Shown in pieces: positions 1 through 64,000 of a stretch of 64,000 bases of DNA; the first letter of the stretch is position 1; each line of letters begins with the position of its first letter. The DNA lies in contig NZ_CP007128.1 of assembly GCF_000522985.1 (NCBI RefSeq), positions 1,348,220 through 1,412,219 of the forward strand, given 5' to 3'. The translations under genes were made by a program, and so were the position numbers. Source of the DNA: Gemmatirosa kalamazoonensis. GTDB lineage: Bacteria; Gemmatimonadota; Gemmatimonadetes; Gemmatimonadales; Gemmatimonadaceae. The notes beneath the pieces were generated by a model. The model saw nothing but the letters and a program-made list of their open reading frames with translations, was not told the origin of the DNA and made no database searches.

Positions 1-384
1 GGCGAGCAGCCGACGGAGCTGGAGCGGACGCGGAGCTTCCACTACAGCGGCTTCAACGTGGAGGCGCTGTCGCGGCTCGCGACGGTCGGCCGGTCGTTAG
101 GCACGGACCTGTGGCGCTACCAGGCGCCGGAGGGCGGGAGCCTGAAGCGCGCGATCGACCGTCTCGCGCAGTACGCGCCGGACCCGAAGTCGTGGCCGGG
201 ACAGCAGATCGACGACGTGGACCAGGACCTCCTGCTCGTCTCGTTCCGCCGCGCGAACGCGATGCTCGGCGCGCCGGTGTACGCTGCGACGATCCGCGCG
301 CTCCCGGCGGATCTCGTGAAGACCGACCGCAGCGCGCTGCTCTGGCCCGACGCGAGCAACACCGTGCGCAAGGACGGCCGCTGA
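1..384 (+). CDS. alginate lyase domain protein, C-terminal part (5' end outside window)
   Basis: Open from base 1 in frame 1 to a TGA at 384; the N-terminal part lies upstream. About 127 residues are visible. They align by eye with the last ~125 residues of the complete protein at 6377-7723: a GEQPTELERTRSFHYSGFN block here matches GEHPQESARTRPLHYTLFN there, followed by the L(F/R)RLA-x-GR-x(3)-DLWR(W/Y)QAP segment and a VxTDRSxLL(W/Y)PD ending. The His-Tyr of the HY(S/T)xFN block is the usual active-site region of the alginate_lyase (PF05426) alpha/alpha fold. The likely role is periplasmic or extracellular beta-elimination of alginate or oligouronides, consistent with the PL17, KdgF, UxuA and GH88 genes that follow. 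Substrate is inferred from family and context. An inverted repeat begins at the stop codon. Confidence 0.8.
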   Translation, partial: GEQPTELERTRSFHYSGFNVEALSRLATVGRSLGTDLWRYQAPEGGSLKRAIDRLAQYAPDPKSWPGQQIDDVDQDLLLVSFRRANAMLGAPVYAATIRALPADLVKTDRSALLWPDASNTVRKDGR

Positions 385-476
385 GAACCGCAGAGTAGTC
401 CTCTGCGTCCTCTGCGTCCTCTGCGGTCGATGCCGTTCACGAGCATGAACCGCAGAGGACGCAGAGGACGCAGAGG
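383..476. repeat. inverted tandem-unit element, family A (9-bp unit)
   Basis: Units of CCTCTGCGT repeat about three times at 400-427, and the reverse complement ACGCAGAGG repeats at 448-475. The arm order is inside-out compared with the copy at 37898: the pyrimidine arm comes first, then a ~20-base spacer, then the purine arm. After 476 comes GAAACCCTTCCTTGGTGTC, which resembles half of the apical loop of other copies, as if one arm were lost. It sits between two co-directional genes. Confidence 0.85.
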
Positions 477-500
477 AAACCCTTCCTTGGTGTCATCTCA

Positions 501-2693
501 ATGAAGTTCGTACGTCGTCTCGCGCTGCTCGGCGTCCTCTGTGGTGCGGCCTCCTTGGCCGGCGCGCAGCCGCACCCGAGCATCTTCATCACGAAGCAGG
601 AAGCCGCGGCCATCCGCGCGGCGGAGGGGAAGTACCCGCTGCTCGACCGGTCGCTGCGCGAGGCGCGGGCGACGATGGATTCGGCGTTCGCGAAGCCGAT
701 CGACGTGCCGCCGCCGGGCGAGGCGGGGGGCTACGAGCACGAGCGGCACAAGCAGAACTACCGGGAGATGCAGACGGCCGGTCTGCTCTACCAGATCACG
801 GGCGACGTCCGCTATGCGCGCTTCGTGCGCGACATGCTCGAGAAGTACGCGGTGCTGTACCCGACGCTCGGCGCGCACCCGCTGAACAAGAACCAGAGCG
901 CGGGGAAGCTGTTCCACCAGGCGCTGAACGAGGCGAACTGGCTCGTCGCGACGACGATCGCGTACGACTGCGTGTACGACTTCCTGTCGCCGGCGGAGCG
1001 CGCGCGGTTCGAGACGAACGTGTTCCGGCCGATGGCGAGCTGGCTGTCGCGCGAGCACCCGCACGAGTTCGACCGCATCCACAACCACGGCACGTGGGCG
1101 ACGGCGTCGGTCGGGATGCTCGGCCTCGTGATCGGCGACACGACGTACGTGAACGACGCGCTGAAGGGGACGACGCGCGACGGGAGCGGCGGCTTCGTGC
1201 GGCAGCTCGACCTGCTGTTCTCGCCCGACGGCTACTACATGGAGGGGCCGTACTACATCCGGTACGCGCTCATGCCGTTCTACTACTTCGCCGAGGCGGT
1301 GCAGCGGCGGCAGCCGTCGGCGCGGCTGTACGCGTACCGCGACAGCATCCTGAAGAAGGGGCTCTACTCCGCGGTCCAGACGGCGTACCCGAACGGCGTG
1401 TTCGCGCCGATCAACGACGCGTCGCGCACGATGTCGATCGCATCGCCCGAGGTCGTGCTCGCGGTGGACCTCGCGTACGACCGGTACGGGCCCAACGCCA
1501 ACCTGCTCGGCGCGGCGGCGATCCAGAACGACGTGATCCTGAACGGCGCGGGGCTGAAGGTGGCACGCGACCTCGCCGCGCGCACCGCGACGCCGAAGAT
1601 GAGCTTCGGATCGGTGGAGTTCACCGACGGACCGGACGGGAAGCGCGGCGGTCTCGGGATCCTGCGCAGCGGCGCAGGGCAGCACGCAACCATGCTGCTC
1701 ATGAAGTACGGCGTGCACGGGCAGGGGCACGGGCACTTCGACAAGCTGCACTTCACGTTCTTCGACGACGGGCGCGAGGTGGTGCCGGACTACGGCTTCG
1801 CGCGGTGGATCAACATCGAGCCGAAGCTCGGCGGCCGGTACCTGCCGGAGAACGACACGTACGCGATGCAGACGATCGCGCACAACACCGTCACGGTCGA
1901 CCAGCGCACGCAGAACGACGCGAACGAGGACAAGGACGAAGCGGTGTGGCCGGAGCGCCACTTCTTCGACGCGTCGAACCCCGCCGTGCAGGCGATGAGC
2001 GCGCGCACCGACAAGCACTACGCCGGCGTGGCCGAGCAGCGCACGATGCTGCTCGTGCGCGACGCGCGGCTGCCGTACCCGGTCGTGGTGGACCTCTTCC
2101 GCCTGACGAGCGCCGCGCCGCACAGCTACGACTACCCGCTACACTTCCGCGGGCAGCTCATCGCGACGAACACGACGTACGCGCGCGCCGCGTCGCTGGA
2201 GCCGCTCGGCGCGAAGTTCGGCTACGAGCACCTGTGGAACGAGGCGTCGGCGCGCACGGACAGCACGGTGCGCATGACGTGGCTGGACGGCAACCGCTAC
2301 TACTCGATCACCACCGCGGGCGCGCCGGGCACGGACGTGATCTTCGCGCGCACGGGCGCGAGCGACCCGAACTTCAACCTCATCGTCGAGCCGCTGATGA
2401 TCGTGCGCCGCCGGGCGAGCGACATGCTGTTCGCGTCGGTGATCGAGCCGCACGGCTACTTCAGCGAGCTGGAAGAGCGCTCGACGAACGCGCGCGGCAC
2501 GATCGAGTCCGTTCGCGTGCTCGGCAGCTCGGCCGAGGGGAGCGTGGTGGAAGTGGCGGGGAAGAACGGGCTGCGGTGGACGGTGATGGTCACGAACGGG
2601 CCGGCGTCGGCGACGGCGCGGCACGCGCTCACGTTCGGCGGGCAGACGTACAGCTGGACCGGCAACTACGCGGTGCAGGGCGTGCAGCGGTGA
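501..2693 (+). CDS. PL17-like oligoalginate lyase (alginate_lyase + heparinase II/III domains)
   Basis: A 730-residue protein with a signal peptide (MKFVRRLALLGVLCGAASLAGA, cut near residue 22). The N-terminal half is an alpha/alpha toroid with NHGTW at 195-199 and a GPYYIRY segment (Tyr 251/252), the usual positions of the catalytic His/Tyr of PL17 exo-oligoalginate lyases. The C-terminal half is a heparinase II/III-like beta-sandwich with HGQGHGHFDKLHF from residue 406, typical of PL15/PL17. Length is close to characterised PL17 enzymes (~735). It would release unsaturated monouronate (DEH precursor) from alginate oligomers in the periplasm. The SDR, KdgF and transporter genes directly downstream act on that product. 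Alginate specificity, as opposed to another polyuronate, is inferred. No internal anomaly seen. Confidence 0.87.
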   Translation: MKFVRRLALLGVLCGAASLAGAQPHPSIFITKQEAAAIRAAEGKYPLLDRSLREARATMDSAFAKPIDVPPPGEAGGYEHERHKQNYREMQTAGLLYQITGDVRYARFVRDMLEKYAVLYPTLGAHPLNKNQSAGKLFHQALNEANWLVATTIAYDCVYDFLSPAERARFETNVFRPMASWLSREHPHEFDRIHNHGTWATASVGMLGLVIGDTTYVNDALKGTTRDGSGGFVRQLDLLFSPDGYYMEGPYYIRYALMPFYYFAEAVQRRQPSARLYAYRDSILKKGLYSAVQTAYPNGVFAPINDASRTMSIASPEVVLAVDLAYDRYGPNANLLGAAAIQNDVILNGAGLKVARDLAARTATPKMSFGSVEFTDGPDGKRGGLGILRSGAGQHATMLLMKYGVHGQGHGHFDKLHFTFFDDGREVVPDYGFARWINIEPKLGGRYLPENDTYAMQTIAHNTVTVDQRTQNDANEDKDEAVWPERHFFDASNPAVQAMSARTDKHYAGVAEQRTMLLVRDARLPYPVVVDLFRLTSAAPHSYDYPLHFRGQLIATNTTYARAASLEPLGAKFGYEHLWNEASARTDSTVRMTWLDGNRYYSITTAGAPGTDVIFARTGASDPNFNLIVEPLMIVRRRASDMLFASVIEPHGYFSELEERSTNARGTIESVRVLGSSAEGSVVEVAGKNGLRWTVMVTNGPASATARHALTFGGQTYSWTGNYAVQGVQR

Positions 2694-2736
2694 GAGCGAA
2701 TCGCGTGAACTTCAAAGCAGACCAACGGAACTCGAG

Positions 2737-3495
2737 ATGAACGCGGATCTGAGCGGCAAGGTGGCGATCGTGACCGGCGGCGCGCGCGACATCGGCGCGG
2801 CGGTCGTGCGGGCGCTGGCGAAGAGCGGCGCGTCGGTGGTGGTGAACTACCAGGCGAGCGGCGACCGCGCGACGGCGCTCGTGGCCGAGGTGACGGCGGC
2901 GGGCGGCAAGGCCGTGGCGGTGCAGGCGGACGTCACGAAGGAGGCGGACGTGCGCCGGCTCGTCGAGGAGACGACGGCGGCGTTCGGCGGCCGCATCGAC
3001 ATCCTCGTGAACAACGCCGGCGGCATCGTGAAGCGCACGAAGCTCGAGGACATGACCGGCGCGTTCTGGGACGCGGTGTTCGCGCTGAACACGAAGAGCA
3101 CGTTCCTCGTGACGCAGGCCGTGGTGCCGCACATGCGCGAGGGCGGCGCGATCGTGAACATGGCGTCGCTCGCGGCGCGCGACGGCGGCGGCGGCGGCGC
3201 GCTCGCGTACTCGTCGTCGAAGGGCGCCGTGCTGACGATGACGCGCGGCCTCGCGAAGGAGCTCGCGCCGAAGAAGATCCGCGTCAACTGCGTATCGCCG
3301 GGGATGATCGACACGACGTTCCACGACCTGCACACGCCGCAGGCGGCGCGCGAGGCGACGGCGGCGAAGACGCTCGTCGGCCGGCAGGGCACGCCGGAGG
3401 ACGTCGCGAACGCGGTGCTGTTCCTCGCCTCCGACATGTCGGCGTACCTCAGCGGCGAGTCGGTCGAGATCAACGGCGGGCTGTACTTCGTATGA
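2737..3495 (+). CDS. SDR oxidoreductase, probable DEH reductase
   Basis: A 252-residue classical short-chain dehydrogenase. The nucleotide-binding motif TGGARDIG is at residues 13-20, the NNAG motif is near 90, and the catalytic Ser-144 and Tyr-158-x3-Lys-162 are all present. A glycine run (GGGGG) lies just before the active-site Tyr. The C-terminal SDMSAYLSGESVEINGG is standard for the family. In alginate loci such SDRs reduce 4-deoxy-L-erythro-5-hexoseulose uronate to 2-keto-3-deoxygluconate with NAD(P)H, and the position between PL17 lyase and KdgF supports that role here. A 3-oxoacyl-ACP-reductase-like role cannot be excluded by sequence alone. The stop overlaps the start of kdgF as ATGA (3492-3495), so translation is probably coupled. 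Confidence 0.82.
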   Translation: MNADLSGKVAIVTGGARDIGAAVVRALAKSGASVVVNYQASGDRATALVAEVTAAGGKAVAVQADVTKEADVRRLVEETTAAFGGRIDILVNNAGGIVKRTKLEDMTGAFWDAVFALNTKSTFLVTQAVVPHMREGGAIVNMASLAARDGGGGGALAYSSSKGAVLTMTRGLAKELAPKKIRVNCVSPGMIDTTFHDLHTPQAAREATAAKTLVGRQGTPEDVANAVLFLASDMSAYLSGESVEINGGLYFV

Positions 3496-3839
3496 CGCGG
3501 ACCACGGAGACGGGCGCCTTCGTGCGGAGCGCGGAGACGGCGTGGCAGCAGATGGCGCCGGGCGTGCAGCGGCAGATCCTCGGCTACGGGCCGGATCTCA
3601 TGATGGTGCGCGTGGAGTTCGAGGCCGGCGCGATCGGCGCGGTGCACCATCACCCGCACCGGCAGGTGACGTACGTCGCCGCCGGCGCGTTCGAGGTGAC
3701 GGTGGGCGACGAGTCCGAGACGTTGGGCGCGGGCGACTGCTTCTTCGCGCGGGCGGACGTGCCGCACGGCGTGCGCGCGCTCGAGGCGGGGACGCTCGTG
3801 GACGTGTTCACGCCGGCGCGCGCGGACTTCCTCGCATGA
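3492..3839 (+). CDS. kdgF: KdgF-type cupin, uronate linearisation
   Basis: A single-domain cupin of 115 residues, the usual KdgF length. The metal-binding motif HHHPHRQ occupies residues 52-58, followed by the Y-V-A-A-G-x-F-E-V strand, the GAGDCFF turn, and a second histidine in VPHGV. The ending VDVFTPARADFL is very characteristic of KdgF. The family converts cyclic unsaturated uronates released by lyases or GH88 into the linear ketone form (DKI/DEH), the entry point to KDG. Both ends overlap neighbours by 4 bp (ATGA at 3492 and at 3836), putting it in the middle of a coupled SDR-kdgF-transporter unit. Confidence 0.88.
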   Translation: MTRTTETGAFVRSAETAWQQMAPGVQRQILGYGPDLMMVRVEFEAGAIGAVHHHPHRQVTYVAAGAFEVTVGDESETLGAGDCFFARADVPHGVRALEAGTLVDVFTPARADFLA

Positions 3840-5194
3840 GTAAGCGGGATCGAGTCGGGACTCGGGACTCGGGACTCGGGACTCGGGAACTGCTCCCCCC
3901 CCGAGTCCCGAGTCCCGAGTCCCGAGTCCCGATTCGCGGCCTGCGATGGTGGATCATCGGCATGATCTGCCTGGTGACCATCATCAACTACATCGATCGG
4001 CAGACGCTGAGCGTGCTCGCGCCGACCATCCGCGAGCAGTTCGGGATGTCGAACGCGTCGTACTCGCGCGTCGTGACGACGTTCCTCCTCGGCTACACGA
4101 TCTCGCAGGCGCTCTCGGGCAAGGTGCTCGACCGGATCGGCACGCGCGCGGGGTTCCTGCTGTTCGTCAGCGTGTGGACGGTCGCGTCGATGCTGCACGC
4201 GGCGGCGCGGAACGTGGCGCAGCTCTCGGCGTTCCGCTTCGTGCTCGGCATCGGCGAGGCCGGGAACTGGCCGGGCGCGGCGAAGGCGGTGGCGGAGTGG
4301 TTCCCGATCCGCGAGCGCGCGTTCGCGATGTCGATCTTCAACGGCGGCTCGACGATCGGCGCCGTGGTGGCGCCGCCGGTGATCGCGTACGTCGCGCTGC
4401 ACTACGGGTGGCGCTACGCGTTCTTCATCGGCGGGTCGCTGTCGCTCGTGCTGATGACGCTGTGGTTCTTCTTCTTCCGCACGCCGAGCGAGCACCCGCG
4501 GCTGTCGGCGCAGGAGCGCGCGTACATCGCCGCCGGCCAGGTGGAGAGCGGCGACGCGCCGACGGGCGCGCGGCGGCCGTGGCTGTCGCTGTTCCGCCAC
4601 CGGCAGGTGTGGGCGGTCATCGCGGCGCGCTTCTTCACCGACCCGATCTGGTGGTTCCTGATCTCGTGGCTGCCGAACTACCTGAAGTCGGAGCGCGGGT
4701 TCGGGCTGGCGCAGATCGGGCTCCTGGCATGGATCCCGTTCCTGTTCGCCGACGTCGGCAACCTGTCGGGGGGCGCGGCGTCGAGCCTGCTGATCCGCCG
4801 CGGGTGGAGCGTGGACGCGGCGCGGAAGGCGGTGCTGCTCCCGAGCGCGCTGCTGATCCCGTTAGGCGTGGTGACGATCCTCTACACGCACACCGACGCG
4901 ATGGCGATCGCCGGGATCAGCCTCGTGGCGTTCGCGTTCCAGAGCTGGATCGTGAACATCCACACGATCCCGTCGGACACGTTCCCGAAGCAGGACGTCG
5001 GCTCCGTGTTCGGCATCGGCGGCACGGCGGCGGGGATCGCGAGCATGCTCTTCACGCTGCTCGTCGGCTGGGTGGTGGATCGGTTCTCGTACGGGCCGGT
5101 GTACGTGATGGTCGGGGCGATGGCGCCGCTGGCGGCGGTGCTGTTTCTTCTCATCATGCGGCGGATCGAGCGGGTGCGGGAACACGCGATCTGA
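3836..5194 (+). CDS. MFS hexuronate-type transporter (ACS family) with repeat-encoded N-terminus
   Basis: A 452-residue twelve-segment major facilitator. The start is ATG 3836, overlapping the kdgF stop as ATGA. Residues ~5-33 (RDSGLGTRDSGLGTR... then PSPESRVP) are encoded by a family-B inverted repeat, and the first membrane segment starts right after it (GLRWWIIGMICLVTIINYID). No in-frame start codon lies between the element and the first membrane segment, so the element must be translated. The core (NYIDRQTLSVLAPTIREQFG, then the GIGEAGNWPGAAKAVAEWFP motif near residue 140) is typical of the anion:cation symporter group that includes ExuT. The predicted substrate is DEH or another hexuronate in the inner membrane. 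The specific substrate is inferred from the operon. Confidence 0.85.
   Translation: MSKRDRVGTRDSGLGTRELLPPRVPSPESRVPIRGLRWWIIGMICLVTIINYIDRQTLSVLAPTIREQFGMSNASYSRVVTTFLLGYTISQALSGKVLDRIGTRAGFLLFVSVWTVASMLHAAARNVAQLSAFRFVLGIGEAGNWPGAAKAVAEWFPIRERAFAMSIFNGGSTIGAVVAPPVIAYVALHYGWRYAFFIGGSLSLVLMTLWFFFFRTPSEHPRLSAQERAYIAAGQVESGDAPTGARRPWLSLFRHRQVWAVIAARFFTDPIWWFLISWLPNYLKSERGFGLAQIGLLAWIPFLFADVGNLSGGAASSLLIRRGWSVDAARKAVLLPSALLIPLGVVTILYTHTDAMAIAGISLVAFAFQSWIVNIHTIPSDTFPKQDVGSVFGIGGTAAGIASMLFTLLVGWVVDRFSYGPVYVMVGAMAPLAAVLFLLIMRRIERVREHAI
3849..3937. repeat. inverted tandem-unit element, family B (7-bp unit), inside a gene
   Basis: Five CGGGACT units at 3851-3889 and about four reverse-complement units at 3901-3936 flank a short loop AACTGCTCCCCCC. 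The same loop, in opposite orientation, is found in the copy at 59753-59834. The element lies wholly inside the transporter reading frame, directly after its start. Confidence 0.9.
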
Positions 5195-5253
5195 CGGTCT
5201 CGGCGCGGCGCGCCGGTTCTGGGCTCCGCGAGGAACGGCCCTCCTCTAGCTTT

Positions 5254-5272
5254 GGACGCGGATCGCGCGTCC
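5254..5272. promoter_or_regulatory. short palindrome upstream of uxuA, possible operator
   Basis: GGACGCG-GATCG-CGCGTCC is a perfect 7-bp inverted repeat with a 5-bp spacer in the 148-bp gap between the transporter and uxuA. It could be a binding site for a local uronate regulator (no regulator gene is visible in the island) or part of a small hairpin. Only the symmetry supports this. Confidence 0.3.
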
Positions 5273-5342
5273 ACACCCACCGGGAGTCATCTCCGGTCAG
5301 GAGTCCCGGGATGCCACACCACACCGCACCAGGATCGCTCGC

Positions 5343-6380
5343 ATGCAGATGACCTTCCGGTGGTACGGCCCCACCGACCCCGTCCGACTCGACTACGTGC
5401 GGCAGATCCCGGGGGTGCGCGGGATCGTGAGCGCGCTGTACGACGTGCCGGTGGGGGAGACGTGGCCGGCGGAGTCGCTCGCGCATCTCGCCGACACGAT
5501 CGACGCCGCGGGGATGCGGCTCGCCGTCGTGGAGAGCATCCCGGTGCACGAAGACATCAAGCTCGGGCGGCCGACGCGCGACCGGCTGATCGACAACTAC
5601 TGCGCGAGCGTGCGGCACATGGGCGAGATCGGCGTCCCCGTGCTGTGCTACAACTTCATGCCGATCTTCGACTGGACGCGCACCGACCTCGCGATGCGCC
5701 TCCCCGACGGCTCGACGTGCCTGTCGTACGACGACGCCGAGCTGTCGCGCATCGATCTGAGCCGCGGCACCGGCGACCTCCCGGGCTGGGCCACCGCGTA
5801 CTCCGCCGAGCAGCTCGCGGCGCTGCTCGACGCGTACAAGCGCGTGGACGCCGAGCGGCTGTGGGAGCACCTCGCGTACTTCCTGGAGCGCGTGGTGCCG
5901 GTGGCGGCGGAGTCGAACGTGAAGATGGCGATCCATCCCGACGATCCACCGTGGTCGATCTTCGGCCTGCCGCGCATCGTGAAGAACGCGGCGGCGCTCG
6001 ACCGCCTCGTGTCGATCGTCGACTCGCCGGCGAACGGCGTCACGTTCTGCACCGGATCGCTCGGCGCCGACCCGGCGAACGACCTGCCGACGATGGTGCG
6101 ATCGTTAGGCAGCCGAGGGAAGATCAACTTCATGCACTGCCGCAACGTGCTCGTGACGGGGACGCGCCAGTTCCACGAGAGCCCGCACCCCACCGAGTTC
6201 GGCTCGGTGGACATGCGCGGCGTGCTGCAGGCGCTGCGCGAGACCGGCTACACGGGCCCGATGCGTCCCGACCACGGCCGCATGATCTGGGGCGAAGTGG
6301 GGCGTCCGGGGTACGGACTCCACGACCGCGCGCTCGGCGCGATGTACCTCCAGGGCCTATGGGAAGGGCTACAACAATGA
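5343..6380 (+). CDS. uxuA: mannonate dehydratase
   Basis: A 345-residue protein of the UxuA TIM-barrel family. It catalyses D-mannonate to 2-dehydro-3-deoxy-D-gluconate (EC 4.2.1.8), a step of hexuronate catabolism in the cytoplasm. The metal ligands expected in the family are visible: His-198 (HPDDPP), Cys-236 (FCTGSLGA), His-265 (MHCRN) and Asp-310 (RPDHG). The N-terminal FRWYGPTDPVRLDYVRQIPG and ESIPVHEDIKLG blocks are also typical. Its product, KDG, is the same one formed by DEH reductase upstream, so the island feeds two uronate routes into KDG. No KDG kinase or aldolase lies in the window. The stop overlaps the next start as ATGA (6377-6380). Confidence 0.93.
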   Translation: MQMTFRWYGPTDPVRLDYVRQIPGVRGIVSALYDVPVGETWPAESLAHLADTIDAAGMRLAVVESIPVHEDIKLGRPTRDRLIDNYCASVRHMGEIGVPVLCYNFMPIFDWTRTDLAMRLPDGSTCLSYDDAELSRIDLSRGTGDLPGWATAYSAEQLAALLDAYKRVDAERLWEHLAYFLERVVPVAAESNVKMAIHPDDPPWSIFGLPRIVKNAAALDRLVSIVDSPANGVTFCTGSLGADPANDLPTMVRSLGSRGKINFMHCRNVLVTGTRQFHESPHPTEFGSVDMRGVLQALRETGYTGPMRPDHGRMIWGEVGRPGYGLHDRALGAMYLQGLWEGLQQ

Positions 6381-7723
6381 GTGAACCGCAGAGGACGCAG
6401 AGGAACGCAGAGCAAACCCGGATCGCGCGAGAAGTGCAGTCCTCTGCGCTCTCTGCGTCCTCCGCGGTTCGATTCGCCGTGGCGCTGCTGCTGCTCGGCG
6501 CGGCGGCCGTGCCGGCGCTTCCCGCGGCGGCGCGCGCGCAGTTCGTCGGGCTCGCGCCGCGGCTGCGCGACAGCGACGACCCGCGGGTGTTCCTGCTGCG
6601 CGGCGAGAACCTCGTCGACGCGCGATCGCGGGCGCGGAACGGCGACAAGCGGCTCAAGGCGGCGTACAATGCGCTCGAGCTGCAGGCGCGCGGGCTGCTG
6701 CGTGCCGGCCCGTGGTCGGTGATGGACAAGAAGCGCACGGCGCCGAGCGGCGACAAGCACGACTACGTGAGCCTCGCGCCGTACTGGTGGCCCGACTCGA
6801 CGAAGCCGAACGGCCTGCCGTACGTGCAGCGCGACGGCCTCGTGAACCCGGAGAGCCGCGCGGACACCGATCACGACGCGTTCGGCAAGATGGTCGACGC
6901 GGTGGAGACGCTCGCCCTCGCGTCGTGGTTCACCGGCAACGCCGGATACGCCGACCGCGCCGCCGTGCTGCTGCGCACGTGGTTCCTCGACCGGCGCACG
7001 CGGATGAACCCGAACCTGAACTACGCGCAGGGCATCCCGGGCATCGTGGAGGGACGCGGCATCGGCATCATCGACACGCACGACCTGCCGCGCGTGCTCG
7101 ACGCGATCGGTCTGATCGAGACGACGACGAACTCGTGGACGGAGCAGGACCAGCGCGGCATGGTGGCGTGGAGCCGCGAGTTCCTGCAGTGGCTGCAGAC
7201 GAGCAAGAACGGCACCGACGAGCGCGACGCGAAGAACAACCACGGCACGTGGTACGACGCGCAGCTCACCGCGGTCGCGCTGTTCGTGGGCGACACGGCG
7301 CTCGCGCAGCGCACGATCGCGAAGAGCGCCGCGCAGCGCTTCGCCGAGCAGGTGCTGCCGAGCGGCGAGCACCCGCAGGAGAGCGCGCGCACGCGGCCGC
7401 TGCACTACACGCTGTTCAACCTCGAGCCGTTCGAGCGGCTGGCGGAAGCGGGGCGCCACGTGGGCGTGGACCTGTGGCGGTGGCAGGCGCCGAGCGGCGC
7501 GTCGCTGCTGCAGTCGACGCGGTGGGTCGCGCAGTTCGCGGACACGGCGGTGAAGATGCCGAAGGCCGACGTCACCCCGGTGGATCCGAGCGAGTTCCTG
7601 CTCCCGCTGCGCCGCGCCGTGCAGGTGTTCGGCGACCCGGTCATCGCCGCGGCGATCGGCAAGCTGCCGAAGGACGTGGTGGAGACGGACCGGTCGAGGC
7701 TCCTGTATCCCGATGTGCCGTGA
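6377..7723 (+). CDS. alginate lyase domain protein with repeat-encoded N-terminal extension
   Basis: A 448-residue protein starting at ATG 6377 (ATGA overlap with uxuA). Residues ~2-32 are encoded by a family-A inverted repeat, and the signal peptide AVALLLLGAAAVPALPAAARA follows it. This gives an unusually long n-region. An in-frame GTG inside the element is an alternative start. The mature part carries the alginate_lyase (PF05426) fold with NNHGTWYD (His-289) and HYTLFN (Tyr-344), and HDYVSLAPYWWPD near residue 130. It is a paralogue of the partial gene at 1-384. The likely role is periplasmic cleavage of alginate or oligouronides. It overlaps the GH88 gene as GTGA (7720-7723), so the two are probably co-translated. 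Confidence 0.83.
   Translation: MSEPQRTQRNAEQTRIAREVQSSALSASSAVRFAVALLLLGAAAVPALPAAARAQFVGLAPRLRDSDDPRVFLLRGENLVDARSRARNGDKRLKAAYNALELQARGLLRAGPWSVMDKKRTAPSGDKHDYVSLAPYWWPDSTKPNGLPYVQRDGLVNPESRADTDHDAFGKMVDAVETLALASWFTGNAGYADRAAVLLRTWFLDRRTRMNPNLNYAQGIPGIVEGRGIGIIDTHDLPRVLDAIGLIETTTNSWTEQDQRGMVAWSREFLQWLQTSKNGTDERDAKNNHGTWYDAQLTAVALFVGDTALAQRTIAKSAAQRFAEQVLPSGEHPQESARTRPLHYTLFNLEPFERLAEAGRHVGVDLWRWQAPSGASLLQSTRWVAQFADTAVKMPKADVTPVDPSEFLLPLRRAVQVFGDPVIAAAIGKLPKDVVETDRSRLLYPDVP
6381..6471. repeat. inverted tandem-unit element, family A, inside a gene
   Basis: Left arm GAACCGCAGAGGACGCAGAGG from 6382 and right arm CTCTGCGTCCTCCGCGGTTC ending near 6470, with ~20 bases between them. It follows the start codon of the lyase gene by one codon and is translated in frame. 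Confidence 0.87.
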
Positions 7724-8964
7724 GGCGGCTGCGTGGATGCGTGGCTGCGTGCTGCGTGACGATCCTCGGTGCTGCCTGCCATCACGCGCCTAACGCAGCA
7801 TCGGTCCCCGTGCCGATCGCGTCGTCCACCGCGCTCGACTCGGTGGCGTCGCGGGCGATCCGGTACGCGGAGACGAAGCTCGCGGCGGCGGCGGACTCGC
7901 TCGACATGAGCAAGGGGTTCCCACGCCACACGGTCGGCCGCGACGGGGCGTGGGTGCAGATGCCGGTGACGCAGTGGACGAGCGGGTTCTTTCCGGGCGC
8001 GCTCTGGTACGCGTACGAGCTCTCCGGTGATCCGGCGTTCCGCGCGCGGGCCGAGCGGTGGACGGCCGGCGTGGAGTCGGCGAAGACCCGCACCAACACG
8101 CACGACATCGGCTTCCTGCTCTTCCCGAGCTTCGGCAACGGCTACCGCCTCACCGGCAACCCGCACTACCGCGACGTCATCCTCGAGGGCACGCGCAACG
8201 TCACGACGCGGTTCAATCCCACCGTCGGCGCGATCAAGAGCTGGGACGTCGACAACCCGAGCGACCCGCGCAGCGCGTGGCCCGGCCGCTATCCGGTCAT
8301 CATCGACAACCTGATGAACCTGGAGATGCTGTTCTGGGCCGGGAAGCAGCCGGGCGGCGATCCGCGCTGGGCGGACATCGCGACGCGCCACGCCGAGACG
8401 TCGATGCGCGCGCACGTGCGCGACGACGCCAGCACCGCGCACGTCACGCTGTTCGATCCGCGGACGGGGAAGTTCCTCGGCCGCGTGACGTGGCAGGGCG
8501 ACGCCGACACGTCGGCGTGGGCGCGCGGCCAGGCGTGGGCGATCTACGGCTTCACCGCCTCGTACCGCGCGACGAGGAAGCCCGAGTTCCTCGCCACCGC
8601 GCGCCGGGTCGCGGACTGGTACCTCGCGCGGCTGCCCGACGACTACGTGCCGTACTGGGACTTCCGCGCGCCGGGGCTGCCGAACGAGGAGCGCGACGCC
8701 TCCGCCGCGGCGGTCGCGTGCTCGGCGCTGTTCGAGCTCGCCGACCTCGCGCACGAGCCCCGCTACCGCGCGGCGGCCGAGAAGACGTTAGGCTCGCTCG
8801 CCACGCGCTACCTCACCGCGGGGACGGGGAACGCGGCGATCCTCGCGCACTCGGTGGGGTCGAAGCCGGGGAAGAGCGAGGTGGACGTGGGGATGATCTA
8901 CGCGGACTACTACTTCCTCGAGGCGCTCGTCAGGTACGAGCGATCGCGCACGGGCGGGCGATGA
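7720..8964 (+). CDS. GH88 unsaturated glucuronyl hydrolase
   Basis: A 414-residue protein from GTG 7720 (GTGA overlap with the lyase stop). A secretion signal with a possible lipobox (TILGAAC, Cys near 20) precedes an alpha/alpha six-barrel. The two acidic residues used by GH88 enzymes are present: Asp-129 in HDIGFLLF and Asp-196 in VIIDNLMNLEMLFWA. The family block AWARGQAWAIYGF is near residue 270. The enzyme hydrates the double bond of terminal unsaturated uronic acids made by lyases, freeing a keto-uronate for KdgF. Downstream is a convergent exporter gene, separated by a family-C inverted repeat. Export as a lipoprotein is plausible but not certain. Confidence 0.9.
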   Translation: MRRLRGCVAACCVTILGAACHHAPNAASVPVPIASSTALDSVASRAIRYAETKLAAAADSLDMSKGFPRHTVGRDGAWVQMPVTQWTSGFFPGALWYAYELSGDPAFRARAERWTAGVESAKTRTNTHDIGFLLFPSFGNGYRLTGNPHYRDVILEGTRNVTTRFNPTVGAIKSWDVDNPSDPRSAWPGRYPVIIDNLMNLEMLFWAGKQPGGDPRWADIATRHAETSMRAHVRDDASTAHVTLFDPRTGKFLGRVTWQGDADTSAWARGQAWAIYGFTASYRATRKPEFLATARRVADWYLARLPDDYVPYWDFRAPGLPNEERDASAAAVACSALFELADLAHEPRYRAAAEKTLGSLATRYLTAGTGNAAILAHSVGSKPGKSEVDVGMIYADYYFLEALVRYERSRTGGR

Positions 8965-8979
8965 TCGCGCCGCTCTGGC

Positions 8980-9118
8980 CTCCACGTACGAGTGTGCGTT
9001 GGACTGAAGAAGGACTGAAGGAGGACTGAAGAAGGAGAACACCAACAAGAAGTGTTGGTCCTTCTTCAGTCCTCCTTCAGTCCTTCTTCAGTCCTATGGA
9101 AACTCGTACGTGGAGTCG
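8980..9118. repeat. inverted tandem-unit element, family C (11-bp unit)
   Basis: Outer ends CTCCACGTACG and CGTACGTGGAG are inverted. Inside are three GGACTGAAGAA/GGACTGAAGGA units, a small central hairpin ACCAACAAGAAGTGTTGGT, then the reverse-complement units. It fills the gap between two convergent genes (8964 and 9132), where it could act as a bidirectional terminator. Confidence 0.9.
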
Positions 9119-9131
9119 TGCAGGCCGCGAC

Positions 9132-10763
9132 TCACTCCATGATCGCGTGCCCGCCGCCGGCGCCCCGCGTCTGCCGCACGAGCAGCAGCAGCGGAATGAG
9201 CACGAGGATGATGAGCGCGCTCAGGACGTAGATCTCGCCGTACGCGATCACGCTCGCCTGGCCCGTGACCTGGCGGTCGAGCAGGGCCAGGGCGCGCTTC
9301 TGCGCCGTCCAGAGATCGGCGCCGCGGGCCATCATGCCACGCGTCAGCATCTCCACCCGCGCGGCCGTCGCGGGATCGTAGAGCGACACGTGCTCGGCGA
9401 GCGTGGCGCGGTTCTGGGCGGTGAAGCGGATGACGAGCGTCGAGATGCCCGCGATGCCGAACGAGCCGCCGAGCTGGCGGAAGAAGTTGTAGAGCCCCGC
9501 GCCCTGTGGCAGCTCCTGCGGCGACAGCTCGGCCAGCGTGATCGTCGTCAGCGGCACGAACATGAGGCCGAGCCCCACGCCGCGGAGGATGAGCGGCCAG
9601 AAGAAGTCGTGCGCGCCGCTCTCGCCGGTGATCTTCGAGAGCTTCCACGCCGCGAGCGCGAAGATGAGCGCCCCCGCCGTGATGAGGATGCGCGGGTCGA
9701 CGCGGTTCGTGAGGCGTCCCACGATCGCCATCGACAGCGCGGTCGCGAGCGCGCCGGGGAGCAGCACGATCCCCGTCTGCTCCGCCGTCATGCGCAGGTT
9801 CCCCTGCAGGAAGACCGGCAGCGTGAACGCCATCGCGTAGAGCCCGATCCCCATCACCACGCCGAGCACCGTGCCGACCCACATCTGGCGGTGCCGGAGC
9901 ACGCGGAAGTCGATCGCCGGATGGTCGGTCGTGAGCTCGCGCCACAGCAGCGCCGCGCCGCCGACCACGCCGATCACGGCGAGCGACGTGATGAGCCGCG
10001 ACGCGAACCAGTCCTCCCGCTCGCCGTGCTCCAGCACGTACTGCAGCGAGCCGACGCTCGCGATGAGGAGCGCGATGCCGATGTAGTCGATCGCTTTCGG
10101 CCGCTGCTGGTGCGCCGGGTCGTGCACGTACGTCGCGATCATGATCGCGGCGAGCGCGCCGACCGGAATGTTGATGTAGAAGATCCACGGCCAGCCGTAG
10201 TTGTCGGTGAGCCAGCCACCGAGCGTGGGGCCGATCGTCGGGCCCACCATGACGCCGAGGCCGAACAGCGCCATCGCCATCCCCGCTTCCTCGGGCGGGA
10301 ACGCCTCGAACAGCACGGCCTGCGACACCGTCATGAGCGCGCCGCCGCCGATCCCCTGCACGATGCGCCAGAAGATGAGCGCGCCCAACGAGCCCGACGC
10401 GCCGCACAGGAAGCTCGCGATCGTGAACGTGACGATCGACCCGACGAAGTAGCGCTTGCGCCCGAGCAGGTCGCCGAGGAAGCCGGTGAGCGGGATGACG
10501 ATCACGCTCGCCAGGATGTAGCCCGTCGACACCCACGCGATCTCGTCGAGCGAGGCGCCGAGGTTCCCCATCATGTCGGGGAGCGCGACGTTCACGATGG
10601 AGCTGTCGATGACCTGCATGAGCGCCGCGAGCACGACGGCGAACGCGATGAGGTACTTGTGCTCCTCGCCGCGGCGGGCGTGCGGCGCCGCCGCGATGGG
10701 CGCGACGACCGCGGTGACGTCTTCCTCCGCCGGCAGCTCCTGAACGCGGACCGCCTCAGCCAC
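9132..10763 (-). CDS. DHA2-family (EmrB/QacA-like) MFS multidrug exporter
   Basis: A 543-residue transporter with a ~35-residue cytoplasmic N-terminus and about fourteen membrane segments. Family motifs are clear: DSSIVNVALPDM in segment 1, the GDLLGRKR loop (motif A), motif C-like GPTIGPTLGGWLTDNYGWPWIFYINIP, and a large loop between segments 13 and 14. It would export hydrophobic compounds in exchange for protons across the inner membrane. No adjacent membrane-fusion (EmrA/HlyD) gene is present. The divergent TetR gene and two palindromes in the shared 127-bp gap indicate repression that is relieved by a ligand of the pump. Confidence 0.92.
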   Translation of the reverse strand: MAEAVRVQELPAEEDVTAVVAPIAAAPHARRGEEHKYLIAFAVVLAALMQVIDSSIVNVALPDMMGNLGASLDEIAWVSTGYILASVIVIPLTGFLGDLLGRKRYFVGSIVTFTIASFLCGASGSLGALIFWRIVQGIGGGALMTVSQAVLFEAFPPEEAGMAMALFGLGVMVGPTIGPTLGGWLTDNYGWPWIFYINIPVGALAAIMIATYVHDPAHQQRPKAIDYIGIALLIASVGSLQYVLEHGEREDWFASRLITSLAVIGVVGGAALLWRELTTDHPAIDFRVLRHRQMWVGTVLGVVMGIGLYAMAFTLPVFLQGNLRMTAEQTGIVLLPGALATALSMAIVGRLTNRVDPRILITAGALIFALAAWKLSKITGESGAHDFFWPLILRGVGLGLMFVPLTTITLAELSPQELPQGAGLYNFFRQLGGSFGIAGISTLVIRFTAQNRATLAEHVSLYDPATAARVEMLTRGMMARGADLWTAQKRALALLDRQVTGQASVIAYGEIYVLSALIILVLIPLLLLVRQTRGAGGGHAIME

Positions 10764-10830
10764 GCGGCGCCGCCGCGAGCCCGCGGGTGATGATGCTGGG
10801 ATGGATCGGGGCCATGGGACGCGGATCTCG

Positions 10831-10852
10831 AACTAGACGGAATCGTCTAGTT
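10831..10852. promoter_or_regulatory. TetR-family operator 1
   Basis: A perfect 22-bp palindrome AACTAGAC-N6-GTCTAGTT between the divergent exporter and tetR-like genes. It is AT-rich in a GC-rich background and is repeated at 10863-10884 with the same spacing. Confidence 0.8.
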
Positions 10853-10862
10853 GCGATCCTGA

Positions 10863-10884
10863 AACTAGACGTTGTATTCTAGTT
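10863..10884. promoter_or_regulatory. TetR-family operator 2
   Basis: AACTAGAC-N6-TTCTAGTT, one mismatch from operator 1, centred 32 bp from it (about three helical turns). It ends 6 bp before the GTG start of the regulator, so binding would block the regulator's own initiation region. Confidence 0.78.
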
Positions 10885-10890
10885 GTCAAC

Positions 10891-11514
10891 GTGACTCCCG
10901 TTCCCCGCCAACGGCCCGCGCGGCCGCCGCTCCAGGAGCGCGGTCAGCGCCGCGTCGACGCCATCCTCGATGCCGCCGCCACGATCGTGGCCGAGCGCGG
11001 CGTCGCCGGCCTCACCGTGCACGGCGTCGCGCGGCGCGCCCGCACGGCGATCGGGTCCATGTACCACTTCTTCCCCGACCTCGAGGCCGTGCTCGGCGCG
11101 CTCGCCGACCGGCACGCGCGCACGCTGCGCGGCGAGCTCGAGGCGCTGAGCGCCGCGCCGGTCGACTGGGCCGCGCTGCCGCTCGACGTCGCGGTGGACG
11201 GCTTCCTCGATCCGCTGCTCACGTACATCGAGCGGCACCCCGACGTGCTCCACGTGCTGCGCCGCCCCGGCCGCGGCGCGCGGCGCCATCCCGAGCTCGA
11301 GGCACTCCTGCTGCAGACGGCCGAGCGCATCGTGCGCGCGCGCACCCCCGAGGCGTCGCCCGCGGCCCGCGCCGCGCGCGCCGCAACGATGCTCGCCGTG
11401 GTCGACGGCGTGCTCACGCGCACCGAGCGCGTCGCCAGCCCGCCCGCGTCGACCATGATGCGCGAGCTGAAACGGGCGATCGTGGGGTACCTCGGCTCGT
11501 ACGAGGCGATCTGA
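10891..11514 (+). CDS. TetR/AcrR-family regulator
   Basis: A 207-residue protein starting at GTG 10891, with almost no leader after operator 2. The N-terminal TetR_N helix-turn-helix covers residues ~20-65 (RRVDAILDAAATIVAERG, then VHGVARRARTAIGSMYHFF). The C-terminal ligand-binding half is alpha-helical and Ala/Arg-rich. It is predicted to repress both itself and the divergent DHA2 pump through the two AACTAGAC palindromes. The ligand is unknown. Confidence 0.9.
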   Translation: MTPVPRQRPARPPLQERGQRRVDAILDAAATIVAERGVAGLTVHGVARRARTAIGSMYHFFPDLEAVLGALADRHARTLRGELEALSAAPVDWAALPLDVAVDGFLDPLLTYIERHPDVLHVLRRPGRGARRHPELEALLLQTAERIVRARTPEASPAARAARAATMLAVVDGVLTRTERVASPPASTMMRELKRAIVGYLGSYEAI

Positions 11515-11521
11515 GGGACAA

Positions 11522-11656
11522 GGCGAGAGCACGGCCATGGGGATCCGACGGCGATCGACGCGATCTCCTCCGTCGATCGGGAAAGGCGTCTCGAGCCGAC
11601 CGCCTTCTGCCTACCCGAAGATCCTTTCCATCGCCGTCGGATCCCCAGTGGTCGTT
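11522..11656. repeat. inverted repeat element, family E
   Basis: The left block TGGGGATCCGACGGCGAT (from ~11538) and right block ATCGCCGTCGGATCCCCA (to ~11648) are inverted. The middle holds AAGGCGTCTCGAGCC and partial reverse complements. It shares the GGGGATCC(A/G)ACGGCGAT core and central CTCGAG with the elements at 16960 and 41789. It overlaps the possible 5' end of the methyltransferase gene. Confidence 0.8.
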
Positions 11657-12217
11657 ACACACCTCGGCCCTTACATCGCCTACGTGAACGTCCACGACGC
11701 GGTCGCGCTCATCGCCCCGGCGATTCACATGCCGGGCGGCACGTGGGCGGACCTCGGCGCCGGCGGCGGCACGTTCACCCGCGCGCTCGTGCGACTGCTC
11801 GGCCCCGGCACGACCGTGCACGCGGTCGATCGCGACGCGGGCGCGATGGCCGCGCTCCGCGTGCCCGGAATCTCCACGCACGTCGCCGACTTCGCCGACG
11901 AGGAGGCGTGGCGCGCGCTCGCACTGCCGCCGCTCGACGGGATCCTGCTCGCGAACGCGCTGCACTTCGTGCGCGACCAGCGCGCGCTGCTCGCGCGCGT
12001 CGCCGCCGCCCTCGCGCCTAACGGTCGGCTCGTCGTCGTGGAGTACGAGGGGCGCGCGCCGAGCCGGTGGGTGCCGTATCCGGTGGGGATGGAGCGCCTC
12101 GGGGAGCTCGTGTCGGGCGCGCTGACGGCTCCCGTGCGCGTCGGCGCCCGACGCTCGGCGTACGGCGGCTCGATGTACGCCGCGTGGGCCGAGCCGGTGC
12201 CGCGCGAGGGCGGTTGA
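11648..12217 (+). CDS. class I SAM-dependent methyltransferase
   Basis: About 189 residues from GTG 11648. An upstream ATG at 11537 would add 37 residues coded by the inverted-repeat element, as happens in four other genes here, so the start is uncertain. Motif I is ADLGAGGGTFTRAL, followed by HAVDRDAGAMAAL (the acidic ribose-binding position) and GILLANALHFVRD, a standard class I methyltransferase core. The C-terminus ends with an SMYAAWAEP strand. The substrate cannot be told. It follows tetR on the same strand but is separated by the element, so co-regulation is doubtful. Confidence 0.75.
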   Translation: MVVTHLGPYIAYVNVHDAVALIAPAIHMPGGTWADLGAGGGTFTRALVRLLGPGTTVHAVDRDAGAMAALRVPGISTHVADFADEEAWRALALPPLDGILLANALHFVRDQRALLARVAAALAPNGRLVVVEYEGRAPSRWVPYPVGMERLGELVSGALTAPVRVGARRSAYGGSMYAAWAEPVPREGG

Positions 12218-12298
12218 CGCGGCCGCGGCGCGGTGACTAAATGGGGCGCTCACGAATGCGCCACCGCTCCACACGTGCCTGTCTCGGAGGTCACGACC

Positions 12299-13501
12299 AT
12301 GCCCGCGCCTCTCCAGTTCATGCAGAAGCGCTTCCAGCTCCGCGATCACCACCCGCCGACCGGGCTCGGCGCGTTCGACCTCGACTTCAATCCGGCGACC
12401 GGACGGTTGACGACGACGGTGCGGTACGCGCTCGAGTTCATCGACACGGCGAACTACACCTGGGCGGCCGGCGCGAAGACCTCCTTCAAGTCCGAGTTCA
12501 GCCAGCGCGTGGCGGATTTCTGGAACGGCCAGTTCGCGATCGCGTGCACAGTGCCGGGGTGGGACAACGTGAGCGTGACCCCCGTCTTCGCGTTCACCGA
12601 GGACGCCGGGCATCCGCACTTCCGGATCAAGTGCATGCCGACGCGCGGCGCGTCGAACACCGCCGTCCGGCCCGACGGCACCGCGAAGTTCGGCATGGAG
12701 GCGACGAGCCTCACCGCGAACGCGGACATGCAGCGCAACAGCGTCAAGCGCGACCTCAAGGTGCCGACCATCATCCCCGGCGGCGTGCCGAGCACCGGCC
12801 CCGGTCAGGGGGCGCAGTTCACGATGACGTCGCTGGAGATCCTCAAGCGGCTGGCCGAGAACGCGATCACCGCGTTCGGCGCGAAGGCGAAGAACGTGCG
12901 CGTGGACGTCACGGGCTTCGGCTCGGACGACGCGAAGAAGAACGCCGAACGCGTGCGCGACACGCTCGAGCGGTTCGGCCTCAAGTGCGACTGGTCGCTC
13001 CACTCGAAGTCGAAGGCGCCGACCGGCGTCGCCGCGCTGATGGGCGTCATCGTCGCGTTCAACGAGAAGGACGTCGACAAGTACGCGAGCGTCGGCGCGC
13101 TGGCCGACCCGAAGATGAGCCAGGCGACCATCGTGCACGAGTTCGGGCACATGCTCGGCCTCCCCGACGAGTACAACGCGCTCTGCTCCAGCTCCGCCGC
13201 GGAGCTCGTCGGCCTGGGGCGCATGGGGCACGGCGTCGAGCCGATGATCCGCCTCGACGACATGAGCGTCTCCGCGAAGGAGGCCGCGAAGTCGGATGCG
13301 ATCGAGCGCAACCAGCAGGCGTTCGTGCAGCTGTGCGGCCAGGCGAACGTACCGGTGCCGCCGTTCGGGCGGGCGAACGACAGCGTGATGTCCTGCGGCA
13401 GCCGGTTCCTGCCGTGTCACTGCGTCACCGTGTGGGACGCGCTCTGTCAGGCGACGCAGGCCGACGTGCCGCGCACGGGGTGGCAGCTGCGGCTCGCGTG
13501 A
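12299..13501 (+). CDS. putative zinc metalloprotease with OmpA-like segment
   Basis: 400 residues from ATG 12299, chosen because GGAGG lies 8 bases upstream; the frame is open further back. No signal peptide is seen. Near residues 180-240 the segment NVRVDVTGFGSDDAKKNAERVRDTLERFGL resembles the helix-strand unit of OmpA-like peptidoglycan-binding domains (in two short blocks: VRVDVTGFGS and KNAERVRDTLERFG). HEFGHMLGLPDE at 280-291 is an HExxH zinc site followed by G and E/D, as in metzincin- or gluzincin-like peptidases. Several cysteines follow (CSSS, QLCGQ, CGSRFLPCHC). Target and location are unknown. Function as a protease is inferred from the motif alone. Confidence 0.7.
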   Translation: MPAPLQFMQKRFQLRDHHPPTGLGAFDLDFNPATGRLTTTVRYALEFIDTANYTWAAGAKTSFKSEFSQRVADFWNGQFAIACTVPGWDNVSVTPVFAFTEDAGHPHFRIKCMPTRGASNTAVRPDGTAKFGMEATSLTANADMQRNSVKRDLKVPTIIPGGVPSTGPGQGAQFTMTSLEILKRLAENAITAFGAKAKNVRVDVTGFGSDDAKKNAERVRDTLERFGLKCDWSLHSKSKAPTGVAALMGVIVAFNEKDVDKYASVGALADPKMSQATIVHEFGHMLGLPDEYNALCSSSAAELVGLGRMGHGVEPMIRLDDMSVSAKEAAKSDAIERNQQAFVQLCGQANVPVPPFGRANDSVMSCGSRFLPCHCVTVWDALCQATQADVPRTGWQLRLA

Positions 13502-13569
13502 CGGTCGTCGGTCGTCGCGCAACGCTGGGGTGACCGCCCGCGTAGCCGAACACCACCACCAACGCCCCG

Positions 13570-15150
13570 ATGACCGACCGTCGCGACTTCCTGAAGACCC
13601 TCGGCGCCGCCGCGCTCACGGCCGGCGTCGCGCCGCGCCTGCTCGCCGAGCCGCCGCGCACCGCGCCGTACACCGACCCCGCCGTCGAGGAGCTCGCGCT
13701 GTACGCGCTGCAGGCGGCGAAGGACGCCGGCGCGAGCTACGCCGACGTGCGCTTCGGCCGCTACCGCCGTCAGTCGGTGAGCACGCGCGAGCGACAGGTC
13801 ACCGGCGTGAGCGACTCCGAGTCGTTCGGCTGCGGCATCCGCACGCTCGTCGACGGCGCGTGGGGGTTCGCCTCCACCGCGGACGTGTCGAAGGAGAGCC
13901 TGCGGAAGACCGCCGCCGAATCGGTGACGACGGCGCGCGCGGCGAAGCGCGTGCAGCGGCGCCCCGTCGTGCTCGCGCCGGTGACGCCGGCGAAGGGCGC
14001 GTGGAAGACGCCGGTGAAGGTGGACCCGATCGACGTGCCGATCGAGGACAAGGTCGCGCTGCTGCTCGCCGCGAACGAGGCGGCGCTGAAGGTGAAGGGC
14101 GTCCGCTTCGCGAGCACCAGCGTGAGCGCGCTGCGCGAGGAGAAGACGCTCGCCACCACCGACGGCACGCTCGTCACGCAGACGTTCTACCGCGTCGCGC
14201 CGACGTTCACGGCGACGGCGATCGGCAGCGGCGGCTTCGAGACGTACAACGAGGAGCTCGCGCCGCGCGGCAGCGGCTGGGAGTACGTGACGTCGCTCGA
14301 CATGGCGAACGCGGCGGAGCGGTGGGCGGCGCGCGCGGCGGAGAAGCTCACCGCGCGGTCGCTCGAGCCGGGGCGCTACGACGTCGTGCTCGACCCGCGC
14401 AACCTGTGGCTCACGATCCACGAGAGCGTCGGCCACGCGCTCGAGCTGGACCGCGCGCTCGGCTACGAGGCGAACTACGCGGGCACGAGCTTCGTCGCGC
14501 CGCCGGAGAAGGTGTTAGGCAAGCTGCGCTTCGGGTCGGAGCTCATGACCATCCGCGCCGACCGCACCCAGGAGGGCGCGCTCGCCCGCGTGATGTGGGA
14601 CGACGAGGGCGTGCCCGCCGAGGAGTGGACGCTGATCGACAAGGGGATCGTGAAGGATTACCAGACGACGCGCGAGCAGGCGGCGTGGATCTCCGCGCTC
14701 ACCGGCGTGAAGCGGTCGCACGGGTGCGCGTTCGCGCAGTCGTGGAGCGACGTGCCGTTCCAGCGCATGCCGAACGTGTCGCTGCTGCCCAACACGAAGG
14801 ACGTCTCGCTCGACGACATCGTGTCGGCGACCGACCGCGGCGTGATGTTCACGAACCGCGCGACGTACTCCATCGACCACCAGCGCTACAACTTCCAGTT
14901 CGGCGGCCAGGCGGCGTGGGAGATCCGCGGCGGCAAGGTGGTGGGCATGGTGAAGGACTGCGCCTACCAGGCCACGACGACGACGTTCTGGAACGCGCTC
15001 GACATGCTCGGCGGCCGGTCGACGTACTTCCTCGGCGGCACGTTCAACGACGGGAAGGGCGAGCCGGGACAGTCGAACCAGGTGAGCCACGGCTGCCCGG
15101 CGGCCCGCTTCAAGAACATCAACGTCATCGCCACGGGAGGTGCGGCATGA
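13570..15150 (+). CDS. tldD: TldD-type metalloprotease, Tat-exported
   Basis: A 526-residue protein with a twin-arginine start (MTDRRDFLKTLGAAALTAG), so export folded by the Tat system is likely. HESVGH at residues 284-289 is the HExxxH zinc motif of TldD. The C-terminal VSHGCPAARFKNINVIATGG block is also family-typical. TldD works with TldE/PmbA as a heterodimeric peptidase that degrades unfolded peptides and processes modified peptides such as microcin B17. The partner homologue follows at once with an ATGA overlap (15147-15150). Standard E. coli TldD is cytoplasmic, so the Tat signal is a notable difference. Confidence 0.88.
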   Translation: MTDRRDFLKTLGAAALTAGVAPRLLAEPPRTAPYTDPAVEELALYALQAAKDAGASYADVRFGRYRRQSVSTRERQVTGVSDSESFGCGIRTLVDGAWGFASTADVSKESLRKTAAESVTTARAAKRVQRRPVVLAPVTPAKGAWKTPVKVDPIDVPIEDKVALLLAANEAALKVKGVRFASTSVSALREEKTLATTDGTLVTQTFYRVAPTFTATAIGSGGFETYNEELAPRGSGWEYVTSLDMANAAERWAARAAEKLTARSLEPGRYDVVLDPRNLWLTIHESVGHALELDRALGYEANYAGTSFVAPPEKVLGKLRFGSELMTIRADRTQEGALARVMWDDEGVPAEEWTLIDKGIVKDYQTTREQAAWISALTGVKRSHGCAFAQSWSDVPFQRMPNVSLLPNTKDVSLDDIVSATDRGVMFTNRATYSIDHQRYNFQFGGQAAWEIRGGKVVGMVKDCAYQATTTTFWNALDMLGGRSTYFLGGTFNDGKGEPGQSNQVSHGCPAARFKNINVIATGGAA

Positions 15151-16559
15151 GCATGCGGCCCTACCGCCTGCTCGCCGCGGATCCGCGCGATGACGCCGAG
15201 GCGCTGACCAAGAAGGTGCTCGGCTTCGCGACCGCGGACGAGACGCGCGTCGTGCTGCGACATGGCTGGACCGGGCAGACGCGGTTCGCCGCCGGCGAGA
15301 TCACGACCTCGGGGAGCGGCGACGACCGCACCGTGACGGTGGTGAGCACGTTCGGCAAACGCCGCGCGTCGTCCACCACGAACGTGCTCGACGACGCGAG
15401 CCTCAAGCGCACCGTGGAGCTCGCGGAGCGGCTCGCGAAGCTGTCGCCCGAGGATCCGGAGCTGATGCCGGAGCTCGGCCCGCAGCAGTACCGCGCGATC
15501 CAGGCGTTCGATGCGCGCACCGCGTCGCTCGACGCCGCGGCGCGCGCCGACGCGGTGGCGGCCGCGGTGAACGCGGCCCGCCGGTCGGGCCCGGACCTGT
15601 TCGTCGCCGGCTACCTCGAGGCGAACGCGATGCGCGCGAGCGCGATCGCGACGTCCCGCGGGCTGTTCGCGTTCCACCAGAGCACCGACGTCAACCTGTC
15701 GAACACCGTGCGCACGCCCGACGGCACCGGCTCCGGCTGGGCGTCGGGTGGCGGCCGCGGGTGGGCCGACGTGGATCCCGCGGCGTTAGGCGCGCGCGCC
15801 GCGCAGAAGGCGGTCGCGTCGCGCAACCCGGTGGCCATCGAGCCGGGGCGGTACACGGTGATCCTCGAGCCGCAGGCGGTGGGCGACCTCGTGCCGCTGC
15901 TGTTAGGCCTGTTCAACGCGCGCACCGCCGAGGAGGGACGGAGCCCGTTCTCCAGGCGCGGTGCCGAGCCGGGCGCGACCCGACTCGGCGAGCAGATCGC
16001 GGACCCGCGCGTGACGCTCTTCTCCGACCCCACGGATCCCGAGCTGCTGGGCGCCCCGTTCGACGCCGAGGGGCTGCCGTTAGGCCGCCGCGTGTGGATC
16101 GAGAACGGCAAGCTCGCGACGCTCGCCTACTCGCGCTTCTGGGCGCAGAAGCGCGGGCTGCCGGAGAGCGCCGCGGGCGGCGGCGGAGGCGGCTTCGGCG
16201 GCGGAGGCGGTGGGGGCGGTGGGGGCGGCGCGGGGCTCAAGATGCTCGGCGGCACGAAGTCGCTCGACGAGATCATCGCCGGCACCGACCGTGCGGTGCT
16301 CGTGACGCACAACTTCTACATCCGCCCGCTCGACGCGCGCACGGCGAGCTACACGGGCATCACCCGCGACGGCACGTTCCTCGTGGAGAACGGCAAGATC
16401 ACGCGCAGCATCAAGAACTTCCGCTGGAACGAGAGCCCGCTGCTGATGCTCAACCGCGTGCTGGAGATCGGGCGCGCGGAGCGGATCGGCCCGGGGCAGG
16501 TGATGCCGTCGCTCAAGGTCGCGGACTTCAACTTCGCGTCGATCTCGGAGGCCGTGTGA
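15147..16559 (+). CDS. TldE/PmbA-like partner protein with polyglycine insert
   Basis: A 470-residue PmbA/TldD-superfamily protein without an HExxxH motif, as expected for the non-catalytic TldE-type partner. It begins inside the tldD stop (ATGA) after GGGAGG. Family features include NPVAIEPGRYTVILEPQAVGDL near 230 and a C-terminal block NFYIRPLDARTASYTGITRDG. Residues 344-363 are almost pure glycine (six Gly, Phe, eleven Gly, Ala, Gly), an insert not usual in the family, probably a surface loop. No signal peptide is seen although the partner has a Tat signal, so the complex may be exported by hitch-hiking or the start may be misjudged. Confidence 0.85.
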   Translation: MSMRPYRLLAADPRDDAEALTKKVLGFATADETRVVLRHGWTGQTRFAAGEITTSGSGDDRTVTVVSTFGKRRASSTTNVLDDASLKRTVELAERLAKLSPEDPELMPELGPQQYRAIQAFDARTASLDAAARADAVAAAVNAARRSGPDLFVAGYLEANAMRASAIATSRGLFAFHQSTDVNLSNTVRTPDGTGSGWASGGGRGWADVDPAALGARAAQKAVASRNPVAIEPGRYTVILEPQAVGDLVPLLLGLFNARTAEEGRSPFSRRGAEPGATRLGEQIADPRVTLFSDPTDPELLGAPFDAEGLPLGRRVWIENGKLATLAYSRFWAQKRGLPESAAGGGGGGFGGGGGGGGGGGAGLKMLGGTKSLDEIIAGTDRAVLVTHNFYIRPLDARTASYTGITRDGTFLVENGKITRSIKNFRWNESPLLMLNRVLEIGRAERIGPGQVMPSLKVADFNFASISEAV

Positions 16560-16954
16560 CGTGGTGGTCGCCGCGGCGCTGGGGCGCGCCGCAGCTGCTC
16601 GCCGCGTGGGTGGCGTACTGGGTGCTGCTCGCCGCGGTCGCGTTCGCACGGCCGGCGCTCGTCATGTACCGCATCCGCGACCTGCCAGAGGGGAGCTCGA
16701 AGGCGCAGGTGTCGCTCGGCGACCAGGGGTTCGTCGCGCACATCGTGTCGCAGGGGCGCACGCTCATCGACTGGCGCGCATCGGGGACGACGGTGCTCCT
16801 GTGGCTCGTCGTGCCGCCGCTGCTGATCTTCATCGCGTGGCTCGTGATGCGTCCACGTCCCGGGCAGGCGCGGCCCGGGGAGCTCGGCGCCGGCGACCCG
16901 CTCGCCGGGTACGAGGCGGCGCGGCGCGAGCGGGCGCGGGAAGAGCGACGTTAG
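16556..16954 (+). CDS. small two-TM membrane protein
   Basis: 132 residues from GTG 16556, overlapping the tldE-like stop as GTGA, so it is probably translated with it. The first membrane segment (LLAAWVAYWVLLAAVAFA) and the second (TTVLLWLVVPPLLIFIAWLVM) flank a ~55-residue extracytoplasmic loop. The tail is Arg/Glu-rich. No family recognised. The TAG stop lies inside a GTTAGGC word. Confidence 0.7.
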   Translation: MTWWSPRRWGAPQLLAAWVAYWVLLAAVAFARPALVMYRIRDLPEGSSKAQVSLGDQGFVAHIVSQGRTLIDWRASGTTVLLWLVVPPLLIFIAWLVMRPRPGQARPGELGAGDPLAGYEAARRERAREERR

Positions 16955-16959
16955 GCCGG

Positions 16960-17150
16960 TGCGCTTCGAACCGAACCGGAGAACAATCGACAGGTTCGAG
17001 ATGACAGGCGAGTGCTCTGGGGATCCAACGGCGATGAAGAGGATCTCGAGATCTCTTCAATCGCACTTGGATCCCCAGGGCACTCGTCTATTCCCTCGCC
17101 CCATCGATGTTCTCCGCGGCCCTCCGCGTCCTCTGCGGTTCATTCACACC
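16960..17150. repeat. composite inverted repeat, family E core with family A remnants
   Basis: The inner palindrome at 17009-17088 pairs GCGAGTGCTCTGGGGATCC with GGATCCCCAGGGCACTCGT, and its centre GAAGAGGATCTCGAGATCTCTTC is nearly self-complementary, leaving almost no loop. Outside it, GAGAACAATCGACAGG on the left pairs loosely with CATCGATGTTCTC on the right, followed by a family-A arm CTCCGCGTCCTCTGCGGTTC. It occupies the 269-base gap between 16954 and 17224. Confidence 0.82.
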
Positions 17151-17223
17151 GCAAAGCGGTTCAGGCGTGAGACGAACCGACCGCATCGTGCGTTCCTGAG
17201 CATCCCGCTCAGGAGACCGGTTC

Positions 17224-17799
17224 ATGCGTTCGCTCGTCGCTCTGTCGTTGGGCGCCGCCGTCGTCGCCGGTGGCGCGCTGCTCGCGCCCACCCCGCTCGC
17301 CGCACGCGCCCTGTCGTTCGCGGAGAACCTGCCGCTCATCGGCACGGGCGGCGGGCACTCGTTCACGCGGAACTGCCCTGCGGGCTCGGTGCTCACCGGC
17401 GTGCGGTGGCGCACCGGCGCGGTCGTCGACGGCATCGGCATCCAGTGCTCGACGGTGCGCAGCGACGGCACGCTGGGGCCGCGGACCGACGTCGGCTCGA
17501 TGGCGGGAGGGAACGGCGGCACCGCGGGGAGAGACGACTGCCACGGCGGAGTCGTCGCCGGACAGAACGGCGCCACGGCGGGCGTGAGCCTCGGCTCGCT
17601 GTTCTTCCGCTGCTTCCAGTGGAGCCCCGCCGCACGCGCCTACACCGGCGCCGTCAACTACACGATCAACGTGCGCATCGGCCTGCTCATCTCCGCGTCC
17701 GAGTCGCAGTGCCACGACGGCGACAAGCCGGCCGTGGGCCTCTACGGACGCCACGGATCGTTCATCGACGCCGTGGGCGTCATCTGCGGCAAGCCGTGA
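17224..17799 (+). CDS. secreted cysteine-containing beta protein, family copy 1
   Basis: 191 residues with a signal peptide (ends near ...PTPLAARA). The mature part has repeated features: GTGGGHSFTRNCPAGSVLTGVRWRTG, then VVDGIGIQC, a Gly-rich middle with a Cys, FFRCFQW, and a final DAVGVICGKP. Related proteins are encoded convergently at 17824-18384 and 18396-18950, sharing GGxGGxxFxxxC, VLTGxRxRxGLVxDxIGIxC and a terminal DALGxVCDEP. The C-P-x-G...D-x-I-x-I-x-C pattern recalls VMO-I or jacalin-like beta-prism lectins, but this is only a resemblance. An extracellular, disulfide-stabilised binding protein is a reasonable guess. Confidence 0.7.
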   Translation: MRSLVALSLGAAVVAGGALLAPTPLAARALSFAENLPLIGTGGGHSFTRNCPAGSVLTGVRWRTGAVVDGIGIQCSTVRSDGTLGPRTDVGSMAGGNGGTAGRDDCHGGVVAGQNGATAGVSLGSLFFRCFQWSPAARAYTGAVNYTINVRIGLLISASESQCHDGDKPAVGLYGRHGSFIDAVGVICGKP

Positions 17800-17823
17800 G
17801 CGACGCGCCGTTAGGCGCCTCCC

Positions 17824-18384
17824 TCACGGCTCGTCGCACACCAGGCCCAACGCGTCGACGAACGCGGCGGCGCGGCCGCGGATGCCGCTCGCGGGCTGGC
17901 GGCTCGACTCGCATTGCTCGCGCCCTTCCCCGGTGTGCGGGGTGAGCACCGCGCCGACGTAGAGGCCCGTGCCCGTGCTGGCCGTCAGCGTGAACTTGCG
18001 GAGGCTCGCGCTCCACGGCGCGCACTCCAGCGCCATGTAGCTGACGTACGAGCCGTAGGACAGGTCTGCCAGGACGATGACCTTGCCGGCCGGGCACGAG
18101 ACGGTCCCCGTCGTGCCGCCGGTGCCGCCGCTGATGGTGCCCACCGTCGACTCCGGGCCTAACGACCCGTCCGCGTTCACCGGGCGGCACAGGATGCCGA
18201 CGGCGTCGACCACGAGGCCGGTGCGGTAGCGCAGCCCCGTGAGCACGTGCCGCGCGCCGCAGTCGTGCGAGAAGCTGGTGCCGCCCGCGCCGCCGTACAC
18301 GGGCAGGAGCTGCGGCGGGTCGTCGGCCCGCAGCAGCGCGAGCGGCAGCACGGCGAGCGTCAGGGCGTGGAATGTGGCGCGCAT
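17824..18384 (-). CDS. secreted cysteine-containing beta protein, family copy 2
   Basis: 186 residues, start at 18384 (MRATFHALTLAVLPLALLRA signal peptide). It contains GGAGGTSFSHDC, VLTGLRYRTGLVVDAVGILC, a CPAGKVIV strand, LECAPW, REQCES and a terminal ALGLVCDEP. It is closer to copy 3 (next gene upstream on this strand) than to copy 1. It is the last gene of a minus-strand run coming from the outer-membrane protein at 22531. The gap to copy 3 is 11 bases. Function unknown; secretion is supported by the signal peptide. Confidence 0.72.
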   Translation of the reverse strand: MRATFHALTLAVLPLALLRADDPPQLLPVYGGAGGTSFSHDCGARHVLTGLRYRTGLVVDAVGILCRPVNADGSLGPESTVGTISGGTGGTTGTVSCPAGKVIVLADLSYGSYVSYMALECAPWSASLRKFTLTASTGTGLYVGAVLTPHTGEGREQCESSRQPASGIRGRAAAFVDALGLVCDEP

Positions 18385-18395
18385 GGTCGCGGTCC

Positions 18396-18950
18396 TCACG
18401 GCTCGTCGCACACGACGCCGAGCGCGTCGACGAACGCGCCGGAGCGCCCACGGATGCCGGAGGCGGGCTGGCTCTTCGCCTCGCAGAACTCCATGTCGGC
18501 GCGCGAGTAGGGGATGCTGAGCGTTCCCATGTCGAAGCCCTGCTGATCCGCGTTCGTGAACTTCCGCGTCGTCGCGTCCCACGGGTTGCAGTAGCCGCGC
18601 AGCTGGATGGCGTACGAGCCCCAGTACATGTGCAGCCCCACGATCACCGTTCCCTGGCGGCAGCTCTTGAACTCCGTCGTGCCCCCGCTGCCGCCGGTGA
18701 TCGTCCCGACGGTGGTCTCGGGACCGAGCGTGCCGTTCGCGAGCACGGGGCGGCACGAGATGCCGATGGCGTCGATGACGAGCCCCGAGCGGTAGCGGAA
18801 CCCGGTGAGCACACGTCCGGCGCCGCAGTCGCGGCTGAACGAGCTGCCACCGGTGCCGCCCATCACCGGCAGATTCTGCGGCGGCAGGTCGGCGGCGCGC
18901 ATCGCGACGAGCAGAACAAGGGGAGCAAATCGCGCGGCGAGGGTACGCAT
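18396..18950 (-). CDS. secreted cysteine-containing beta protein, family copy 3
   Basis: 184 residues starting at ATG 18950, which shares one base with the stop of the upstream gene (TGATG). Signal peptide MRTLAARFAPLVLLVAMRAA. The mature part shows GGTGGSSFSRDCGAGRVLTG, YRSGLVIDAIGISC, SCRQGTVIVGLHMYWG, GYCNPW, EFCEAKSQPASGIRGR and ALGVVCDEP. Same family and probably same operon as copy 2. The tight coupling to the Fn3-like secreted protein suggests the products act together at the cell surface. Confidence 0.72.
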   Translation of the reverse strand: MRTLAARFAPLVLLVAMRAADLPPQNLPVMGGTGGSSFSRDCGAGRVLTGFRYRSGLVIDAIGISCRPVLANGTLGPETTVGTITGGSGGTTEFKSCRQGTVIVGLHMYWGSYAIQLRGYCNPWDATTRKFTNADQQGFDMGTLSIPYSRADMEFCEAKSQPASGIRGRSGAFVDALGVVCDEP

Positions 18951-20368
18951 CAGTGTGACTCCGGTGTGGTGAGAGTGAGGGCGCGCCACCCGCTGCGCGC
19001 CACCTCGCGGCCTAACGCATCCTCGGCGCGCACCCGCCAGCGGAGCGCGCCCGTGCCCGCGCGCTCGACGAGCACCGGCGGCGCGCGGTACGCGGCGACG
19101 TCGCCGGCGACGAGCGCCTCGAACACCGCCGTGCCGTCGGCGCGCTCGACCTCCAGGCGGTAGCGGCGCGCGAGCGGCACGGGCGTCCACGCGAACGCCG
19201 GCAGCGTGCCCGCCTGCGCCGCCGCGCCGAGCGCGGGTTGGAGCAGCAGGAGCGCACGGCCGCCCGCATCGCTCGCCGCCACGGCGCCGCTGCCCACGAC
19301 GTAGCGCAGCGTCGGCAGCGCGAACCCCGCGACGGCGCCGCTCGTCACGACGCCGCTGCCGGCGCGTACCGCGGCGAGATCCGAGCGCGCATCCGGGTCG
19401 GCGGACGCCTCGACGCGGAACAGCACGAGGTACGTGCCGTCGGCATCGCGCGGCAGCGATGCGGGGTCGGGACCGGGCACGCGCACGCGACCGTTAGGCG
19501 GCAGGAACACGTCGAACCGCGCGAGCGGCGCCCACCGCCGCTGCGTGCCGCGCTGCTCGAGCGGAAGCGACGCCTCCGGCAGCAGGTCCGACTCCGACGG
19601 CGGGTCGTCGCCCGGCCGCACGACCTCCCACCGTCCCTGCAGCCGTCCGGTGCCGGTGTACAGCACGTCGGCGAAGAGCGGCGGCGCGCTGCCGTCGGGC
19701 CCACCCGCCACCGCGACGACGGGCGCGTCGCTGTCGAACGCGAGGCGCACGTCGGTGAGCGCGAGCGGCACGCCGGCGCCGCCGGCGGTGAGACGGCACG
19801 TCACGGCGACGAATACGTCGGGGCCGCCGCGGCGATCCACGAAGCGGCGCACGTAGAAGAACGCCGCCGGCCGCCCCGCCTGTGCGGCCTGCCACGCGCG
19901 CCGCGCCACCGACGGCGGGATCGTCATCACGTCCGTCAGGGCACCGGTGCCGCTCGTGCGCGCGAGATCGAACCGCAGCGGCAGCTGGCCGAACAGCGTC
20001 GACGGATCGCAGCGCAGCCCGACGTCCGGACGCGCGTCGATCAGCTCCCCGCACCAGAACGCCTCCGCCGGCACCTGGTCCGCGGACAGCCCACCGAACG
20101 TGAGGAACACCGTCGTCGCCCCCTGGCTCGCGACGTTCACGCCGGTGGGGCTGACGGCGATCTGCGCGTGCGCCGGGGACAGGACGCACAGCAGCGACAG
20201 GAGGAACGCGATGGACAGGATCTTCTGCTCGGTGGTTCGACAGGATGGACAGGATGAACAGGATGAGAACAACACCAACGGCGCTTTCCTCGGTGTTGGT
20301 CTCATCCTGTCCATCCTGTCCATCCTGTCCAAACCGAAGAGCGACAGCTCCTGTCCATCGCGTCGCAT
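18950..20368 (-). CDS. secreted protein with C-terminal Fn3-like domain and repeat-encoded N-terminus
   Basis: 472 residues from ATG 20368, preferred over 20374 because GGGAG sits at better spacing. Residues ~10-48 are coded by a family-G inverted repeat (LDRMDRMDRM..., then a Cys/Ser-rich stretch); a normal signal peptide follows (ILSIAFLLSLLCVLSPAHA). No start codon lies between element and signal, so the extension is presumably translated. The middle part is unrecognised. The C-terminal ~95 residues (FAWTPVPLARRYRLEVERADG ... LRWRVRAEDALGREVA) look like a fibronectin-III-type fold and resemble the end of the membrane protein at 25501-26172. It is followed by copy 3 of the cysteine family (TGATG overlap). 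Confidence 0.65.
   Translation of the reverse strand: MRRDGQELSLFGLDRMDRMDRMRPTPRKAPLVLFSSCSSCPSCRTTEQKILSIAFLLSLLCVLSPAHAQIAVSPTGVNVASQGATTVFLTFGGLSADQVPAEAFWCGELIDARPDVGLRCDPSTLFGQLPLRFDLARTSGTGALTDVMTIPPSVARRAWQAAQAGRPAAFFYVRRFVDRRGGPDVFVAVTCRLTAGGAGVPLALTDVRLAFDSDAPVVAVAGGPDGSAPPLFADVLYTGTGRLQGRWEVVRPGDDPPSESDLLPEASLPLEQRGTQRRWAPLARFDVFLPPNGRVRVPGPDPASLPRDADGTYLVLFRVEASADPDARSDLAAVRAGSGVVTSGAVAGFALPTLRYVVGSGAVAASDAGGRALLLLQPALGAAAQAGTLPAFAWTPVPLARRYRLEVERADGTAVFEALVAGDVAAYRAPPVLVERAGTGALRWRVRAEDALGREVARSGWRALTLTTPESH
20229..20337. repeat. inverted tandem-unit element, family G (9-bp unit), inside a gene
   Basis: Three GGACAGGAT/GAACAGGAT units at 20239-20266 and the inverse ATCCTGTCC units at 20303-20330 flank a centre with AACACCAAC and GTTGGT arms. 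Outer ends CTCGGTGGTT and AAACCGA are also inverted. The centre resembles that of family C at 8980. It is translated as part of the gene ending at 18950. Confidence 0.88.
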
Positions 20369-20392
20369 GGTCATCTCTCCCGTGTCATCCTG

Positions 20393-22531
20393 TCAGAACA
20401 CCCGCAGCGACAGCCCGCCGCTCACCGTCCACTGTCGCACCGACGGCTGCAGCGACTCGGCGAGGCGGAGCGCGGCGCCGCTCCGCGCGTAGCGCACGAA
20501 CGCGCGCACCTGCGACGCGCCGTCGCGCCGCGCGTACACGTCGAAGCCCTGGGACAGCTCGAGGCGCGCGTCCGTGTTGCGGCCGCGCCGCGAGGCGGTC
20601 GGATCGTCGCTCGACGCGAGGCCGAACGTGCCGTTGAGCGACGTGTGGCCTAACGGCCGCCAGTCGCCCTGCAGCGCGACGCGCCGATCGCGCGCGCGGC
20701 GGCCCGTCGAGGCGTCGCGCACGAGGTTCGTCGCGAGGTCGAGGCCGAGCGTGAGACGCGGCGACGCGGTGAGGCCCACCGTCGCCCCGCGCACCGTCGT
20801 CACGACGTCGGCGCGCTCGCGGTCCGGCTGGCGGTTGTCGATCGACGAGCGGTCGGCGCGGAGCGTGAGCGTGCCGGCGCCGCGCTGCCACGCCGCGGCG
20901 ACCGTCACGGCGCGCGTGCGCTGGTCGGGCACCTGGAACGCGCCGCGGAAGCCGCCGTCCGGCGGGATGCCGTCGCCCGCCTGCCGCAGCGACTGCACCG
21001 CCGCGGTGAGCGTCGGCCACCACCAGCCGTTCGCCGCGCGCACGAGCCGCGCGACGGGAAGCGACGCGTTCACGTTGCGCGTCCGCGTGCGCGTCGTGAG
21101 CAGCGACGGCACGCGATCGAGGTTGTCGCGCGCGCGGTCGGCGGTCGCCTGGATCTGCAGCGCGTCGACGGCGCCCGTGAGCTCCAGCGCGTCGATCGCG
21201 CGGTCGGCGTGGAGCTGCGCGGCGACGCTCCGGTACTGCGGGTCCACGCGCTCGTGCCGCGCGGCGAGCGACAGCGTGGTGGGGATGCCTAACAGCTTGC
21301 CGCCGCGCAGCGCCTCGACGCGCAGCTCGCCGAAGCGCGCGTCGCGCGTCTCCGGCCGCACCGGCACGAGCGCGATCGAGTCGGCGCCGAGCGTCGGGTC
21401 GTGCGGGTTCGCGAAGCGGCTGCGCGTGAGCCCCGCCGCGAGGTGCACGCGTCCCGTGGGGTCGGCGGCGGAGATCTGCGCGCTCGCCCCGCGGCTCTGC
21501 TCGCGGTCGGTCACGCTCCCCTGCAGGAAGCCCGGCTTCGGCTGCAGCGAGCCGTCGAGCGCGGCGAGCTCCAGGCGCAGCAGGCCGGGTCGCTTCAGCG
21601 CCTCGACGCCGACCGACGCGGTGACGACGCGGTGCGACGGCCGCGCCATGCCTAACGGATCGTCCCACCCCACGAGCTCCGAGCCGGCCACGCCGGCGAG
21701 GCCGAGCTGCACGCGGCCGCGCGACAGGTCGAGCGACAGGCCGCGACTGCGGAACTGGTTCACGAGCTGCCGCGCCGAGCCGACGGCGAGGTGCCCGGCG
21801 TGGAACGTCGTACCGCCGCGGGCGAGCCGCACGTCGTACGACGCGAGGTCGAGCATCGGCGCGCGCGGGCCGAGCTGCGCGGCCCGCAGCCGCGACTGGT
21901 CGCGCGACGCGCCGACGAGCAGCGCCTGGATCCCCGCTTCCGCGCCGCCGCGGCGCAGCGTCCCCTCGACGCCGCCGTTCAGGGACACGTCCTGGTACAT
22001 GCCGGCGCGGGTCGTCGGTGGCGTGTCGGGCGGGAGATGCGCGTCGAGCTGCCCGTCGCTCTGGACGTCGAGCTTCGGACGCACGGCGAGCGTCTCGAAC
22101 CCGGCGCGGTCCAGCAGCTTGAGAGGGAAGCGCCCGAGCTCCACCCACGCGGCGCGGGCGTCGCGCGGCGCGAGGTACGCGCGCACCTCGACGTCGCCGG
22201 CCGGGAGCCGCTCGCCGCGCAGCGGCAGTCGCACCCGCGTGCCGACCGTCTCGAGCAGCGCCGAGAGATCGGCGCGTCCGACGACGACGACGAGGCGGCC
22301 GTCGTCGGCGCGGAGCGGGCGGCTCAGGGCGAGCGCGAGCGTCGCGTCGCGCGGCTGGAAGCGAGCGACGTCCCATCCCGCGGTGAGCGCCGGCGCGGAG
22401 TCGGCGCCGTCGGCGCCCGTCTGCGCGCCGAGCACGCGGATGCCGAGCATGGTCGCGCACGCGCACGCACTCGCGAGCGCACGCGGGAGGCGCGGGGAAG
22501 GGTGGCGTCGCGTCACCGCGTCAGAACGCAT
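20393..22531 (-). CDS. predicted outer-membrane beta-barrel protein
   Basis: 712 residues from ATG 22531, with a signal-like N-terminus ending in IRVLGAQ. After a ~140-residue beta-rich N-terminal domain the chain is a long series of amphipathic strands with alternating residues (for example GTLTLRADRSSI, RLELAALDGSL, VRAFVRYARSG). It ends in a C-terminal Phe (GGLSLRVF), the usual beta-barrel insertion signal. No TonB box or plug domain is recognised. It is first in a minus-strand run (20393, 18950, 18396, 17824) with short gaps, so it may export or anchor the secreted proteins encoded behind it. It is divergent from the CHAT gene, sharing a 112-base promoter region. Confidence 0.68.
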   Translation of the reverse strand: MRSDAVTRRHPSPRLPRALASACACATMLGIRVLGAQTGADGADSAPALTAGWDVARFQPRDATLALALSRPLRADDGRLVVVVGRADLSALLETVGTRVRLPLRGERLPAGDVEVRAYLAPRDARAAWVELGRFPLKLLDRAGFETLAVRPKLDVQSDGQLDAHLPPDTPPTTRAGMYQDVSLNGGVEGTLRRGGAEAGIQALLVGASRDQSRLRAAQLGPRAPMLDLASYDVRLARGGTTFHAGHLAVGSARQLVNQFRSRGLSLDLSRGRVQLGLAGVAGSELVGWDDPLGMARPSHRVVTASVGVEALKRPGLLRLELAALDGSLQPKPGFLQGSVTDREQSRGASAQISAADPTGRVHLAAGLTRSRFANPHDPTLGADSIALVPVRPETRDARFGELRVEALRGGKLLGIPTTLSLAARHERVDPQYRSVAAQLHADRAIDALELTGAVDALQIQATADRARDNLDRVPSLLTTRTRTRNVNASLPVARLVRAANGWWWPTLTAAVQSLRQAGDGIPPDGGFRGAFQVPDQRTRAVTVAAAWQRGAGTLTLRADRSSIDNRQPDRERADVVTTVRGATVGLTASPRLTLGLDLATNLVRDASTGRRARDRRVALQGDWRPLGHTSLNGTFGLASSDDPTASRRGRNTDARLELSQGFDVYARRDGASQVRAFVRYARSGAALRLAESLQPSVRQWTVSGGLSLRVF

Positions 22532-22643
22532 GGCGGCGGGCCCGGTTCTCACTCGGCCCGCCACGCTTGGCAGTCCGCGGCTGGGGCGTACATTCGACCA
22601 CAGATTCCGACGTCCAGCGCGGAGCCCCGACGACGGAGCCCCG

Positions 22644-25546
22644 ATGATCGTCGCACTGCTCGTCGCACTGCACGCGTGGGCGGGACAGCCGCCCCGAGTC
22701 GCGCTCTCGGCCGAGGCCGCGGAAGCGCTCGTGCGGCGCGCGCAGGCGGCGGTGGAGTCGGGGGGGCGGCGCGACTCTTCGGAGCGCGCGGCGTGGACGC
22801 GGCGCCGGCAGGCCGACGCGGGCGACGTCGCCCCGCGGCTCGCGCTCGCGACGATGGACCGCCTCACGTACCGCGACGCCGACGCCGAGCGCGCGTACGA
22901 GGCGCTCGCGCGCGACGCCGGCGCGGGCGCCACCGCCGGCGCGTACGCGCTGCTCGGCCTCGGCACGCTGCGCGCGCAGCAGGCGCGGCTCACCGACGCC
23001 GAGCCGCTGCTGCGGCGCGCGGCGGCCGCGCTGAAGGGGGCGGGCGCGCGGGCGGGCGAGGCGCAGGCGCTCGTCGCGTTAGGCGCGGTGACGAGCCGCA
23101 CGGCGGGCGTGGACTCCGCGCTCCGCGTGTACGACGCCGCGCTGCGCGCCGTGCCGGCGGGGGACGCGTGGCTGCGCGCGCTCGCCGAGTGCAACGTGCT
23201 CGTGGCGCGCGTGCGGAAGGCCGATCCCGCGGTGGCGCGGCTCGCGCGCCCGACCGCCGACGCCGCGCGACGCGGCGCGAACCCGCGCGCCGCCGCGGCG
23301 TGCCTGACGGCGCTGGCGCAGGACTACGAGCGGCGCACGCTGATCGACTCCGCGCTCGCGACGTTCGACGAGGTGGCGGCGCTGCAGCGCGCGTCGCGCA
23401 ACCTCGGCGGGCTCGCCATCGCGCGGCAGTGGCAGGGGTACGTGCTGTACTCGTTGAAGGGGGACCTCGGCGCAGGGCGCGCGGCGCTCACCGAGGCGCT
23501 CGCGTTAGGCGCGCGCGCGGGGACGGCGGCGGCCGCGTCGTGGGCGTCCATGGGGCTCGCCGAGCTGGCGACGACGCTCGGCGACCTCGGCGCGGCGGGG
23601 GTCTACGCGCGCACCGCGTCGGACCTCTTCGCGCGCACGGGCGACCGCTGGGGCGCCGTGCAGGCGCGCATGCACCAGGGAGACCTCGCGCTGCTCGCCC
23701 GGGCGACGACGGCGGCGCGCGCGGCGTACGAGCAGGTCGCGCGCGACGCGCCCGCGGTGTCGGCATCGCTCGCCGTGCACGCGCACGGGCGGCTCGCGTA
23801 CGTCGGGCTGTTCGAGGGGGACACGGCGGAGGCGGGACGGCAGCTCGACGAGGCGCGGCGGCTGGCGGGCGCGCTCGGCATGACGGCGTGGCGGGAGGAG
23901 GACACGTACGGCCGCGCGTTGCTCGCGCTGCAGGCGGGGCGGCTCGTGGAAGCGCAGGCGCGGCTCCGCGCGATGGACACGATCCTGCCGCCGGCCGCGC
24001 TCCCCGAGCGCTCCGACGTGCTCACGCGCCTCGCCGAGGTGCGCGCGAAGGCGGGCGACATCGACGGCGCGGTCACCGCGCTCGTCTCGTCGGAGTCGGT
24101 GCTCGAGCGGTGGCGCGCGTCGCTTCCCGCGCGCGATCTGCGCGCCGCGGTGGTGCAGGTGCACAAGCTCGACTGGGACCGCGACCTCGGTTTCGCGACG
24201 GCGGTGAACGCGATCGCGCGCGGTGGTCGCGTGGAGGCGGCGTTCCGCGTGTCGGAGTGGCGGCGCGCGCGCGTGCTGCTCGAGGAGCTCGCGCGGCGCG
24301 CGTCGCTGTCGTCGCGCGGCGACGGCGGCGTCGACGCGCCCGCGGTGCGCACGGAGGCGGAGGTGCGGCGCGTGCTCCCCGAATCGACGGCGGTGCTCGT
24401 GTTCCTCACCGGGAGCGGCAACGAGCCGACGACGGTGTTCGTGCTCGCGCGCGACGGCGTCGTGGCGGCCGACGCGGACGCGGTCGACGACCATCTCGCG
24501 GAGCTGGACCGCTTCGCGGGGCTTGTCGCGGCGGGGGACGACCCCACGGAGCTCGGGCGGCGGCTCGGCGCGGCGTTCCTCGACCGCGCGCTGGCGCGGG
24601 TGCCCAACGACGTTAGGCACCTCGTGCTCGTGCCCGACGGGCCGCTGCACCGCGCGCCGTTCGACCTCCTGCGCGGGCGCGACGGCCGCGCGCTCGTCGA
24701 CCGGTACGACGTCACGCTCGCGCCGTCGGCGTCGGTGGCGGCGACGTGGTGGACGCACGCACCGCGCACGCCGCTGCCGCGGCTCGTCGCGTTCGGCGAT
24801 CCGGTGGGCGTGCGGCTCGACCGCGCCACCGGCGTCGCCGCGGCGGCCGACTCGACGCCCCCGCGGCTGCCGGCGGCGGCGGAGGAGGCGCGGCGCATCG
24901 GGCGCTTCGCGCCGTCGGCGGAGGTGCTCGTCGGCGCGGAGGCAAGCGAGGCGCGGCTGCGGCACACCGCGCTCGCCGACGTCGGCGTGCTGCACTTCGC
25001 GACGCACGCGCAGATGGACGAGTGGTCGCTGCTGCGGAGCGCGCTGCTGCTCGCGCCGGGCGGCGGCGACGACGGGCGCGTGGGCGTGGACGAGCTGGTC
25101 GGGATGCGCGTGGGCGCGAGCCTCGTCGTGCTGTCGGCGTGCCGCTCGGGGGCGGCGCGGTGCTCGCCGGCGAGGGGCTGCGCGGGCTCACCGCGCCGTT
25201 CCTGGAGGCGGGAGCCGCGTCCGTGGTGGCGACGCTGTGGCAGATCGGCGACCGCGCGGCGGCGCCGTTCGTGGAGCGCTTCTACCGGGAGCTGGCGCGC
25301 GGCGCGCGGGTGGACGACGCGCTGCACCGCGCGAAGGTCGCCGCGCGCGCCGACGGCACGTCGCCGGCCGTGTGGGCGGCGTTCACGCTCACCGGCGACG
25401 GCCGCTCGCGCACCGCGCTGCGCGAGCCGGGGCCCGACGTCGCCGTGGCGGGCGCGCTGCTCGCGCCGCTCGCGTTAGGCGCCGTGATCGTGCGGCTCGT
25501 CTACCGCTCGCGCACGCGGAGCCGGCGGAACGGCGAGCGGCGCTGA
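22644..25546 (+). pseudogene. TPR-CHAT caspase-like protease, disrupted by a 1-base frameshift
   Basis: Residues ~1-560 are alpha-helical TPR-like repeats after a short hydrophobic start (MIVALLVALHAWAG). The C-terminal ~330 residues are a CHAT domain (caspase-like peptidase): LVPDGPLHRAPFDLLRG, catalytic His-788 in LHFATHAQM, and catalytic Cys-833 in VVLSACRSG. Immediately after this, a run of five G (25148-25152) shifts frame. The expected continuation (AGEGLRGLTAPFLEAGAASV, VATLWQIGDR) is open in the next frame to 25546, ending in a membrane segment and basic tail. One extra G would restore 967 residues. Without it the protein ends at 25478 with an aberrant tail. CHAT-TPR proteins are regulated proteases in bacterial signalling or conflict systems. 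A sequencing error in the G-run is quite possible. Confidence 0.8.
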
Positions 25547-26172
25547 GTACCGTCGGCCATCTCCGCGGCGACCCACCAGCGATGCTCGACGGCGGGCGCG
25601 AGCCGCACGTCGACGGGGAGCGTGACGGTCGTGTCGGCGACGCGCGTGGTGAAGACCGGCGTGCCGGCGGCGGTGAGGATCTCCACCGCGTAGCGCTGCG
25701 CGCCGGGGACGGCGTGCCAGCGGAACGTGCGACTCGCCGCGGCGGTCGCGTCGACCGGCGGGTCGATGAGCACGGCCCCCTGCGCGACCTCGCGCACGAC
25801 GTCGGGTCCGGCGTCGCGGCCGCCGTTGCCCAGCATCGTGCGCGCCGCGGGGAGCGCGACGACGGCGAGCACCGCCGCCGCGGCGAGCGAGGCGGCGGCG
25901 TAGGTCGTCCACCACCGCGCGGTGAACGTCGTGGTAGTGGTGGCCGGTCGGTTCGCGGCGACCGCGCGCAGCAGCTCGAACTCGCGCGCGCTCGCCTCGT
26001 CGGCCATCACGGCGTCGAGCGTCGCGAGCCGCTCCGACTCGGCGCCGCGTCCCTCGACGAGCGCGAGGATGTGGTCGAGCGGGACGGCGGGCGCCGCGTG
26101 CGTCGTGCGTCTCGCTCGCAGGAGCGCGTCGTACTCGCGTCGCAGGCGATCGTCGGTGAAGTCGTGAGTCAT
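25501..26172 (-). CDS. single-pass membrane protein with extracytoplasmic Fn3-like domain, possible anti-sigma factor
   Basis: 223 residues from ATG 26172, overlapping the sigma-factor stop as ATGA (26169-26172). The N-terminal ~85 residues are cytoplasmic and charged, one membrane segment lies near 88-112 (TTYAAASLAAAAVLAVVALPA), and the outer part has FRWHAVPGAQRYAVEILTAAG ... HRWWVAAEMADG, a fibronectin-III-like repeat. The layout and coupling to a sigma gene suit an anti-sigma factor or sensor, although no zinc-finger (HxxxCxxC) motif is visible. Its 3' end overlaps the convergent CHAT gene by 46 bases, tying the two loci together. Confidence 0.65.
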   Translation of the reverse strand: MTHDFTDDRLRREYDALLRARRTTHAAPAVPLDHILALVEGRGAESERLATLDAVMADEASAREFELLRAVAANRPATTTTTFTARWWTTYAAASLAAAAVLAVVALPAARTMLGNGGRDAGPDVVREVAQGAVLIDPPVDATAAASRTFRWHAVPGAQRYAVEILTAAGTPVFTTRVADTTVTLPVDVRLAPAVEHRWWVAAEMADGTQRRSPFRRLRVRER

Positions 26173-26753
26173 GGATGGATCCCCCGCGCGAGGAGGCGCC
26201 GCCGCAGATCGTCGAGCCCGCGGTACAGCAGGTTGCGGGTCTTCGCCTCGCTCCAGCCGAGCAGCGCGGCGACCTCCTCGCGGTCGTAGCCCTTGAGGTA
26301 CATGCGCACCACCGCCCGCCGGTTCGGCACGAGCTCGAGGAGACACGCCTCGACGGCCCGCGCGACCTCGCCGGCGACGAGCGCGTCGTCGCCCGATTGG
26401 TCGGTGGACAACGCGAGCCGCAGCGACGTGGTGGTCGCGTCGTCGTCGATCCGCTCCTCGCGGCGCGCTCGGCGGCGGCGGAGCAGGTCGATCGCCGCCG
26501 ATGCGGCGGCGCGATAGACGTACGACGGCGTCAGCGTCTCGAGCTTCCCGATCGCGGCGCCGGCGCGCCAGAGACGGATACGCACCTCCTGCAGCACCTC
26601 GTCGAGGTCGTCCCCGCTCAACCCGTGCGCCGAACCCGCCCGCCGCGCGACCTCACCGAAGCGCGCGAGCACGCGCTCGATGGCGGTCGACGCCGTCCCC
26701 GCGTCGTCGGGCCCCGGCAGCGCATAGGCCCCGGTGCCGAGTCGCGTCGTCAT
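26169..26753 (-). CDS. ECF-type RNA polymerase sigma factor
   Basis: 194 residues from ATG 26753. Region 2 is near residues 30-95 (LDEVLQEVRIRLWRAG, then YVYRAAASAAIDLLRRRRARREE) and region 4 near 125-185 (LLELVPNRRAVVRMYLKGYDREEVAALLGWSEAKTRNLLYRGLDDLRRRL), the usual two-domain arrangement. It would direct RNA polymerase to a dedicated promoter set. It is coupled to the membrane protein downstream. The CHAT, secreted and barrel genes around it are candidate targets, but no shared promoter motif was identified by eye. Confidence 0.85.
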   Translation of the reverse strand: MTTRLGTGAYALPGPDDAGTASTAIERVLARFGEVARRAGSAHGLSGDDLDEVLQEVRIRLWRAGAAIGKLETLTPSYVYRAAASAAIDLLRRRRARREERIDDDATTTSLRLALSTDQSGDDALVAGEVARAVEACLLELVPNRRAVVRMYLKGYDREEVAALLGWSEAKTRNLLYRGLDDLRRRLLARGIHP

Positions 26754-26853
26754 GGCCACGCTCTCGTTCGGTGAGAAGGCATCGCGTGTCCCTGCGTTCT
26801 CCACGTGGTCGACGCCGTCAACCGTACCCCCCGCATTCCCGGACGGCCAGTCC

Positions 26854-27303
26854 ATGGAACGCACGGCCCGCACGTTCCTTCTCACCCCCCTGTGCCTCGC
26901 CGCGGTGCGCGCGCAGGCGCCCGCCGAGCTGGCGGTGCGCGAGGTGGTACCGGTGCGTGCCGGCGCGCCGGCGCGGCTCTGTCCCGGCGACAACGCGCTG
27001 CGCGTGACGCTCGCCTGGAGCGGCGCGGCGCCCCCGCCGCGTGCCGCGATCGCGACGCTCCGTCTCGCGCTCGTGCTGCCGGGCGGCCCGCCGGCGGGGA
27101 CGCTGATCGCCGAGGGGAGCGCGCCGATGCCGGCGACCGGCGCGACGACGACGTTCACGTTCCTGCACGTGGAGGTCGCGGAGCGGCTGCGCGGGCGGGG
27201 GGCGCAGCTGGTGGTGCGGGTGACGAACGGGGTGGGCGGGGTGGAGCGGGAGCGCGGGGTGTCGGTGGACGCGGTGGCGGACTGGGGGTGCCGGAGGGAC
27301 TGA
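26854..27303 (+). CDS. small secreted beta-rich protein, unknown
   Basis: 149 residues from ATG 26854, with a signal peptide (RTFLLTPLCLAAVRAQA). The mature chain is beta-rich with a Cys near 47 and one at the end (WGCRRD): RLCPGDNALRVTLAWSG, ATLRLALVLPGGPPAG, TFTFLHVEVAERLRG, QLVVRVTNGVGG. It is divergent from the sigma gene (100-base gap). No family recognised. The Ig- or Fn3-like strand pattern would fit the other surface proteins of this block. Confidence 0.6.
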   Translation: MERTARTFLLTPLCLAAVRAQAPAELAVREVVPVRAGAPARLCPGDNALRVTLAWSGAAPPPRAAIATLRLALVLPGGPPAGTLIAEGSAPMPATGATTTFTFLHVEVAERLRGRGAQLVVRVTNGVGGVERERGVSVDAVADWGCRRD

Positions 27304-27330
27304 AAGGGCGCGACGCGCTTACGAGTGACG

Positions 27331-27765
27331 GCGGGACGATCTACGGCGGGACGCCTGACGGCGGGACGCCTGACGGCGGGACGCCTGACGGCGGGACGCC
27401 TGACGGCGGGACGCCTGACGGCGGGACGCCTGACGGCGGGACGCCTGACGGCGGGACGCCTGACGGCGGGACGCCTGACGGCGGGACGCCTGACGGCGGG
27501 ACGCCTGACGGCGGGACGCCTGACGGCGGGACGCCTGACGGCGGGACGCCTGACGGCGGGACGCCTGACGGCGGGACGCCTGACGGCGGGACGCCTGACG
27601 GCGGGACGCCTGACGGCGGGACGCCTGACGGCGGGACGCCTGACGGCGGGACGCCTGACGGCGGGACGCCTGACGGCGGGACGCCTGACGGCGGGACGCC
27701 TGACGGCGGGACGCCTGACGGCGGGACGCCTGACGGCGGGACGCCTGACGGCGGGACGATCGACT
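27331..27765. repeat. 15-bp minisatellite, 27 identical units plus 2 variant end units
   Basis: The unit GCGGGACGCCTGACG repeats 27 times without a change from 27346 to 27750. A variant unit GCGGGACGATCTACG stands before it (27331-27345) and GCGGGACGATCGACT after it. The perfect identity suggests recent expansion or gene-conversion-like homogenisation, so copy number may vary between strains. It forms the left arm of a larger inverted repeat with 27886-27975. Confidence 0.95.
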
Positions 27766-27885
27766 GCGGACGCGGTACCTAGGTCCCAGGGGGCTCCCCC
27801 CCCCTTCGCCCAAGGTGCTACACGCGCAACCGACCGCCGTACCAATCCGACGCGCATCGGATCCCTCCGAACGCGCCCCGATCCC

Positions 27886-27975
27886 GCCGTAGATCGTCCC
27901 GCCGTAGGTCGTCCCGCCGTAGATCGTCCCGCCGTAGATCGTCCCGCAGTACATCGTCCCGCAGTACATCGCCCC
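27886..27975. repeat. opposite arm of the 15-bp inverted repeat, six units
   Basis: Six 15-bp units of GCCGTAGATCGTCCC (last two GCAGTACATCGYCCC). The unit is the exact reverse complement of the variant unit at 27333-27347, not of the expanded 27 units, showing that the left arm changed and expanded after the arms were formed. Confidence 0.92.
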
Positions 27976-28016
27976 GCCGTCCCAGCACTGGTGCGAAACT
28001 TGGATCTTCGCGCCGC

Positions 28017-30218
28017 ATGGCCCCGCACGAGAGCCGTTCCACGCCCATTTCCGAGCCCGACGACGACGAGCGCGAGCGGCACGACGAGCGCCGGGCGGCG
28101 AACCGGCGGGACATCGACCGCCGGGTCACCGCCGTCATCGAGGGGATGTCCGACGCGTTCCTCGCCCTCGACGCCGAGTGGCGCATCACGTACGCGAACC
28201 GCGAGGTCGCGCGGCTGAACGGCGTCACCTCCGCGCAGCTCGTCGGCCGCGTGCACTGGGACGTGTGGCCCGAGACCGTCGGCAGCGAGGTGGAGCGGCA
28301 GTACCGACGCGTCGTCGCCGAGCGCGTGCCCGTGCAGTTCGAGCACTACTACGAGGACGCGGACGTCTGGCACGACATCCGGGCGTACCCCGCCGACGAC
28401 GGCGGGCTCGCGGTGTTCTACCGCGACGTCTCGGCGCAGAAGCGCCTCGAGGGCGAGCGCGTCGAGCGCGTGCGCGAGGTCGCCGACGCGCACGAGCGCG
28501 CGCTCGCGGCGGAGGTGCAGTTCCGACTCCTCGTCGAGCGCGTGCGCGACTACGCGGTGTTCCTGCTCGACCCCGACGGCATCGTCACGCAGTGGGGGCA
28601 GGGCGCCGAGCGCATCACGGGATGGACGGCGGGCCAGGCGATCGGCGAGCACCTGCGCTTCCTGTACCCGGACGGGGGCTCGGCGGAGGACGGCACCCCC
28701 GCGGAGCACCTCGCGCACGCCGCCGCGCACGGCGAGTACATCGGCGAGGGGATGCGCGTTAGGCGCGGAGGGGCCGCGTTCCCGGCGCGCGTGGTGCTCA
28801 CCGCGCTGCGCCGCGGCGGCCAGCTCGTCGGCTTCTCGAACATCGCGCAGGACCTCACCGGGGAGCGCGAGCGCGAGGCCGCGCTGTCGCACGCGATGGC
28901 CGCGGCCGAGGCGGCGAACACCGCGAAGTCGCAGTTCCTCGCGAACACGAGCCACGAGATCCGCACGCCGCTGAACGCGGTGATCGGCTACGCGGAGCTG
29001 CTCGCGTTAGGCATGGGCGGCGCGCTGACCGACCAGGCGCGCCGCTACGTCGAGCGCATCCAGGCGACGAGCCGCCACCTGCTCGGCATCGTGAACGACG
29101 TGCTCGATCTGGCGAAGATCGAGGCCGGGCAGATGCACACCGCGCGCGAGCCGGGGCTCGTCGCGCCCGCCATCGCCGCGGCGCTGCAGATCGTCGAGGA
29201 GCAGGCGCGCGCGCGCGCGGTCGCGGTGACCAACGCGTGCGGCCGCGAGCCTCGCGCGTTCTTCGGCGACAACGAGCGCGTGCGGCAGATCCTCGTCAAC
29301 CTGCTGTCGAACGCGGTGCGCTTCACCGAAGCCGGTGGACGCGTGACCGTGACGTGCGGCTCGGGCCCGCGCCCCGGCGCACGGACGCCTGCCGTGCCGG
29401 AGCCGGCGACGGGATGGACGTTCATCAAGGTCGAGGACACCGGCATCGGCATCGCGAGTGAGCAGCTCGACAAGGTGTGGGAGGCGTTCGAGCAGGCGGA
29501 CGCGAGCCGCACGCGCAAGTTCGGCGGGTCGGGGCTCGGCCTCACCATCAGCCGGCACCTCGCGCGGCTCATGGGCGGCGAGATCACCGTGCGCAGCGAG
29601 CCGGGACTCGGCTCGTCGTTCGTGCTCTGGCTCCCGGCCGCGGATCCGGCGGAGGTCGGGCCGGGCGGGAGCACGGCACCGGAGCCCGTGCCCAGCGTCG
29701 CGGTCGCGGAGACGGACCCGATGGCGGCGCTCAGCGACGTCACGCCGACGGACGCGGCGGGGCTCGCCCACATCTCCGAGGCGCTCGTGTCGGAGACGGA
29801 GCGCATCCTCGCCACCTACGCCGCGCGCCTTCGCGCCGATCTCGGGACGCCGCACGCGCACGGCCAGGCCGACGCGCAGCTCGAGGACCACGGCTCGACG
29901 TTCCTCGTCGACGTCGCGCAGTGCCTGCTGGTCATCGGGCAGGACGGGCCGGAGGCGGCGGAGATGTTGCGCGACGGGTCGGCGATCCAGCACCTCATCG
30001 CCGCCCGCCACGGCGCGCAGCGCGCGCGGCTCGGCTGGCAGGAGTCGGAGATGCGGCGCGAGTACGCGATCCTGCGCGAGGAGATCCACGCCGCCGTGCG
30101 CCGCTCCCGACGCGCCGAGGCGACGGCCGAGGAGCGCGCGATCGAGGTGATCAACCACATGCTCGCGCGGGCGGAGGAGGAGAGCATCACCATCCTGCGA
30201 GTGACGACGGCCGGCTGA
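28017..30218 (+). CDS. PAS-PAS sensor histidine kinase
   Basis: A 733-residue soluble kinase. Two PAS domains lie at ~35-150 (VIEGMSDAFLALDAEWRITYAN) and ~165-290 (RVRDYAVFLLDPDGIVTQWGQG), and a coiled linker leads to HisKA with SHEIRTPLNAVIGY (phosphoacceptor His-313). HATPase_c has QILVNLLSNAVRF, VEDTGIGI and GGSGLGLTISRHLARLMGG. A further ~170 residues after the kinase (ISEALVSETERILATYAARLR...) form a helical domain resembling RsbR/RsbRD-type N-terminal stress modules. No membrane segment and no receiver or partner regulator gene is adjacent, so it is an orphan kinase. It probably senses an intracellular cue. Confidence 0.9.
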   Translation: MAPHESRSTPISEPDDDERERHDERRAANRRDIDRRVTAVIEGMSDAFLALDAEWRITYANREVARLNGVTSAQLVGRVHWDVWPETVGSEVERQYRRVVAERVPVQFEHYYEDADVWHDIRAYPADDGGLAVFYRDVSAQKRLEGERVERVREVADAHERALAAEVQFRLLVERVRDYAVFLLDPDGIVTQWGQGAERITGWTAGQAIGEHLRFLYPDGGSAEDGTPAEHLAHAAAHGEYIGEGMRVRRGGAAFPARVVLTALRRGGQLVGFSNIAQDLTGEREREAALSHAMAAAEAANTAKSQFLANTSHEIRTPLNAVIGYAELLALGMGGALTDQARRYVERIQATSRHLLGIVNDVLDLAKIEAGQMHTAREPGLVAPAIAAALQIVEEQARARAVAVTNACGREPRAFFGDNERVRQILVNLLSNAVRFTEAGGRVTVTCGSGPRPGARTPAVPEPATGWTFIKVEDTGIGIASEQLDKVWEAFEQADASRTRKFGGSGLGLTISRHLARLMGGEITVRSEPGLGSSFVLWLPAADPAEVGPGGSTAPEPVPSVAVAETDPMAALSDVTPTDAAGLAHISEALVSETERILATYAARLRADLGTPHAHGQADAQLEDHGSTFLVDVAQCLLVIGQDGPEAAEMLRDGSAIQHLIAARHGAQRARLGWQESEMRREYAILREEIHAAVRRSRRAEATAEERAIEVINHMLARAEEESITILRVTTAG

Positions 30219-30351
30219 CCGCTTCCAACGACGCTGGTGACGGCGCCGTGCTGCGCAGTCGTGCGCTGTGCGCGCTGCTTGCGGTGCATGGCGCAGCATC
30301 GTCAGCGCAGTATCGCCCGCGCCGTGAAGAGCGCGCCGTTAGAATCCCTCC

Positions 30352-31647
30352 ATGGGTCGCCCCCTCTACAAGAACCTGACGGCGCAGGTCCTCACCGCCA
30401 TCGCGCTCGGCGCACTGCTCGGCGCGCTCGCCCCGGACGCGGGAAAGGCGATGAAGCCGGTGGGCGATACCTTCGTGAACCTCGTGAAGATGATCATCAC
30501 GCCGATCATCTTCCTCACGATCGTGCTCGGCATCGCCGGCATGCGCGACCTCAAGGCGGTGGGACGCGTCGGCGGCAAGGCGCTGCTCTACTTCGAGATC
30601 GTGACGACGTTCGCGATCGCGATCGGGCTCGTCGTCGTGAACGTCACGCGCCCCGGCGCCGGCATCGACGCGACCGCGCTCGCGAAGGGCGACATCTCGA
30701 AGTACGCGACGGCGGGGAAGGAGATGTCGTTCGTCGACTTCGTGACGCACGTCGTGCCGTCGAGCGTCGTCGGCGCGTTCGCGAACGGCGACGTGCTGCA
30801 GGTCGTGTTCTTCGCCGTGCTGTTCGGCGCCGCGCTCGCCGGCATCGGCGAAGCGGGCGCGCCGATGCTCACGGGGCTGGAGCGGCTGTCGCGCGTGTTC
30901 TTCCGCATCACGGCGATCATCATGAAGGTCGCCCCGATCGGCGCGTTCGGCGCGATGGCGTACACGATCGGCAACTTCGGCCTGCGCGCGCTGCTGCCGT
31001 TAGGCCGCCTCATGCTCGACGTGTACGTGACGATGGCGCTGTTCGTCTTCGTCGTGCTGAACCTGATCGCGCGCGCGTCGGGGTTCAGCCTGCGGAAGCT
31101 GCTCGCCTACATCAAGGAGGAGATCCTCCTCGTGCTGGGCACCTCGTCGAGCGAGGCCGCGCTGCCGAGCCTCATCGCGAAGCTCGAAGCGTACGGCTGC
31201 TCGCGGTCGGTCGTGGGGCTCGTCGTGCCGACCGGCTACTCGTTCAACCTCGACGGCACCTCGATCTACCTCGCGATGGCGACGCTGTTCATCGCGCAGG
31301 CGATGCGCGTGGACCTGTCGCTCGGCCAGCAGCTCTCGGTGCTCGCCGTGCTCATGGTGACGTCGAAGGGCGCCGCCGGCGTCACCGGCTCGGGGTTCAT
31401 CGTGCTCGCGAGCACGCTCTCCGCCATGCGCGTCGTGCCGGTCGAGGGGATCGCGCTCGTCCTCGGCGTCGACCGCTTCATGAGCGAGGCGCGCGCGATC
31501 ACGAACCTCATCGGCAACGCCGTCGCCACCGTCGTCATCTCGCGCCACGAGCGGGCGTTCGACGACGCGAAGCGCCTCGTCGCCGAGTCGCCGGCGCACG
31601 AGGACACGATGGAAGCGCTGGACGAGGCGGCGCACGCTGAAGTCTGA
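30352..31647 (+). CDS. dctA: dicarboxylate:cation symporter (DAACS family)
   Basis: A 431-residue member of the glutamate/dicarboxylate symporter fold. Re-entrant loop 1 shows TSSSEAALP, the TM7 region reads [14 protein letters not shown], and re-entrant loop 2 reads [13 protein letters not shown]; these are the family's substrate- and cation-binding signatures. The N-terminus [20 protein letters not shown] and the 'FNLDGTSIY' version favour C4-dicarboxylate (DctA-like) over glutamate (GltP). It sits in the inner membrane and takes up succinate, fumarate or malate. The alpha-hydroxyacid oxidase gene follows after a short inverted repeat, which may mean linked organic-acid use. Confidence 0.88.
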
Positions 31648-31746
31648 CACGGCGGGTCTGATGCCGCGGTTCGGAACCTCCCGCCGTACCAGAACCGCCC
31701 CATCAGAACCGCCGTTCCAGAACCGCCGTATCAGAACCGCCGCACC
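31648..31746. repeat. inverted tandem-unit element, family F-like (15-bp unit)
   Basis: Right arm: about five 15-bp units of the type AACCGCCGTACCAGA from 31681. Left arm: one unit, ACGGCGGGTCTGATG, near 31649. Both the 15-bp period and the CCGCCGTA start match the arm at 27886-27975. It lies between dctA and the next start codon (ATG 31747 follows directly), so it occupies the ribosome-binding region. Confidence 0.8.
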
Positions 31747-32814
31747 ATGATCTTCACCATCGACGACCTGTACGCGATCGCCGCCGAGCGCCTGCCGAAG
31801 ATGGCGTTCGACTACTACGACAGCGGCGCGGACGGGGAGCACACGCTCCGCGACAACCAGGACGCGTGGCGGCGCATCCGGCTCCGGCCGAAGTGCCTCG
31901 TCGACGTGTCGTCGTGCGACCTCGCGACGACCGTGTTAGGCACCCCGGTGTCGATGCCGCTGCTCGTCGCGCCGACCGCGTTCCAGAAGCTCGCGCACCC
32001 CGATGGCGAGTGCGCCACGGCGCGCGCGGCCGCGGCGGCGGGGACGATCATGACGTTGAGCACGCTGTCGACGTGCCTCATGGAGGACGTCGCGCGCGAG
32101 AACGGTGACGGCGGCCGGTGGTTCCAGCTCTACGTGTACCGCGATCGCGGCATCACGCGCGCGTTCCTCGAGCGCGCGGAGGCCGCCGGGTACTCGGCCA
32201 TCGCGCTCACCGTCGACGCGCCGTACTTCGGGCGGCGGCTGCGCGACGTCCGCAACGGCTTCGCGCTCCCCGACGGGATGACCGTCGCGAACCTCACGGC
32301 GGGGATGGGCACCGTCGGCGCGGTCGACGGCAACTCGGGGCTCTCCGCGTACATCGCATCGATGCTCGACCAGCGCATCACCTGGCGCGACGTGGAGTGG
32401 CTCCGCGCGTCGACGCGCCTGCCGATCGTCGTGAAGGGCGTGGTGCGCGGCGACGACGCGGCGCGCGCGGTCGACCACGGCGCCTCGGCCGTGATCGTCT
32501 CCAACCATGGCGGCCGCCAGCTCGACACCACGATCGCCACCGCCGACGCGCTCCCCGCGGTCGTCGACGCGGTCGCTGGGCGGGGCGAGGTCTACGTCGA
32601 CGGCGGCATCCGGCGCGGCACCGACGTGCTGAAGGCGCTCGCGTTGGGCGCCCGCGCGGTGCTCGTCGGGCGGCCGGTGCTGTGGGGGCTCGCCGCCGAC
32701 GGCGAGGCGGGCGTCTCCACCGCGCTCCGCATCCTGCGCGACGAGCTCGCGCTCGCGCTGGCGCTCGCGGGGTGCGGCGGCGTGGGCGACGTGGCGCGGG
32801 ATCTCGTGGTGTGA
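31747..32814 (+). CDS. FMN-dependent alpha-hydroxyacid oxidase/dehydrogenase
   Basis: A 355-residue TIM-barrel flavoprotein of the glycolate oxidase / L-lactate dehydrogenase (LldD) family. It has FDYYDSGADGEHTLRDN at the N-terminus, LVAPTAFQKLAHPDGE, the catalytic SNHGGRQLD (His-254, Arg-257), the phosphate-binding VYVDGGIRRGTDVLKALALGA and a C-terminal GVGDV. It oxidises an L-2-hydroxyacid (lactate, glycolate or similar) with FMN. No membrane anchor is obvious. The exact substrate cannot be set from sequence. It follows dctA on the same strand, with a repeat element in place of a clear Shine-Dalgarno sequence. Confidence 0.9.
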   Translation: MIFTIDDLYAIAAERLPKMAFDYYDSGADGEHTLRDNQDAWRRIRLRPKCLVDVSSCDLATTVLGTPVSMPLLVAPTAFQKLAHPDGECATARAAAAAGTIMTLSTLSTCLMEDVARENGDGGRWFQLYVYRDRGITRAFLERAEAAGYSAIALTVDAPYFGRRLRDVRNGFALPDGMTVANLTAGMGTVGAVDGNSGLSAYIASMLDQRITWRDVEWLRASTRLPIVVKGVVRGDDAARAVDHGASAVIVSNHGGRQLDTTIATADALPAVVDAVAGRGEVYVDGGIRRGTDVLKALALGARAVLVGRPVLWGLAADGEAGVSTALRILRDELALALALAGCGGVGDVARDLVV

Positions 32815-32838
32815 CGCGCCCGTCACGACTCCACGGAC

Positions 32839-32896
32839 TTGGTTTTCAATTCAGGGAATTCCTTGAACTCACGAAGTTCCTCGAATTGAAAACGCC
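32839..32896. repeat. inverted repeat, family I (AT-rich)
   Basis: GTTTTCAATTC (32842) and GAATTGAAAAC (32883) are perfect inverse ends; the inside (GGAATTCCTTGAACTCACGAAGTTCC) holds further GAATTCC/TTGAA units. It is conspicuously AT-rich for this genome and lies downstream of the oxidase gene, where it could act as a terminator. Confidence 0.8.
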
Positions 32897-32968
32897 GTAG
32901 CGGAGCCATGCCGGGCGCGCCGTACTGGGCACATCGAACGCTTCGGGGGGCTCACCCGTAAGCAGGGT

Positions 32969-33008
32969 GCCGGCGGGACGGGTCCGAGAGGATCCCCGTC
33001 CCGCCGGC
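32969..33008 (+). promoter_or_regulatory. strong leader hairpin before the susC-like gene
   Basis: GCCGGCGGGACGGG pairs perfectly with CCCGTCCCGCCGGC across a 12-base loop (14-bp stem), followed by GTGTCTTTGTCC. It ends 34 bases before the ATG at 33043, whose GGAGG site is at 33033. It may be an attenuator, mRNA-stabilising stem or terminator of upstream transcription. Confidence 0.6.
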
Positions 33009-33042
33009 GTGTCTTTGTCCGCCCCTGCCCTACGGAGGTCCG

Positions 33043-36000
33043 ATGTCTCGCCCGCGCGCTCGCGCGCTCCTGCCCCTCGCCGTCGTCGCGGCCGGCGCCG
33101 CCGTGGCGGCGCCGCCGCTCGCCACGCCCGCCGCCGCGCAGCCGGCCACGACGCCCGCGTCGACCGGCCGCATCAGCGGCACCGTCACCGATTCCGCCAC
33201 CGGCCGGCCGCTCGCCGCCGCTCAGGTCAGCGTCTCCGGCACGCGCTTCGGCGCCGCCACCGACGACGCCGGCCGCTACACCATCAACGGCGTTCCCGCC
33301 GGCACGCACATCCTCGAGGTGCGGCGGCTCGGCTACCGCCCGGCGACGACCGCGGCCGTGCGCGTGAGCGCCGGCGCCGTCGCCACGCTCGACGTGCGGC
33401 TCGGCGCCGTCACGCTGAACCTGCAGGCCGTCGTCGTCACCGGCCTCGTCGACCCGACCAGCGGCACCCGCGTGCCGTTCACCGTCGGCCGCGTCGACGC
33501 CGAGAATGCGCCCGTGCCGGCGTCGAACGCGGTGGAGACCATCCAGGGCAAGATCGCCGGCGTCACGATCGTGCCGAGCGGCCAGCCGGGGAGCGGCACG
33601 AACATCCTCCTCCGCTCGCCGACGAGCATCAACAAGTCCACGAGCCCGCTCATCGTCGTCGACGGCGTGATCCTGAGCCAGTCGTTCGACGGCTCGACGG
33701 CGGACCTCGAGTCGATGGACATCGAGAGCATGGAGGTCGTGAAGGGCGCCGCGGCCGCATCGCTGTACGGCTCGCGCGCGTCGAGCGGTGTGATCCAGAT
33801 CCGCACGCGCCGCGGCTCCAACCTCGCGAACGGCGCCACGCGCATCACCGTGCGCTCCGAGTTCGGCTCGAACGAGCTCGGTGGCAAGATGCACTGGGCG
33901 CAGGACCACTACTACCTGACGAACGCGCAGGGGCAGTACGTCGACGCCGCCGGCAACGTCACCGACCGCGCGCACCGCGTCGCGCGCCCCGTGTACCAGC
34001 GCTTCCAGGACGTCGCGTACGCGGACCCGGTGTTCGACCAGGTGAACCGCTTCTTCCACCCGGGCAACACGTACCGCAACTCCGTCAACCTCGCGCAGAA
34101 CACGGGGAAGACGAACTGGTTCCTCTCGTTCGTGAACTCGCGCGAGGGGGGCGTGGTGCTGAACAGCGGGCAGTACGCGCAGAACGACATCCGCCTCAAC
34201 CTCGACCACCGGCCGCTCGACAACCTGCGGCTGTCGGTGAGCGGCTATCACAGCCGGTCGAACCGCGCGGATCTCTACGGCGACACGTTCTTCGATCTCA
34301 TCAACCAGGCGCCCGACGTCGACCTGCGCACGCCCGATCCGGACGGCACGCCGTACCTGTTCCAGGGCGATCCAACGGAGGGGCGCGAGGAGAACCCGCT
34401 GTACGTGCTCGCCACCGAGCAGCGCCGCCGCAAGCGCGCGCGCACGCAGGGGAGCATCGAGGCGCACTACTCGCCGTTGGGCTTCCTCACGGTCGACGGC
34501 AACGTGAGCTACGACCGCTCCGACCGGCTCAACACGTTCTTCCTCGACCAGGGCGTGAAGACCGAGGGGTTCGCGAGCGGCGGCCCGGGTGAGATCACGC
34601 AGACGAACGGCACGACCGACGCGCTGAACGCGGCGGTGAGCGCGAACCTGCTGCACAAGTTCGGCGCGCTCACGCTGCGCAGCACGCTGCGCGCGCTCAT
34701 GGAGCGCGAGAACAACAACGTGCTCACGGCGAACGGCACCAACCTCGCCGTCCCCGGCGTGAAGAGCCTCGAGAACGCGACGCAGCGCTTCTTCCCGACG
34801 GCGACGGTGGAGGAGATCCGCTCGAACGGCTACTTCGGGACGTTAGGCGCGGACCTCAAGGGGCGCTACATCTTCGACGGCCTCGTGCGCCGCGACGGCT
34901 CGTCGCTGTTCGGCCCCGAGGAGCGGTGGAACACGTACTACCGCGCCAGCGCCGCGTGGCGGCTGGCCGAGGAGAAGTGGTTCCCGATCAAGGGGTTCAG
35001 CGAGTTCAAGCTGCGCGCCTCGCAGGGCACCGCGGGCGGACGCCCCGACTTCGAGGACCAGTTCGAGACGCTCGAGTTCACGACCGGCGGCGGTCTGCGC
35101 AAGGTCACGTTAGGCAACAAGTTCCTGAAGCCGGAGCTGGCGCGGGAGACGGAGATCGGGCTCGACGCGATCTGGAAGGAGCGCTACTCGCTCCAGCTCT
35201 CGTACGCGAAGAACCACGTCACCGACCAGCTGCTGCAGGTGCCGCTCGCCGGCTTCTACGGCTACACCACGCAGTGGCGCAACGCCGGCACGGTGGACGG
35301 CAACACGATCGAGGGCACGATCGAGGCGCAGATCTTCCGCGGCAAGAACCTGAACTGGCGCCTGGGCCTCGTCGCCGACCGGTCGCGCAACGAGATCACG
35401 CAGCTCGACGTGCCGTGCTACACGACGCAGACGATCGCGTACCGGTGCGCAGGCACGACGTTGGGCAGCATGTACGGCTTCCGCTTCATCAAGGGCGCGG
35501 GCGAGCTGCCGGCCGACGCCGCGTCGCGCGCGACGGAGTTCCAGCGCAACGACGAGGGGCTGCTCGTGTGGGTCGGCCCGGGCAACCAGTTCACCGAGGG
35601 TGAGTCGAAGAAGCTGTGGGGCACGTCGACGACGATCGGCACGAGCAACTACGGCTGGGGCATGCCGATCACGGCGAAGGACGCGGCCGGGAACGCGGCG
35701 CTCGTCCAGATCGGCGACGGCACGCCGCGCTTCCACTGGGGCGTGTCGAACAACGTCGGCTGGCGCGACTTCACGTTCTTCGGGCTCGTCGACGTCCAGG
35801 CCGGCGGGAACGTCTACAACCAGACGAACCAGCGCATGTACCAGTACGGCCGCAGCGCCGACGTGGACCAGACGGGCAAGCCGCAGGATCTGAAGAAGCC
35901 CATCGACTACTACGTCGCGCTGTACGCGGCGAACGCGCCGACGGACTACTTCGTGGAGAACGGCGGGTTCGTGAAGCTGCGCGAGCTGTCGGTGCGCTAC

Positions 36001-36213
36001 AAGCTGCCGCGCAACGTGATGGGCGCGCTGTCGCGCGTCGGCGCGCGCGGCGCGTCGCTGTCGCTCATCGGGCGCAACCTGCTCACGTTCACCGACTACA
36101 AGGGCTACGACCCCGAGGTGAGCGCGTCGAACCGCCCGACCGTCATCAAGCTCGACTCGTTCGGCTACCCCCGCTACCGCACCATTACCGGCTCCGTGCA
36201 GGTGGAGTTCTGA
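33043..36213 (+). CDS. SusC/RagA-type TonB-dependent outer-membrane transporter
   Basis: A 1056-residue protein with a signal peptide (ALLPLAVVAAGAAVAAPPLA). After it comes a carboxypeptidase-regulatory-like domain at ~45-125 (GRISGTVTDSATGRPLAAAQ, GRYTINGVPAGTHILEVRRLGYR), the plug at ~130-260 (VVVTG, PASNAVETIQGKIAGVTIV, then ASLYGSRASSGVIQIRT) and a barrel ending in YRTITGSVQVEF. This is the SusC-type order. It imports large oligomers with the SusD-like lipoprotein encoded next (TGATG overlap at 36211-36215). The start is ATG 33043 with GGAGG 5 bases upstream. The substrate is not shown. No glycan-degrading gene is adjacent, and the next genes act on peptides, so oligopeptides are possible. 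Confidence 0.93.
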   Translation: MSRPRARALLPLAVVAAGAAVAAPPLATPAAAQPATTPASTGRISGTVTDSATGRPLAAAQVSVSGTRFGAATDDAGRYTINGVPAGTHILEVRRLGYRPATTAAVRVSAGAVATLDVRLGAVTLNLQAVVVTGLVDPTSGTRVPFTVGRVDAENAPVPASNAVETIQGKIAGVTIVPSGQPGSGTNILLRSPTSINKSTSPLIVVDGVILSQSFDGSTADLESMDIESMEVVKGAAAASLYGSRASSGVIQIRTRRGSNLANGATRITVRSEFGSNELGGKMHWAQDHYYLTNAQGQYVDAAGNVTDRAHRVARPVYQRFQDVAYADPVFDQVNRFFHPGNTYRNSVNLAQNTGKTNWFLSFVNSREGGVVLNSGQYAQNDIRLNLDHRPLDNLRLSVSGYHSRSNRADLYGDTFFDLINQAPDVDLRTPDPDGTPYLFQGDPTEGREENPLYVLATEQRRRKRARTQGSIEAHYSPLGFLTVDGNVSYDRSDRLNTFFLDQGVKTEGFASGGPGEITQTNGTTDALNAAVSANLLHKFGALTLRSTLRALMERENNNVLTANGTNLAVPGVKSLENATQRFFPTATVEEIRSNGYFGTLGADLKGRYIFDGLVRRDGSSLFGPEERWNTYYRASAAWRLAEEKWFPIKGFSEFKLRASQGTAGGRPDFEDQFETLEFTTGGGLRKVTLGNKFLKPELARETEIGLDAIWKERYSLQLSYAKNHVTDQLLQVPLAGFYGYTTQWRNAGTVDGNTIEGTIEAQIFRGKNLNWRLGLVADRSRNEITQLDVPCYTTQTIAYRCAGTTLGSMYGFRFIKGAGELPADAASRATEFQRNDEGLLVWVGPGNQFTEGESKKLWGTSTTIGTSNYGWGMPITAKDAAGNAALVQIGDGTPRFHWGVSNNVGWRDFTFFGLVDVQAGGNVYNQTNQRMYQYGRSADVDQTGKPQDLKKPIDYYVALYAANAPTDYFVENGGFVKLRELSVRYKLPRNVMGALSRVGARGASLSLIGRNLLTFTDYKGYDPEVSASNRPTVIKLDSFGYPRYRTITGSVQVEF

Positions 36214-37871
36214 TGCGTCATACATCCATTGTCGTTCGAGACACCGAGCATGGAGCGTGGAGCGGGCAGCGTGGAGCGCACTTCGCTCGCCACGCTCTCC
36301 GCTCCACGCTCTGCGCTCTCCTGCTCGCGGGCTGCCAGGACCTCGCGGTGACGAACCCGAACGAGCCCGATCGCGCGCGCGCGACGCAGCAGCCGACGTC
36401 GGCCGAGTCGTTCGTGGCGAGCGCGTTCCGCACGTGGTGGCCGGTGGCCGGCCACGACGACTATCCGGCGTGGGCGCTGTCCACCGTCGCGCACGAGATC
36501 ACGTCGGGCTTCGCCGACTTCGGCCAGCTCGAGCCGTCGGCCGAGCCGCGCTCGGCGTGGAACAACAGCCCGGCGAACTCGCGCAACCAGGTGAACCAGG
36601 ATCCCTGGTACGGGCTCTATCGCACCATCTCGTCGGTGAACGACGCGCTCATCTCGATCGACTCGGGGCTCGTCATCGGCGACGCGGCGCGCACGACGCG
36701 CACGCAGGCCGTGGGCAAGTTCATCCAGGGGATCTCGCACGGCTACCTCGGGCTGTACTACGACAAGGCGTTCATCGTCGACGAGAAGCTCGCGCTCGAC
36801 ACGATCACCAAGCCGCAGTTCCATCCGTACCCCGAGGTGATCAAGGCCGCCGTGTCGGAGCTCGACCAGTCGATCGCCGACGCGAACAAGGCGCCGTCGT
36901 TCACGCTGCCGGTCGACGCGTGGCTGTTCCAGGCGATGACGAAGGACCAGTTCGTGCGCCTCGCGAACTCGTTCGCCGCGCGCCTCCTCGCCTACTCGCC
37001 GCGCTCGCGCGACGAGCGCGCGAAGGTGGACTGGAACGAGGTGATCCGCCGCATCGACGCCGGCATCCAGACGGACTTCGCGCCGGTCGCGCAGACGGAC
37101 ATCCTGTGGGACGACTGGAAGCGACTCGTGGCGCGCGTGCGCAGCGGCCCGCCGAGCGACTACGGGCGCCCGAGCTACTGGCTGTTGGGCCCCGCCGACT
37201 CGACGAACGGCTTCATCAACTGGATGAACACGCCGCTCGAGAGCCGGCAACCGTTCCAGATCCGCACGAAGGACCGCCGCATCCAGGGCGCCGGCGGGCC
37301 GGCGACGCCGGGCAAGTACGTCGGCTACCAGCAGGCGACGATCTTCGCCGCGAGCCGCGGCACGTACCGCTACTCGTACTACTACTTCCTGCGCTGGGGC
37401 ACGGGAAACTCGTGGCAGTCGGGCCCGCAGCCGGCGATGACGACGACGGAGATGGACCTGCTGAAGGCGGAGGCGCTCATCCGACTCGGCCGCGCCGCCG
37501 AGGCGGTGCCGCTCATCAACAAGACCCGCGTCGCGAACGGCCAGCTCCCGCCGGTGACGGTGGACGGGCCGCCTAACGAGCCGGGATGCGTGCCGCGCAA
37601 GCTGAACGGCGGGTGCGGCTCGCTGTGGGACGCGCTGCGCTACGAGAAGGGGATCGAGCTCGTGGGCATGAGCGGCGTGACGGCGTTCTTCGACGCGCGC
37701 GGCTGGCAGACGCTGGCCGAGAACAGCTTCACGCAGCTGCCGGTGCCCGGCCGCGAGTTAGGCACCCTGCAGCTCGACCTGTACACGTTCGGTGGCCCCG
37801 GCGGCCAGTCCATCGCGCCGGCGCCGGATCCGGAGAAGTGCCCGGTGACGGGGCTCGCGCGGTGCCCGTGA
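36213..37871 (+). CDS. SusD/RagB-type surface lipoprotein with repeat-encoded signal region
   Basis: 552 residues from ATG 36213, overlapping the susC stop (TGATG). Residues ~12-36 are coded by a family-D inverted repeat, which also forms the n-region of the signal peptide; the lipobox is LLLAGC with Cys-41. The rest is SusD-like: helical TPR-type segments (WYGLYRTISSVNDALISIDSG, FIQGISHGYLGLYYDKAF) and a C-terminal block with MDLLKAEALIRLGRAAEAVPLINKTR and LWDALRYEKGIEL. It would lie over the SusC-like channel and capture ligand outside the cell. Confidence 0.9.
   Translation: MRHTSIVVRDTEHGAWSGQRGAHFARHALRSTLCALLLAGCQDLAVTNPNEPDRARATQQPTSAESFVASAFRTWWPVAGHDDYPAWALSTVAHEITSGFADFGQLEPSAEPRSAWNNSPANSRNQVNQDPWYGLYRTISSVNDALISIDSGLVIGDAARTTRTQAVGKFIQGISHGYLGLYYDKAFIVDEKLALDTITKPQFHPYPEVIKAAVSELDQSIADANKAPSFTLPVDAWLFQAMTKDQFVRLANSFAARLLAYSPRSRDERAKVDWNEVIRRIDAGIQTDFAPVAQTDILWDDWKRLVARVRSGPPSDYGRPSYWLLGPADSTNGFINWMNTPLESRQPFQIRTKDRRIQGAGGPATPGKYVGYQQATIFAASRGTYRYSYYYFLRWGTGNSWQSGPQPAMTTTEMDLLKAEALIRLGRAAEAVPLINKTRVANGQLPPVTVDGPPNEPGCVPRKLNGGCGSLWDALRYEKGIELVGMSGVTAFFDARGWQTLAENSFTQLPVPGRELGTLQLDLYTFGGPGGQSIAPAPDPEKCPVTGLARCP
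36246..36318. repeat. inverted tandem-unit element, family D (7-bp unit), inside a gene
   Basis: GTGGAGC units (GAGCATGGAGCGTGGAGCG...) on the left and CGCTCCACGCTC-type units on the right, with an 11-base loop (CACTTCGCTCG). It is translated within the SusD-like signal region. A second copy is at 60843-60911. Confidence 0.83.
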
Positions 37872-37897
37872 CGTCCGGCTGGACGTCCGGCTGATCG

Positions 37898-37983
37898 ATT
37901 GAACCGCAGAGGACGCAGAGGGCGCAGAGGAGACCCACAGAAAGTGGTTTCCTCTGCGCCCTCTGCGTCCTCTGCGGTTCAAA
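37898..37983. repeat. inverted tandem-unit element, family A, 34-bp perfect stem
   Basis: TTGAACCGCAGAGGACGCAG... (37898-37931) is exactly complementary to 37950-37983. The apical part (CCAC-AGAAA-GTGG) adds a small hairpin. It lies between the convergent susD-like and ggt genes, fitting a bidirectional terminator, though there is no T-run. Confidence 0.93.
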
Positions 37984-37984
37984 T

Positions 37985-39778
37985 TCAGTAGCCCCGCACC
38001 TCGCCGTCGCGCCGCGGATCCGCCGCGCCCACCCAGCGCCCGCCGACACGCTCGATGACGTGCACGCCGCCGAAGCCCATGTCCATCGGCGACATGATCG
38101 TCTCGAAGCCCATGCGGCGCGCCGCGTCGAGCACCGGCTCGGCGAAGCCCATCTCGACGCGGAGCTGCGCGTTCGACGACGGGATCACGCGCGGCACGCG
38201 CAGCGCGGCGAGCGGGTCGAGGCCGTAGTCGAGCGTGTAGACGATCGTCTCCACGACCGCCGGCGGGATCGCCGCCGAGCCGGGCGAGCCCACGACCTCG
38301 CGCACGCGGCCGTGCTCCAGCACCACCGTCGGCGCGATCGTCGACGACGGCACGCGCCACGGCCCGATCGCGTTCGCGCTCGTCTCGCTCCGCGCGAAGT
38401 TCAGCATCGCGGAGTTGAAGAACGCCCCCGCCGCCCACGTGCCGGTGCCGAACGCGAGGCCGTTCGTGTTCGTCACCGACACCGCGTTGCCGTCGGCGTC
38501 GACGATCGAGAGGTGGGTCGTCTCGGACGATTCGGAACTCGGGACTCGGGACTCGGGACTCGGGGGGGACGAGTTCCGAGTCCCGAGTCCCGAGTCCCGA
38601 ACGGCGGCGACCCGCGCGGGGCCGACGGGCTGGTATTCCGCGCACCCGCTCTCCGGCGCGGCGGCGCGGTCCTCCGCCCACGGGTCGCCGGCGGCGAGGC
38701 GCGCGCGCGGCGTCGTGTCGGCGGCGACGGCGGCACGCTCCGCCGCGTACGCCTTGCTCGTGAGCCCCGCCTGCGGCACCGCCGCCTTGTCCGGATCGCC
38801 CACGTACGCGTCACGGTCCGTCACCGCGGCGCGCATCGCGCCGGCGAGCGCGCGGAACGCGGCGACGTCGCGGTGCGGCGCGCCCAACGTCGTTAGGCGC
38901 ACCGGCTCCAGCAGGTTGAGCGTCTCCAGCACCTGCATGCCGCCCTGCGGCGCCGGCGCGGAGAGCACCACGCGCCCGCGGTACGTCGTGCACAGCGGCC
39001 GCTTCCAGCGCGGCGCGTAGCGCGCGAAGTCGTCGAGCGTCGCCGGGTTGCCGCCCGCGTTCAGCGTCGAGACGATCTCCGCCGCCACGGGCCCGGTGTA
39101 GAAGCCGTCGCGCCCCTGGTCCGCGATGCGGCGCAGCGTCGCCGCGAGCTCCGACTGCACCACGCGGTCGCCGACGCGCACCATGTGGCCGCCGGGGAAG
39201 AAGATGCGCGCCACCGGCGCGGGGCCGAGCACCTTCGTCGAGTCCGACTGCAGCTCGCGGATGAGGATCGAGTTCGCGATGAAGCCGTCGGCGGCGAGGC
39301 GGATCGCCGGGCCGAGCACGGTCGCGCGCGGCAGCTTGCCGTACTTCTCGTGCGCCGCGAGCAGCCCCGCGACCGCCCCGGGGATCGCCACGCCGCGCGC
39401 CGCCGCGATGCGCCCCGTGCCGCGCGACCGGAGCGCGGTGTCGGGGCTCGCGCCGGCCGTGCCGTAGAAGTCGACGTAGTCCGCGCGGTGCGCCTGCTGG
39501 TTCCAGATCATCATCCCGCCGCCGGCGCCGATGCCGCTCATCGACGGCTCGACGACGCCGATCGCGAACGTCGCGGCGACCGCGGCGTCGACGGCGTTGC
39601 CGCCCTGGCGGAGCATCTCGACGCCCGCCTCCGCGGCGTACGCGCTGCCCGCGGCGACCATGCCGCGCTCGGCGACGGCGCGCTTGCCGAGGTCGGGGAC
39701 GGCGATGGGCGAGGGCCTCGGGGTGGTGCAGGCGGCGAGGGCGAGCGCGCCGAGGGGGAGGGAGCGGGCGAGGGACAT
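37985..39778 (-). CDS. ggt: gamma-glutamyltransferase with repeat-encoded linker before the cleavage site
   Basis: A 597-residue Ntn-hydrolase precursor with a lipoprotein signal (ALALAACT). Family blocks: RGMVAAGSAYAAEAGVEMLRQGGNAVDAAVAA, GIGAGGGMMIW, GRVVLSAPAPQGGMQ. The autocleavage site is TTHLSIVDADGNAVSVT, making Thr-420 the predicted catalytic nucleophile. Residues ~394-418, directly before it, are coded by a family-B inverted repeat (VRDSGLGTRN ... PSPESRVPSSE). The enzyme cleaves or transfers gamma-glutamyl groups, for example of glutathione, outside the cytoplasm. In known enzymes this stretch forms the flexible end of the large subunit, so the insert may be tolerated. The M20 peptidase nearby could take released peptides. 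Confidence 0.92.
   Translation of the reverse strand: MSLARSLPLGALALAACTTPRPSPIAVPDLGKRAVAERGMVAAGSAYAAEAGVEMLRQGGNAVDAAVAATFAIGVVEPSMSGIGAGGGMMIWNQQAHRADYVDFYGTAGASPDTALRSRGTGRIAAARGVAIPGAVAGLLAAHEKYGKLPRATVLGPAIRLAADGFIANSILIRELQSDSTKVLGPAPVARIFFPGGHMVRVGDRVVQSELAATLRRIADQGRDGFYTGPVAAEIVSTLNAGGNPATLDDFARYAPRWKRPLCTTYRGRVVLSAPAPQGGMQVLETLNLLEPVRLTTLGAPHRDVAAFRALAGAMRAAVTDRDAYVGDPDKAAVPQAGLTSKAYAAERAAVAADTTPRARLAAGDPWAEDRAAAPESGCAEYQPVGPARVAAVRDSGLGTRNSSPPSPESRVPSSESSETTHLSIVDADGNAVSVTNTNGLAFGTGTWAAGAFFNSAMLNFARSETSANAIGPWRVPSSTIAPTVVLEHGRVREVVGSPGSAAIPPAVVETIVYTLDYGLDPLAALRVPRVIPSSNAQLRVEMGFAEPVLDAARRMGFETIMSPMDMGFGGVHVIERVGGRWVGAADPRRDGEVRGY
38531..38601. repeat. inverted tandem-unit element, family B, inside ggt
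   Basis: Three to four ACTCGGG units on the left (from 38536) and CGAGTCC units on the right (to 38601), with loop GGGGGGGACGAGTTC, the inverse of the family-B loop at 3890. It is in frame within ggt. Confidence 0.9.
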
Positions 39779-39876
39779 GTCGCAGCGGGCGAGCGTTGGG
39801 CGAGGCGTGCTACGTTTCCGGGGTCGTACCCACCGGAATACGTGGGGCCGCGCCCGGACGTTCGCCCACCGCCGAC

Positions 39877-40224
39877 ATGGAAGTCCAGATCTTCGGCACG
39901 AAGAAAGACGCCGACACCCGCAAGGCGCTGCGCTTCTTCGCCGAGCGCCGCGTGAAGACCCACTTCGTCGACCTGAACGAGCGCGCCGCGAGCCTCGGAG
40001 AGCTGAAGCGCTTCGCCCAGAAGTTCGGCGCGCAGGCGCTCGTCGACCGCGAGGGGAAGCGCTTCGCCGAGATGGGGCTCCGCACCGCGCTCTACGGCGA
40101 CGAGCGCTGGCTGCAGATCCTCGCCGACGAGCCGCTGCTGCTGAAGACGCCGCTCGTGCGCTTCCAGCACAAGCTCACGTTAGGCGCGAACGAGGCGGAG
40201 TGGAAAGCGTGGGTGGGGAAATGA
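39877..40224 (+). CDS. ArsC/Spx-superfamily thioredoxin-fold protein lacking the active-site cysteine
   Basis: 115 residues from ATG 39877; the frame is open back to 39796, so a longer form is possible. EVQIFGTKKDADTRKALRFFAERRVKTHFVDLNE matches the start of ArsC/YffB-type proteins (given here as the blocks EVQIFGTKKDAD and RKALRFFAE). Where YffB or Spx have a Cys (KNCDT, CxxC), this protein has Lys-Asp. The rest (SLGELKRFAQKFG, then LLLKTPLVRF) fits the family's second half. It is not expected to be a redox arsenate reductase. A regulatory or structural role is possible. The flanking genes do not point to one. Confidence 0.7.
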   Translation: MEVQIFGTKKDADTRKALRFFAERRVKTHFVDLNERAASLGELKRFAQKFGAQALVDREGKRFAEMGLRTALYGDERWLQILADEPLLLKTPLVRFQHKLTLGANEAEWKAWVGK

Positions 40225-40352
40225 AGCGGCTCCCGTCGACAGCGTTGGTCGCGGCCGGCGCGTACTCCAGGAGTAGCTACGGCTTCACGTGAAGAGGACC
40301 CGGAGCCGTGACGAACGACGAGCCAGCCCCGCCACGCTTCCCCAAGAGTCTC

Positions 40353-41768
40353 ATGCGCCGTTCCCTCGCGTCAGTCGCGCTGCTTCTCGCCGCCCCCCTG
40401 GGCGCGCAGTCATCGCCCCTCACGCCGCACCAGCAGCTCGCGCGCTCGGTCTACGAGGAGCTCGTCGAGATCAACACCGTCGACTCCGTCGGCAACGTGA
40501 CGACCGCGGCGCGCGCGATGGCGAAGCGGTTCCGCGACGCGGGCTTCCCGGCGAGCGACGTGCAGGTGCTCGTGCCGCCGAATCATCCCGACAAGGGGAA
40601 CCTCGTCGTGCGCTACCACGGGCGCGCGCCTAACGGATCGAAGCCGATCCTGCTCCTCGCGCATCTCGACGTCGTCGCCGCGAACCGCGCCGACTGGCCG
40701 CGCGACCCGTTCACGCTGCACGAGGAGAACGGCTACTTCCTCGGCCGCGGCACGAGCGACGACAAGGCGATGGCGGCGATCTTCGTCGCGAACATGCTCG
40801 ACTGGAAGAAGGAAGGCTGGGTGCCGGAGCGCGACGTCGTGCTCGCGCTCACCGCGGACGAGGAAGGAGGTCCGGCGAACGGCGCCGAGTGGCTGGCCAC
40901 GGAGCACAAGCCGCTCATCGACGCCGCGTACGCGATCAACGAGGGCGGCGGCGGCACGCTGACGCCCGACGGCAAGCCGCTCTTCCACTCGATCCAGGCG
41001 ACCGAGAAGGTCTACACCGACTACACGTTCACCGTCACCAATCCCGGCGGCCACTCGAGCGTCCCGCGCCCCGACAACGCGATCTACCAGCTGGCCGAGG
41101 CGCTCGGCCGCGTGCAGCACTACACGTTTCCCGTCGCGCTGAACCCGATCACGCGCGGCTTCTTCGAGCAGACGGCGAAGGTCGAGACGCGCCCGGAGAT
41201 GGCCGCCGCGATGCGCGCGCTCGCCGCGAACCCGGCCGACGCCACCGCCGCCGCGACGCTGTCGAAGGACGACCGCTACGCGTCGATGCTGCGCACGTCG
41301 TGCGTCGCGACGCGGCTCGCCGGCGGGCACGCGAACAACGCGCTGCCGCAGCGCGCGACGGCGAACGTGAACTGCCGCATCGCGCCGACGTCGACGTCGC
41401 TCGAGACGCTCGCCGCGCTGCAGCGCGCGGTGGGTGACACCGGCGTGAAGATCGAGATCGTCGGCGCCCCGCGCGTCGGGGCGACGCCGAGCGCGATCGA
41501 CCCCGGGCTGTTGGGCGCGGTCACGTCGCTCACGAAGCAGACGTGGGGCGACATCCCCGTGATCCCGACGATGTCCACCGGCGCGACCGACGGCCGTCCG
41601 CTGCGCGCCGCCGGCATCCCGACGTACGGCGTGAGCGGGCTGTTCTCCGTGCCGGGCGAGGGCAACGCGCACGGCCGCGACGAGAAGCTGCGCGTGAAGT
41701 CGTTCTACGACGGGCTGTCGTTCCTCGACCAGCTCGTGAGGCGCGTCGCCGGATCGCCCAAGGCGTGA
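40353..41768 (+). CDS. M20-family metallopeptidase, secreted
   Basis: 471 residues from ATG 40353, chosen because the signal peptide (RRSLASVALLLAAPLGAQ) starts there. An in-frame GTG at 40308 would add 15 residues. Metal-site motifs of M20: LLLAHLDVVAA (His, Asp), GRGTSDDKAMAA (Asp), TADEEGG (catalytic and ligand Glu) and a late His in GNAHGRDEKLRV. The lid or dimerisation domain is at ~210-340 (TVTNPGGHSSVPRPDN). It should be a periplasmic dinuclear-zinc carboxypeptidase or aminoacylase. Substrate unknown; together with Ggt and the SusCD pair it suggests peptide scavenging. Its 3' end faces a composite inverted repeat. Confidence 0.9.
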   Translation: MRRSLASVALLLAAPLGAQSSPLTPHQQLARSVYEELVEINTVDSVGNVTTAARAMAKRFRDAGFPASDVQVLVPPNHPDKGNLVVRYHGRAPNGSKPILLLAHLDVVAANRADWPRDPFTLHEENGYFLGRGTSDDKAMAAIFVANMLDWKKEGWVPERDVVLALTADEEGGPANGAEWLATEHKPLIDAAYAINEGGGGTLTPDGKPLFHSIQATEKVYTDYTFTVTNPGGHSSVPRPDNAIYQLAEALGRVQHYTFPVALNPITRGFFEQTAKVETRPEMAAAMRALAANPADATAAATLSKDDRYASMLRTSCVATRLAGGHANNALPQRATANVNCRIAPTSTSLETLAALQRAVGDTGVKIEIVGAPRVGATPSAIDPGLLGAVTSLTKQTWGDIPVIPTMSTGATDGRPLRAAGIPTYGVSGLFSVPGEGNAHGRDEKLRVKSFYDGLSFLDQLVRRVAGSPKA

Positions 41769-41788
41769 TCGGGCACGGAGTACACCTT

Positions 41789-41987
41789 TGAACGGCAGAG
41801 GACGCAGACGGCCGCAGAGGACTGTCCTCTTTGATAGAACCACAGGTTCGAGGTGACAGGCGAGTACTCCGGGGATCCAACGGCGATGAAGAGGATCTCG
41901 AGATCCTTTCGCACGTGGATCCCCAGGTACTCGTCTATCCCTCGCCCTATCGATGTTCTCTGCGGCCCCCGCGTCCTCCACGGCTCC
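41789..41987. repeat. composite inverted repeat: family E nested in family A
   Basis: Outer left GAACGGCAGAGGACGCAGACG (41790) pairs with outer right CTCTGCGGCCCCCGCGTCC (to ~41985). Inside are ACAGGCGAGTACTCCGGGGA / ATCCCCAGGTACTCGTCT arms and a centre GAAGAGGATCTCGAGATCCTTTC. The inner part is closely similar to 17009-17088. It fills the gap between convergent genes (41768 and 42007). Confidence 0.87.
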
Positions 41988-42006
41988 GCGTGAGACCCGG
42001 CCAGTC

Positions 42007-44280
42007 TCAGAACGCCAGCCGGACACCCGCGTTGACGGTGCGCCCCTCGAGCAGGCTCCAGACGTCGGTCGTCCAGCGACCGCCGCGGCCGCGTGTCGGA
42101 CGCAGGAGCGGATCGACGCGCGTCTGACGCACGTCGCCGAGGTTCTCGAGGTTCACGAACACGCGCGCCACACCCGCCCTCGTCTCGAACGCGCGCTCGG
42201 CGAGCAGGCCCACCACCGCGTACGGGCGGCTGCGCGTGCGGAACGGGTCGTCGTCGAGTGACTGACGGCCGGTGTAGTACAGCTCCACGCCGACGCGGCT
42301 CTTCGCTTCCTGCTCGACGCTCGCCACGAGCCCCGCGGCGTGGCGCGGTGTGAGCGGCACCTCGCGCCGCCGCAGGCATCCGGCGACCGACACCACGTCG
42401 GGGTCGCATTCGGTGGCGCGCAGATACGCGTAGGTCGCCGTCACGCGCAGCGACCTCTCGGGCGCGCCCAGCTCGCGCACGAGGCGCGCGAGCAGCTCGC
42501 CGCCCCACGTGTGCGTGGACGCGGGCGCGTTCACGAGCGCGATCGGCCGCGGGTCGCCGACGGTGGCGACGGCCAGCTCGCGCGTCTGGAGTGCGTGGCT
42601 CACGCGCGATCCGAACGCCGTCGCGTCCAGCTCCAGGCGGCCTAACGGCGTGACGATCGGGCCGCCGACGTCGAGCGACGCGCTGCGTGCGCGCTCGGCG
42701 ACGAGACCCCTGAGCGGGACGAGCGGCGTCAGGCCCACCGCCTCCGTCTCCTCGGTGAACGGCGTCGGCGCGAACGCGCCCGTGCCGCCGGAGAGCCGCG
42801 TCGTCCATCCGGCGAGCGCGGCATCGGCCGCGGGACGGCGCGCGAGCAGCGACACGCGCGGGCTCACGAACGTGCCGTACGCGCTGTGCGCGTCGACGCG
42901 CGCGCTCGTCGAGAGCGACAGCCACGGCGCGGGGTCCACGTCCGCCTGCGCGAACGCGGCGGGCACGTCGTACGCGTAGTCGAACCCCGCGACGTCGGCC
43001 GCGTGGTACGCGTCGCGCTGGAACGCGGCGCCGACCACCCACGTCGCGCGCCCGCGCGGCACGGCGAGCGCCGCCTCGCCGAACGCGGTGCGGTGGCGGT
43101 CGTGCTCGCGCACGTCGCCGAAGCGGTGGCCGTGCCGCTGCTCCATCGCCGAGCCGCGCACGGTGACGATCGCGCCGCGCAGCGCGCCGGAGTCGGGCAG
43201 CACCCAGCGCGCGAGCCCGCCGACGTCGGCGCGACGGGTGCGCAGCGCCTCGACGTACGGGGTGCCCGCGGGCACGACGCGTCCGTCCATCGTCCCGCCG
43301 CGCCGGTCCTCCATCGTGACGCCGGCCGTGAGGAACGCCGAGCGGTGCGCGCCGTCGAGATACAGCCGCGGACGCACGACGGCGCGCTCGTACCCCGGCA
43401 TGTCGGTCCAGCCGTCGCCATCGAGATCGTTCTGGCGCTGGCCGTGCGCGCCGGCGAGCAGCGTGTACCCCCAGCCCGTCGCCCGCGCACCGCCGAAGAA
43501 CACCGCGTCCGTGCCGCCGCGCGACGTCCCGTTCACGAGCACCGTGCGTGTGCTGTCGGGGCGACGCGACACGAGGTCGATCACGCCGCCTAACGCGGCG
43601 CTGCCGTACAGCGCCGACGCGGTGCCCTTGATGACCTCCACGCGCTGGAGATCCACGGGCGGGATCTGCAGCAGCCCGAGCCCGCCCGACTGCCCGCCGT
43701 AGAGCGGCAGCCCGTCGGCGAGGAGCAGCGTGTAGCGTCCGCGCAGCCCCTGCACGCGCACGTTCGCGCCGCCGAGCGCGGGGTTCGTCGACTGCACGCG
43801 CAGGCCGCTCGTCTCGTTCAGCATCATGGCGATGTCGCCCGGCGTCATGCTCACCTTCTCCGCCACCTCCTCCTCGTCGATGACCTCGACGCGGAGCGGC
43901 GTGTCCTCGACGCGGCGCTCGGCGCGCGTGGCCGTCACCACCAGCGCCTCGACCTCGGCCGACTGGTCGGCGAGTCGCACCGTGACGAGCGTGTCCTGTC
44001 CCGCGCGCAGCACGAGCCGCGTGGTGTCGGGGCGGAAGCCGAGCCGCGCGGTGACCACGACGTGCGCGCCGGCGACGAGCCGCAGCGTCGCGCTCCCCGA
44101 CGCGTCCGTCGACGCGCCGACGCGGCCGCTGCGCACGAGCGCTCCCTCGACCGGCAGCGAGTCGTGCGTGACGCCGACGCGCAGCGTGGCGAGCGAGTCG
44201 GGCGACTGCGCGGCGGCGCGCGCGGCGGCCGAGTGCAGCGTGACGATGGCGAGAGCGGCGACGTGACGGAGCGTGAACAT
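42007..44280 (-). CDS. TonB-dependent receptor
   Basis: 757 residues from ATG 44280, the start of the signal peptide (FTLRHVAALAIVTLHSAAARA). An N-terminal carboxypeptidase-regulatory-like domain (LRVGVTHDSLPVEGALVRSG, ~30-105) precedes a TonB-like box and plug (ALVVTATRAERRVEDTPLRV, RVQGLRGRYTLLLADGLPLYGG, ASALYGSAALGGVIDLVSRR). The barrel ends in GRTVNAGVRLAF with a terminal Phe. The plug sequence resembles receptors for siderophores, cobalamin or other small ligands. It is not SusC-type and has no SusD partner. The two-component pair on the same strand upstream (44318-46218) may control it. Confidence 0.92.
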   Translation of the reverse strand: MFTLRHVAALAIVTLHSAAARAAAQSPDSLATLRVGVTHDSLPVEGALVRSGRVGASTDASGSATLRLVAGAHVVVTARLGFRPDTTRLVLRAGQDTLVTVRLADQSAEVEALVVTATRAERRVEDTPLRVEVIDEEEVAEKVSMTPGDIAMMLNETSGLRVQSTNPALGGANVRVQGLRGRYTLLLADGLPLYGGQSGGLGLLQIPPVDLQRVEVIKGTASALYGSAALGGVIDLVSRRPDSTRTVLVNGTSRGGTDAVFFGGARATGWGYTLLAGAHGQRQNDLDGDGWTDMPGYERAVVRPRLYLDGAHRSAFLTAGVTMEDRRGGTMDGRVVPAGTPYVEALRTRRADVGGLARWVLPDSGALRGAIVTVRGSAMEQRHGHRFGDVREHDRHRTAFGEAALAVPRGRATWVVGAAFQRDAYHAADVAGFDYAYDVPAAFAQADVDPAPWLSLSTSARVDAHSAYGTFVSPRVSLLARRPAADAALAGWTTRLSGGTGAFAPTPFTEETEAVGLTPLVPLRGLVAERARSASLDVGGPIVTPLGRLELDATAFGSRVSHALQTRELAVATVGDPRPIALVNAPASTHTWGGELLARLVRELGAPERSLRVTATYAYLRATECDPDVVSVAGCLRRREVPLTPRHAAGLVASVEQEAKSRVGVELYYTGRQSLDDDPFRTRSRPYAVVGLLAERAFETRAGVARVFVNLENLGDVRQTRVDPLLRPTRGRGGRWTTDVWSLLEGRTVNAGVRLAF

Positions 44281-44317
44281 CGTGCGTTGAATAAACCACA
44301 CAGCCGCTCGGGACGCG

Positions 44318-45058
44318 CTACCCCAGCTCGAACGCCCCCGCCGTCTGCGCGCGGTATCGCCGACTCCACAGCAGCGCCGAGCCGTCGCCGAGCACGATGC
44401 GATAGTCGCCGTGCGACCACGGCTGCAGCTCGCGGATCGCGTCGAGCCGCACGACGTCGGAGCGGTTCACGCGCAGGAACGTCGCCGGATCGAGCCGCTC
44501 CGCCAGCGCGCCGATCGTGCCGCGCACGCGGAACGCGCCGCGCGCCGTGTGCAGCACGACGTAGTTGCGCTCCGCGCGCGCGAGCGCGATCGCGTCCACC
44601 GGCAGCAGATGGGCGCCGCGGTCGTCGTGCACGAGGATGCGCCGCAGGTAGCGGCCCGCCGTCGCGGCGACGAGCGAGGCGAGCGCCGACGGGGCGGCCC
44701 GGCGCGTGCGCGCGCGCTCCACCGCCTCGCGCAGCCGCGCCGGCGCGACGGGCTTCAGCAGGTAGTCGAGCGCGCGCACCTCGAACGCGCGCAGCGCGTG
44801 CTCGTCGTACGCGGTGACGAACACCGTGGCCGGCATGTGGTCGACGCCGACCGCGCCGACGACCTCGAAGCCGTCCATGATCGGCATGCGCACGTCGAGC
44901 AGCACGAGGTCGGGCGCGAGCGCGTCGATCCGCTCGGCCGCCTCGCGTCCGTCCGCCGCCTCGCCGACGACCGCGACGTCGCCCATCGCGCCGAGCAGCC
45001 GCACGAGCCGCCGCCGCGCCGGCGCCTCGTCGTCCGCGACGAGCACCCGGAGCGTCAC
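44318..45058 (-). CDS. LytTR-family response regulator
   Basis: 246 residues from GTG 45058 (GTGA overlap with the kinase stop). The receiver domain has the acidic pair Asp-9/Asp-10, phosphoacceptor Asp-55 (LVLLDVRMPIMDG), the Thr in FVTAYDEHALRAFEV and the Lys in YLLKPVAP. The LytTR DNA-binding domain is at ~140-245 (DAIALARAERNYVVLHTARG, RVNRSDVVRLDAIRELQPW). It is predicted to act as a transcription activator in response to the upstream LytS-type kinase. The TonB receptor gene directly downstream (37-base gap) is the simplest target or operon partner. Confidence 0.93.
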   Translation of the reverse strand: MTLRVLVADDEAPARRRLVRLLGAMGDVAVVGEAADGREAAERIDALAPDLVLLDVRMPIMDGFEVVGAVGVDHMPATVFVTAYDEHALRAFEVRALDYLLKPVAPARLREAVERARTRRAAPSALASLVAATAGRYLRRILVHDDRGAHLLPVDAIALARAERNYVVLHTARGAFRVRGTIGALAERLDPATFLRVNRSDVVRLDAIRELQPWSHGDYRIVLGDGSALLWSRRYRAQTAGAFELG

Positions 45059-46218
45059 GCGAGCGCCTCCGCGCGCAGGTCGTTAGGCACCGCGGCGCGC
45101 GCGGGAATGCGGATCACGACCTCCCAACCGTCGTGCGTGGGGCCGGCACGCATCGATCCGTCGTCGCCGTACAGGAGCTGCAGCCGGCGGGCGGTGGCGG
45201 AGAGGCCGGTGCCGCCGTCGGGCGTCGGGACTCGGGACTCGGGACTCGGCACTCGTGAGGGCGTCGAGTCCCGAGTCCCGAGTCCCGAGTCCCGAACCGT
45301 GAGCACGAGCGTCGCCCCCTCGCGCCGCAATGCCACCGCCACGCGCCCGCGCCCGATGCGCGACACGCCGCCATGGCGCACCGCGTTCTCCACGAGCGGC
45401 TGCAGCACCATCGACGGCACGAGCAGGTCGCCGACGTCGTCGGGCGCGTCGACGGTGACGTCGAGCCGGTCGCCGAAGCGGGCGCGCATCAGCTCGAGGT
45501 ACTGCGCGAGGATCGCCAGCTCGTCGCGCGCCGGCACCTCGTGGGTGTGCGTCGTGCGCAGCGACGTGCGGAGCAGATCCGACAGGCGACCCAGCAGCGC
45601 GTCCGCGGCGTCGACGTCGTCGTACATCGTCGACGAGATGGTGTTCAGCGCGTTGAACAGGAAGTGCGGCTGGAGCTGCAGGCGCAGGTTGCTCAGCTCC
45701 GCGCGCAGCAGGCTGCGCTCGAGCGACGCCGCGCGCCGCTCGCGGTCGCGCTCCGCGAGCACGCTCTCCGCCAGCGCGAGCAGCGCGACCGCCGCGACGA
45801 ACACCAGCACGTCGTTCGCGCCCTCGTATGCGTAGCGCGCCGCGGAGAACGCGTACTCGTACCCGGTCAGCCCGAGCAGCGGGGCGAGCGCGGCGCGCAC
45901 CGCGATCATGAGCGTCGTGTGCACCGCGGAGAGCAGCACGAACCCCGCGAGGTACACGGCGAGCGTGCCGCGTCGCAGCGGACGCGCGAGCGGCCAGCGA
46001 TGCGCGAGCCACGCCATCGCGGCGAGCGGGATCGCGGCGAGCAGCCCGCCCGTGACCTCGTTGAACAGCCGCTCGGCCACGTGCCCCGCGCGCCCGTCGG
46101 CGAGGTCGAGAAAGAGGAAGTACGTCAGCCGCACCACGAACACGCCGACGACGCCGAGCGCGACGCCGCGGCGCAGGGCGCGGGTGCTCAGCAGGCTGCG
46201 GGATCCGGCGGCGCTCAT
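45055..46218 (-). CDS. LytS/YehU-type sensor histidine kinase with repeat inserted at the ATP-lid motif
   Basis: 387 residues from ATG 46218. Four membrane segments lie in the first ~150 residues, followed by a coiled coil and the His_kinase (PF06580) domain with LQPHFLFNALNTISS (His-185), and MVLQPLVENAVRHG as the N-box. Next comes VLTVRDSGLGTRDS, then PSPESRVPTPDGGTGLSATARRLQLLYG. Residues ~307-331 are coded by a family-B inverted repeat, and the DSGLG part of the repeat falls where the DxGxG (G1) motif belongs; GTGLSATARRL is the G2 part. Thus the repeat may supply a working ATP-binding motif. It is coupled to the LytTR regulator. Confidence 0.9.
   Translation of the reverse strand: MSAAGSRSLLSTRALRRGVALGVVGVFVVRLTYFLFLDLADGRAGHVAERLFNEVTGGLLAAIPLAAMAWLAHRWPLARPLRRGTLAVYLAGFVLLSAVHTTLMIAVRAALAPLLGLTGYEYAFSAARYAYEGANDVLVFVAAVALLALAESVLAERDRERRAASLERSLLRAELSNLRLQLQPHFLFNALNTISSTMYDDVDAADALLGRLSDLLRTSLRTTHTHEVPARDELAILAQYLELMRARFGDRLDVTVDAPDDVGDLLVPSMVLQPLVENAVRHGGVSRIGRGRVAVALRREGATLVLTVRDSGLGTRDSTPSRVPSPESRVPTPDGGTGLSATARRLQLLYGDDGSMRAGPTHDGWEVVIRIPARAAVPNDLRAEALA
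45224..45297. repeat. inverted tandem-unit element, family B, inside a histidine kinase gene
   Basis: Four GGGACTC units (45227-45248) and the inverse GAGTCCC units (45266-45294) around a diverged loop (GGCACTCGTGAGGGCGTCG). It is translated in frame in the ATPase domain. Confidence 0.9.
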
Positions 46219-46298
46219 GCCCGGGAGTGTATCACGCGCGCGCCGCGTCGTGAGGGGCGCGGGACGAGCGGGACCAGCGCGGGACGAGCGGCACCGCG

Positions 46299-46697
46299 TT
46301 AGGCGGCGTGCGGCGGCGGCAGCACGAACGTGCGGCGCGCGACGTCGCTCTCCAGCAGCTCGGCCGGATACCACCGCGCGAGGCACCGCCGGTCGAGCAG
46401 CTCCGGCGCGGCGGCGGCGAACGCCGCCCACGTCGCCGCGCCGGTGCACACGCGGCGCTCGGCCACCAGCGCCAGGAACGCGACCGTGATCGTCGCGTGG
46501 TACCGCTCCGGCACGCCCGCGCGCGCGGCCATGCGCCGCAGCCCCGCCGCGTAGCGGGCGAGCGCCTCGTCGAACGGGTGGCGGGCGAGCATCTCGTACG
46601 CGAGGCGCACGTGCGCCGCGTGCGGGAACGTCGCCGGGTCGCGCAGCCCCGCCTCGAACGCCGCGAGCTCCGCGTCCACCGCGTCGGCGTCAGACAT
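46299..46697 (-). CDS. conserved hypothetical protein with His-rich motif
   Basis: 132 residues from ATG 46697. FPHAAHVRLAYEMLARHPFDEA near residue 24 and RYHATITVAFLALVAERR near 65 contain regularly placed His residues, in a helical protein. This looks like a small conserved family, but I do not recognise its function. It overlaps the RHH-like gene by 8 bases (46690-46697), so the two are probably co-translated. The TAA stop lies in a GCCTAAC word. Confidence 0.68.
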   Translation of the reverse strand: MSDADAVDAELAAFEAGLRDPATFPHAAHVRLAYEMLARHPFDEALARYAAGLRRMAARAGVPERYHATITVAFLALVAERRVCTGAATWAAFAAAAPELLDRRCLARWYPAELLESDVARRTFVLPPPHAA

Positions 46698-46944
46698 CGG
46701 GCGCCTCGCGCAGCTGGTGGCTGTCCGCGGCGGTCAGCGTGAGCCCGTAGACGGTCTTGAGCCGCTCGATCTGCTCCAGCGTGGCCGGCCCGAACGGCGC
46801 CTGCCCCTCGAACGCGTGCAGCACGATCCCCTCGAGCAGGTCGCCGAGCGACAGATCGAGGTATTCGGCCAGCCCCTTGAGGACCTTCAGGGTGCGCTTC
46901 TCGAGGCGCACCCCCGTCTGGACCCGCTCCACGTCGACGGCCAT
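46690..46944 (-). CDS. small ribbon-helix-helix-like regulator
   Basis: 84 residues from ATG 46944. VQTGVRLEKRTLKVLKGLAEYLDLSLGDLLEGIVLHAF (as VQTGVRLEKRTLKVLKGLAE, then a second helix) gives a beta-strand followed by two helices, as in Arc/MetJ-type or CopG-type proteins. The start codon abuts tandem GTACCATT repeats, the arrangement expected for autoregulation. The downstream partner (46299-46697) overlaps it. Toxin-antitoxin pairing is conceivable but the partner does not look like a toxin. Confidence 0.68.
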   Translation of the reverse strand: MAVDVERVQTGVRLEKRTLKVLKGLAEYLDLSLGDLLEGIVLHAFEGQAPFGPATLEQIERLKTVYGLTLTAADSHQLREAPDV

Positions 46945-46972
46945 AATGGTACAATGGTACCACGGTAACATT
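46945..46972. promoter_or_regulatory. tandem half-site operator before the RHH gene
   Basis: Read on the minus strand, GTTACCGTG is followed by GTACCATT twice, and the second repeat ends at the ATG. The region is AT-rich for this genome and lies in the 88-base gap shared with the divergent ECF sigma gene (47033), which it may also control. Confidence 0.55.
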
Positions 46973-47032
46973 CCCGTCAAGCGGCGCGCACATTTGCCAC
47001 GCGCGTCGACCGCGCCCCATCTTGGCCGCACG

Positions 47033-47569
47033 ATGAGCGAGCGGACCATGCCGGACGACCGCGGCCACGACGAGCTCGATCGGTTGATGCCCGCGGCCTA
47101 CGACGAGCTGCGTCGCATCGCGCGCCGCGAGCTGCGTCGCCGCCCGGACGACACGCTCCGCACCACCGCGCTCGTTCACGAGGCGTACCTCAAGCTCGCC
47201 GACGCCGACGGCGCGGTGTGGCGCGATCGCCCGCACTTCCTCGCCATCGCGTCCGTCGCGATGCGCCGCATCCTCGTCGACCAGGCGCGCGAACGGTGCG
47301 CGGTGAAGCGCGGCGGCGGCCGCCGCGCCGTCACCCTCGACGACGACGGCATCGCGGTCGACGAGCAGGCGGAGTCGCTGCTCGCGCTCGACGAGGCGCT
47401 CACCCGGCTCGCCGCGACCGAGCCGCGCCTGGCGCACGTCGTCGAGTGTCGCTTCTTCGGCGGCCTCTCGGAGGAGGAGACCGCGGCGTCGCTCGGCGTC
47501 ACCGCCCGCACCGTGCGCCGCGACTGGGTGAAGGCGCGCGGCCTCCTGCACCGCGCGCTGCGCGGCTGA
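47033..47569 (+). CDS. ECF sigma factor (PF07638-type)
   Basis: 178 residues from ATG 47033. Region 2 reads LMPAAYDELRRIARRELRRR, TTALVHEAYLKLAD and HFLAIASVAMRRILVDQARER; region 4 reads RLAHVVECRFFGGLSEEETAASLGVTARTVRRDWVKARGLLHRAL. These phrases are typical of the ECF subgroup that sits next to Ser/Thr protein kinases in Planctomycetes, Acidobacteria and Gemmatimonadota. The kinase gene begins 18 bases downstream, so kinase-dependent control of this sigma factor is a fair expectation. A homologue is cut by the end of the window. Confidence 0.92.
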   Translation: MSERTMPDDRGHDELDRLMPAAYDELRRIARRELRRRPDDTLRTTALVHEAYLKLADADGAVWRDRPHFLAIASVAMRRILVDQARERCAVKRGGGRRAVTLDDDGIAVDEQAESLLALDEALTRLAATEPRLAHVVECRFFGGLSEEETAASLGVTARTVRRDWVKARGLLHRALRG

Positions 47570-47587
47570 CCGCCACACCATCCGCGC

Positions 47588-50500
47588 GTGGCGCGCACCA
47601 TCCCGCCCGAGCGCTGGCGCGCGCTGGAGCCGCTGCTCGACGGCGCGCTCACGCTCGCGCCGGAGCAGCGCGCCGCGTATCTCGATCGCGCGTGCGGCGC
47701 CGACGCGGCGCTGCGCGCGGAGCTCGAAGGGCTCGTCCGCGACTGCGAGGCCGGCGAGTCCCTGCTCACGCGCCCCGCCGCCGCGTACACGCCGCTGCCC
47801 GAGCCGTCCGTGCCGCCGCTGCTCGCGGATCGCTACCGCGTGCGCCGCGAGCTGGGGCGCGGCGGCATGGCCGCGGTCTACCTGGCCGACGACGAGAAGC
47901 ACGGCCGTCCGGTCGCCGTGAAGGTGCTGTCCGCCGACATCTCGCACGCCATCGGCGCGGAGCGCTTCCGCCGCGAGATCGACGTCGCCGCGCGGCTGTC
48001 GCACCCGCACATCCTCCCGCTGCACGACTCCGGCGAGGACGCCGGATCGCTGTACTACGTCATGCCGTTCGTCGCCGGCGAGTCGCTGCGCGACCGGCTG
48101 CGCCGCGACGAGCGGCTTCCCGTCGTCGACGCGGTGCGCATCGCGCGCGAGGTCGCGCTCGCGCTCGACTACGCGCACCGCGAGGGCGTCGTACACCGCG
48201 ACGTGAAGCCGGAGAACGTGCTGCTGCAGGACGGGCACGCCGTGGTCGCGGACTTCGGCATCGCGCACGCCGTCGCGCGCGGCGTCGGCGACCGCGTGAC
48301 GGCGACGGGGCTCGTCCTCGGCACGCCGGCCTACATGAGCCCCGAGCAGGCCACCGCCGCGCACGACCTCGACGGCCGGAGCGACGTGTACTCGCTCGGC
48401 TGCGTGCTCTACGAGCTGCTCACCGGCCGCGCGCCGTTCGTCGGCGCGACCGCGCAGACCGTGATCGCGCGCCGCCTCACCGCGCCGCCCCCGGACCCGC
48501 GCGCGCTCCGCGCCGACGTGCCCGCGGCGCTGGCATCGGTGGTCACCCGCGCCATGGCCACAGACCCCGGCGACCGGTTCGCCACCGCCGCCGAGATGGC
48601 CGCCGCGCTCGACGGCGCGTCGCGCGGCATCTCGGCGGCCCGCGCGCGGCCGCGCGTGAACGGGCGCCTAACGACGTTGGGCGTCGGTGTCGTCGCGGTG
48701 GCCGCGGTCGCCGCGGGCGTCGCGGCCCTCGCCGCGTTGGGCCGGCGCGCGTCGTCGCCCGCGCTCGACGCGAACGTCCTCGCCGTCGCGCCGTTCGACG
48801 TGCTCGACCCGTCGCTCGCGCTGTGGAAGGAGGGCATGGTCGACGTGCTGTCGCGCACGCTCGACGGCGCCGGGCCGCTGCGCGCCGTCGCGCCCAGCAC
48901 CGTCGTCCGGCGCTGGCACGGGCGTGCGGACGCGGCGTCGGCGCGCGCGCTCGGCGCGAGCACGGGCGCGGCGCTCGTGGTCTACGGCGGCATCGAGCGC
49001 GCCGGCGACTCGGCGCGCGCCACGATCACCGTCTACGACGCCGCGGCCGGGCGATCGTTGGGCGAGGCGGAGCGCGTCGACGTCGCGTCGCGCATGGACC
49101 GCCTCGCCGACTCCATCGCCGTCGCCGTGCTCCGCGAGCTGGGCCGGTCGCGTCCCGTCGGCGCGACGCGGCTCGAGGCGATGCGCGCACGGTCGCTGCC
49201 GGCGCTGCGCGCGTTCCTCGTCGCGGAGCAGTTCTATCGGCGGGCGCTGTGGGACTCGGCCCGCGTGCACTACGAGCAGGCGATCGAGCTCGACTCGTCG
49301 TTGGGCATCGCCTACACGCGGCTCGCCGAGTCGGTGTTCCGGGAACAGGGACCGGACGTGCACGAGAAGGTGGCCGCGCTCACGCGGCTCGCCCTCGCCC
49401 ACCGCCGCGGCCTCCCGCCGCGCGACAGCCTCTTTCTCACGCTCGATTCGCAGTACCTGTCGGCCGTGCACCCCGCGACACCCAGCGCGCTCGTGGACGC
49501 GGCCCGCCCGCTCGTCGCGACGGCGGCGGAGCTGGTGCGCCGCTATCCGAGCGACCCCGAGGCGTGGCGCTACGACGGCGACGTGTGGCGCGACGTCGCC
49601 GGCGCGGTCGAGCTGAAGGCGGATCGTTCGATCCTCGCGCTCTACGACCAGGCCATCGCCGCGGACTCCTCGTTCGAGCCGGCCTACGAATCCGCGATCG
49701 ATCTCTCGGGCGTGGTCGACGGCGCGCCGTCCACGCGTCGGTATCTGCGCGCGCTCACGGCGCGCGGCGCGACCGGCGACCTGGCGCAGTTCACGCGCCT
49801 CGTGACCGCGCTGCTCGACCGACCGCTTTCGACCGCCGAGGCGCGGCGCCTCGTCGACTCGCTGCCGCCTGCGGTCGTCCTGCGCGCGATGCTCGTGTTC
49901 CACACCACGCCCGACCAGACCGAGACCGCGGTGCAGCTCGGACGCGCGCTGCTCGAGCGGCACGCGACGACGCTCGACGCGGAGGATCTGTTCGGCGCGC
50001 GCATCTTCCTTCTCAGAGCGCTGCTGTTCCGCGGTCACCTGCGCGAGTCCGCGAAGCTGCTGCACGATCTGCCGTTCCTCGACCGTCCCGACTACGCCGA
50101 GCTGGCGACGTACGGCGTGGTGAACGCCGACTCGGCCGACGGCCGGTTCCGCACGTGGGTGCGACGCGGCGAGGTGCTCAGCGGCCTGTCGATGCTCGCG
50201 TTCTGGACGCAGCGCCGCGACGCGGCCGCGCTCGGCGCATACGCCGCGGCCGCCGATTCGGTCGGCCGCGCCGACCGGAGCCCGGTGCTGCGCCGACTCG
50301 CGACGTACACCGGGGCGGCGGCCCGTGCGTACGCGTCGCTCGCGCGCGGTGACAGCGCCGACGCGCTCCGCCGTTTCCGCGCGCTCGCCGACTCGACGTG
50401 TCCGACGTGCGACTGGGCGGGGATGCAGCGCGCGCGCCTCCTGCTCGCGGCCGGGCGCGACCGCGAGGCGGCCGATCTGATGGCCACCGCGTACGGCCAC

Positions 50501-50743
50501 GCGCGGCTCCCGGTCACGACGAACACGCGCGACGTGCTGTGGGTCCTGCTGCGGGCGCGCGCCGCCGAGCGCCTGGGTCGCGCGCGCGAGGCAACCGACG
50601 ACTACGCGTTCGTCGCCACCGCGTGGCGCACGGCCGATCCCGAGCTCGCGCCGTACGCGGCCGAGTCGCGCGCCGCGCTCGCGCGCCTGACGCCGGAGCG
50701 GCCCGCCGGCAGCGTGGTGCCGGCCCGGCCGCCGGGTCGTTAG
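47588..50743 (+). CDS. Ser/Thr protein kinase with membrane segment and large TPR-like C-terminus (copy 1)
   Basis: 1051 residues from GTG 47588. An N-terminal helical segment (PPERWRALEPLLDGALTLAP) precedes the kinase at ~80-345: GRGGMAAVYLA, VAVKVL, HRDVKPENVLL (catalytic Asp-205), DFGIAHA, GTPAYMSPEQ. One membrane segment is near 360-385. The outer part starts with LAVAPFDVLDPSLALWKEGMVDVLSRTL, a TolB-N-like domain common in these proteins, and continues with TPR-like repeats over ~500 residues. It follows the ECF sigma gene and precedes a close paralogue with an 11-base gap. It probably senses extracytoplasmic ligands and phosphorylates the sigma factor or other proteins. The TAG stop lies in GTTAGGC. 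Confidence 0.92.
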   Translation: MARTIPPERWRALEPLLDGALTLAPEQRAAYLDRACGADAALRAELEGLVRDCEAGESLLTRPAAAYTPLPEPSVPPLLADRYRVRRELGRGGMAAVYLADDEKHGRPVAVKVLSADISHAIGAERFRREIDVAARLSHPHILPLHDSGEDAGSLYYVMPFVAGESLRDRLRRDERLPVVDAVRIAREVALALDYAHREGVVHRDVKPENVLLQDGHAVVADFGIAHAVARGVGDRVTATGLVLGTPAYMSPEQATAAHDLDGRSDVYSLGCVLYELLTGRAPFVGATAQTVIARRLTAPPPDPRALRADVPAALASVVTRAMATDPGDRFATAAEMAAALDGASRGISAARARPRVNGRLTTLGVGVVAVAAVAAGVAALAALGRRASSPALDANVLAVAPFDVLDPSLALWKEGMVDVLSRTLDGAGPLRAVAPSTVVRRWHGRADAASARALGASTGAALVVYGGIERAGDSARATITVYDAAAGRSLGEAERVDVASRMDRLADSIAVAVLRELGRSRPVGATRLEAMRARSLPALRAFLVAEQFYRRALWDSARVHYEQAIELDSSLGIAYTRLAESVFREQGPDVHEKVAALTRLALAHRRGLPPRDSLFLTLDSQYLSAVHPATPSALVDAARPLVATAAELVRRYPSDPEAWRYDGDVWRDVAGAVELKADRSILALYDQAIAADSSFEPAYESAIDLSGVVDGAPSTRRYLRALTARGATGDLAQFTRLVTALLDRPLSTAEARRLVDSLPPAVVLRAMLVFHTTPDQTETAVQLGRALLERHATTLDAEDLFGARIFLLRALLFRGHLRESAKLLHDLPFLDRPDYAELATYGVVNADSADGRFRTWVRRGEVLSGLSMLAFWTQRRDAAALGAYAAAADSVGRADRSPVLRRLATYTGAAARAYASLARGDSADALRRFRALADSTCPTCDWAGMQRARLLLAAGRDREAADLMATAYGHARLPVTTNTRDVLWVLLRARAAERLGRAREATDDYAFVATAWRTADPELAPYAAESRAALARLTPERPAGSVVPARPPGR

Positions 50744-50754
50744 GCAGGCGTGCG

Positions 50755-53700
50755 ATGCCGCGCCGCATCCCGCTCGAGCGCTGGCGGGCGCTGGAGCCGC
50801 TCCTCGACGGCGCGCTGACGCTCGCGCCGGAGCAGCGCGCCGCCTATCTCGACCGCGCGTGCGGCGACGATCCGGTGCTGCGCGCCGAGATCGACTCGCT
50901 GCTGGGCGACTGCGAGGCCGCCGAGCGGCTGCTGACGCGTCCCGCCCTCGCGTACGTGCTGCCTGCCGAGCCGGCGGTGCCCGAGACGTTAGGCGGCCGC
51001 TACCGGGTGCGCCACGAGATCGGCCGAGGCGGCATGGCCACGGTCTACCTGGCCGACGACGAGAAGCACGGCCGCCCCGTCGCCGTGAAGGTGCTGCACG
51101 CCGCGTTCGCGCACGCCGTGGCCGCGGGGCGCTTCCGCCGGGAGATCGAGCTCGCGGCGCGGCTGTCGCACCCGCACATCCTCCCGCTGCACGACTCCGG
51201 CGAGGCGTCGGGGCTGCTGTACTACGTGATGCCGTACGTCGCGGGCGAGACGCTGCGACATCGGCTGCGTCGCGACGAGCGGCTTCCGGTCGTCGACGCG
51301 GTGCGCATCGCGCGCGAGATCGCGCTCGCGCTCGACTATGCGCACCGTGAGGGCGTCGTACACCGCGACGTGAAACCGGAGAACGTGCTGCTCGCCGACG
51401 GTCAGGCGGTCGTCGCCGACTTCGGGATCGCGCACGCGCTGTCCCGCACCGCGCTCGACACGCGCGCGGCCACGGGCCCCGTGATCGGGACGCCGGCGTA
51501 CATGAGCCCCGAGCAGGCGCTCGGTCGGCGCGACCTGGACGGGCGGAGCGACGTCTACGCGCTCGGCTGCGTGCTGCACGAGATGCTGACGGGCGCGCTC
51601 CCGACACGCGCGGCAGGCTCGCCGGGGCCCCGCGTGCCCGCCGCGCTCGCATCGCTGGTCGCGCGCGCGACGGCCGACGATCCCGCCGACCGGTTCGCGA
51701 CGGCCGGCGCGATGGCGGACGCGCTCGACGCGTCGCGGGCGACGGCGGCCGACGCCCCGGTCCGCGGCAGTCGGCGGCGCCGGGTGGGCGCGTGGATCGC
51801 GGCGGGAGCGACCGTGGCCGCGGCGGTCGCGGCCGTCCTCGCGTTAGGCAGTCGCGCCGCCCCCGTCGCGCTCGACGCCGACGTCATCGCCGTTGCGCCG
51901 TTCGACGTGCTCGACCCGTCGCTCGCGCTGTGGAAGGAAGGCATGGTCGACGTGCTGTCGCGCACGCTCGACGGCGCTGGCCCACTGCGCGCCGCCGCAC
52001 CGACGACGGTAGTGCGCCGCTGGGCCGGGCGGGGCGATGCCGCGTCGGCGCGCGCGCTCGCGACGCGCACCGGGGCGGGGCTCGTCGTCTACGGCGGCGT
52101 CGTTCGCGCCGGCGACTCGGCGCGGGCCAGGGTGACCATCTACGACGCGCGCGCCGGCCGAGCGTTAGGCGAGGCCGAGCGCGTCGACGTCGCGGCGCGC
52201 ATGGACCGCCTCGCCGACTCCCTCGCCGTCGCGATCCTCACGGAGCTCGGGCGCACGCGGCCGATCGCCGCGACGCGGCACACCGCCATCCGCGCGGCGT
52301 CGCTCCCGGCGCTGCGTGCGTTCCTGCAGGGCGAGCAGTTCCTGCGCCGCACGGCGTGGGACTCGGCGCGTGCGGCCTACGGGCGGGCGGTGGCGCTCGA
52401 CTCCACGTTCGCGCTCGCCTACCTGCGCCTCGCGCGCGCCGACGAGTGGCTCGAGCGCACCGACCCGTCGATCGGCGACGCGCCGGTGACGTACCTGCGC
52501 CGCGCCCAGGCGTACGCCGCGCAGCTCGCGCCGCGCGACAGCGCGCAGCTCGACGTCGCGCTGCGCGAGCGCGCGGCGATGGCCGCTCCGACACGAGCGC
52601 GGTGGTATGGGGTCGTGGCACCGTACGTCGCCGCCGCCGACTCGCTCGTGCAGCGTTACCCGGACGACCCCGACGCGTGGATGGCGCGGGCCGAGGCCTG
52701 GTACCACGACGGGATGTGGGCGATGCCGAAGAGCGACCGCGAGGTCCAGCGCATGTTCGACCGCGTGATCGCGCTCGACTCGTCGTTCGCGCCGGCCTAC
52801 GTCCACACGATCGCTCTCGCCGCGGCCGACGGCGCGCGGGCCGCGCGCCCGTACATGCGAGCGTATCTCGCACAGACGCACGGCGGCGGTGACGTGGCCG
52901 ACGTCTCGCGCCTGACGCTCGCGCTGCTCGACGACCCGCGGCCGAGCGACCGCGTGCTGCATGCCCTCACCGACGCGCTCCCGGTACGCACCGTCATGTT
53001 CGGCGTGCAGCTGTTCAGCCGCACGCTCGATTCCGCGGAGACGGCCGTGCGGCTCGGGCGCCTGGTGCGCGCCCGCGTCGAGGCCGACGCGGGCGTGAAG
53101 CTCGACGTCGCCATGCGACGCACGCTCACGTACCCGCTCATGGTACGTGGCCACCTGCGCGAGGCGCTGCGCGCCGCGGAGCCACGCGACGAGCTGCGGG
53201 CGCCGTTCACCGAGCTGGCGGTGTTGGGCATCGTGCCGCTGGACACCGCGCGATCCACGTTCGCGCGGTGGCTGGCGCGGCGCGAGCTCACGGGCCACGG
53301 CAGCGAGATGCTGACGTTCTGGGCGGCGCGCGGCGAGCTGGCGTCGCTCGAGGCGTTCGCCACGGCGGCGGACTCGATGGCGCGCGCCGCCGGCTCGGAG
53401 CCGGAGCGCGCGGCCGCCCGCTCGCGGGCCGCGGCTGCGTCGGCGCTCCGATCGCTCGCCCGCGGCGACAGCGCCGACGCGCTGCGGCGCCTGCTCGCGC
53501 TCGACGACGCCCGCTGCCGCTGCGCGCTCGCCGCGGTCGCGCGTGCGGAGCTCCTCCTGGCGACGGGGCGCGCCGCCGAGGCGGCGCGGCGCCTCGACGA
53601 GCCGTTGGGCGTCGCGCTCGCGACCCGCGGCTTCGCCGACGTCTACTGGATGCTGCTGCGTGCGCGCGCCGCCGAGCGGTTGGGCCGCCGAAGCGCGGCG

Positions 53701-53832
53701 GCCGACGCGTACGCGTCCGTCGCGGCCGCGTGGCGAAACGCGGACCCCGAGCTCGCTCCGTACGCCGCGGAAGCGCGCGCCGCGCTCGCCCGACTCGGCG
53801 CGGAGCACACGGGCATCCCCGTGGCGCGTTAG
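50755..53832 (+). CDS. Ser/Thr protein kinase with membrane segment and TPR-like C-terminus (copy 2)
   Basis: 1025 residues from ATG 50755. Same order as copy 1: the N-terminal RWRALEPLLDGALTLAPEQR is identical, the kinase has HRDVKPENVLL (Asp-205) and DFGIAHALSR, the membrane segment is near 345-365, and WKEGMVDVLSRTLDGAGPL and the TPR-like outer part follow. Identity is very high in the first ~340 residues and lower outside the membrane, a sign of tandem duplication with divergence of the sensor part. It ends with CRCALAAVARAELLLATGRAAEA-type repeats (last ~120 residues). The TAG stop lies in GTTAGGC. Confidence 0.92.
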   Translation: MPRRIPLERWRALEPLLDGALTLAPEQRAAYLDRACGDDPVLRAEIDSLLGDCEAAERLLTRPALAYVLPAEPAVPETLGGRYRVRHEIGRGGMATVYLADDEKHGRPVAVKVLHAAFAHAVAAGRFRREIELAARLSHPHILPLHDSGEASGLLYYVMPYVAGETLRHRLRRDERLPVVDAVRIAREIALALDYAHREGVVHRDVKPENVLLADGQAVVADFGIAHALSRTALDTRAATGPVIGTPAYMSPEQALGRRDLDGRSDVYALGCVLHEMLTGALPTRAAGSPGPRVPAALASLVARATADDPADRFATAGAMADALDASRATAADAPVRGSRRRRVGAWIAAGATVAAAVAAVLALGSRAAPVALDADVIAVAPFDVLDPSLALWKEGMVDVLSRTLDGAGPLRAAAPTTVVRRWAGRGDAASARALATRTGAGLVVYGGVVRAGDSARARVTIYDARAGRALGEAERVDVAARMDRLADSLAVAILTELGRTRPIAATRHTAIRAASLPALRAFLQGEQFLRRTAWDSARAAYGRAVALDSTFALAYLRLARADEWLERTDPSIGDAPVTYLRRAQAYAAQLAPRDSAQLDVALRERAAMAAPTRARWYGVVAPYVAAADSLVQRYPDDPDAWMARAEAWYHDGMWAMPKSDREVQRMFDRVIALDSSFAPAYVHTIALAAADGARAARPYMRAYLAQTHGGGDVADVSRLTLALLDDPRPSDRVLHALTDALPVRTVMFGVQLFSRTLDSAETAVRLGRLVRARVEADAGVKLDVAMRRTLTYPLMVRGHLREALRAAEPRDELRAPFTELAVLGIVPLDTARSTFARWLARRELTGHGSEMLTFWAARGELASLEAFATAADSMARAAGSEPERAAARSRAAAASALRSLARGDSADALRRLLALDDARCRCALAAVARAELLLATGRAAEAARRLDEPLGVALATRGFADVYWMLLRARAAERLGRRSAAADAYASVAAAWRNADPELAPYAAEARAALARLGAEHTGIPVAR

Positions 53833-53949
53833 GCGCCGGAGGGGCGGCGAGTCCGGACGCCGGTCCCGCCCCAGTCCCGCTCGTCCCCGGTTCGTCGATC
53901 CGGCGGGCCGCGCGCGCCAGCTTGCCGCGTGACCCCCGCCCACACGCTC

Positions 53950-55863
53950 ATGCGCGCACCCTCGCTCTATCTCGCCCTCCTGCTGCCGTGCGCGGCCGCC
54001 GCCGCGCAGGACTGGCCCGTCTACGGCGGCGATCCGGGCGGCGCCCGCTACTCGCCGCTCGCGCAGATCGACCGCGCGAACGTCTCGCGTCTCGCCGTCG
54101 CGTGGCGCTTCCGCACCGGCGAGGCCGACGTCCCGCTGCGTCCGGGGCGGCGCATCTCGCTCGAGGCGACGCCGCTCGTCGTGCGCGGCACCATGTTCGT
54201 CTCCACGCCGTTAGGCAAGGTGTTCGCGCTCGACGCCGCCACGGGGCGCGAGCGGTGGCGCTTCGATGCGGCCGTCGATCCCGCGACGGGGTTCGGCGAC
54301 TTCACGAGCCGCGGCGTGTCGTACTGGGTCGACGCGCGCGCCGCGCGCGCCGCGGACGGCACCGAATGCGCCGCGCGCGTCGTCGTCGCGACGATCGACG
54401 GTCGGCTCATCGCGCTCGATGCGTCGCACGGCACGCCGTGCGCCGGCTTCGGCGCGCACGGCACCGTGGATCTGCGCCGCGGCCTGCGCAACGCGCCGGG
54501 CGAGTTCGCCGAATACGAGGTGACGTCGCCACCGGCGGTCGTCGGCGACGTGCTCGTCGTCGGGTCGGCGGTGGCGGACAACGGGCGCGTCGACATGGCG
54601 AGCGGCGAGGTGCGCGGCTACGACGCGCGCACCGGTGCCCTGCGCTGGACGTTCGATCCCGTGCCGCAGGACCCGCGCGACGCGGCGTACGCGACGTGGG
54701 AAGGGCCCGGCGCGCACCGCACGGGTGCGGCGAACGCGTGGAGCGTCCTCGTCGCCGACACCGCGCGCGGACTCGTGTTCGTGCCCACGTCGAGCCCGAG
54801 CCCCGACTACTACGGCGGCGCGCGACTCGGCGACGACCGCCACGCGAACTCGCTCGTCGCGCTGCGCGCGGCCACGGGCGCCGTCGCGTGGGCGTTCCAG
54901 ACGGTGCACCACGACCTGTGGGACTACGACAACGCCTCTCCGCCGGCGCTCGCCACCGTACGCGGCGTGCCTGCGGTGCTGCAGGCGACGAAGACCGGCA
55001 TGCTGTTCGTGCTCGACCGCGTGACGGGCAAGCCGCTCGTTCCCGTCGAGGAGCGCGCGGTGCCGACGAGCACGGTGCCCGGCGAGCGTGCGTCGCCGAC
55101 GCAGCCGTTCGGCATCGTGCTCAGCCCGCACGCGGCGCGCGCGGCCGACGCGTTCGGCGCCGACGACGCGGACCGCGCGTGGTGCCGCGCGACGATGGCC
55201 GCGCTCCGCAACGAGGGCATCTTCACGCCGCCGAGCCGCGAAGGGACGCTCGTGGTGCCGTCGAACATCGGCGGCGCGCACTGGGGCGGCGTCGCGGTCG
55301 ACGCGGGCCGCGGTCTTGCCGTCGTGCCGGTGAACACGGTCGCCGCCGTGGTGCAGCTCATCCCGCGCGACTCGGTCGGCGCGCACGAGGACGGCTGGGA
55401 GTACGCGGCGATGCGCGGCACGCCGTACGTCATGCGGCGCCGCATCCTGCTCTCACCGAAGCGTGTGCCGTGCACGCCGCCGCCGTTCGGGGAGCTCGTC
55501 GCGGTGGACCTCGCCGCGGGCCGCGTGGCGTGGCGCGTGCCGTTAGGCACTCCGGGCCCGCTCGCCCCCGCCGGCATGGACTCGACGATGCTCCGCTCGC
55601 TGGGCTCCCCGAACCTCGGCGGCCCGATCGTCACCGCGGGCGGGCTCGCGTTCGTCGGCGCGGCGCTCGACCGCATGCTGCGCGCGTTCGACGTCGAGAC
55701 GGGACGCGAGCTGTGGCGGGCACCGCTGCCCGCCGCCGGCAAGGCCACGCCGATGACGTACGCGGTGGGCGGTCGGCAGTTCGTCGCGATCGCGGCGGGC
55801 GGGGACAACGAGGTGTTCGGGCGCGGCGACGAGATCGTGGTGTTCGCGCTGCCGCAGCGGTGA
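53950..55863 (+). CDS. PQQ-dependent dehydrogenase (soluble quinoprotein glucose dehydrogenase-like)
   Basis: 637 residues from ATG 53950, where the signal peptide starts (RAPSLYLALLLPCAAAAAQ). A GTG at 53929 would add 7. The chain is an eight-bladed propeller: DWPVYGGDPGGARYSPLAQI at the start, GKVFALDAATGRERWRFDA, QTVHHDLWDYDNASPP (the family HHDLWDYD signature), GVPAVLQATKTGMLFVLDR and a last blade GGRQFVAIAAGG. It resembles membrane quinoprotein GDH without the membrane domain. It oxidises a sugar or alcohol in the periplasm and passes electrons to the respiratory chain; the substrate is not evident. No PQQ synthesis genes are in the window. Confidence 0.9.
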   Translation: MRAPSLYLALLLPCAAAAAQDWPVYGGDPGGARYSPLAQIDRANVSRLAVAWRFRTGEADVPLRPGRRISLEATPLVVRGTMFVSTPLGKVFALDAATGRERWRFDAAVDPATGFGDFTSRGVSYWVDARAARAADGTECAARVVVATIDGRLIALDASHGTPCAGFGAHGTVDLRRGLRNAPGEFAEYEVTSPPAVVGDVLVVGSAVADNGRVDMASGEVRGYDARTGALRWTFDPVPQDPRDAAYATWEGPGAHRTGAANAWSVLVADTARGLVFVPTSSPSPDYYGGARLGDDRHANSLVALRAATGAVAWAFQTVHHDLWDYDNASPPALATVRGVPAVLQATKTGMLFVLDRVTGKPLVPVEERAVPTSTVPGERASPTQPFGIVLSPHAARAADAFGADDADRAWCRATMAALRNEGIFTPPSREGTLVVPSNIGGAHWGGVAVDAGRGLAVVPVNTVAAVVQLIPRDSVGAHEDGWEYAAMRGTPYVMRRRILLSPKRVPCTPPPFGELVAVDLAAGRVAWRVPLGTPGPLAPAGMDSTMLRSLGSPNLGGPIVTAGGLAFVGAALDRMLRAFDVETGRELWRAPLPAAGKATPMTYAVGGRQFVAIAAGGDNEVFGRGDEIVVFALPQR

Positions 55864-55896
55864 GATGCAGCTCGTTCGGTTCACGCGGGGACGGCA

Positions 55897-56066
55897 TTGA
55901 ACCGCAGAGGGCCGCCGAGAACGACAACGGCCTTCTTACCACAGAGGACACGGAGGACACGGAGGAAACGAACAAGACGTGGTTCTCCTCCGTGTCCTCC
56001 GTGTCCTCCGTGGTTCAACACGAAGAGGCAGTCCTCTGCGGCCCTCCGCGACCCTCTGCGGCTCAA
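55897..56066. repeat. composite inverted repeat: family H nested in family A
   Basis: Outer arms TTGAACCGCAGAGGGCC (55897) and CGACCCTCTGCGGCTCAA (to 56066) are family A. Inside is a complete second element with 9-bp GGACACGGA units: ACCACAGAGGACACGGAGG (55938) and CCTCCGTGTCCTCCGTGGT (to 56014), with centre GAAACGAACAAGACGTGGTTCTC. It fills the gap of a convergent gene pair (55863 and 56103). Confidence 0.9.
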
Positions 56067-56102
56067 ATGTCGTCCCATGGGACCCACGACTCGACGCGCG
56101 GC

Positions 56103-57173
56103 CTAACCGAATCGCTCCATCCCGAACCCCAGAGCCCACGACGGTAGCGCCCCATCGAGCACGAGCGCGGTGATCGCCTCCGCGGTGACGGGCGTGAGCA
56201 GGATCCCGTTGCGCCCGTGCCCCGTCGCGACGACGATGCGCTCGGTGAGCCTGCCTAACAGCGGCGCCCCGTCGAGCGTCATCGGCCGCACGCCGGCCCA
56301 CGCGTCGTCGAGTGGGGCGTCGTCGAGCGTGGGCACGGCGCGGCGTGCGCCATCCAGCAGCAAACGCACACTCCCCGCCGTGACCGTCGTGTCGAACCCG
56401 CGCGCCTCCGACGTCGCGCCGACGAGCAGCCGGCCGGGACGCGGCACGAGATAGACGTCGCGGGTGAACACGACGTGGCGCAGCGGCGTCACGCCCGGCG
56501 TCGGACGGAGCGCGACCATCTGCCCCTTGAGCGGCGCGATGGGAATCGACGGCGCGCCCGGCACGCTGCCCGACCACGCGCCCGCCGCGAGCACGACGAC
56601 GTCCGCGTCGACGCGTTCGACGTCCACCTCCGTGTGCTCGCGCACCGCCCCGCCGGCGCGCCGCACGGCCTCGGCGAGCGCCGCGACGAGCCGGCGCGCA
56701 TCGACCTGGCGGTCGTTCGGGCAGAGCCGGGCGGCGACGACGGTGCCCGCGAGTGCGGGCTCCAGACGCGCCACCACGTCGCGCGCGAGCCACCGCTGCG
56801 CGTCGTCGCCCGCCGCGCGCCACGCCTCGTACGCGGTGCCTAACCGCTCGGCTTCCGCGGCGTCGAGCGCGACGACGAGCGTCCCCTCGGAGCGCGGCAC
56901 GACGTCGATGCCCGCGGCATCCGTGAGCTCGCGCGCGAACGCGTCCCATCGCCCGAGCGCGCGCCGGCACAGCGCGTCGAGCGGCGTCCCCGCGGGGCCG
57001 CCGTGCCCCGCCGTCGCCGCGAGCAGCCCCGCCGACGCCCAGGAGGCGCCGCGGCCCAACGGCCCGCGGTCGTAGACCGTGACGCGGGCGCCGCGCTGGA
57101 GGAGCCGCCACGCGATCGAGAGCCCGATCGCGCCGGCGCCGACGATCGCGACCCGACGTGGAGACACTGTCAT
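56103..57173 (-). CDS. thiO: glycine oxidase-like FAD enzyme
   Basis: 356 residues from ATG 57173. The Rossmann motif RVAIVGAGAIGLSIAWRLLQRG is near residue 8, followed by GASWASAGLLAATAGHGG, VVLAAGAWSG, an APLKGQMVAL strand, a LVGATSEARGFD block and C-terminal GRNGILLTPVTAEAI. This is the DAO-family pattern of ThiO, which oxidises glycine to iminoacetate for thiazole synthesis. No other thiamine genes adjoin, so a different amino-acid oxidase role is possible. The TAG stop lies in a GTTAGGC word. Confidence 0.85.
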   Translation of the reverse strand: MTVSPRRVAIVGAGAIGLSIAWRLLQRGARVTVYDRGPLGRGASWASAGLLAATAGHGGPAGTPLDALCRRALGRWDAFARELTDAAGIDVVPRSEGTLVVALDAAEAERLGTAYEAWRAAGDDAQRWLARDVVARLEPALAGTVVAARLCPNDRQVDARRLVAALAEAVRRAGGAVREHTEVDVERVDADVVVLAAGAWSGSVPGAPSIPIAPLKGQMVALRPTPGVTPLRHVVFTRDVYLVPRPGRLLVGATSEARGFDTTVTAGSVRLLLDGARRAVPTLDDAPLDDAWAGVRPMTLDGAPLLGRLTERIVVATGHGRNGILLTPVTAEAITALVLDGALPSWALGFGMERFG

Positions 57174-57223
57174 GCGCGCAATCTGCGCGGGCCATTGTGT
57201 CCGCGGCACCGGCGTGGCGCCGC

Positions 57224-57319
57224 GCACGACTCCACGTACGTGTCTCTGGAGGACTGAAGAAGGACTGAAGAGGGACTGTCCTCCTTCAGTCCTGCCGAAA
57301 CTCGTACGTGGAGTCGTGC
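57224..57319. repeat. inverted tandem-unit element, family C
   Basis: GCACGACTCCACGTACGTG and CTCGTACGTGGAGTCGTGC ends enclose two GGACTGAAGAA-type units on the left and CTTCAGTCC units on the right. It lacks the central loop present at 8980 and 58958. It runs over the last ~11 codons of the ABC-F gene ending at 57286. Confidence 0.9.
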
Positions 57320-58938
57320 CCGTGCACACCGAGCCGCCGCTCCACGCCGACCGCGTCGAGGAACGTCGCGTCGTGCGACACCACGACGAGCGCGCCGTCG
57401 TACGCGGCGAGCATCTCCTCCACCGCGCGCAGCGAGTCGAGGTCGAGATGGTTCGTCGGCTCGTCGACGAGCAGCAGCTGCGGCGGACGCGCGGCGTGCA
57501 GGGCGATGGCGAGCGCGGCGCGCACGCGCTCGCCGCCGCTCAGCGCGCGCACCGGCGTGAGCGCCGCGTCGCCGCGGAACAGGTGCCGTGCGAGCGCGTG
57601 CCGACTCGCCTCCTCCTCGAGCTCGGGGTTCGCCTCGCGCATCGCGTCGAGCACGGTGAGCTCGGTCGGCAGTCGCGACCCCGCATGCTGGTCCACGTAC
57701 GCCACGCGGTCGCGCTCGACGCCGAGCCGCACGGTGCCGGCGTCCGGCGCGAGCTCGCCGGCGAGCAGGCGCAGCAGCGTCGTCTTCCCGCTTCCGTTAG
57801 GCCCGACGATCGCGAGGCGCTCCGGCCCCACCACGGCGAGCGACACGCCGTCGAGCAGCGGCCGGCCGGCTCCTGGATGCGCGTAGCGCAGCGCGGTCGC
57901 CTCGACGACGAGCTTGCCGTCACGCAAGCCCGCGGGCGGCAGGCCGAGCGCCAGGCGCTCCCGGATCTCCACGCGGGTTCGCGCCCGCTCCACGCGCTCG
58001 CGCGCCTCGGCGATCGCGCGCTCGCCCGCCGCGTCGAGCCGCCCCGAGGTGCGCTCGCTCGTCTCGCGACGGATGCCGAGCATCACCTTCGGCATGTTCG
58101 CCGTCGCCGCGTCCTTGCGCCCACGGCTCGCGCGCCGCTGCTGCCGCTCCCGCGTCTCGCGCGCGGTGCGCTCGGCCCCCCGCAGCGAGCGGCGGGCGTC
58201 GGAGAGCGCGCGCTCGGCGGCGGCGGCTTCCGCGGCGCGCTGCGCGTCGTAGAGCGCCCACCCGCCGCCGTAGACGCGGGCGCCTAACGGTCCGAGCTCC
58301 ACGATCCGGTCGACCCGCTCGAGCAGCGCGCGGTCGTGCGTGACCACGACGAGGCCCCCGCTCCACGAGTCCACGAACGCGTACAGCGCGTCGCGGCTCG
58401 GTGCGTCGAGGTCGTTCGTCGGCTCGTCGAGCGCGAGCAGCTCGGCGCCGGCCAGCAGCAGCGCGGCGAACGCGAGGCGCGTCGTCTCGCCGCCGCTCAG
58501 CGTCGCCACGGCGCGCCGCGCGTCGAGGCGCGCGAGCCCGAACCGGTCGAGCGCGGCCGCGATCTCGTCGTGCAGCGTCCACCGTCCGCCGACGTGGTCG
58601 AGGTCCGCCGCCGTTCCCTCGCCGGCGAGCACGCGGTCGAGCGCGTCGAGCACGTCGGCGACGCCGAGCGCGTGTGCGACCGTCGCATCCGCGGGGAGCG
58701 CGCGTCCCGGGTGCTGCGGCAGGTACCCCACGCGCGCGCGACGCTCGACGTGCCCGCGCGTCGGACGCAGCTCGCCGACGAGCAGCCGCAGCAGCGTGCT
58801 CTTGCCGACGCCGTTCGCGCCGACGAGCCCCGTGCGCTCGCGTCCGAAACCGAGCGTCACGCCGTCGAACAGCGTGCGGCCATCGGGGAGCGTGTAGGCG
58901 AGATCTTCGGCGGAGAGCAGGGTGGTGGAGGAAGGCAC
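57286..58938 (-). CDS. ABC-F family ATPase (copy 1)
   Basis: 550 residues from ATG 58938 with two ABC domains: GANGVGKSTLL / LSGGETTRLAFAALL / LLALDEPTNDLD in the first, and GPNGSGKTTLL / LSGGERVRAALAIAL / LLLVDEPTNHLD in the second, joined by an Arg/Glu-rich helical linker (~245-320). There is no transmembrane part. ABC-F proteins act on the ribosome in translation or antibiotic resistance. The last ~10 residues (HDSTYEFRQD) and the TGA stop are supplied by the family-C repeat, so the native end was probably changed. Confidence 0.92.
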   Translation of the reverse strand: MPSSTTLLSAEDLAYTLPDGRTLFDGVTLGFGRERTGLVGANGVGKSTLLRLLVGELRPTRGHVERRARVGYLPQHPGRALPADATVAHALGVADVLDALDRVLAGEGTAADLDHVGGRWTLHDEIAAALDRFGLARLDARRAVATLSGGETTRLAFAALLLAGAELLALDEPTNDLDAPSRDALYAFVDSWSGGLVVVTHDRALLERVDRIVELGPLGARVYGGGWALYDAQRAAEAAAAERALSDARRSLRGAERTARETRERQQRRASRGRKDAATANMPKVMLGIRRETSERTSGRLDAAGERAIAEARERVERARTRVEIRERLALGLPPAGLRDGKLVVEATALRYAHPGAGRPLLDGVSLAVVGPERLAIVGPNGSGKTTLLRLLAGELAPDAGTVRLGVERDRVAYVDQHAGSRLPTELTVLDAMREANPELEEEASRHALARHLFRGDAALTPVRALSGGERVRAALAIALHAARPPQLLLVDEPTNHLDLDSLRAVEEMLAAYDGALVVVSHDATFLDAVGVERRLGVHGHDSTYEFRQD

Positions 58939-58957
58939 GGGAAGGTGCGCTGGTTCA

Positions 58958-59099
58958 GGACTCCACGTACGTGTTTCTGGAGGACTGAAGAAGGACTGAA
59001 GGAGGACTGAAGAAGGAGAACAACGAAAACTGGTGTCGGTCCTTCTTCAGTCTCTCTTCAGTCCTTCTTCAGTCCTACGAGAGCTCGTACGTGGAGTCC
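58958..59099. repeat. inverted tandem-unit element, family C
   Basis: GGACTCCACGTACGTG and CTCGTACGTGGAGTCC ends. Three GGACTGAAGAA-type units, the centre GAGAACAACGAAAACTGGTG and three inverse units lie inside. It is 20 bases upstream of the ABC-F start and overlaps the last ~17 codons of the phosphatase gene. Confidence 0.92.
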
Positions 59100-59742
59100 C
59101 GGACAGCATCTCCGGCAACCGCGTCATGTCGTCGAACGTCGTAGCGCCCAGCTCGGCCAGCGTGCCTGGATCCGTGCGCGCCGCGAAGCCGAGCACCGTC
59201 ATCCCGGCCGCGACGGCCGCCCGCACGCCGAGCGGCGAGTCCTCGATCACGACGCATCGTGACGGATCGGCGCCCATCGCGCGCGCGGCGTGGAGGAACA
59301 GATCCGGGTGGGGCTTGCCGCGCGCAACGTCCTGCGCGCTGAAGATGCGCCCGTCGAATCGCGGCAGCAGGCCGGTGAGGCCGAGCGACAGGCGGATCTT
59401 CCGATGCTCGCCGCTCGACGCGACGCACGTCGGCAGCGACGCGTCCGCGATCGCGTCGAGCGCCGCCTCGATCCCCGGCACGGCGTGCAGCTCCGCGCGG
59501 AACGCGTCGGCCGTGCGATTGCGGAACGCGTCCACGAAACCGTCGGGCACCGGCCGCCCGAGCCGCTCGCCGACGATCGCCATGCACGACGCCATCGACC
59601 GCCCGACGTAGTCGCGCATCGTCTCCTCGAGCGTCGTCGCGAGCCCGAGCTCGTTCAGCAGATCGGTGAAGACACGGTTCGCGATCGGCTCGCTGTCCAC
59701 GAGCACGCCGTCGCAGTCGAAGATGACGAGGTCCCAGCGCAT
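59047..59742 (-). CDS. HAD-superfamily phosphatase (beta-phosphoglucomutase-like) with repeat-encoded tail
   Basis: 231 residues from ATG 59742. HAD motif I is FDCDGVLVDSEP (Asp-9, Asp-11), motif II is in VASSGEH, the Lys is in GKPHPDLFL and motif IV is VIEDSPLGVRAA. A helical cap domain follows motif I (DLLNELGLATTLEETMRDYVG). This subgroup acts on sugar phosphates. The family fold is complete by about TRLPEMLSG; the last ~17 residues (TPRTSSRRTEEGLKRD) and the stop come from the family-C repeat. It is divergent from the ABC-F gene at 59845, with a family-B repeat in the shared promoter gap. Confidence 0.9.
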   Translation of the reverse strand: MRWDLVIFDCDGVLVDSEPIANRVFTDLLNELGLATTLEETMRDYVGRSMASCMAIVGERLGRPVPDGFVDAFRNRTADAFRAELHAVPGIEAALDAIADASLPTCVASSGEHRKIRLSLGLTGLLPRFDGRIFSAQDVARGKPHPDLFLHAARAMGADPSRCVVIEDSPLGVRAAVAAGMTVLGFAARTDPGTLAELGATTFDDMTRLPEMLSGTPRTSSRRTEEGLKRD

Positions 59743-59752
59743 GACGACAAGG

Positions 59753-59834
59753 TATCGGGACTCGGGACTCGGGACTCGGGACTCGTGGGGGAGCAGTTCC
59801 CGAGTCCCGAGTCCCGAGTCCCGAGTCCCGATAG
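59753..59834. repeat. inverted tandem-unit element, family B, in a divergent promoter gap
   Basis: TATCGGGACTCGGGACTCGG (59753) on the left pairs with CGAGTCCCGAGTCCCGATA on the right (to 59834). Loop GGGGGAGCAGTTCC is the reverse complement of the 3849 copy's loop, so this copy lies in the opposite orientation. It occupies most of the 102 bases between divergent start codons. Confidence 0.92.
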
Positions 59835-59844
59835 ATTCTCGGGC

Positions 59845-61890
59845 ATGACCCAGCTCGCCATCTCCAACGTGGCCGTCGAATTCGGGGCGACCACGCTGTT
59901 CCAGGACATCACGTTCACCATCGGCGCCGGCGACCGGTGGGGCGTCATCGGGCGCAACGGCACCGGCAAGACGACCCTGTTCAAGCTCCTCACGGGCGAG
60001 CTCCAGCCGTCGCGCGGCCAGATCGCCCGGCAGCCCGGCGTGCGCGTCACGCTGCTCGAGCAGCACCGCGACTTCGGCGGCGCGACGACGGTGTGGGAGG
60101 CGGTGGCCGGCGCGTTCGGGCCGCTGCTCGCGCTCGAGCGCTCGCTCGCCCAGCAGGCCGACGCGCTCGCGCACACCCACGACGACTCGGCGATGGAGCG
60201 CTACGGGCGCGATCTCGAGCGGTTCGAGCGCGAGGGCGGCTACACCTACGCCGCGCGCGTCGATGCGGTGCTCGACGGGCTCGGCTTCGATCCCGACGGC
60301 GCGCGCACGCGGCTCCTCGCCACGCTCTCCGGCGGCGAGCGCGGGCGGGTGGGGCTCGCGCGCCAGCTCGTGCTCCCCGGCGAGGTGCTGCTGCTCGACG
60401 AGCCGACGAACCACCTCGACCTCGAGACCACGCGCTGGCTCGAGGGATGGCTGCAGGGCACCGACCGCACCGTGGTCCTCGTCAGCCACGACCGCGCGTT
60501 CCTCGCCGCCGTCGTCGACCACGTGCTGCACTTCGAGGGCGGCTCGGCGACGCCGTACGTCGGCGGTTACGAGGCGTTCGTGCAGCAGCGCGAGGAGCGG
60601 CGTCTCGCGCAGCAGCGCCAGTTCGACAAGCAGTCGAAGGTCGTCGCCGCCGAGGAGGATTACATCCGACGCAACATCGCCGGGCAGAACTCCAAGCAGG
60701 CGAAGGGGCGCCGCAAGCGCCTCGCGCGCATGGCACGCCTCTCCGCGCCGATCGGCGACGAGGCCGTGATGGCGCTGCGCCTCGAGATCGCCGACCGCGG
60801 CGGCGACCAGGTCATCGTTGCCGAGAAGGCAAGCGTGGGAGTGCCCTCCACGCTCCACGCACCACGCTCCACGCTCGCTCGGCCCGAGCGTGGAGCGTGG
60901 AGCGTGGAGGGATCTCGGATCCTCATCGAGGACTTCAGCGTCCGCCTAACGCGCGGCGAGGTGGTCGGCTTCATCGGGCCGAACGGGGCGGGGAAGTCCA
61001 CGCTGCTGAAGGTCATCGTCGGCGAGACCGGGCCGCTCGCCGGGCAGCTCCGCGTCGGCGACTCGATCCGAGTCGCGTACTACAGCCAGAACATGGCGCA
61101 GCTCCCGCTCGACCGCACGTTGTACGAGGTCATCTCCGACCTCCGTCCGCTCTGGGAGCGTCGCCTCGTGCAGGGGCACCTCGGCCGCTTCGGCTTCTCG
61201 GGCGACGAGGTGCAGCGGCGCGTCGGCACGCTCTCCGGCGGCGAGCGGGCGCGCGTCGCGCTCGCCGCGATGATGCTCACGCGCGCGAACTTCCTCGTCC
61301 TCGACGAGCCGACGAACCACCTCGACGTGGAGAGCATCGAGGCGCTCGAGGACGCGCTCGACGACTACGAGGGGACGGTGCTGCTCGTGAGCCACGACCG
61401 CGCGCTGCTCCGCGCGCTCGCGACGCAGGTGTGGGTGCTGCACGACCGTCATGTCACGGTGTTCGACGGCTCGTTCGAGGAGTGGGAGACGGCGTCGAAG
61501 GAGCGCGAGCACGCCGCCGCCGTGCATGCCGCCGAGGAGGAGGCGCTCCGCCGCGTGAAGGAGCGCGAGCGGATGGAGCGCACGCGTCGCGAGGCCGAGG
61601 CGCAGGCCGTGGCGCCGAACGACAGGCGCGGCGTCGAGCGCGACCAGCGCCGCGCGGCGCGCGACGCGCAGAAGCGCGTGGAGCAGAGCGAGCGCCGCAT
61701 CGCCGAGCTGGAAGCCAAGGTCGCCGCGCTCACCACGGCGCTCGACGATCCCGCGCTCTACGGCACCCCCGACGGCGTGCGGAAGGCGGCGGATCTCGGG
61801 AAGTCGCTCGACACCGCGAAGGCGGCGCTCGACGCGGCACTGGAAGAGTGGACCGCGGCGACCGAAGCGGTGGAGTCGAGCTCCGTCTGA
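59845..61890 (+). CDS. ABC-F family ATPase (copy 2) with repeat-encoded linker insert
   Basis: 681 residues from ATG 59845. The first ABC domain has GRNGTGKTTLF and LSGGERGRVGLARQL with DEPTNHLD, followed by a Gln/Arg-rich linker (QQREERRLAQQRQFDKQSK, NSKQAKGRRKRLARM). The second ABC domain has GPNGAGKSTLL, LSGGERARVALAAMM and DEPTNHLD, and a C-terminal coiled coil (~570-680) ends the protein, the Uup/YheS-like plan. Residues ~333-356, between linker and second ABC domain, are coded by a family-D inverted repeat (VPSTLHAPRSTLARPERGAW). The insert is in frame and at a domain border. Probable translation factor. Confidence 0.93.
   Translation: MTQLAISNVAVEFGATTLFQDITFTIGAGDRWGVIGRNGTGKTTLFKLLTGELQPSRGQIARQPGVRVTLLEQHRDFGGATTVWEAVAGAFGPLLALERSLAQQADALAHTHDDSAMERYGRDLERFEREGGYTYAARVDAVLDGLGFDPDGARTRLLATLSGGERGRVGLARQLVLPGEVLLLDEPTNHLDLETTRWLEGWLQGTDRTVVLVSHDRAFLAAVVDHVLHFEGGSATPYVGGYEAFVQQREERRLAQQRQFDKQSKVVAAEEDYIRRNIAGQNSKQAKGRRKRLARMARLSAPIGDEAVMALRLEIADRGGDQVIVAEKASVGVPSTLHAPRSTLARPERGAWSVEGSRILIEDFSVRLTRGEVVGFIGPNGAGKSTLLKVIVGETGPLAGQLRVGDSIRVAYYSQNMAQLPLDRTLYEVISDLRPLWERRLVQGHLGRFGFSGDEVQRRVGTLSGGERARVALAAMMLTRANFLVLDEPTNHLDVESIEALEDALDDYEGTVLLVSHDRALLRALATQVWVLHDRHVTVFDGSFEEWETASKEREHAAAVHAAEEEALRRVKERERMERTRREAEAQAVAPNDRRGVERDQRRAARDAQKRVEQSERRIAELEAKVAALTTALDDPALYGTPDGVRKAADLGKSLDTAKAALDAALEEWTAATEAVESSSV
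60843..60911. repeat. inverted tandem-unit element, family D, inside an ABC-F gene
   Basis: CCCTCCACGCTCCACGC-type units on the left and GAGCGTGGAGCGTGGAG units on the right, with loop CTCGGCCC. It is translated in frame in the ABC-F gene. Confidence 0.88.
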
Positions 61891-62333
61891 TGCGCGCCAC
61901 GTACCGTCGCCTCGTCGTCGCGCTCGCCGCCGGCGCGGCGTGCGGTGCCTGCCGCACCGCGCACTCCGCGCCCGCGGTCCCCGTGCGCGAGGTCGTCTCC
62001 GGCTGCGCCGGCGGCATCACCGGCGGCGGCGGCGGCGCGGCGCTGCTGCCTAACGGCACGCTCTACCGGTGGACCCGCGACCGCGCCGGCGCGGACGATC
62101 GGCGCACGCTCGTCCGCACCGACACCGCGCTCGCCGCCGACGTCTTCGGCCGGCTCGCTTCGATGCGCTTCCTCGGGATCACGCATCACGAGCCGGGCAA
62201 CATGACGTGCTTCGTGCGCGCGCGGACCGACTCCGGCGCGCACGAGGTCTCCTGGCCGTCGAGCGACACCCGCGCGCCGCGCGCCGTGCGCGATCTGTTC
62301 CAGCGGCTCCAGACGGCGGCCGGCGGCGCCTAA
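61890..62333 (+). CDS. small secreted or lipoprotein, unknown
   Basis: 147 residues from ATG 61890, sharing one base with the ABC-F stop (TGATG). The N-terminus is a secretion signal with possible lipobox Cys (VVALAAGAACGAC). The mature part has VVSGCAGGITGGGGG, LYRWTRDRAGADDRR, RFLGITHHEPGNMTCFVRARTD and VSWPSSDTRAPRAV. Two Cys may pair. No family recognised with confidence. The TAA stop is within a GCCTAAC word. Confidence 0.68.
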   Translation: MRATYRRLVVALAAGAACGACRTAHSAPAVPVREVVSGCAGGITGGGGGAALLPNGTLYRWTRDRAGADDRRTLVRTDTALAADVFGRLASMRFLGITHHEPGNMTCFVRARTDSGAHEVSWPSSDTRAPRAVRDLFQRLQTAAGGA

Positions 62334-62388
62334 CGGCCGAGCGAGACGATGCGCATCGGATGCTCCGGTGGAGGGTCCCGTGAGGAGC

Positions 62389-63468
62389 TCAGTCGCAGGT
62401 CGGCTTCGTCCACAGCGCGGCGCGCGGGCCGCCCTGCAGGCCGAGTGGGAAGTAGTGCCCGACGATCGCGCCGCAGCGGTTCACCTTCACCGCGACGCGG
62501 CCGAGCGTCGTGGGCGGGAGCGGCGTCTCGGTCACCGCGCCGGGCGCGATGGTGTACGCGGCCGCAGGCAGCGACACGTACCAGCCGACGACGCGGCCGT
62601 AGTCGCTGATGCCGTACGCCGGGTGCGGCAGCACGCGCCCCGACGTGAGCGACGACACGAAGCCGCGCTGCGCGCCGTTCTGCGTGAAGAGGCCGACGAT
62701 CGCGCCGCCCGCGTTGATGCCCGTCGCCTTCGAGTCGGTGCTCCCCGGCGGCAGGTTGAACGTGGTGGGCGCCCCACGCCACACGATCGCCGTCGTCGTG
62801 CTCCCGCTTCCGAGCAGGCCGTAGCCGACGACCGTGTGGAAGTACACGTCGAGCGCCTCGCCGTGGACGCCGCCGAGCGGCCACGCGAAGGCGGTCTCCG
62901 TGGGCCAGATGACCGCATCGCGGCCGCAGCTGCCCACGATCTCGCCGAGGTAGTCGATCGCGTCCGCGCGCGAGCTGCCGGCGCAGAATTCCGGCTCGGA
63001 GAGCGCGCGTGGCGCGAGCCCGGGATGCCGGATCCACGCCGTCGTGTGGCCGTTGCGACGCGTGCTGTATCCCACCACGACGCCGGCGTCGTTGATGCCG
63101 GTCGCGACGGTGCCCGTGTCGCCGGCGAGCGGCGGGAGGTCCTCGAACGTGCCGTCCGTGTGTCGCACGAAGCCGTGCTGACCAGCTGCAGTCGCGTAGG
63201 CCCCCACCACGAGGCCTGCCGTGTTGATGTCGGTCGCCGTGCTCGCGATGCGCCGCGAGATGTCGGTGAGCACGTAGCCGACGTAGCTCGGCGGCGCCGG
63301 CACGTCGACCGCCGACGCCGAAAGCGCCGTCGTGTCGGGGCGCGTCGGGGCCGTTAGGCGCTCCGCCGGCCGCCCGGGCACCGCCGTCACGCGGTCGGGG
63401 TCGCCACACGCGGCGATCAGCACCACCACGATGATCGTGCACGGCAGCGTCAGGGACGTGCGTCGCAT
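62389..63468 (-). CDS. HAF-repeat lipoprotein
   Basis: 359 residues from ATG 63468. A lipoprotein signal (TIIVVVLIAACGD) precedes a chain of HAF-type repeats: DINTAGLVVGAYATAAGQHGFV, GINDAGVVVGYSTRRNGHTTAW, AIDYLGEIVGSC, GINAGGAIVGLFTQNGAQRGFV and GISDYGRVVGWY, ending with VNRCGAIVGHYFP. Each unit is an (I)N-x-x-G-x-(V/I)VG-x-Y strand pair followed by an aromatic 'x-F/W' strand, as in a propeller. Such proteins are surface or secreted. The precise role is unknown. It is convergent with 61890-62333 and divergent from the sigma gene at 63559. Confidence 0.82.
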   Translation of the reverse strand: MRRTSLTLPCTIIVVVLIAACGDPDRVTAVPGRPAERLTAPTRPDTTALSASAVDVPAPPSYVGYVLTDISRRIASTATDINTAGLVVGAYATAAGQHGFVRHTDGTFEDLPPLAGDTGTVATGINDAGVVVGYSTRRNGHTTAWIRHPGLAPRALSEPEFCAGSSRADAIDYLGEIVGSCGRDAVIWPTETAFAWPLGGVHGEALDVYFHTVVGYGLLGSGSTTTAIVWRGAPTTFNLPPGSTDSKATGINAGGAIVGLFTQNGAQRGFVSSLTSGRVLPHPAYGISDYGRVVGWYVSLPAAAYTIAPGAVTETPLPPTTLGRVAVKVNRCGAIVGHYFPLGLQGGPRAALWTKPTCD

Positions 63469-63558
63469 CGGTTCCTCCGCGGCGATTGCTCCGTTTTCCG
63501 GCCGGCCCTACCTTCGGCCTCGTGGTGGAGGACGCGACGTCCACTCGCGGATCCGGAC

Positions 63559-64000
63559 ATGACCATCGTGGAGCAGTTGACGCCGGTGCTGTACGACGAG
63601 CTGCGGCGGGTCGCGCACCGTCAGCTCCGGCGCGAGCGCGCCGGCCACACGCTCGGCACCACCGCGCTCGTCCACGAGGCGTACCTCAAGCTCGCCGACC
63701 AGACGCGCGCGTCGTTCGCCGACCGCGCGCACTTCCTCGCCACCGCCGCCGTCGCGATGCGCCGCGTGCTCGTGGACCACGCGCGCGGCCGCGCGCGCGA
63801 GAAGCGCGGCGGCGCGCGCCTTCCCGTCACCCTCGACGAGGAGATCGCGTTAGGCACCGGCGCGGTCGGCTCCTGCGACGCGCTGCTCGAGCTCGACGAC
63901 GCGCTCGCGCGGCTGGGTGACGTCGAGCCGCGGCTCGCGCGCGTCGTCGAGTGCCGCTTCTTCGGCGGTCTCACCGACGCCGAGACCGCCGTCGCGCTCG
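63559..64000 (+). CDS. ECF sigma factor (PF07638-type), 3' end outside window
   Basis: ATG 63559; open to the last base (147 codons visible). LTPVLYDELRRVAHRQLRRER, TTALVHEAYLKLAD and HFLATAAVAMRRVLVDHARG form region 2, and RLARVVECRFFGGLTDAETAVAL begins region 4. It is a paralogue of the gene at 47033-47569, with most motifs identical. By analogy a Ser/Thr kinase gene may follow just outside the window. Confidence 0.9.
   Translation, partial: MTIVEQLTPVLYDELRRVAHRQLRRERAGHTLGTTALVHEAYLKLADQTRASFADRAHFLATAAVAMRRVLVDHARGRAREKRGGARLPVTLDEEIALGTGAVGSCDALLELDDALARLGDVEPRLARVVECRFFGGLTDAETAVAL

Follow-up and report, generated by a model that had tools for sequence, protein, structure and literature searches.

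In-frame palindromic elements of prokaryotic genes are best known from Rickettsia, and their existence in prokaryotes beyond Rickettsia is called conceivable in the available part of one review of MITEs (PMC10969869). Other points of reference, each drawn from the accessible portion of its source, are (i) PARCELs, another coding palindrome (PMC2996958), (ii) intragenic REPs, for which flexible linkers or loops have been suggested (PMC3733652), and (iii) the P-segment of E. coli gamma-glutamyltransferase (GGT), which flips out after processing (PMC8062742). The genome of Gemmatirosa kalamazoonensis KBS708 consists of a chromosome of 5,312 kb plus three additional replicons (PMC3974934). A 2024 study in mBio reports 471 repeats on this chromosome, most of which fall into two short classes (90 bp and 150 bp); the portion of it available gives no heptamer architecture, in-gene reading, or linker placement, features that are described for the repeats treated here (PMC11237797). 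A literature search, chiefly of open-access papers, found none on intragenic palindromic repeats of Gemmatimonadota or on the repeat sequence itself.

The present analysis concerns a stretch of 64,000 nucleotides of the same chromosome (NZ_CP007128.1, positions 1,348,220 to 1,412,219), hereafter the window, in which a hairpin repeat encodes part of a GGT-fold protein just ahead of its predicted autocleavage site. This stretch of the gene is, in all likelihood, one copy of a lineage-expanded hairpin repeat that can reside in genes without disrupting them and is tolerated here in an already long, disordered, and variable linker.

The GGT-fold gene lies on the reverse strand (37985..39778) and its open reading frame encodes a PF01019 (Ntn-hydrolase; MEROPS T03) protein of 597 amino acids. 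In a profile search the protein scores 401.4 bits against PF01019, with a curated cut-off of 27, and residues 54-592 are covered. T420, whose codon occupies 38519..38521 on the reverse strand, corresponds in alignment to the first residue of GGT small chains with solved structures, begins the TTH motif of the small-subunit N-terminus (T420-T421-H422), and is invariant across 51 aligned sequences; it is the predicted autocleavage nucleophile. The AlphaFold model (51 sequences; the alignment drew on 50 of 80 relative loci, mostly classical GGTs from several phyla) has a mean pLDDT of 84 and a pTM of 0.87. Its top PDB match is the T399A precursor of B. licheniformis GGT, followed by the E. coli T391A precursor. 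The predicted fold is confident outside the linker, pLDDT falls below 50 for residues 384-415, and a strand starts at residue 420. All 99 family genomes, this one included, contain a homologue (E 0.001). That a repeat was picked up by a gene already decaying into a pseudogene is very improbable. In favor of such decay are the wealth of repeats in the genome and the 25 elements, among the 38 heptamer elements sampled, that did not count as lying in an intact frame; against it, a single open frame crosses both subunits, the PF01019 match is full-length, the nucleophile is invariant, the codon signal keeps the same frame on either side, and the modeled fold is confident beyond the linker.

Arg114 of the E. 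coli enzyme (EcGGT) is the residue that binds the glutamate alpha-carboxylate. At the equivalent position, Tyr is found in the 597-residue protein and in 30 of its 32 relatives L032-L063 (with one Met and one gap), whereas 75 of 77 contrast proteins (L064-L140) have Arg. Because this equivalent is Tyr, the protein has the fold of a gamma-glutamyltransferase but perhaps not its activity or substrate; the alignment points to a clade that lacks the glutamate-binding Arg and for which the label “GGT” may denote the wrong activity. The group formed by the window gene and L032-L063, nearly all of it from Gemmatimonadota, combines Tyr in place of the substrate-binding Arg with long linkers, and possibly performs a different activity.

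The repeat-encoded stretch that a sequence-only reading had noticed before the autocleavage threonine is real. At positions 38531..38601, two 32-nt arms built of GGGACTC units in tandem pair with 94% complementarity around a loop of 7 nt, giving an inverted repeat of 71 bp. The window contains 24 occurrences of CGGGACTCGGGACTC with at most one mismatch where chance would give 0.04, and the RNA fold predicted for 38500-38625 reaches −80.7 kcal/mol (z = −6.7). The repeat had been placed at 38519-38601, an extent that also includes the Thr codon. By codon count the element is in frame and encodes the 24 Ser/Arg/Pro-rich residues V393-E416, which are followed by S417-S418-E419 and then T420; adjacency to the threonine stands, with a gap of three residues rather than the two initially proposed.

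Rfam yields 0 matches at the gathering threshold in 37800-39900, by which a known RNA family at the hairpin is ruled out. An alternative reading is that the hairpin works as RNA or DNA, through mRNA stability, pausing, polarity, or chromosome structure, and that its translation is incidental. This reading is unlikely. It draws on the very stable predicted RNA hairpin, with the energy and z-score given above, and on the 25 of 38 sampled copies not counted in genes; against it stand the unconserved loops, the absence of a T-run after the hairpin on the coding strand, and the Rfam result.

Within the protein, the element falls in the linker between Trp367 and Thr420 (residues 368-419; 38522..38677 on the reverse strand), which by residue count spans 52 residues, is equivalent to the P-segment, and is mostly without a confident fold. 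The proposal that the insert occupies a tolerant C-terminal tail of the large subunit is supported by the behavior of the P-segment in E. coli GGT, as given in the available text of PMC8062742. The same linker has 38 residues, free of repeats, in the four nearest relatives (L032-L035, 59-62% identity). The gain of 14 residues compares with an element of 24, so that approximately 10 residues of ordinary linker are missing. Over all 32 relatives (L032-L063) the Trp-to-Thr stretch varies from 37 to 65 residues with a median of 46, and none of four repeat peptides searched in these linkers is present. The linker of the GGT-fold protein is therefore naturally long and variable, and this copy is no outlier. 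Five of the 32 relatives have linkers of at least 52 residues (52-65), all repeat-free, which rules out a linker-length outlier and leaves unsupported the idea that the insert makes the linker unusual. Equally long repeat-free linkers in several normally processing GGTs had been named beforehand as the finding that would refute the sequence-only reading; as far as length goes, these five relatives are that finding.

The genome encodes five PF01019 genes, all of which match in a profile search. In one of them, a second GGT-fold paralogue (G000:C2:903586-905247), the corresponding linker contains an in-frame hairpin that belongs to the nonamer family (CGCAGAGGA), reads RTQRTQ...SSASSA, and is separated from the Thr by 24 residues. 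The anchor-to-Thr length is 84 residues, and 20 orthologue loci span 64-107 (a set from which the L174 row was left out and in which L219, L220, and L229, with a normal linker and Thr, were kept); by eye, none of the 20 shows a repeat peptide. The remaining three PF01019 genes contain none of the four repeat peptides searched. Elements therefore precede the Thr in two of the five genes. The search for orthologues with an element at the same spot, which the sequence-only reading had suggested, yielded no orthologue; its counterpart is this same-genome paralogue, with the hairpin of another family in its linker.

These observations bear on whether the element is kept as a tuner of self-processing, its 24 residues beside the scissile bond altering the rate of Thr-420 attack. 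The insert ends three residues ahead of the predicted nucleophile, an element occupies the linker in two of the five PF01019 genes, and autoprocessing of B. licheniformis GGT is altered by deletions in a 14-residue extra sequence that ends its large subunit and by changes of the residue before the Thr, according to the accessible part of a review (PMC8062742). Such tuning is nevertheless improbable. Repeat-free linkers of at least 52 residues exist in 5/32 of the clade, the element of the second paralogue sits 24 residues from its Thr in a linker whose length is within the range of its 20 relatives, and the heptamer element also occurs in many proteins without known self-cleavage. Moreover, the Thr is directly preceded by a Glu (Glu419), just as in each of the four nearest relatives, and the matching residue change in E. 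coli GGT is reported to be without effect (PMC8062742, available text). The claim that the insert alters maturation is thus unsupported by the linker lengths and by Glu419; an effect on maturation is possible, and nothing observed requires one. The preferred reading is that of a tolerated repeat copy: the heptamer copy would have entered a linker whose length, disorder, and variability predated it, and would have survived because the end of the large subunit is under no constraint to stay the same. Its effect on the enzyme is probably small; it would be selectively neutral and presumably leaves self-processing normal.

The repeat families extend far beyond this gene. The genome comprises 7,479,215 bases in four contigs at 73% GC, with a chromosome of 5,311,527 bases. 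Across its 7.48 Mb, GGGACTCGGGACTC is matched 314 times on the forward strand and 275 times on the reverse, while a reversed-pattern control has 0, and what had been called a “family-B element” is accordingly confirmed as a genome-wide family. The 21-mer GGGACTCGGGACTCGGGACTC has 398 matches here; it is present in four of 99 family genomes, the other three with 1-2 matches each, and in three of 395 phylum genomes, a sample that overlaps the family set, the two others with 2-3 matches. On these counts the heptamer family is expanded in this lineage. A 56-nt core of the GGT-gene copy recurs exactly elsewhere (L147, about G000:C2:447,973), and its loop-spanning 26-mer is found at seven genomic places with at most one mismatch, two of them exact. 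Movement appears to proceed by copying. Loops differ widely among heptamer elements, and the family is therefore unlike a simple clonal transposon. By eye, over 42 clusters, a typical element ends TCGGGACTC...GAGTCCCGA, not GTAG or CGTC, and no target-site duplication is evident in the 12-nt flanks. The RAYT transposase PF01797 has 0 matches in the genome at E 0.001 (the control was positive in 5/14 genomes), which rules out a RAYT-driven REP.

Several other repeats populate the window. Further heptamer elements lie at 3855..3932, whose two flanks share a coding strand but differ in frame, and at 59755..59831, whose flanks code on opposite strands; a nonamer (CGCAGAGGA) hairpin element occupies 37899..37982, just downstream of the GGT-fold gene. 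A third family, with the unit CGTGGAG, forms a degenerate hairpin at about 36245-36320 that appears to encode the signal-peptide-like N-terminus of a lipoprotein, SusD-like by eye; GCGTGGAGCGTGGAGCG of this family has 122 + 91 genomic matches. Long tandem-unit hairpins of other sequences are present at 8980-9115, 20239-20329, 55938-56014, 57224-57319, 58981-59076, and 60844-60911. No frame of the six is open in the hairpins at 8980 and 58981, and every one is open in those at 55938 and 60844. Outside the window, one heptamer element (L142, G000:C2:138450-141450) has ~25 tandem copies in one arm only, an array that suggests growth by slippage.

How often the heptamer element is translated was assessed on 38 elements: 34 on 32 stretches, taken among the matches listed for approximately the first 3.0 Mb of the 5.3-Mb chromosome, and four in the window. 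Both arms are present in 37. An element counted as in-gene when both flanks were coding (threshold 0.12 per codon), on the same strand and in the same frame, and the frame was open through the element. By this definition 13 of the 38 are in frame inside genes; one of these has just a single array and lacks the inverted partner. The flanks are coding on the same strand for 27 elements, and 17 of these keep the same frame on both sides (p = 0.0015 against the one third that flanks from separate genes would give); 13 of the 17 are open throughout. The in-gene count leaves out L142, L146, L167, and L168, whose flanks agree in frame but which have a stop codon at the element or close to it. The window element at 45225 and L172, each with one flank just under the coding threshold, are likewise not among the 13, and L170 has no cluster of 30 nt or more. 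Compared with 619 of 1000 random positions, a baseline drawn from the window only, 13/38 is a low proportion (p = 0.001); genic copies are therefore depleted, and there is selection against genic copies of the heptamer element. The nonamer family is found in genes less often still (3/29, from most but not all listed places, versus 13/38; p = 0.04).

Many in-frame copies reside in linkers. Of 17 in-frame elements (15 heptamer, two nonamer), 12 lie outside the listed Pfam stretches against 5.5 expected (p = 2e-4), where the Pfam table holds best stretches only, “outside” is uncertain for L141 and L151 (several stretches), and dnaA supplies two of the 17. This set includes the window element at 45225 and L172, and excludes L190, an open-frame nonamer element without a Pfam match. 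The five elements inside Pfam stretches are those of the two GGT-fold linkers, MutS, GvpL/F, and the ATP-binding domain of the window kinase. According to Pfam, the heptamer hosts are a hybrid histidine kinase, a protein kinase, an SLBB export protein, MutS, an SPOR protein, GvpL/F, DnaA (two elements), a family-B DNA polymerase, an Lhr-type helicase, an FAD/FMN oxidoreductase, a methyltransferase-MTHFR fusion, a MacB-type permease, the GGT-fold protein, and the window kinase, and the nonamer hosts are the second GGT-fold protein and a double ArsA ATPase. In dnaA (L154, G000:C2:1208100-1211900), the hairpin lies between the N-terminal domain and the ATPase domain, and a single array lies between the latter and the DNA-binding domain.

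The tolerance of genes for this element has a simple sequence reason. Because seven is not a multiple of three, a tandem heptamer encodes one stop-free heptapeptide in all three frames, namely GTRDSGL, or ESRVPSP on the opposite strand; tolerance would then require solely that the net length change be a multiple of three. Host genes enter the repeat in different phases, and their translations share the RDSGLGTR and ESRVPSP themes, whole or partial. All six frames are open in 27 of 38 heptamer elements, compared with 5% of shuffled versions and 23% of random 77-mers from the window, and in 18 of 29 nonamer elements. At like GC content, ~85% of heptamers and ~70% of nonamers are expected to be stop-free, and the repeat sequence therefore need not have been chosen for openness. 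Frame openness accounts for tolerance, not for the excess of heptamers over nonamers in genes.

Whether the element inserts into or replaces host sequence was addressed by length in three hosts. The net gain relative to close relatives is +14 residues in the GGT-fold protein, +3 to +11 in the window kinase, and +4 to +5 in the methyltransferase-MTHFR fusion. In all three it is below the ~24 residues that an element encodes, and insertion may therefore not have been clean; the small gains could reflect target DNA lost when the element arrived, trimming afterwards, or an ancestral linker of greater length. In the methyltransferase-MTHFR fusion, the stretch with the ~24-residue repeat measures 67 residues versus 62-63 in the two nearest orthologues (79% identity), and 56-73 over all 15 relatives.

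The window kinase, a LytS-type histidine kinase, is encoded by an open frame on the reverse strand (46689..45058) with a heptamer element in its ATP-binding domain (45225..45295). The element encodes RDSGLG exactly where the solved kinase 6swj has RDNGVG. D[DN]G, the G1 ATP-binding box, occupies this position in 15 of 18 readable kinase orthologues, and the stretch from the G1 Asp to GTGL comprises 26 residues versus 23 (L246) and 15 (L247) in the two nearest orthologues. Judged by this alignment, the repeat seems to supply a catalytic motif of the kinase. A more far-reaching reading, which we regard as doubtful, is that the heptamer hairpin is a frame-blind linker-swapping element that takes the place of parts of a disordered linker instead of just lengthening it, its peptide having become functional in some hosts (the kinase G1 box and possibly the GGT pre-cleavage tail). 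Were it true, the same Ser/Arg/Pro-rich peptide, read in any frame, would be distributed across replication, repair, signaling, and other enzymes of one bacterium.

With or without such a role, one peptide in many interdomain linkers constitutes a natural set with which linker tolerance, and the tail beside a self-cleaving bond, can be tested directly. The locus provides a clear case of in-frame palindromic elements in a GC-rich soil bacterium, with repeat-free relatives for comparison, and its 7-nt unit, which reads alike in three frames, offers a plain explanation for their tolerance.

Among known systems, of which the sources cited below were each available in part, the 14-residue extra sequence of Bacillus GGT resembles the insert in comprising residues just ahead of the cleavage Thr, with an effect on processing there (PMC8062742); it is a feature of Bacillus GGTs, whereas the insert described here is repeat-derived and was seen in one genome. 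MITEs (Correia, ERIC, RUP) are likewise small inverted repeats, some with open frames fused to genes (PMC2229807), but no transposase partner was found here in a search for RAYT. REPs of the GTAG and CGTC superfamilies are high-copy palindromes, some of them intragenic, notably in replication and repair genes (PMC3733652), and hosts here include dnaA, mutS, a B-family polymerase, and an Lhr-type helicase; they differ in that this genome has no RAYT (PF01797) match and its elements end TCGGGACTC rather than GTAG/CGTC. The rickettsial palindromic elements (RPEs) share the most with the present families: short hairpins of several families, in frame in unrelated conserved genes, each with a recurring peptide (PMC10969869, PMC2229807). 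An in-frame palindrome in many unrelated genes is found here as well, in 13 of the 38 heptamer elements sampled. The rickettsial elements measure ~105-150 bp, whereas those of this 73% GC Gemmatimonadota genome have arms of tandem 7-mers or 9-mers and variable loops. In its organization the heptamer element works like an RPE, and it adds a feature of its own, the same peptide in all three frames.

Follow-up and report, generated by a model that had tools for sequence, protein, structure and literature searches.

How can a repeat element come to lie in frame across the ATP-binding motif of a histidine kinase gene, and where did the motif that is now read there come from? The gene lies in a 64,000-nucleotide stretch of the Gemmatirosa kalamazoonensis genome, referred to here as the window, which is part of a 5,311,527-base contig in a 7.48-Mb genome. 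It begins with ATG, occupies positions 45058-46218 on the minus strand and encodes a LytS-type sensor histidine kinase of 387 amino acids with membrane helices. Both of its kinase domains exceed their Pfam cut-offs, His_kinase (PF06580) with 79.9 bits versus 25.2 and HATPase_c (PF02518) with 27.8 bits versus 26.4. Directly downstream, at 44318-45058 on the minus strand, lies the partner response regulator with Response_reg and LytTR domains. The kinase shares with other LytS-type kinases its architecture, an H box (PHFLFN), an N box (ENAVRHG), a G2 box and the adjoining LytTR regulator, but differs from them in having its G1 box, and the greater part of its ATP lid, encoded by repeat DNA.

The repeat is a hairpin built from GGGACTC heptamers that sits in frame in the kinase gene at 45225-45295 on the minus strand. 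A repeat at 45224-45297 had been proposed in the first-pass annotation of this DNA; the element is real, and its span is corrected here to the narrower limits. Its 71 nt comprise two 31-nt arms, which are 97% complementary, and a 9-nt loop, and as single-stranded DNA the element folds at -42.2 kcal/mol (z = -9.7 versus shuffles). Each arm contains four G3 runs, which from the sequence would permit a G-quadruplex. An Rfam search of the window returned no matches. The element encodes residues 309-331 (RDSGLGTRDSTPSRVPSPESRVP) along with the third base of the V308 codon and the first base of the T332 codon, and in the protein it takes up the final part of the last beta strand and most of the lid over the ATP site. 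The single G1 (DxGxG) box in the kinase, CGG GAC TCG GGA CTC GGG (R309 D310 S311 G312 L313 G314), is at 45277-45294 on the minus strand and agrees base for base with the opening units of the left arm of the element. The native G2 box and the residues following it, GTGLSATARRLQ, are encoded at 45178-45213 on the minus strand and are conserved in orthologues. G2 starts at G336 (GTGLSATARRL), 26 residues past D310, and no second DxGxG is present between the N box and G2.

The ancestral state of this site was approached by aligning the kinase with 12 orthologues from 12 other genomes. V308, D310 and G312 are invariant in this alignment, and the column of residue 309 is highly variable (H, Y, F, Q, R, W, E, D). 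All invariant columns of the 13 sequences are kept in the kinase, those of the H and N boxes and of G2 included. The orthologue G1 boxes read DDGPG, DDGAG, DDGDG, DDGPP or similar, and every one of these proteins is without a second box. The first-pass annotation held that the DSGLG of the element stands in for the native G1 box, which is borne out, the native box being absent elsewhere in the gene. It left undecided whether the element replaces or duplicates that box, and the orthologues, with a single box in the same position, show that it is replacement and not duplication. The orthologues were also searched for a native G1 box lying intact and apart from the repeat, and there is none; the one box of the close orthologues is at this position.

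Lengths and codons provide further evidence for the loss of native sequence. The interval from V308 to G336 spans 27 residues in the kinase, 23 of them wholly element-coded and about four native, and the interval from V308 to the G2 glycine is 16 residues in three relatives (L002, L004 and L062) and 24 in a fourth (L061). With only about four lid residues from outside the element, the lengths in the relatives indicate that at least 12 native codons were lost, the native G1 box among them. The comparison covers other genera, with L061 (from genome G051) the closest relative at 65% identity, and it is from these that we infer the pre-insertion sequence. The lid of L061, YDDGPPPNAAPAGDHALAGDATGG, is itself expanded to 24 residues, contains no clear hairpin and has lost the second glycine of G1 (DDGPP). 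G133 is a relative in which the heptamer unit occurs a few times; its orthologue is truncated by a contig end before the G1 box. Codons ending in A or T make up 6 of the 23 wholly element-coded codons, with the boundary codon GTT308 in addition, versus 15 of 363 elsewhere in the kinase. GTT308 is the sole GTT among the 36 GTT/GTG/GTC valine codons of the gene, and the G312 codon is GGA. This codon signature therefore places the edge of the element upstream of D310, and it argues that the bases from the third position of V308 onward are likely element-derived. The exact edge cannot be fixed by sequence alone because native bases that equal the repeat are invisible.

The appearance of DSGLG in the translated repeat is less surprising than it may seem. 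Since 7 shares no factor with 3, the repeat yields one cyclic heptapeptide, RDSGLGT, in whichever of its three frames it is read, and DSGLG is therefore expected at any in-frame copy. DSGLG is unremarkable in itself; what is special is how exactly it lines up with the aspartate and glycine conserved in the kinase. When left edges were scanned from V308 to the end of G1, 2 of the 18 yielded V-x-D-S-G-L-G in register, including the observed edge, which also accounts for the T of GTT and for the CGG codon. As a G1 box, DSGLG appears to be ordinary. An alignment-based contig search, also used for the structure model, provided the G1 statistics from 80 loci, distant kinases only. Among the 79 LytS-type kinases with a machine-readable box, position 2 is mostly D or N but also T, S or A, and position 4 is most often P with L also found. 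Natural variants include DSGPG (L027), DNGLG (L071) and DDGLG (L267/L275), and the spacing from the aspartate to G2 ranges from 11 to 35, which takes in the 26 of the window kinase. In terms of structure, an AF2 model of the kinase (mean pLDDT of 87.7) ends strand 303-310 at D310, renders residues from about 311 to 336 as a loop of low confidence and has a helix from 337. The D-x-G of D310-S-G312-L-G sits accordingly at the end of the strand preceding the lid. The best PDB matches are to the GanS kinase domain, for which the profile alignment sets V-R-D-N-G-V-G at the place of G1.

The kinase element is one of many copies. A two-unit query, CGGGACTCGGGACTCG, has 309 + 257 matches in the genome and none when reversed as a control, and among 178 other genomes of the family the GGGACTC unit has one to eight matches in five and none in the rest. 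We read 73 copies, drawn from 60 regions and the window, and their total lengths are mostly about 70-110 nt. Within the window, one further copy (38531-38601, minus strand) lies in frame in a gene that we named gamma-glutamyltranspeptidase-like from its sequence, between two conserved-looking blocks, and two others (3855-3932 and 59755-59831) are apparently intergenic. About 18 of the 73 are in frame inside conserved genes of normal coding composition, whose products we take, from reading their sequences, to be MutS, DnaA, IleRS, LipB, a MetH/MTHFR fusion, aldehyde dehydrogenase, a helicase and others. Some copies have their arms split by about 60-470 nt (L114 at 1539-2122, and L090, L102, L104, L112, L125, L126, L133, L135 and L136) and look as if they flank cargo or a second palindrome.

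At 14 in-gene sites, the orthologue loop was longer than the non-element residues of the corresponding Gemmatirosa loop in 40 of 40 pairs. In other indel loops of the same proteins, which served as a control and themselves lean slightly toward longer orthologue loops, the orthologue loop was longer in 128 of 205 pairs (62%; Fisher p about 1e-7 for the two sets, with pairs that are not independent). The elements therefore substitute for loop codons. The route of this replacement could be deletion-coupled insertion, later trimming or the overwriting of an older repeat. By our reading of the alignments, the kinase is the one examined case in which the replaced stretch holds a recognized catalytic motif. 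Candidates for a second kinase with an element in its lid were rejected, as the weak matches that we read (L203-L206, L083-L142) lie outside lids; in L083, a hybrid kinase, the copy sits in the linker that follows the ATPase domain.

The explanation that we favor, and hold to be very probable, is that the element replaced native lid codons together with the G1 box and that the repeat restored the aspartate and glycine in register. It builds on the position of the element, the identity of its bases with those of G1, the single G1 box, the loss of native codons and the like replacement at further copies within genes. A GGGACTC hairpin repeat would have entered the region of the kinase ATP lid in the Gemmatirosa lineage and displaced native lid codons, the native G1 box (x-D-D-G-P/A-x) among them. 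Its left edge would fall between bases 2 and 3 of the V308 codon, in the last strand, and in the frame that reads R-D-S-G-L-G from there, such that the repeat itself would have put the conserved aspartate and glycine back in register. The remaining repeat peptide (TRDSTPSRVPSPESRVP) would make the ATP lid long and probably flexible; this segment already differs in length from one relative to another. Placements out of register were presumably removed by selection, and the kinase, judged by its sequence, likely retains ATP binding and phosphorylation. To explain the register, it is enough that the element landed at random and that selection then acted against broken kinases. The earlier suggestion of a neutral accident that left the D and the Gs in place is compatible with these results provided that selection discarded the motif-breaking placements. 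The competing suggestion, that the site was selected for its match to the native codons, found little support: in ten relatives the in-phase match of the G1 codons to the repeat is only 7-11 of 18 bases, and in L061 it is 7 of 18, under most windows of that gene.

In one alternative explanation, native codons such as CGGGAC or CGGGACTCGGG-like ones (RDSG) offered microhomology, the element joined there, and the aspartate and perhaps the first glycine are native. A left edge seven bases further in would also yield DSGLG, with a native D; DSG boxes occur naturally, as in L027; and in 3 of 10 relatives the G1 codons rank among the stretches of their gene that fit the repeat better. However, this route requires a chance identity between the element and seven native bases (T-CGG-GAC), which include the only GTT of the gene and an arginine at a residue that varies widely. 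With the poor codon match in L061, the closest relative, added to this, we regard microhomology as unlikely. Slightly less credit goes to the idea that the kinase is dead, its ATP site destroyed by the element and its gene drifting, with the D and Gs there by coincidence. The insertion does strike the core of the nucleotide site, but the frame is open, the invariant alignment columns are all retained, the adjoining gene for the partner LytTR regulator is intact, and the register is the one that preserves D-x-G. Short tandem arrays are classical substrates for slippage, and the least likely of these explanations, to which we give very little weight, makes the element a switch. Slippage by one unit (7 nt) would shift the frame and cause phase variation of the kinase, and changes of 21 nt would keep the frame and add RDSGLGT. 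Arm length does vary widely among copies, from 30 to over 170 nt, yet the conserved in-gene copies that we read are all in frame, and a hairpin with a non-repeat center is atypical of switch arrays.

Several known repeat systems invite comparison. Rickettsia palindromic elements (RPEs) are palindromes found in frame within unrelated protein genes (PMC10969869). Compared by description rather than by sequence, the element is likewise palindromic, and about 18 of its copies lie in frame within conserved genes, but RPEs are about 150 bp long with a conserved peptide of their own, whereas the arms of the element are tandem heptamers in an unrelated phylum. Among open papers, none that we found reports an RPE that contributes residues of a catalytic motif. 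Intragenic GTAG/CGTC REPs are short palindromes within genes, many of them for replication/repair and tRNA synthetases, and recB of two Xanthomonas species carries different REPs at about the same place (PMC3733652), which resembles the shared sites described below. The element differs from GTAG REPs in its ends, which are T-CGGG...CCCG-A, mostly (G/A)T-CGGGACTC, and not GTAG, as well as in its arms of heptamer arrays. A whole-genome search for a Y1 (RAYT-type) transposase (PF01797) gave no match, and a control search finds PF01797 in 5 of 14 well-known genomes. A RAYT-mobilized REP is ruled out by the missing Y1 transposase and the missing GTAG ends. The ends of 55 full copies show no excess of direct repeats versus shuffled pairs, that is, no target-site duplication of the kind that marks a MITE of a DDE transposon. 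A further likeness is to heptamer arrays: those of Xanthomonas (GGGAATC) are G-rich and often form convergent inverted pairs, at 70-75 pairs per genome, the repeat unit of Nostoc is GGGGA(C/T)T, and both are over-represented intergenically and have been studied for G-quadruplex formation (PMC4692102). GGGAATC is one base from GGGACTC, and both occur as tandem G3 heptamers in convergent pairs; the intergenic bias of the Xanthomonas arrays contrasts with the about 18 in-frame copies in conserved genes here. On this comparison, the element resembles the Xanthomonas heptamers in build, and RPEs and intragenic REPs in habit.

Hairpins of the same architecture with other units were also observed. 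Two genomes of another genus, G015 and G173, carry TCGACGC hairpins in MutS (L209, 935-998), in aldehyde dehydrogenase-like genes (L210, 910-988; L211, 846-927) and in the linker of an FAD/OYE-like gene (L212, 809-872), and these occupy the same loops of three genes as the GGGACTC element of Gemmatirosa. The GGGACTC unit is absent from G015 and G173, and the TCGACGC unit is absent from Gemmatirosa. The shared loops may have been hit independently, or the unit may have turned over while its sites stayed fixed. In L204 (1428-1539; G000:C4, about 820,230-820,340), a GGGACTC hairpin lies between the two arms of a hairpin from a different family (TGAACCGCAGAGG ... CCTCTGCGGTTCA) and seems to have inserted, nested, into the loop of that second repeat. 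The window itself holds three further hairpin families with the GGGACTC architecture and other units: GGACTGAAGAA-type hairpins armed with tandem repeats at 8965-9130, 57214-57322 and 58953-59104, and hairpins with short tandem-repeat arms of the GGACAGGAT type at 20236-20332 and of the CGCAGAGGA type at 37899-37982 and 446-481. Additionally, positions 27201-27986 hold a long array of about 30 copies of a 15-nt repeat and, after it, a second array, inverted in part, whose 15-nt unit is related.

Repeats inserted in frame are usually seen as decorations that surface loops tolerate. In the kinase, the decoration reaches an active-site motif and provides that motif. To our knowledge, which covers open papers only, an in-frame palindrome that supplies a catalytic motif has not been reported. 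The replacement of loop codons by hairpins at conserved sites, rather than their mere addition, constrains how such hairpins spread. Automated annotation would label this kinase normal and overlook that its G1 box is not ancestral. As read from its sequence, the locus would offer a concrete, testable example of repeat DNA turning into functional protein sequence. We consider it rather probable that a dispersed non-coding hairpin has here been co-opted as the catalytic ATP motif, aspartate and glycine, of a working signaling enzyme, and, more broadly, that lineage-specific heptamer hairpins repeatedly overwrite the same variable loops across genera.
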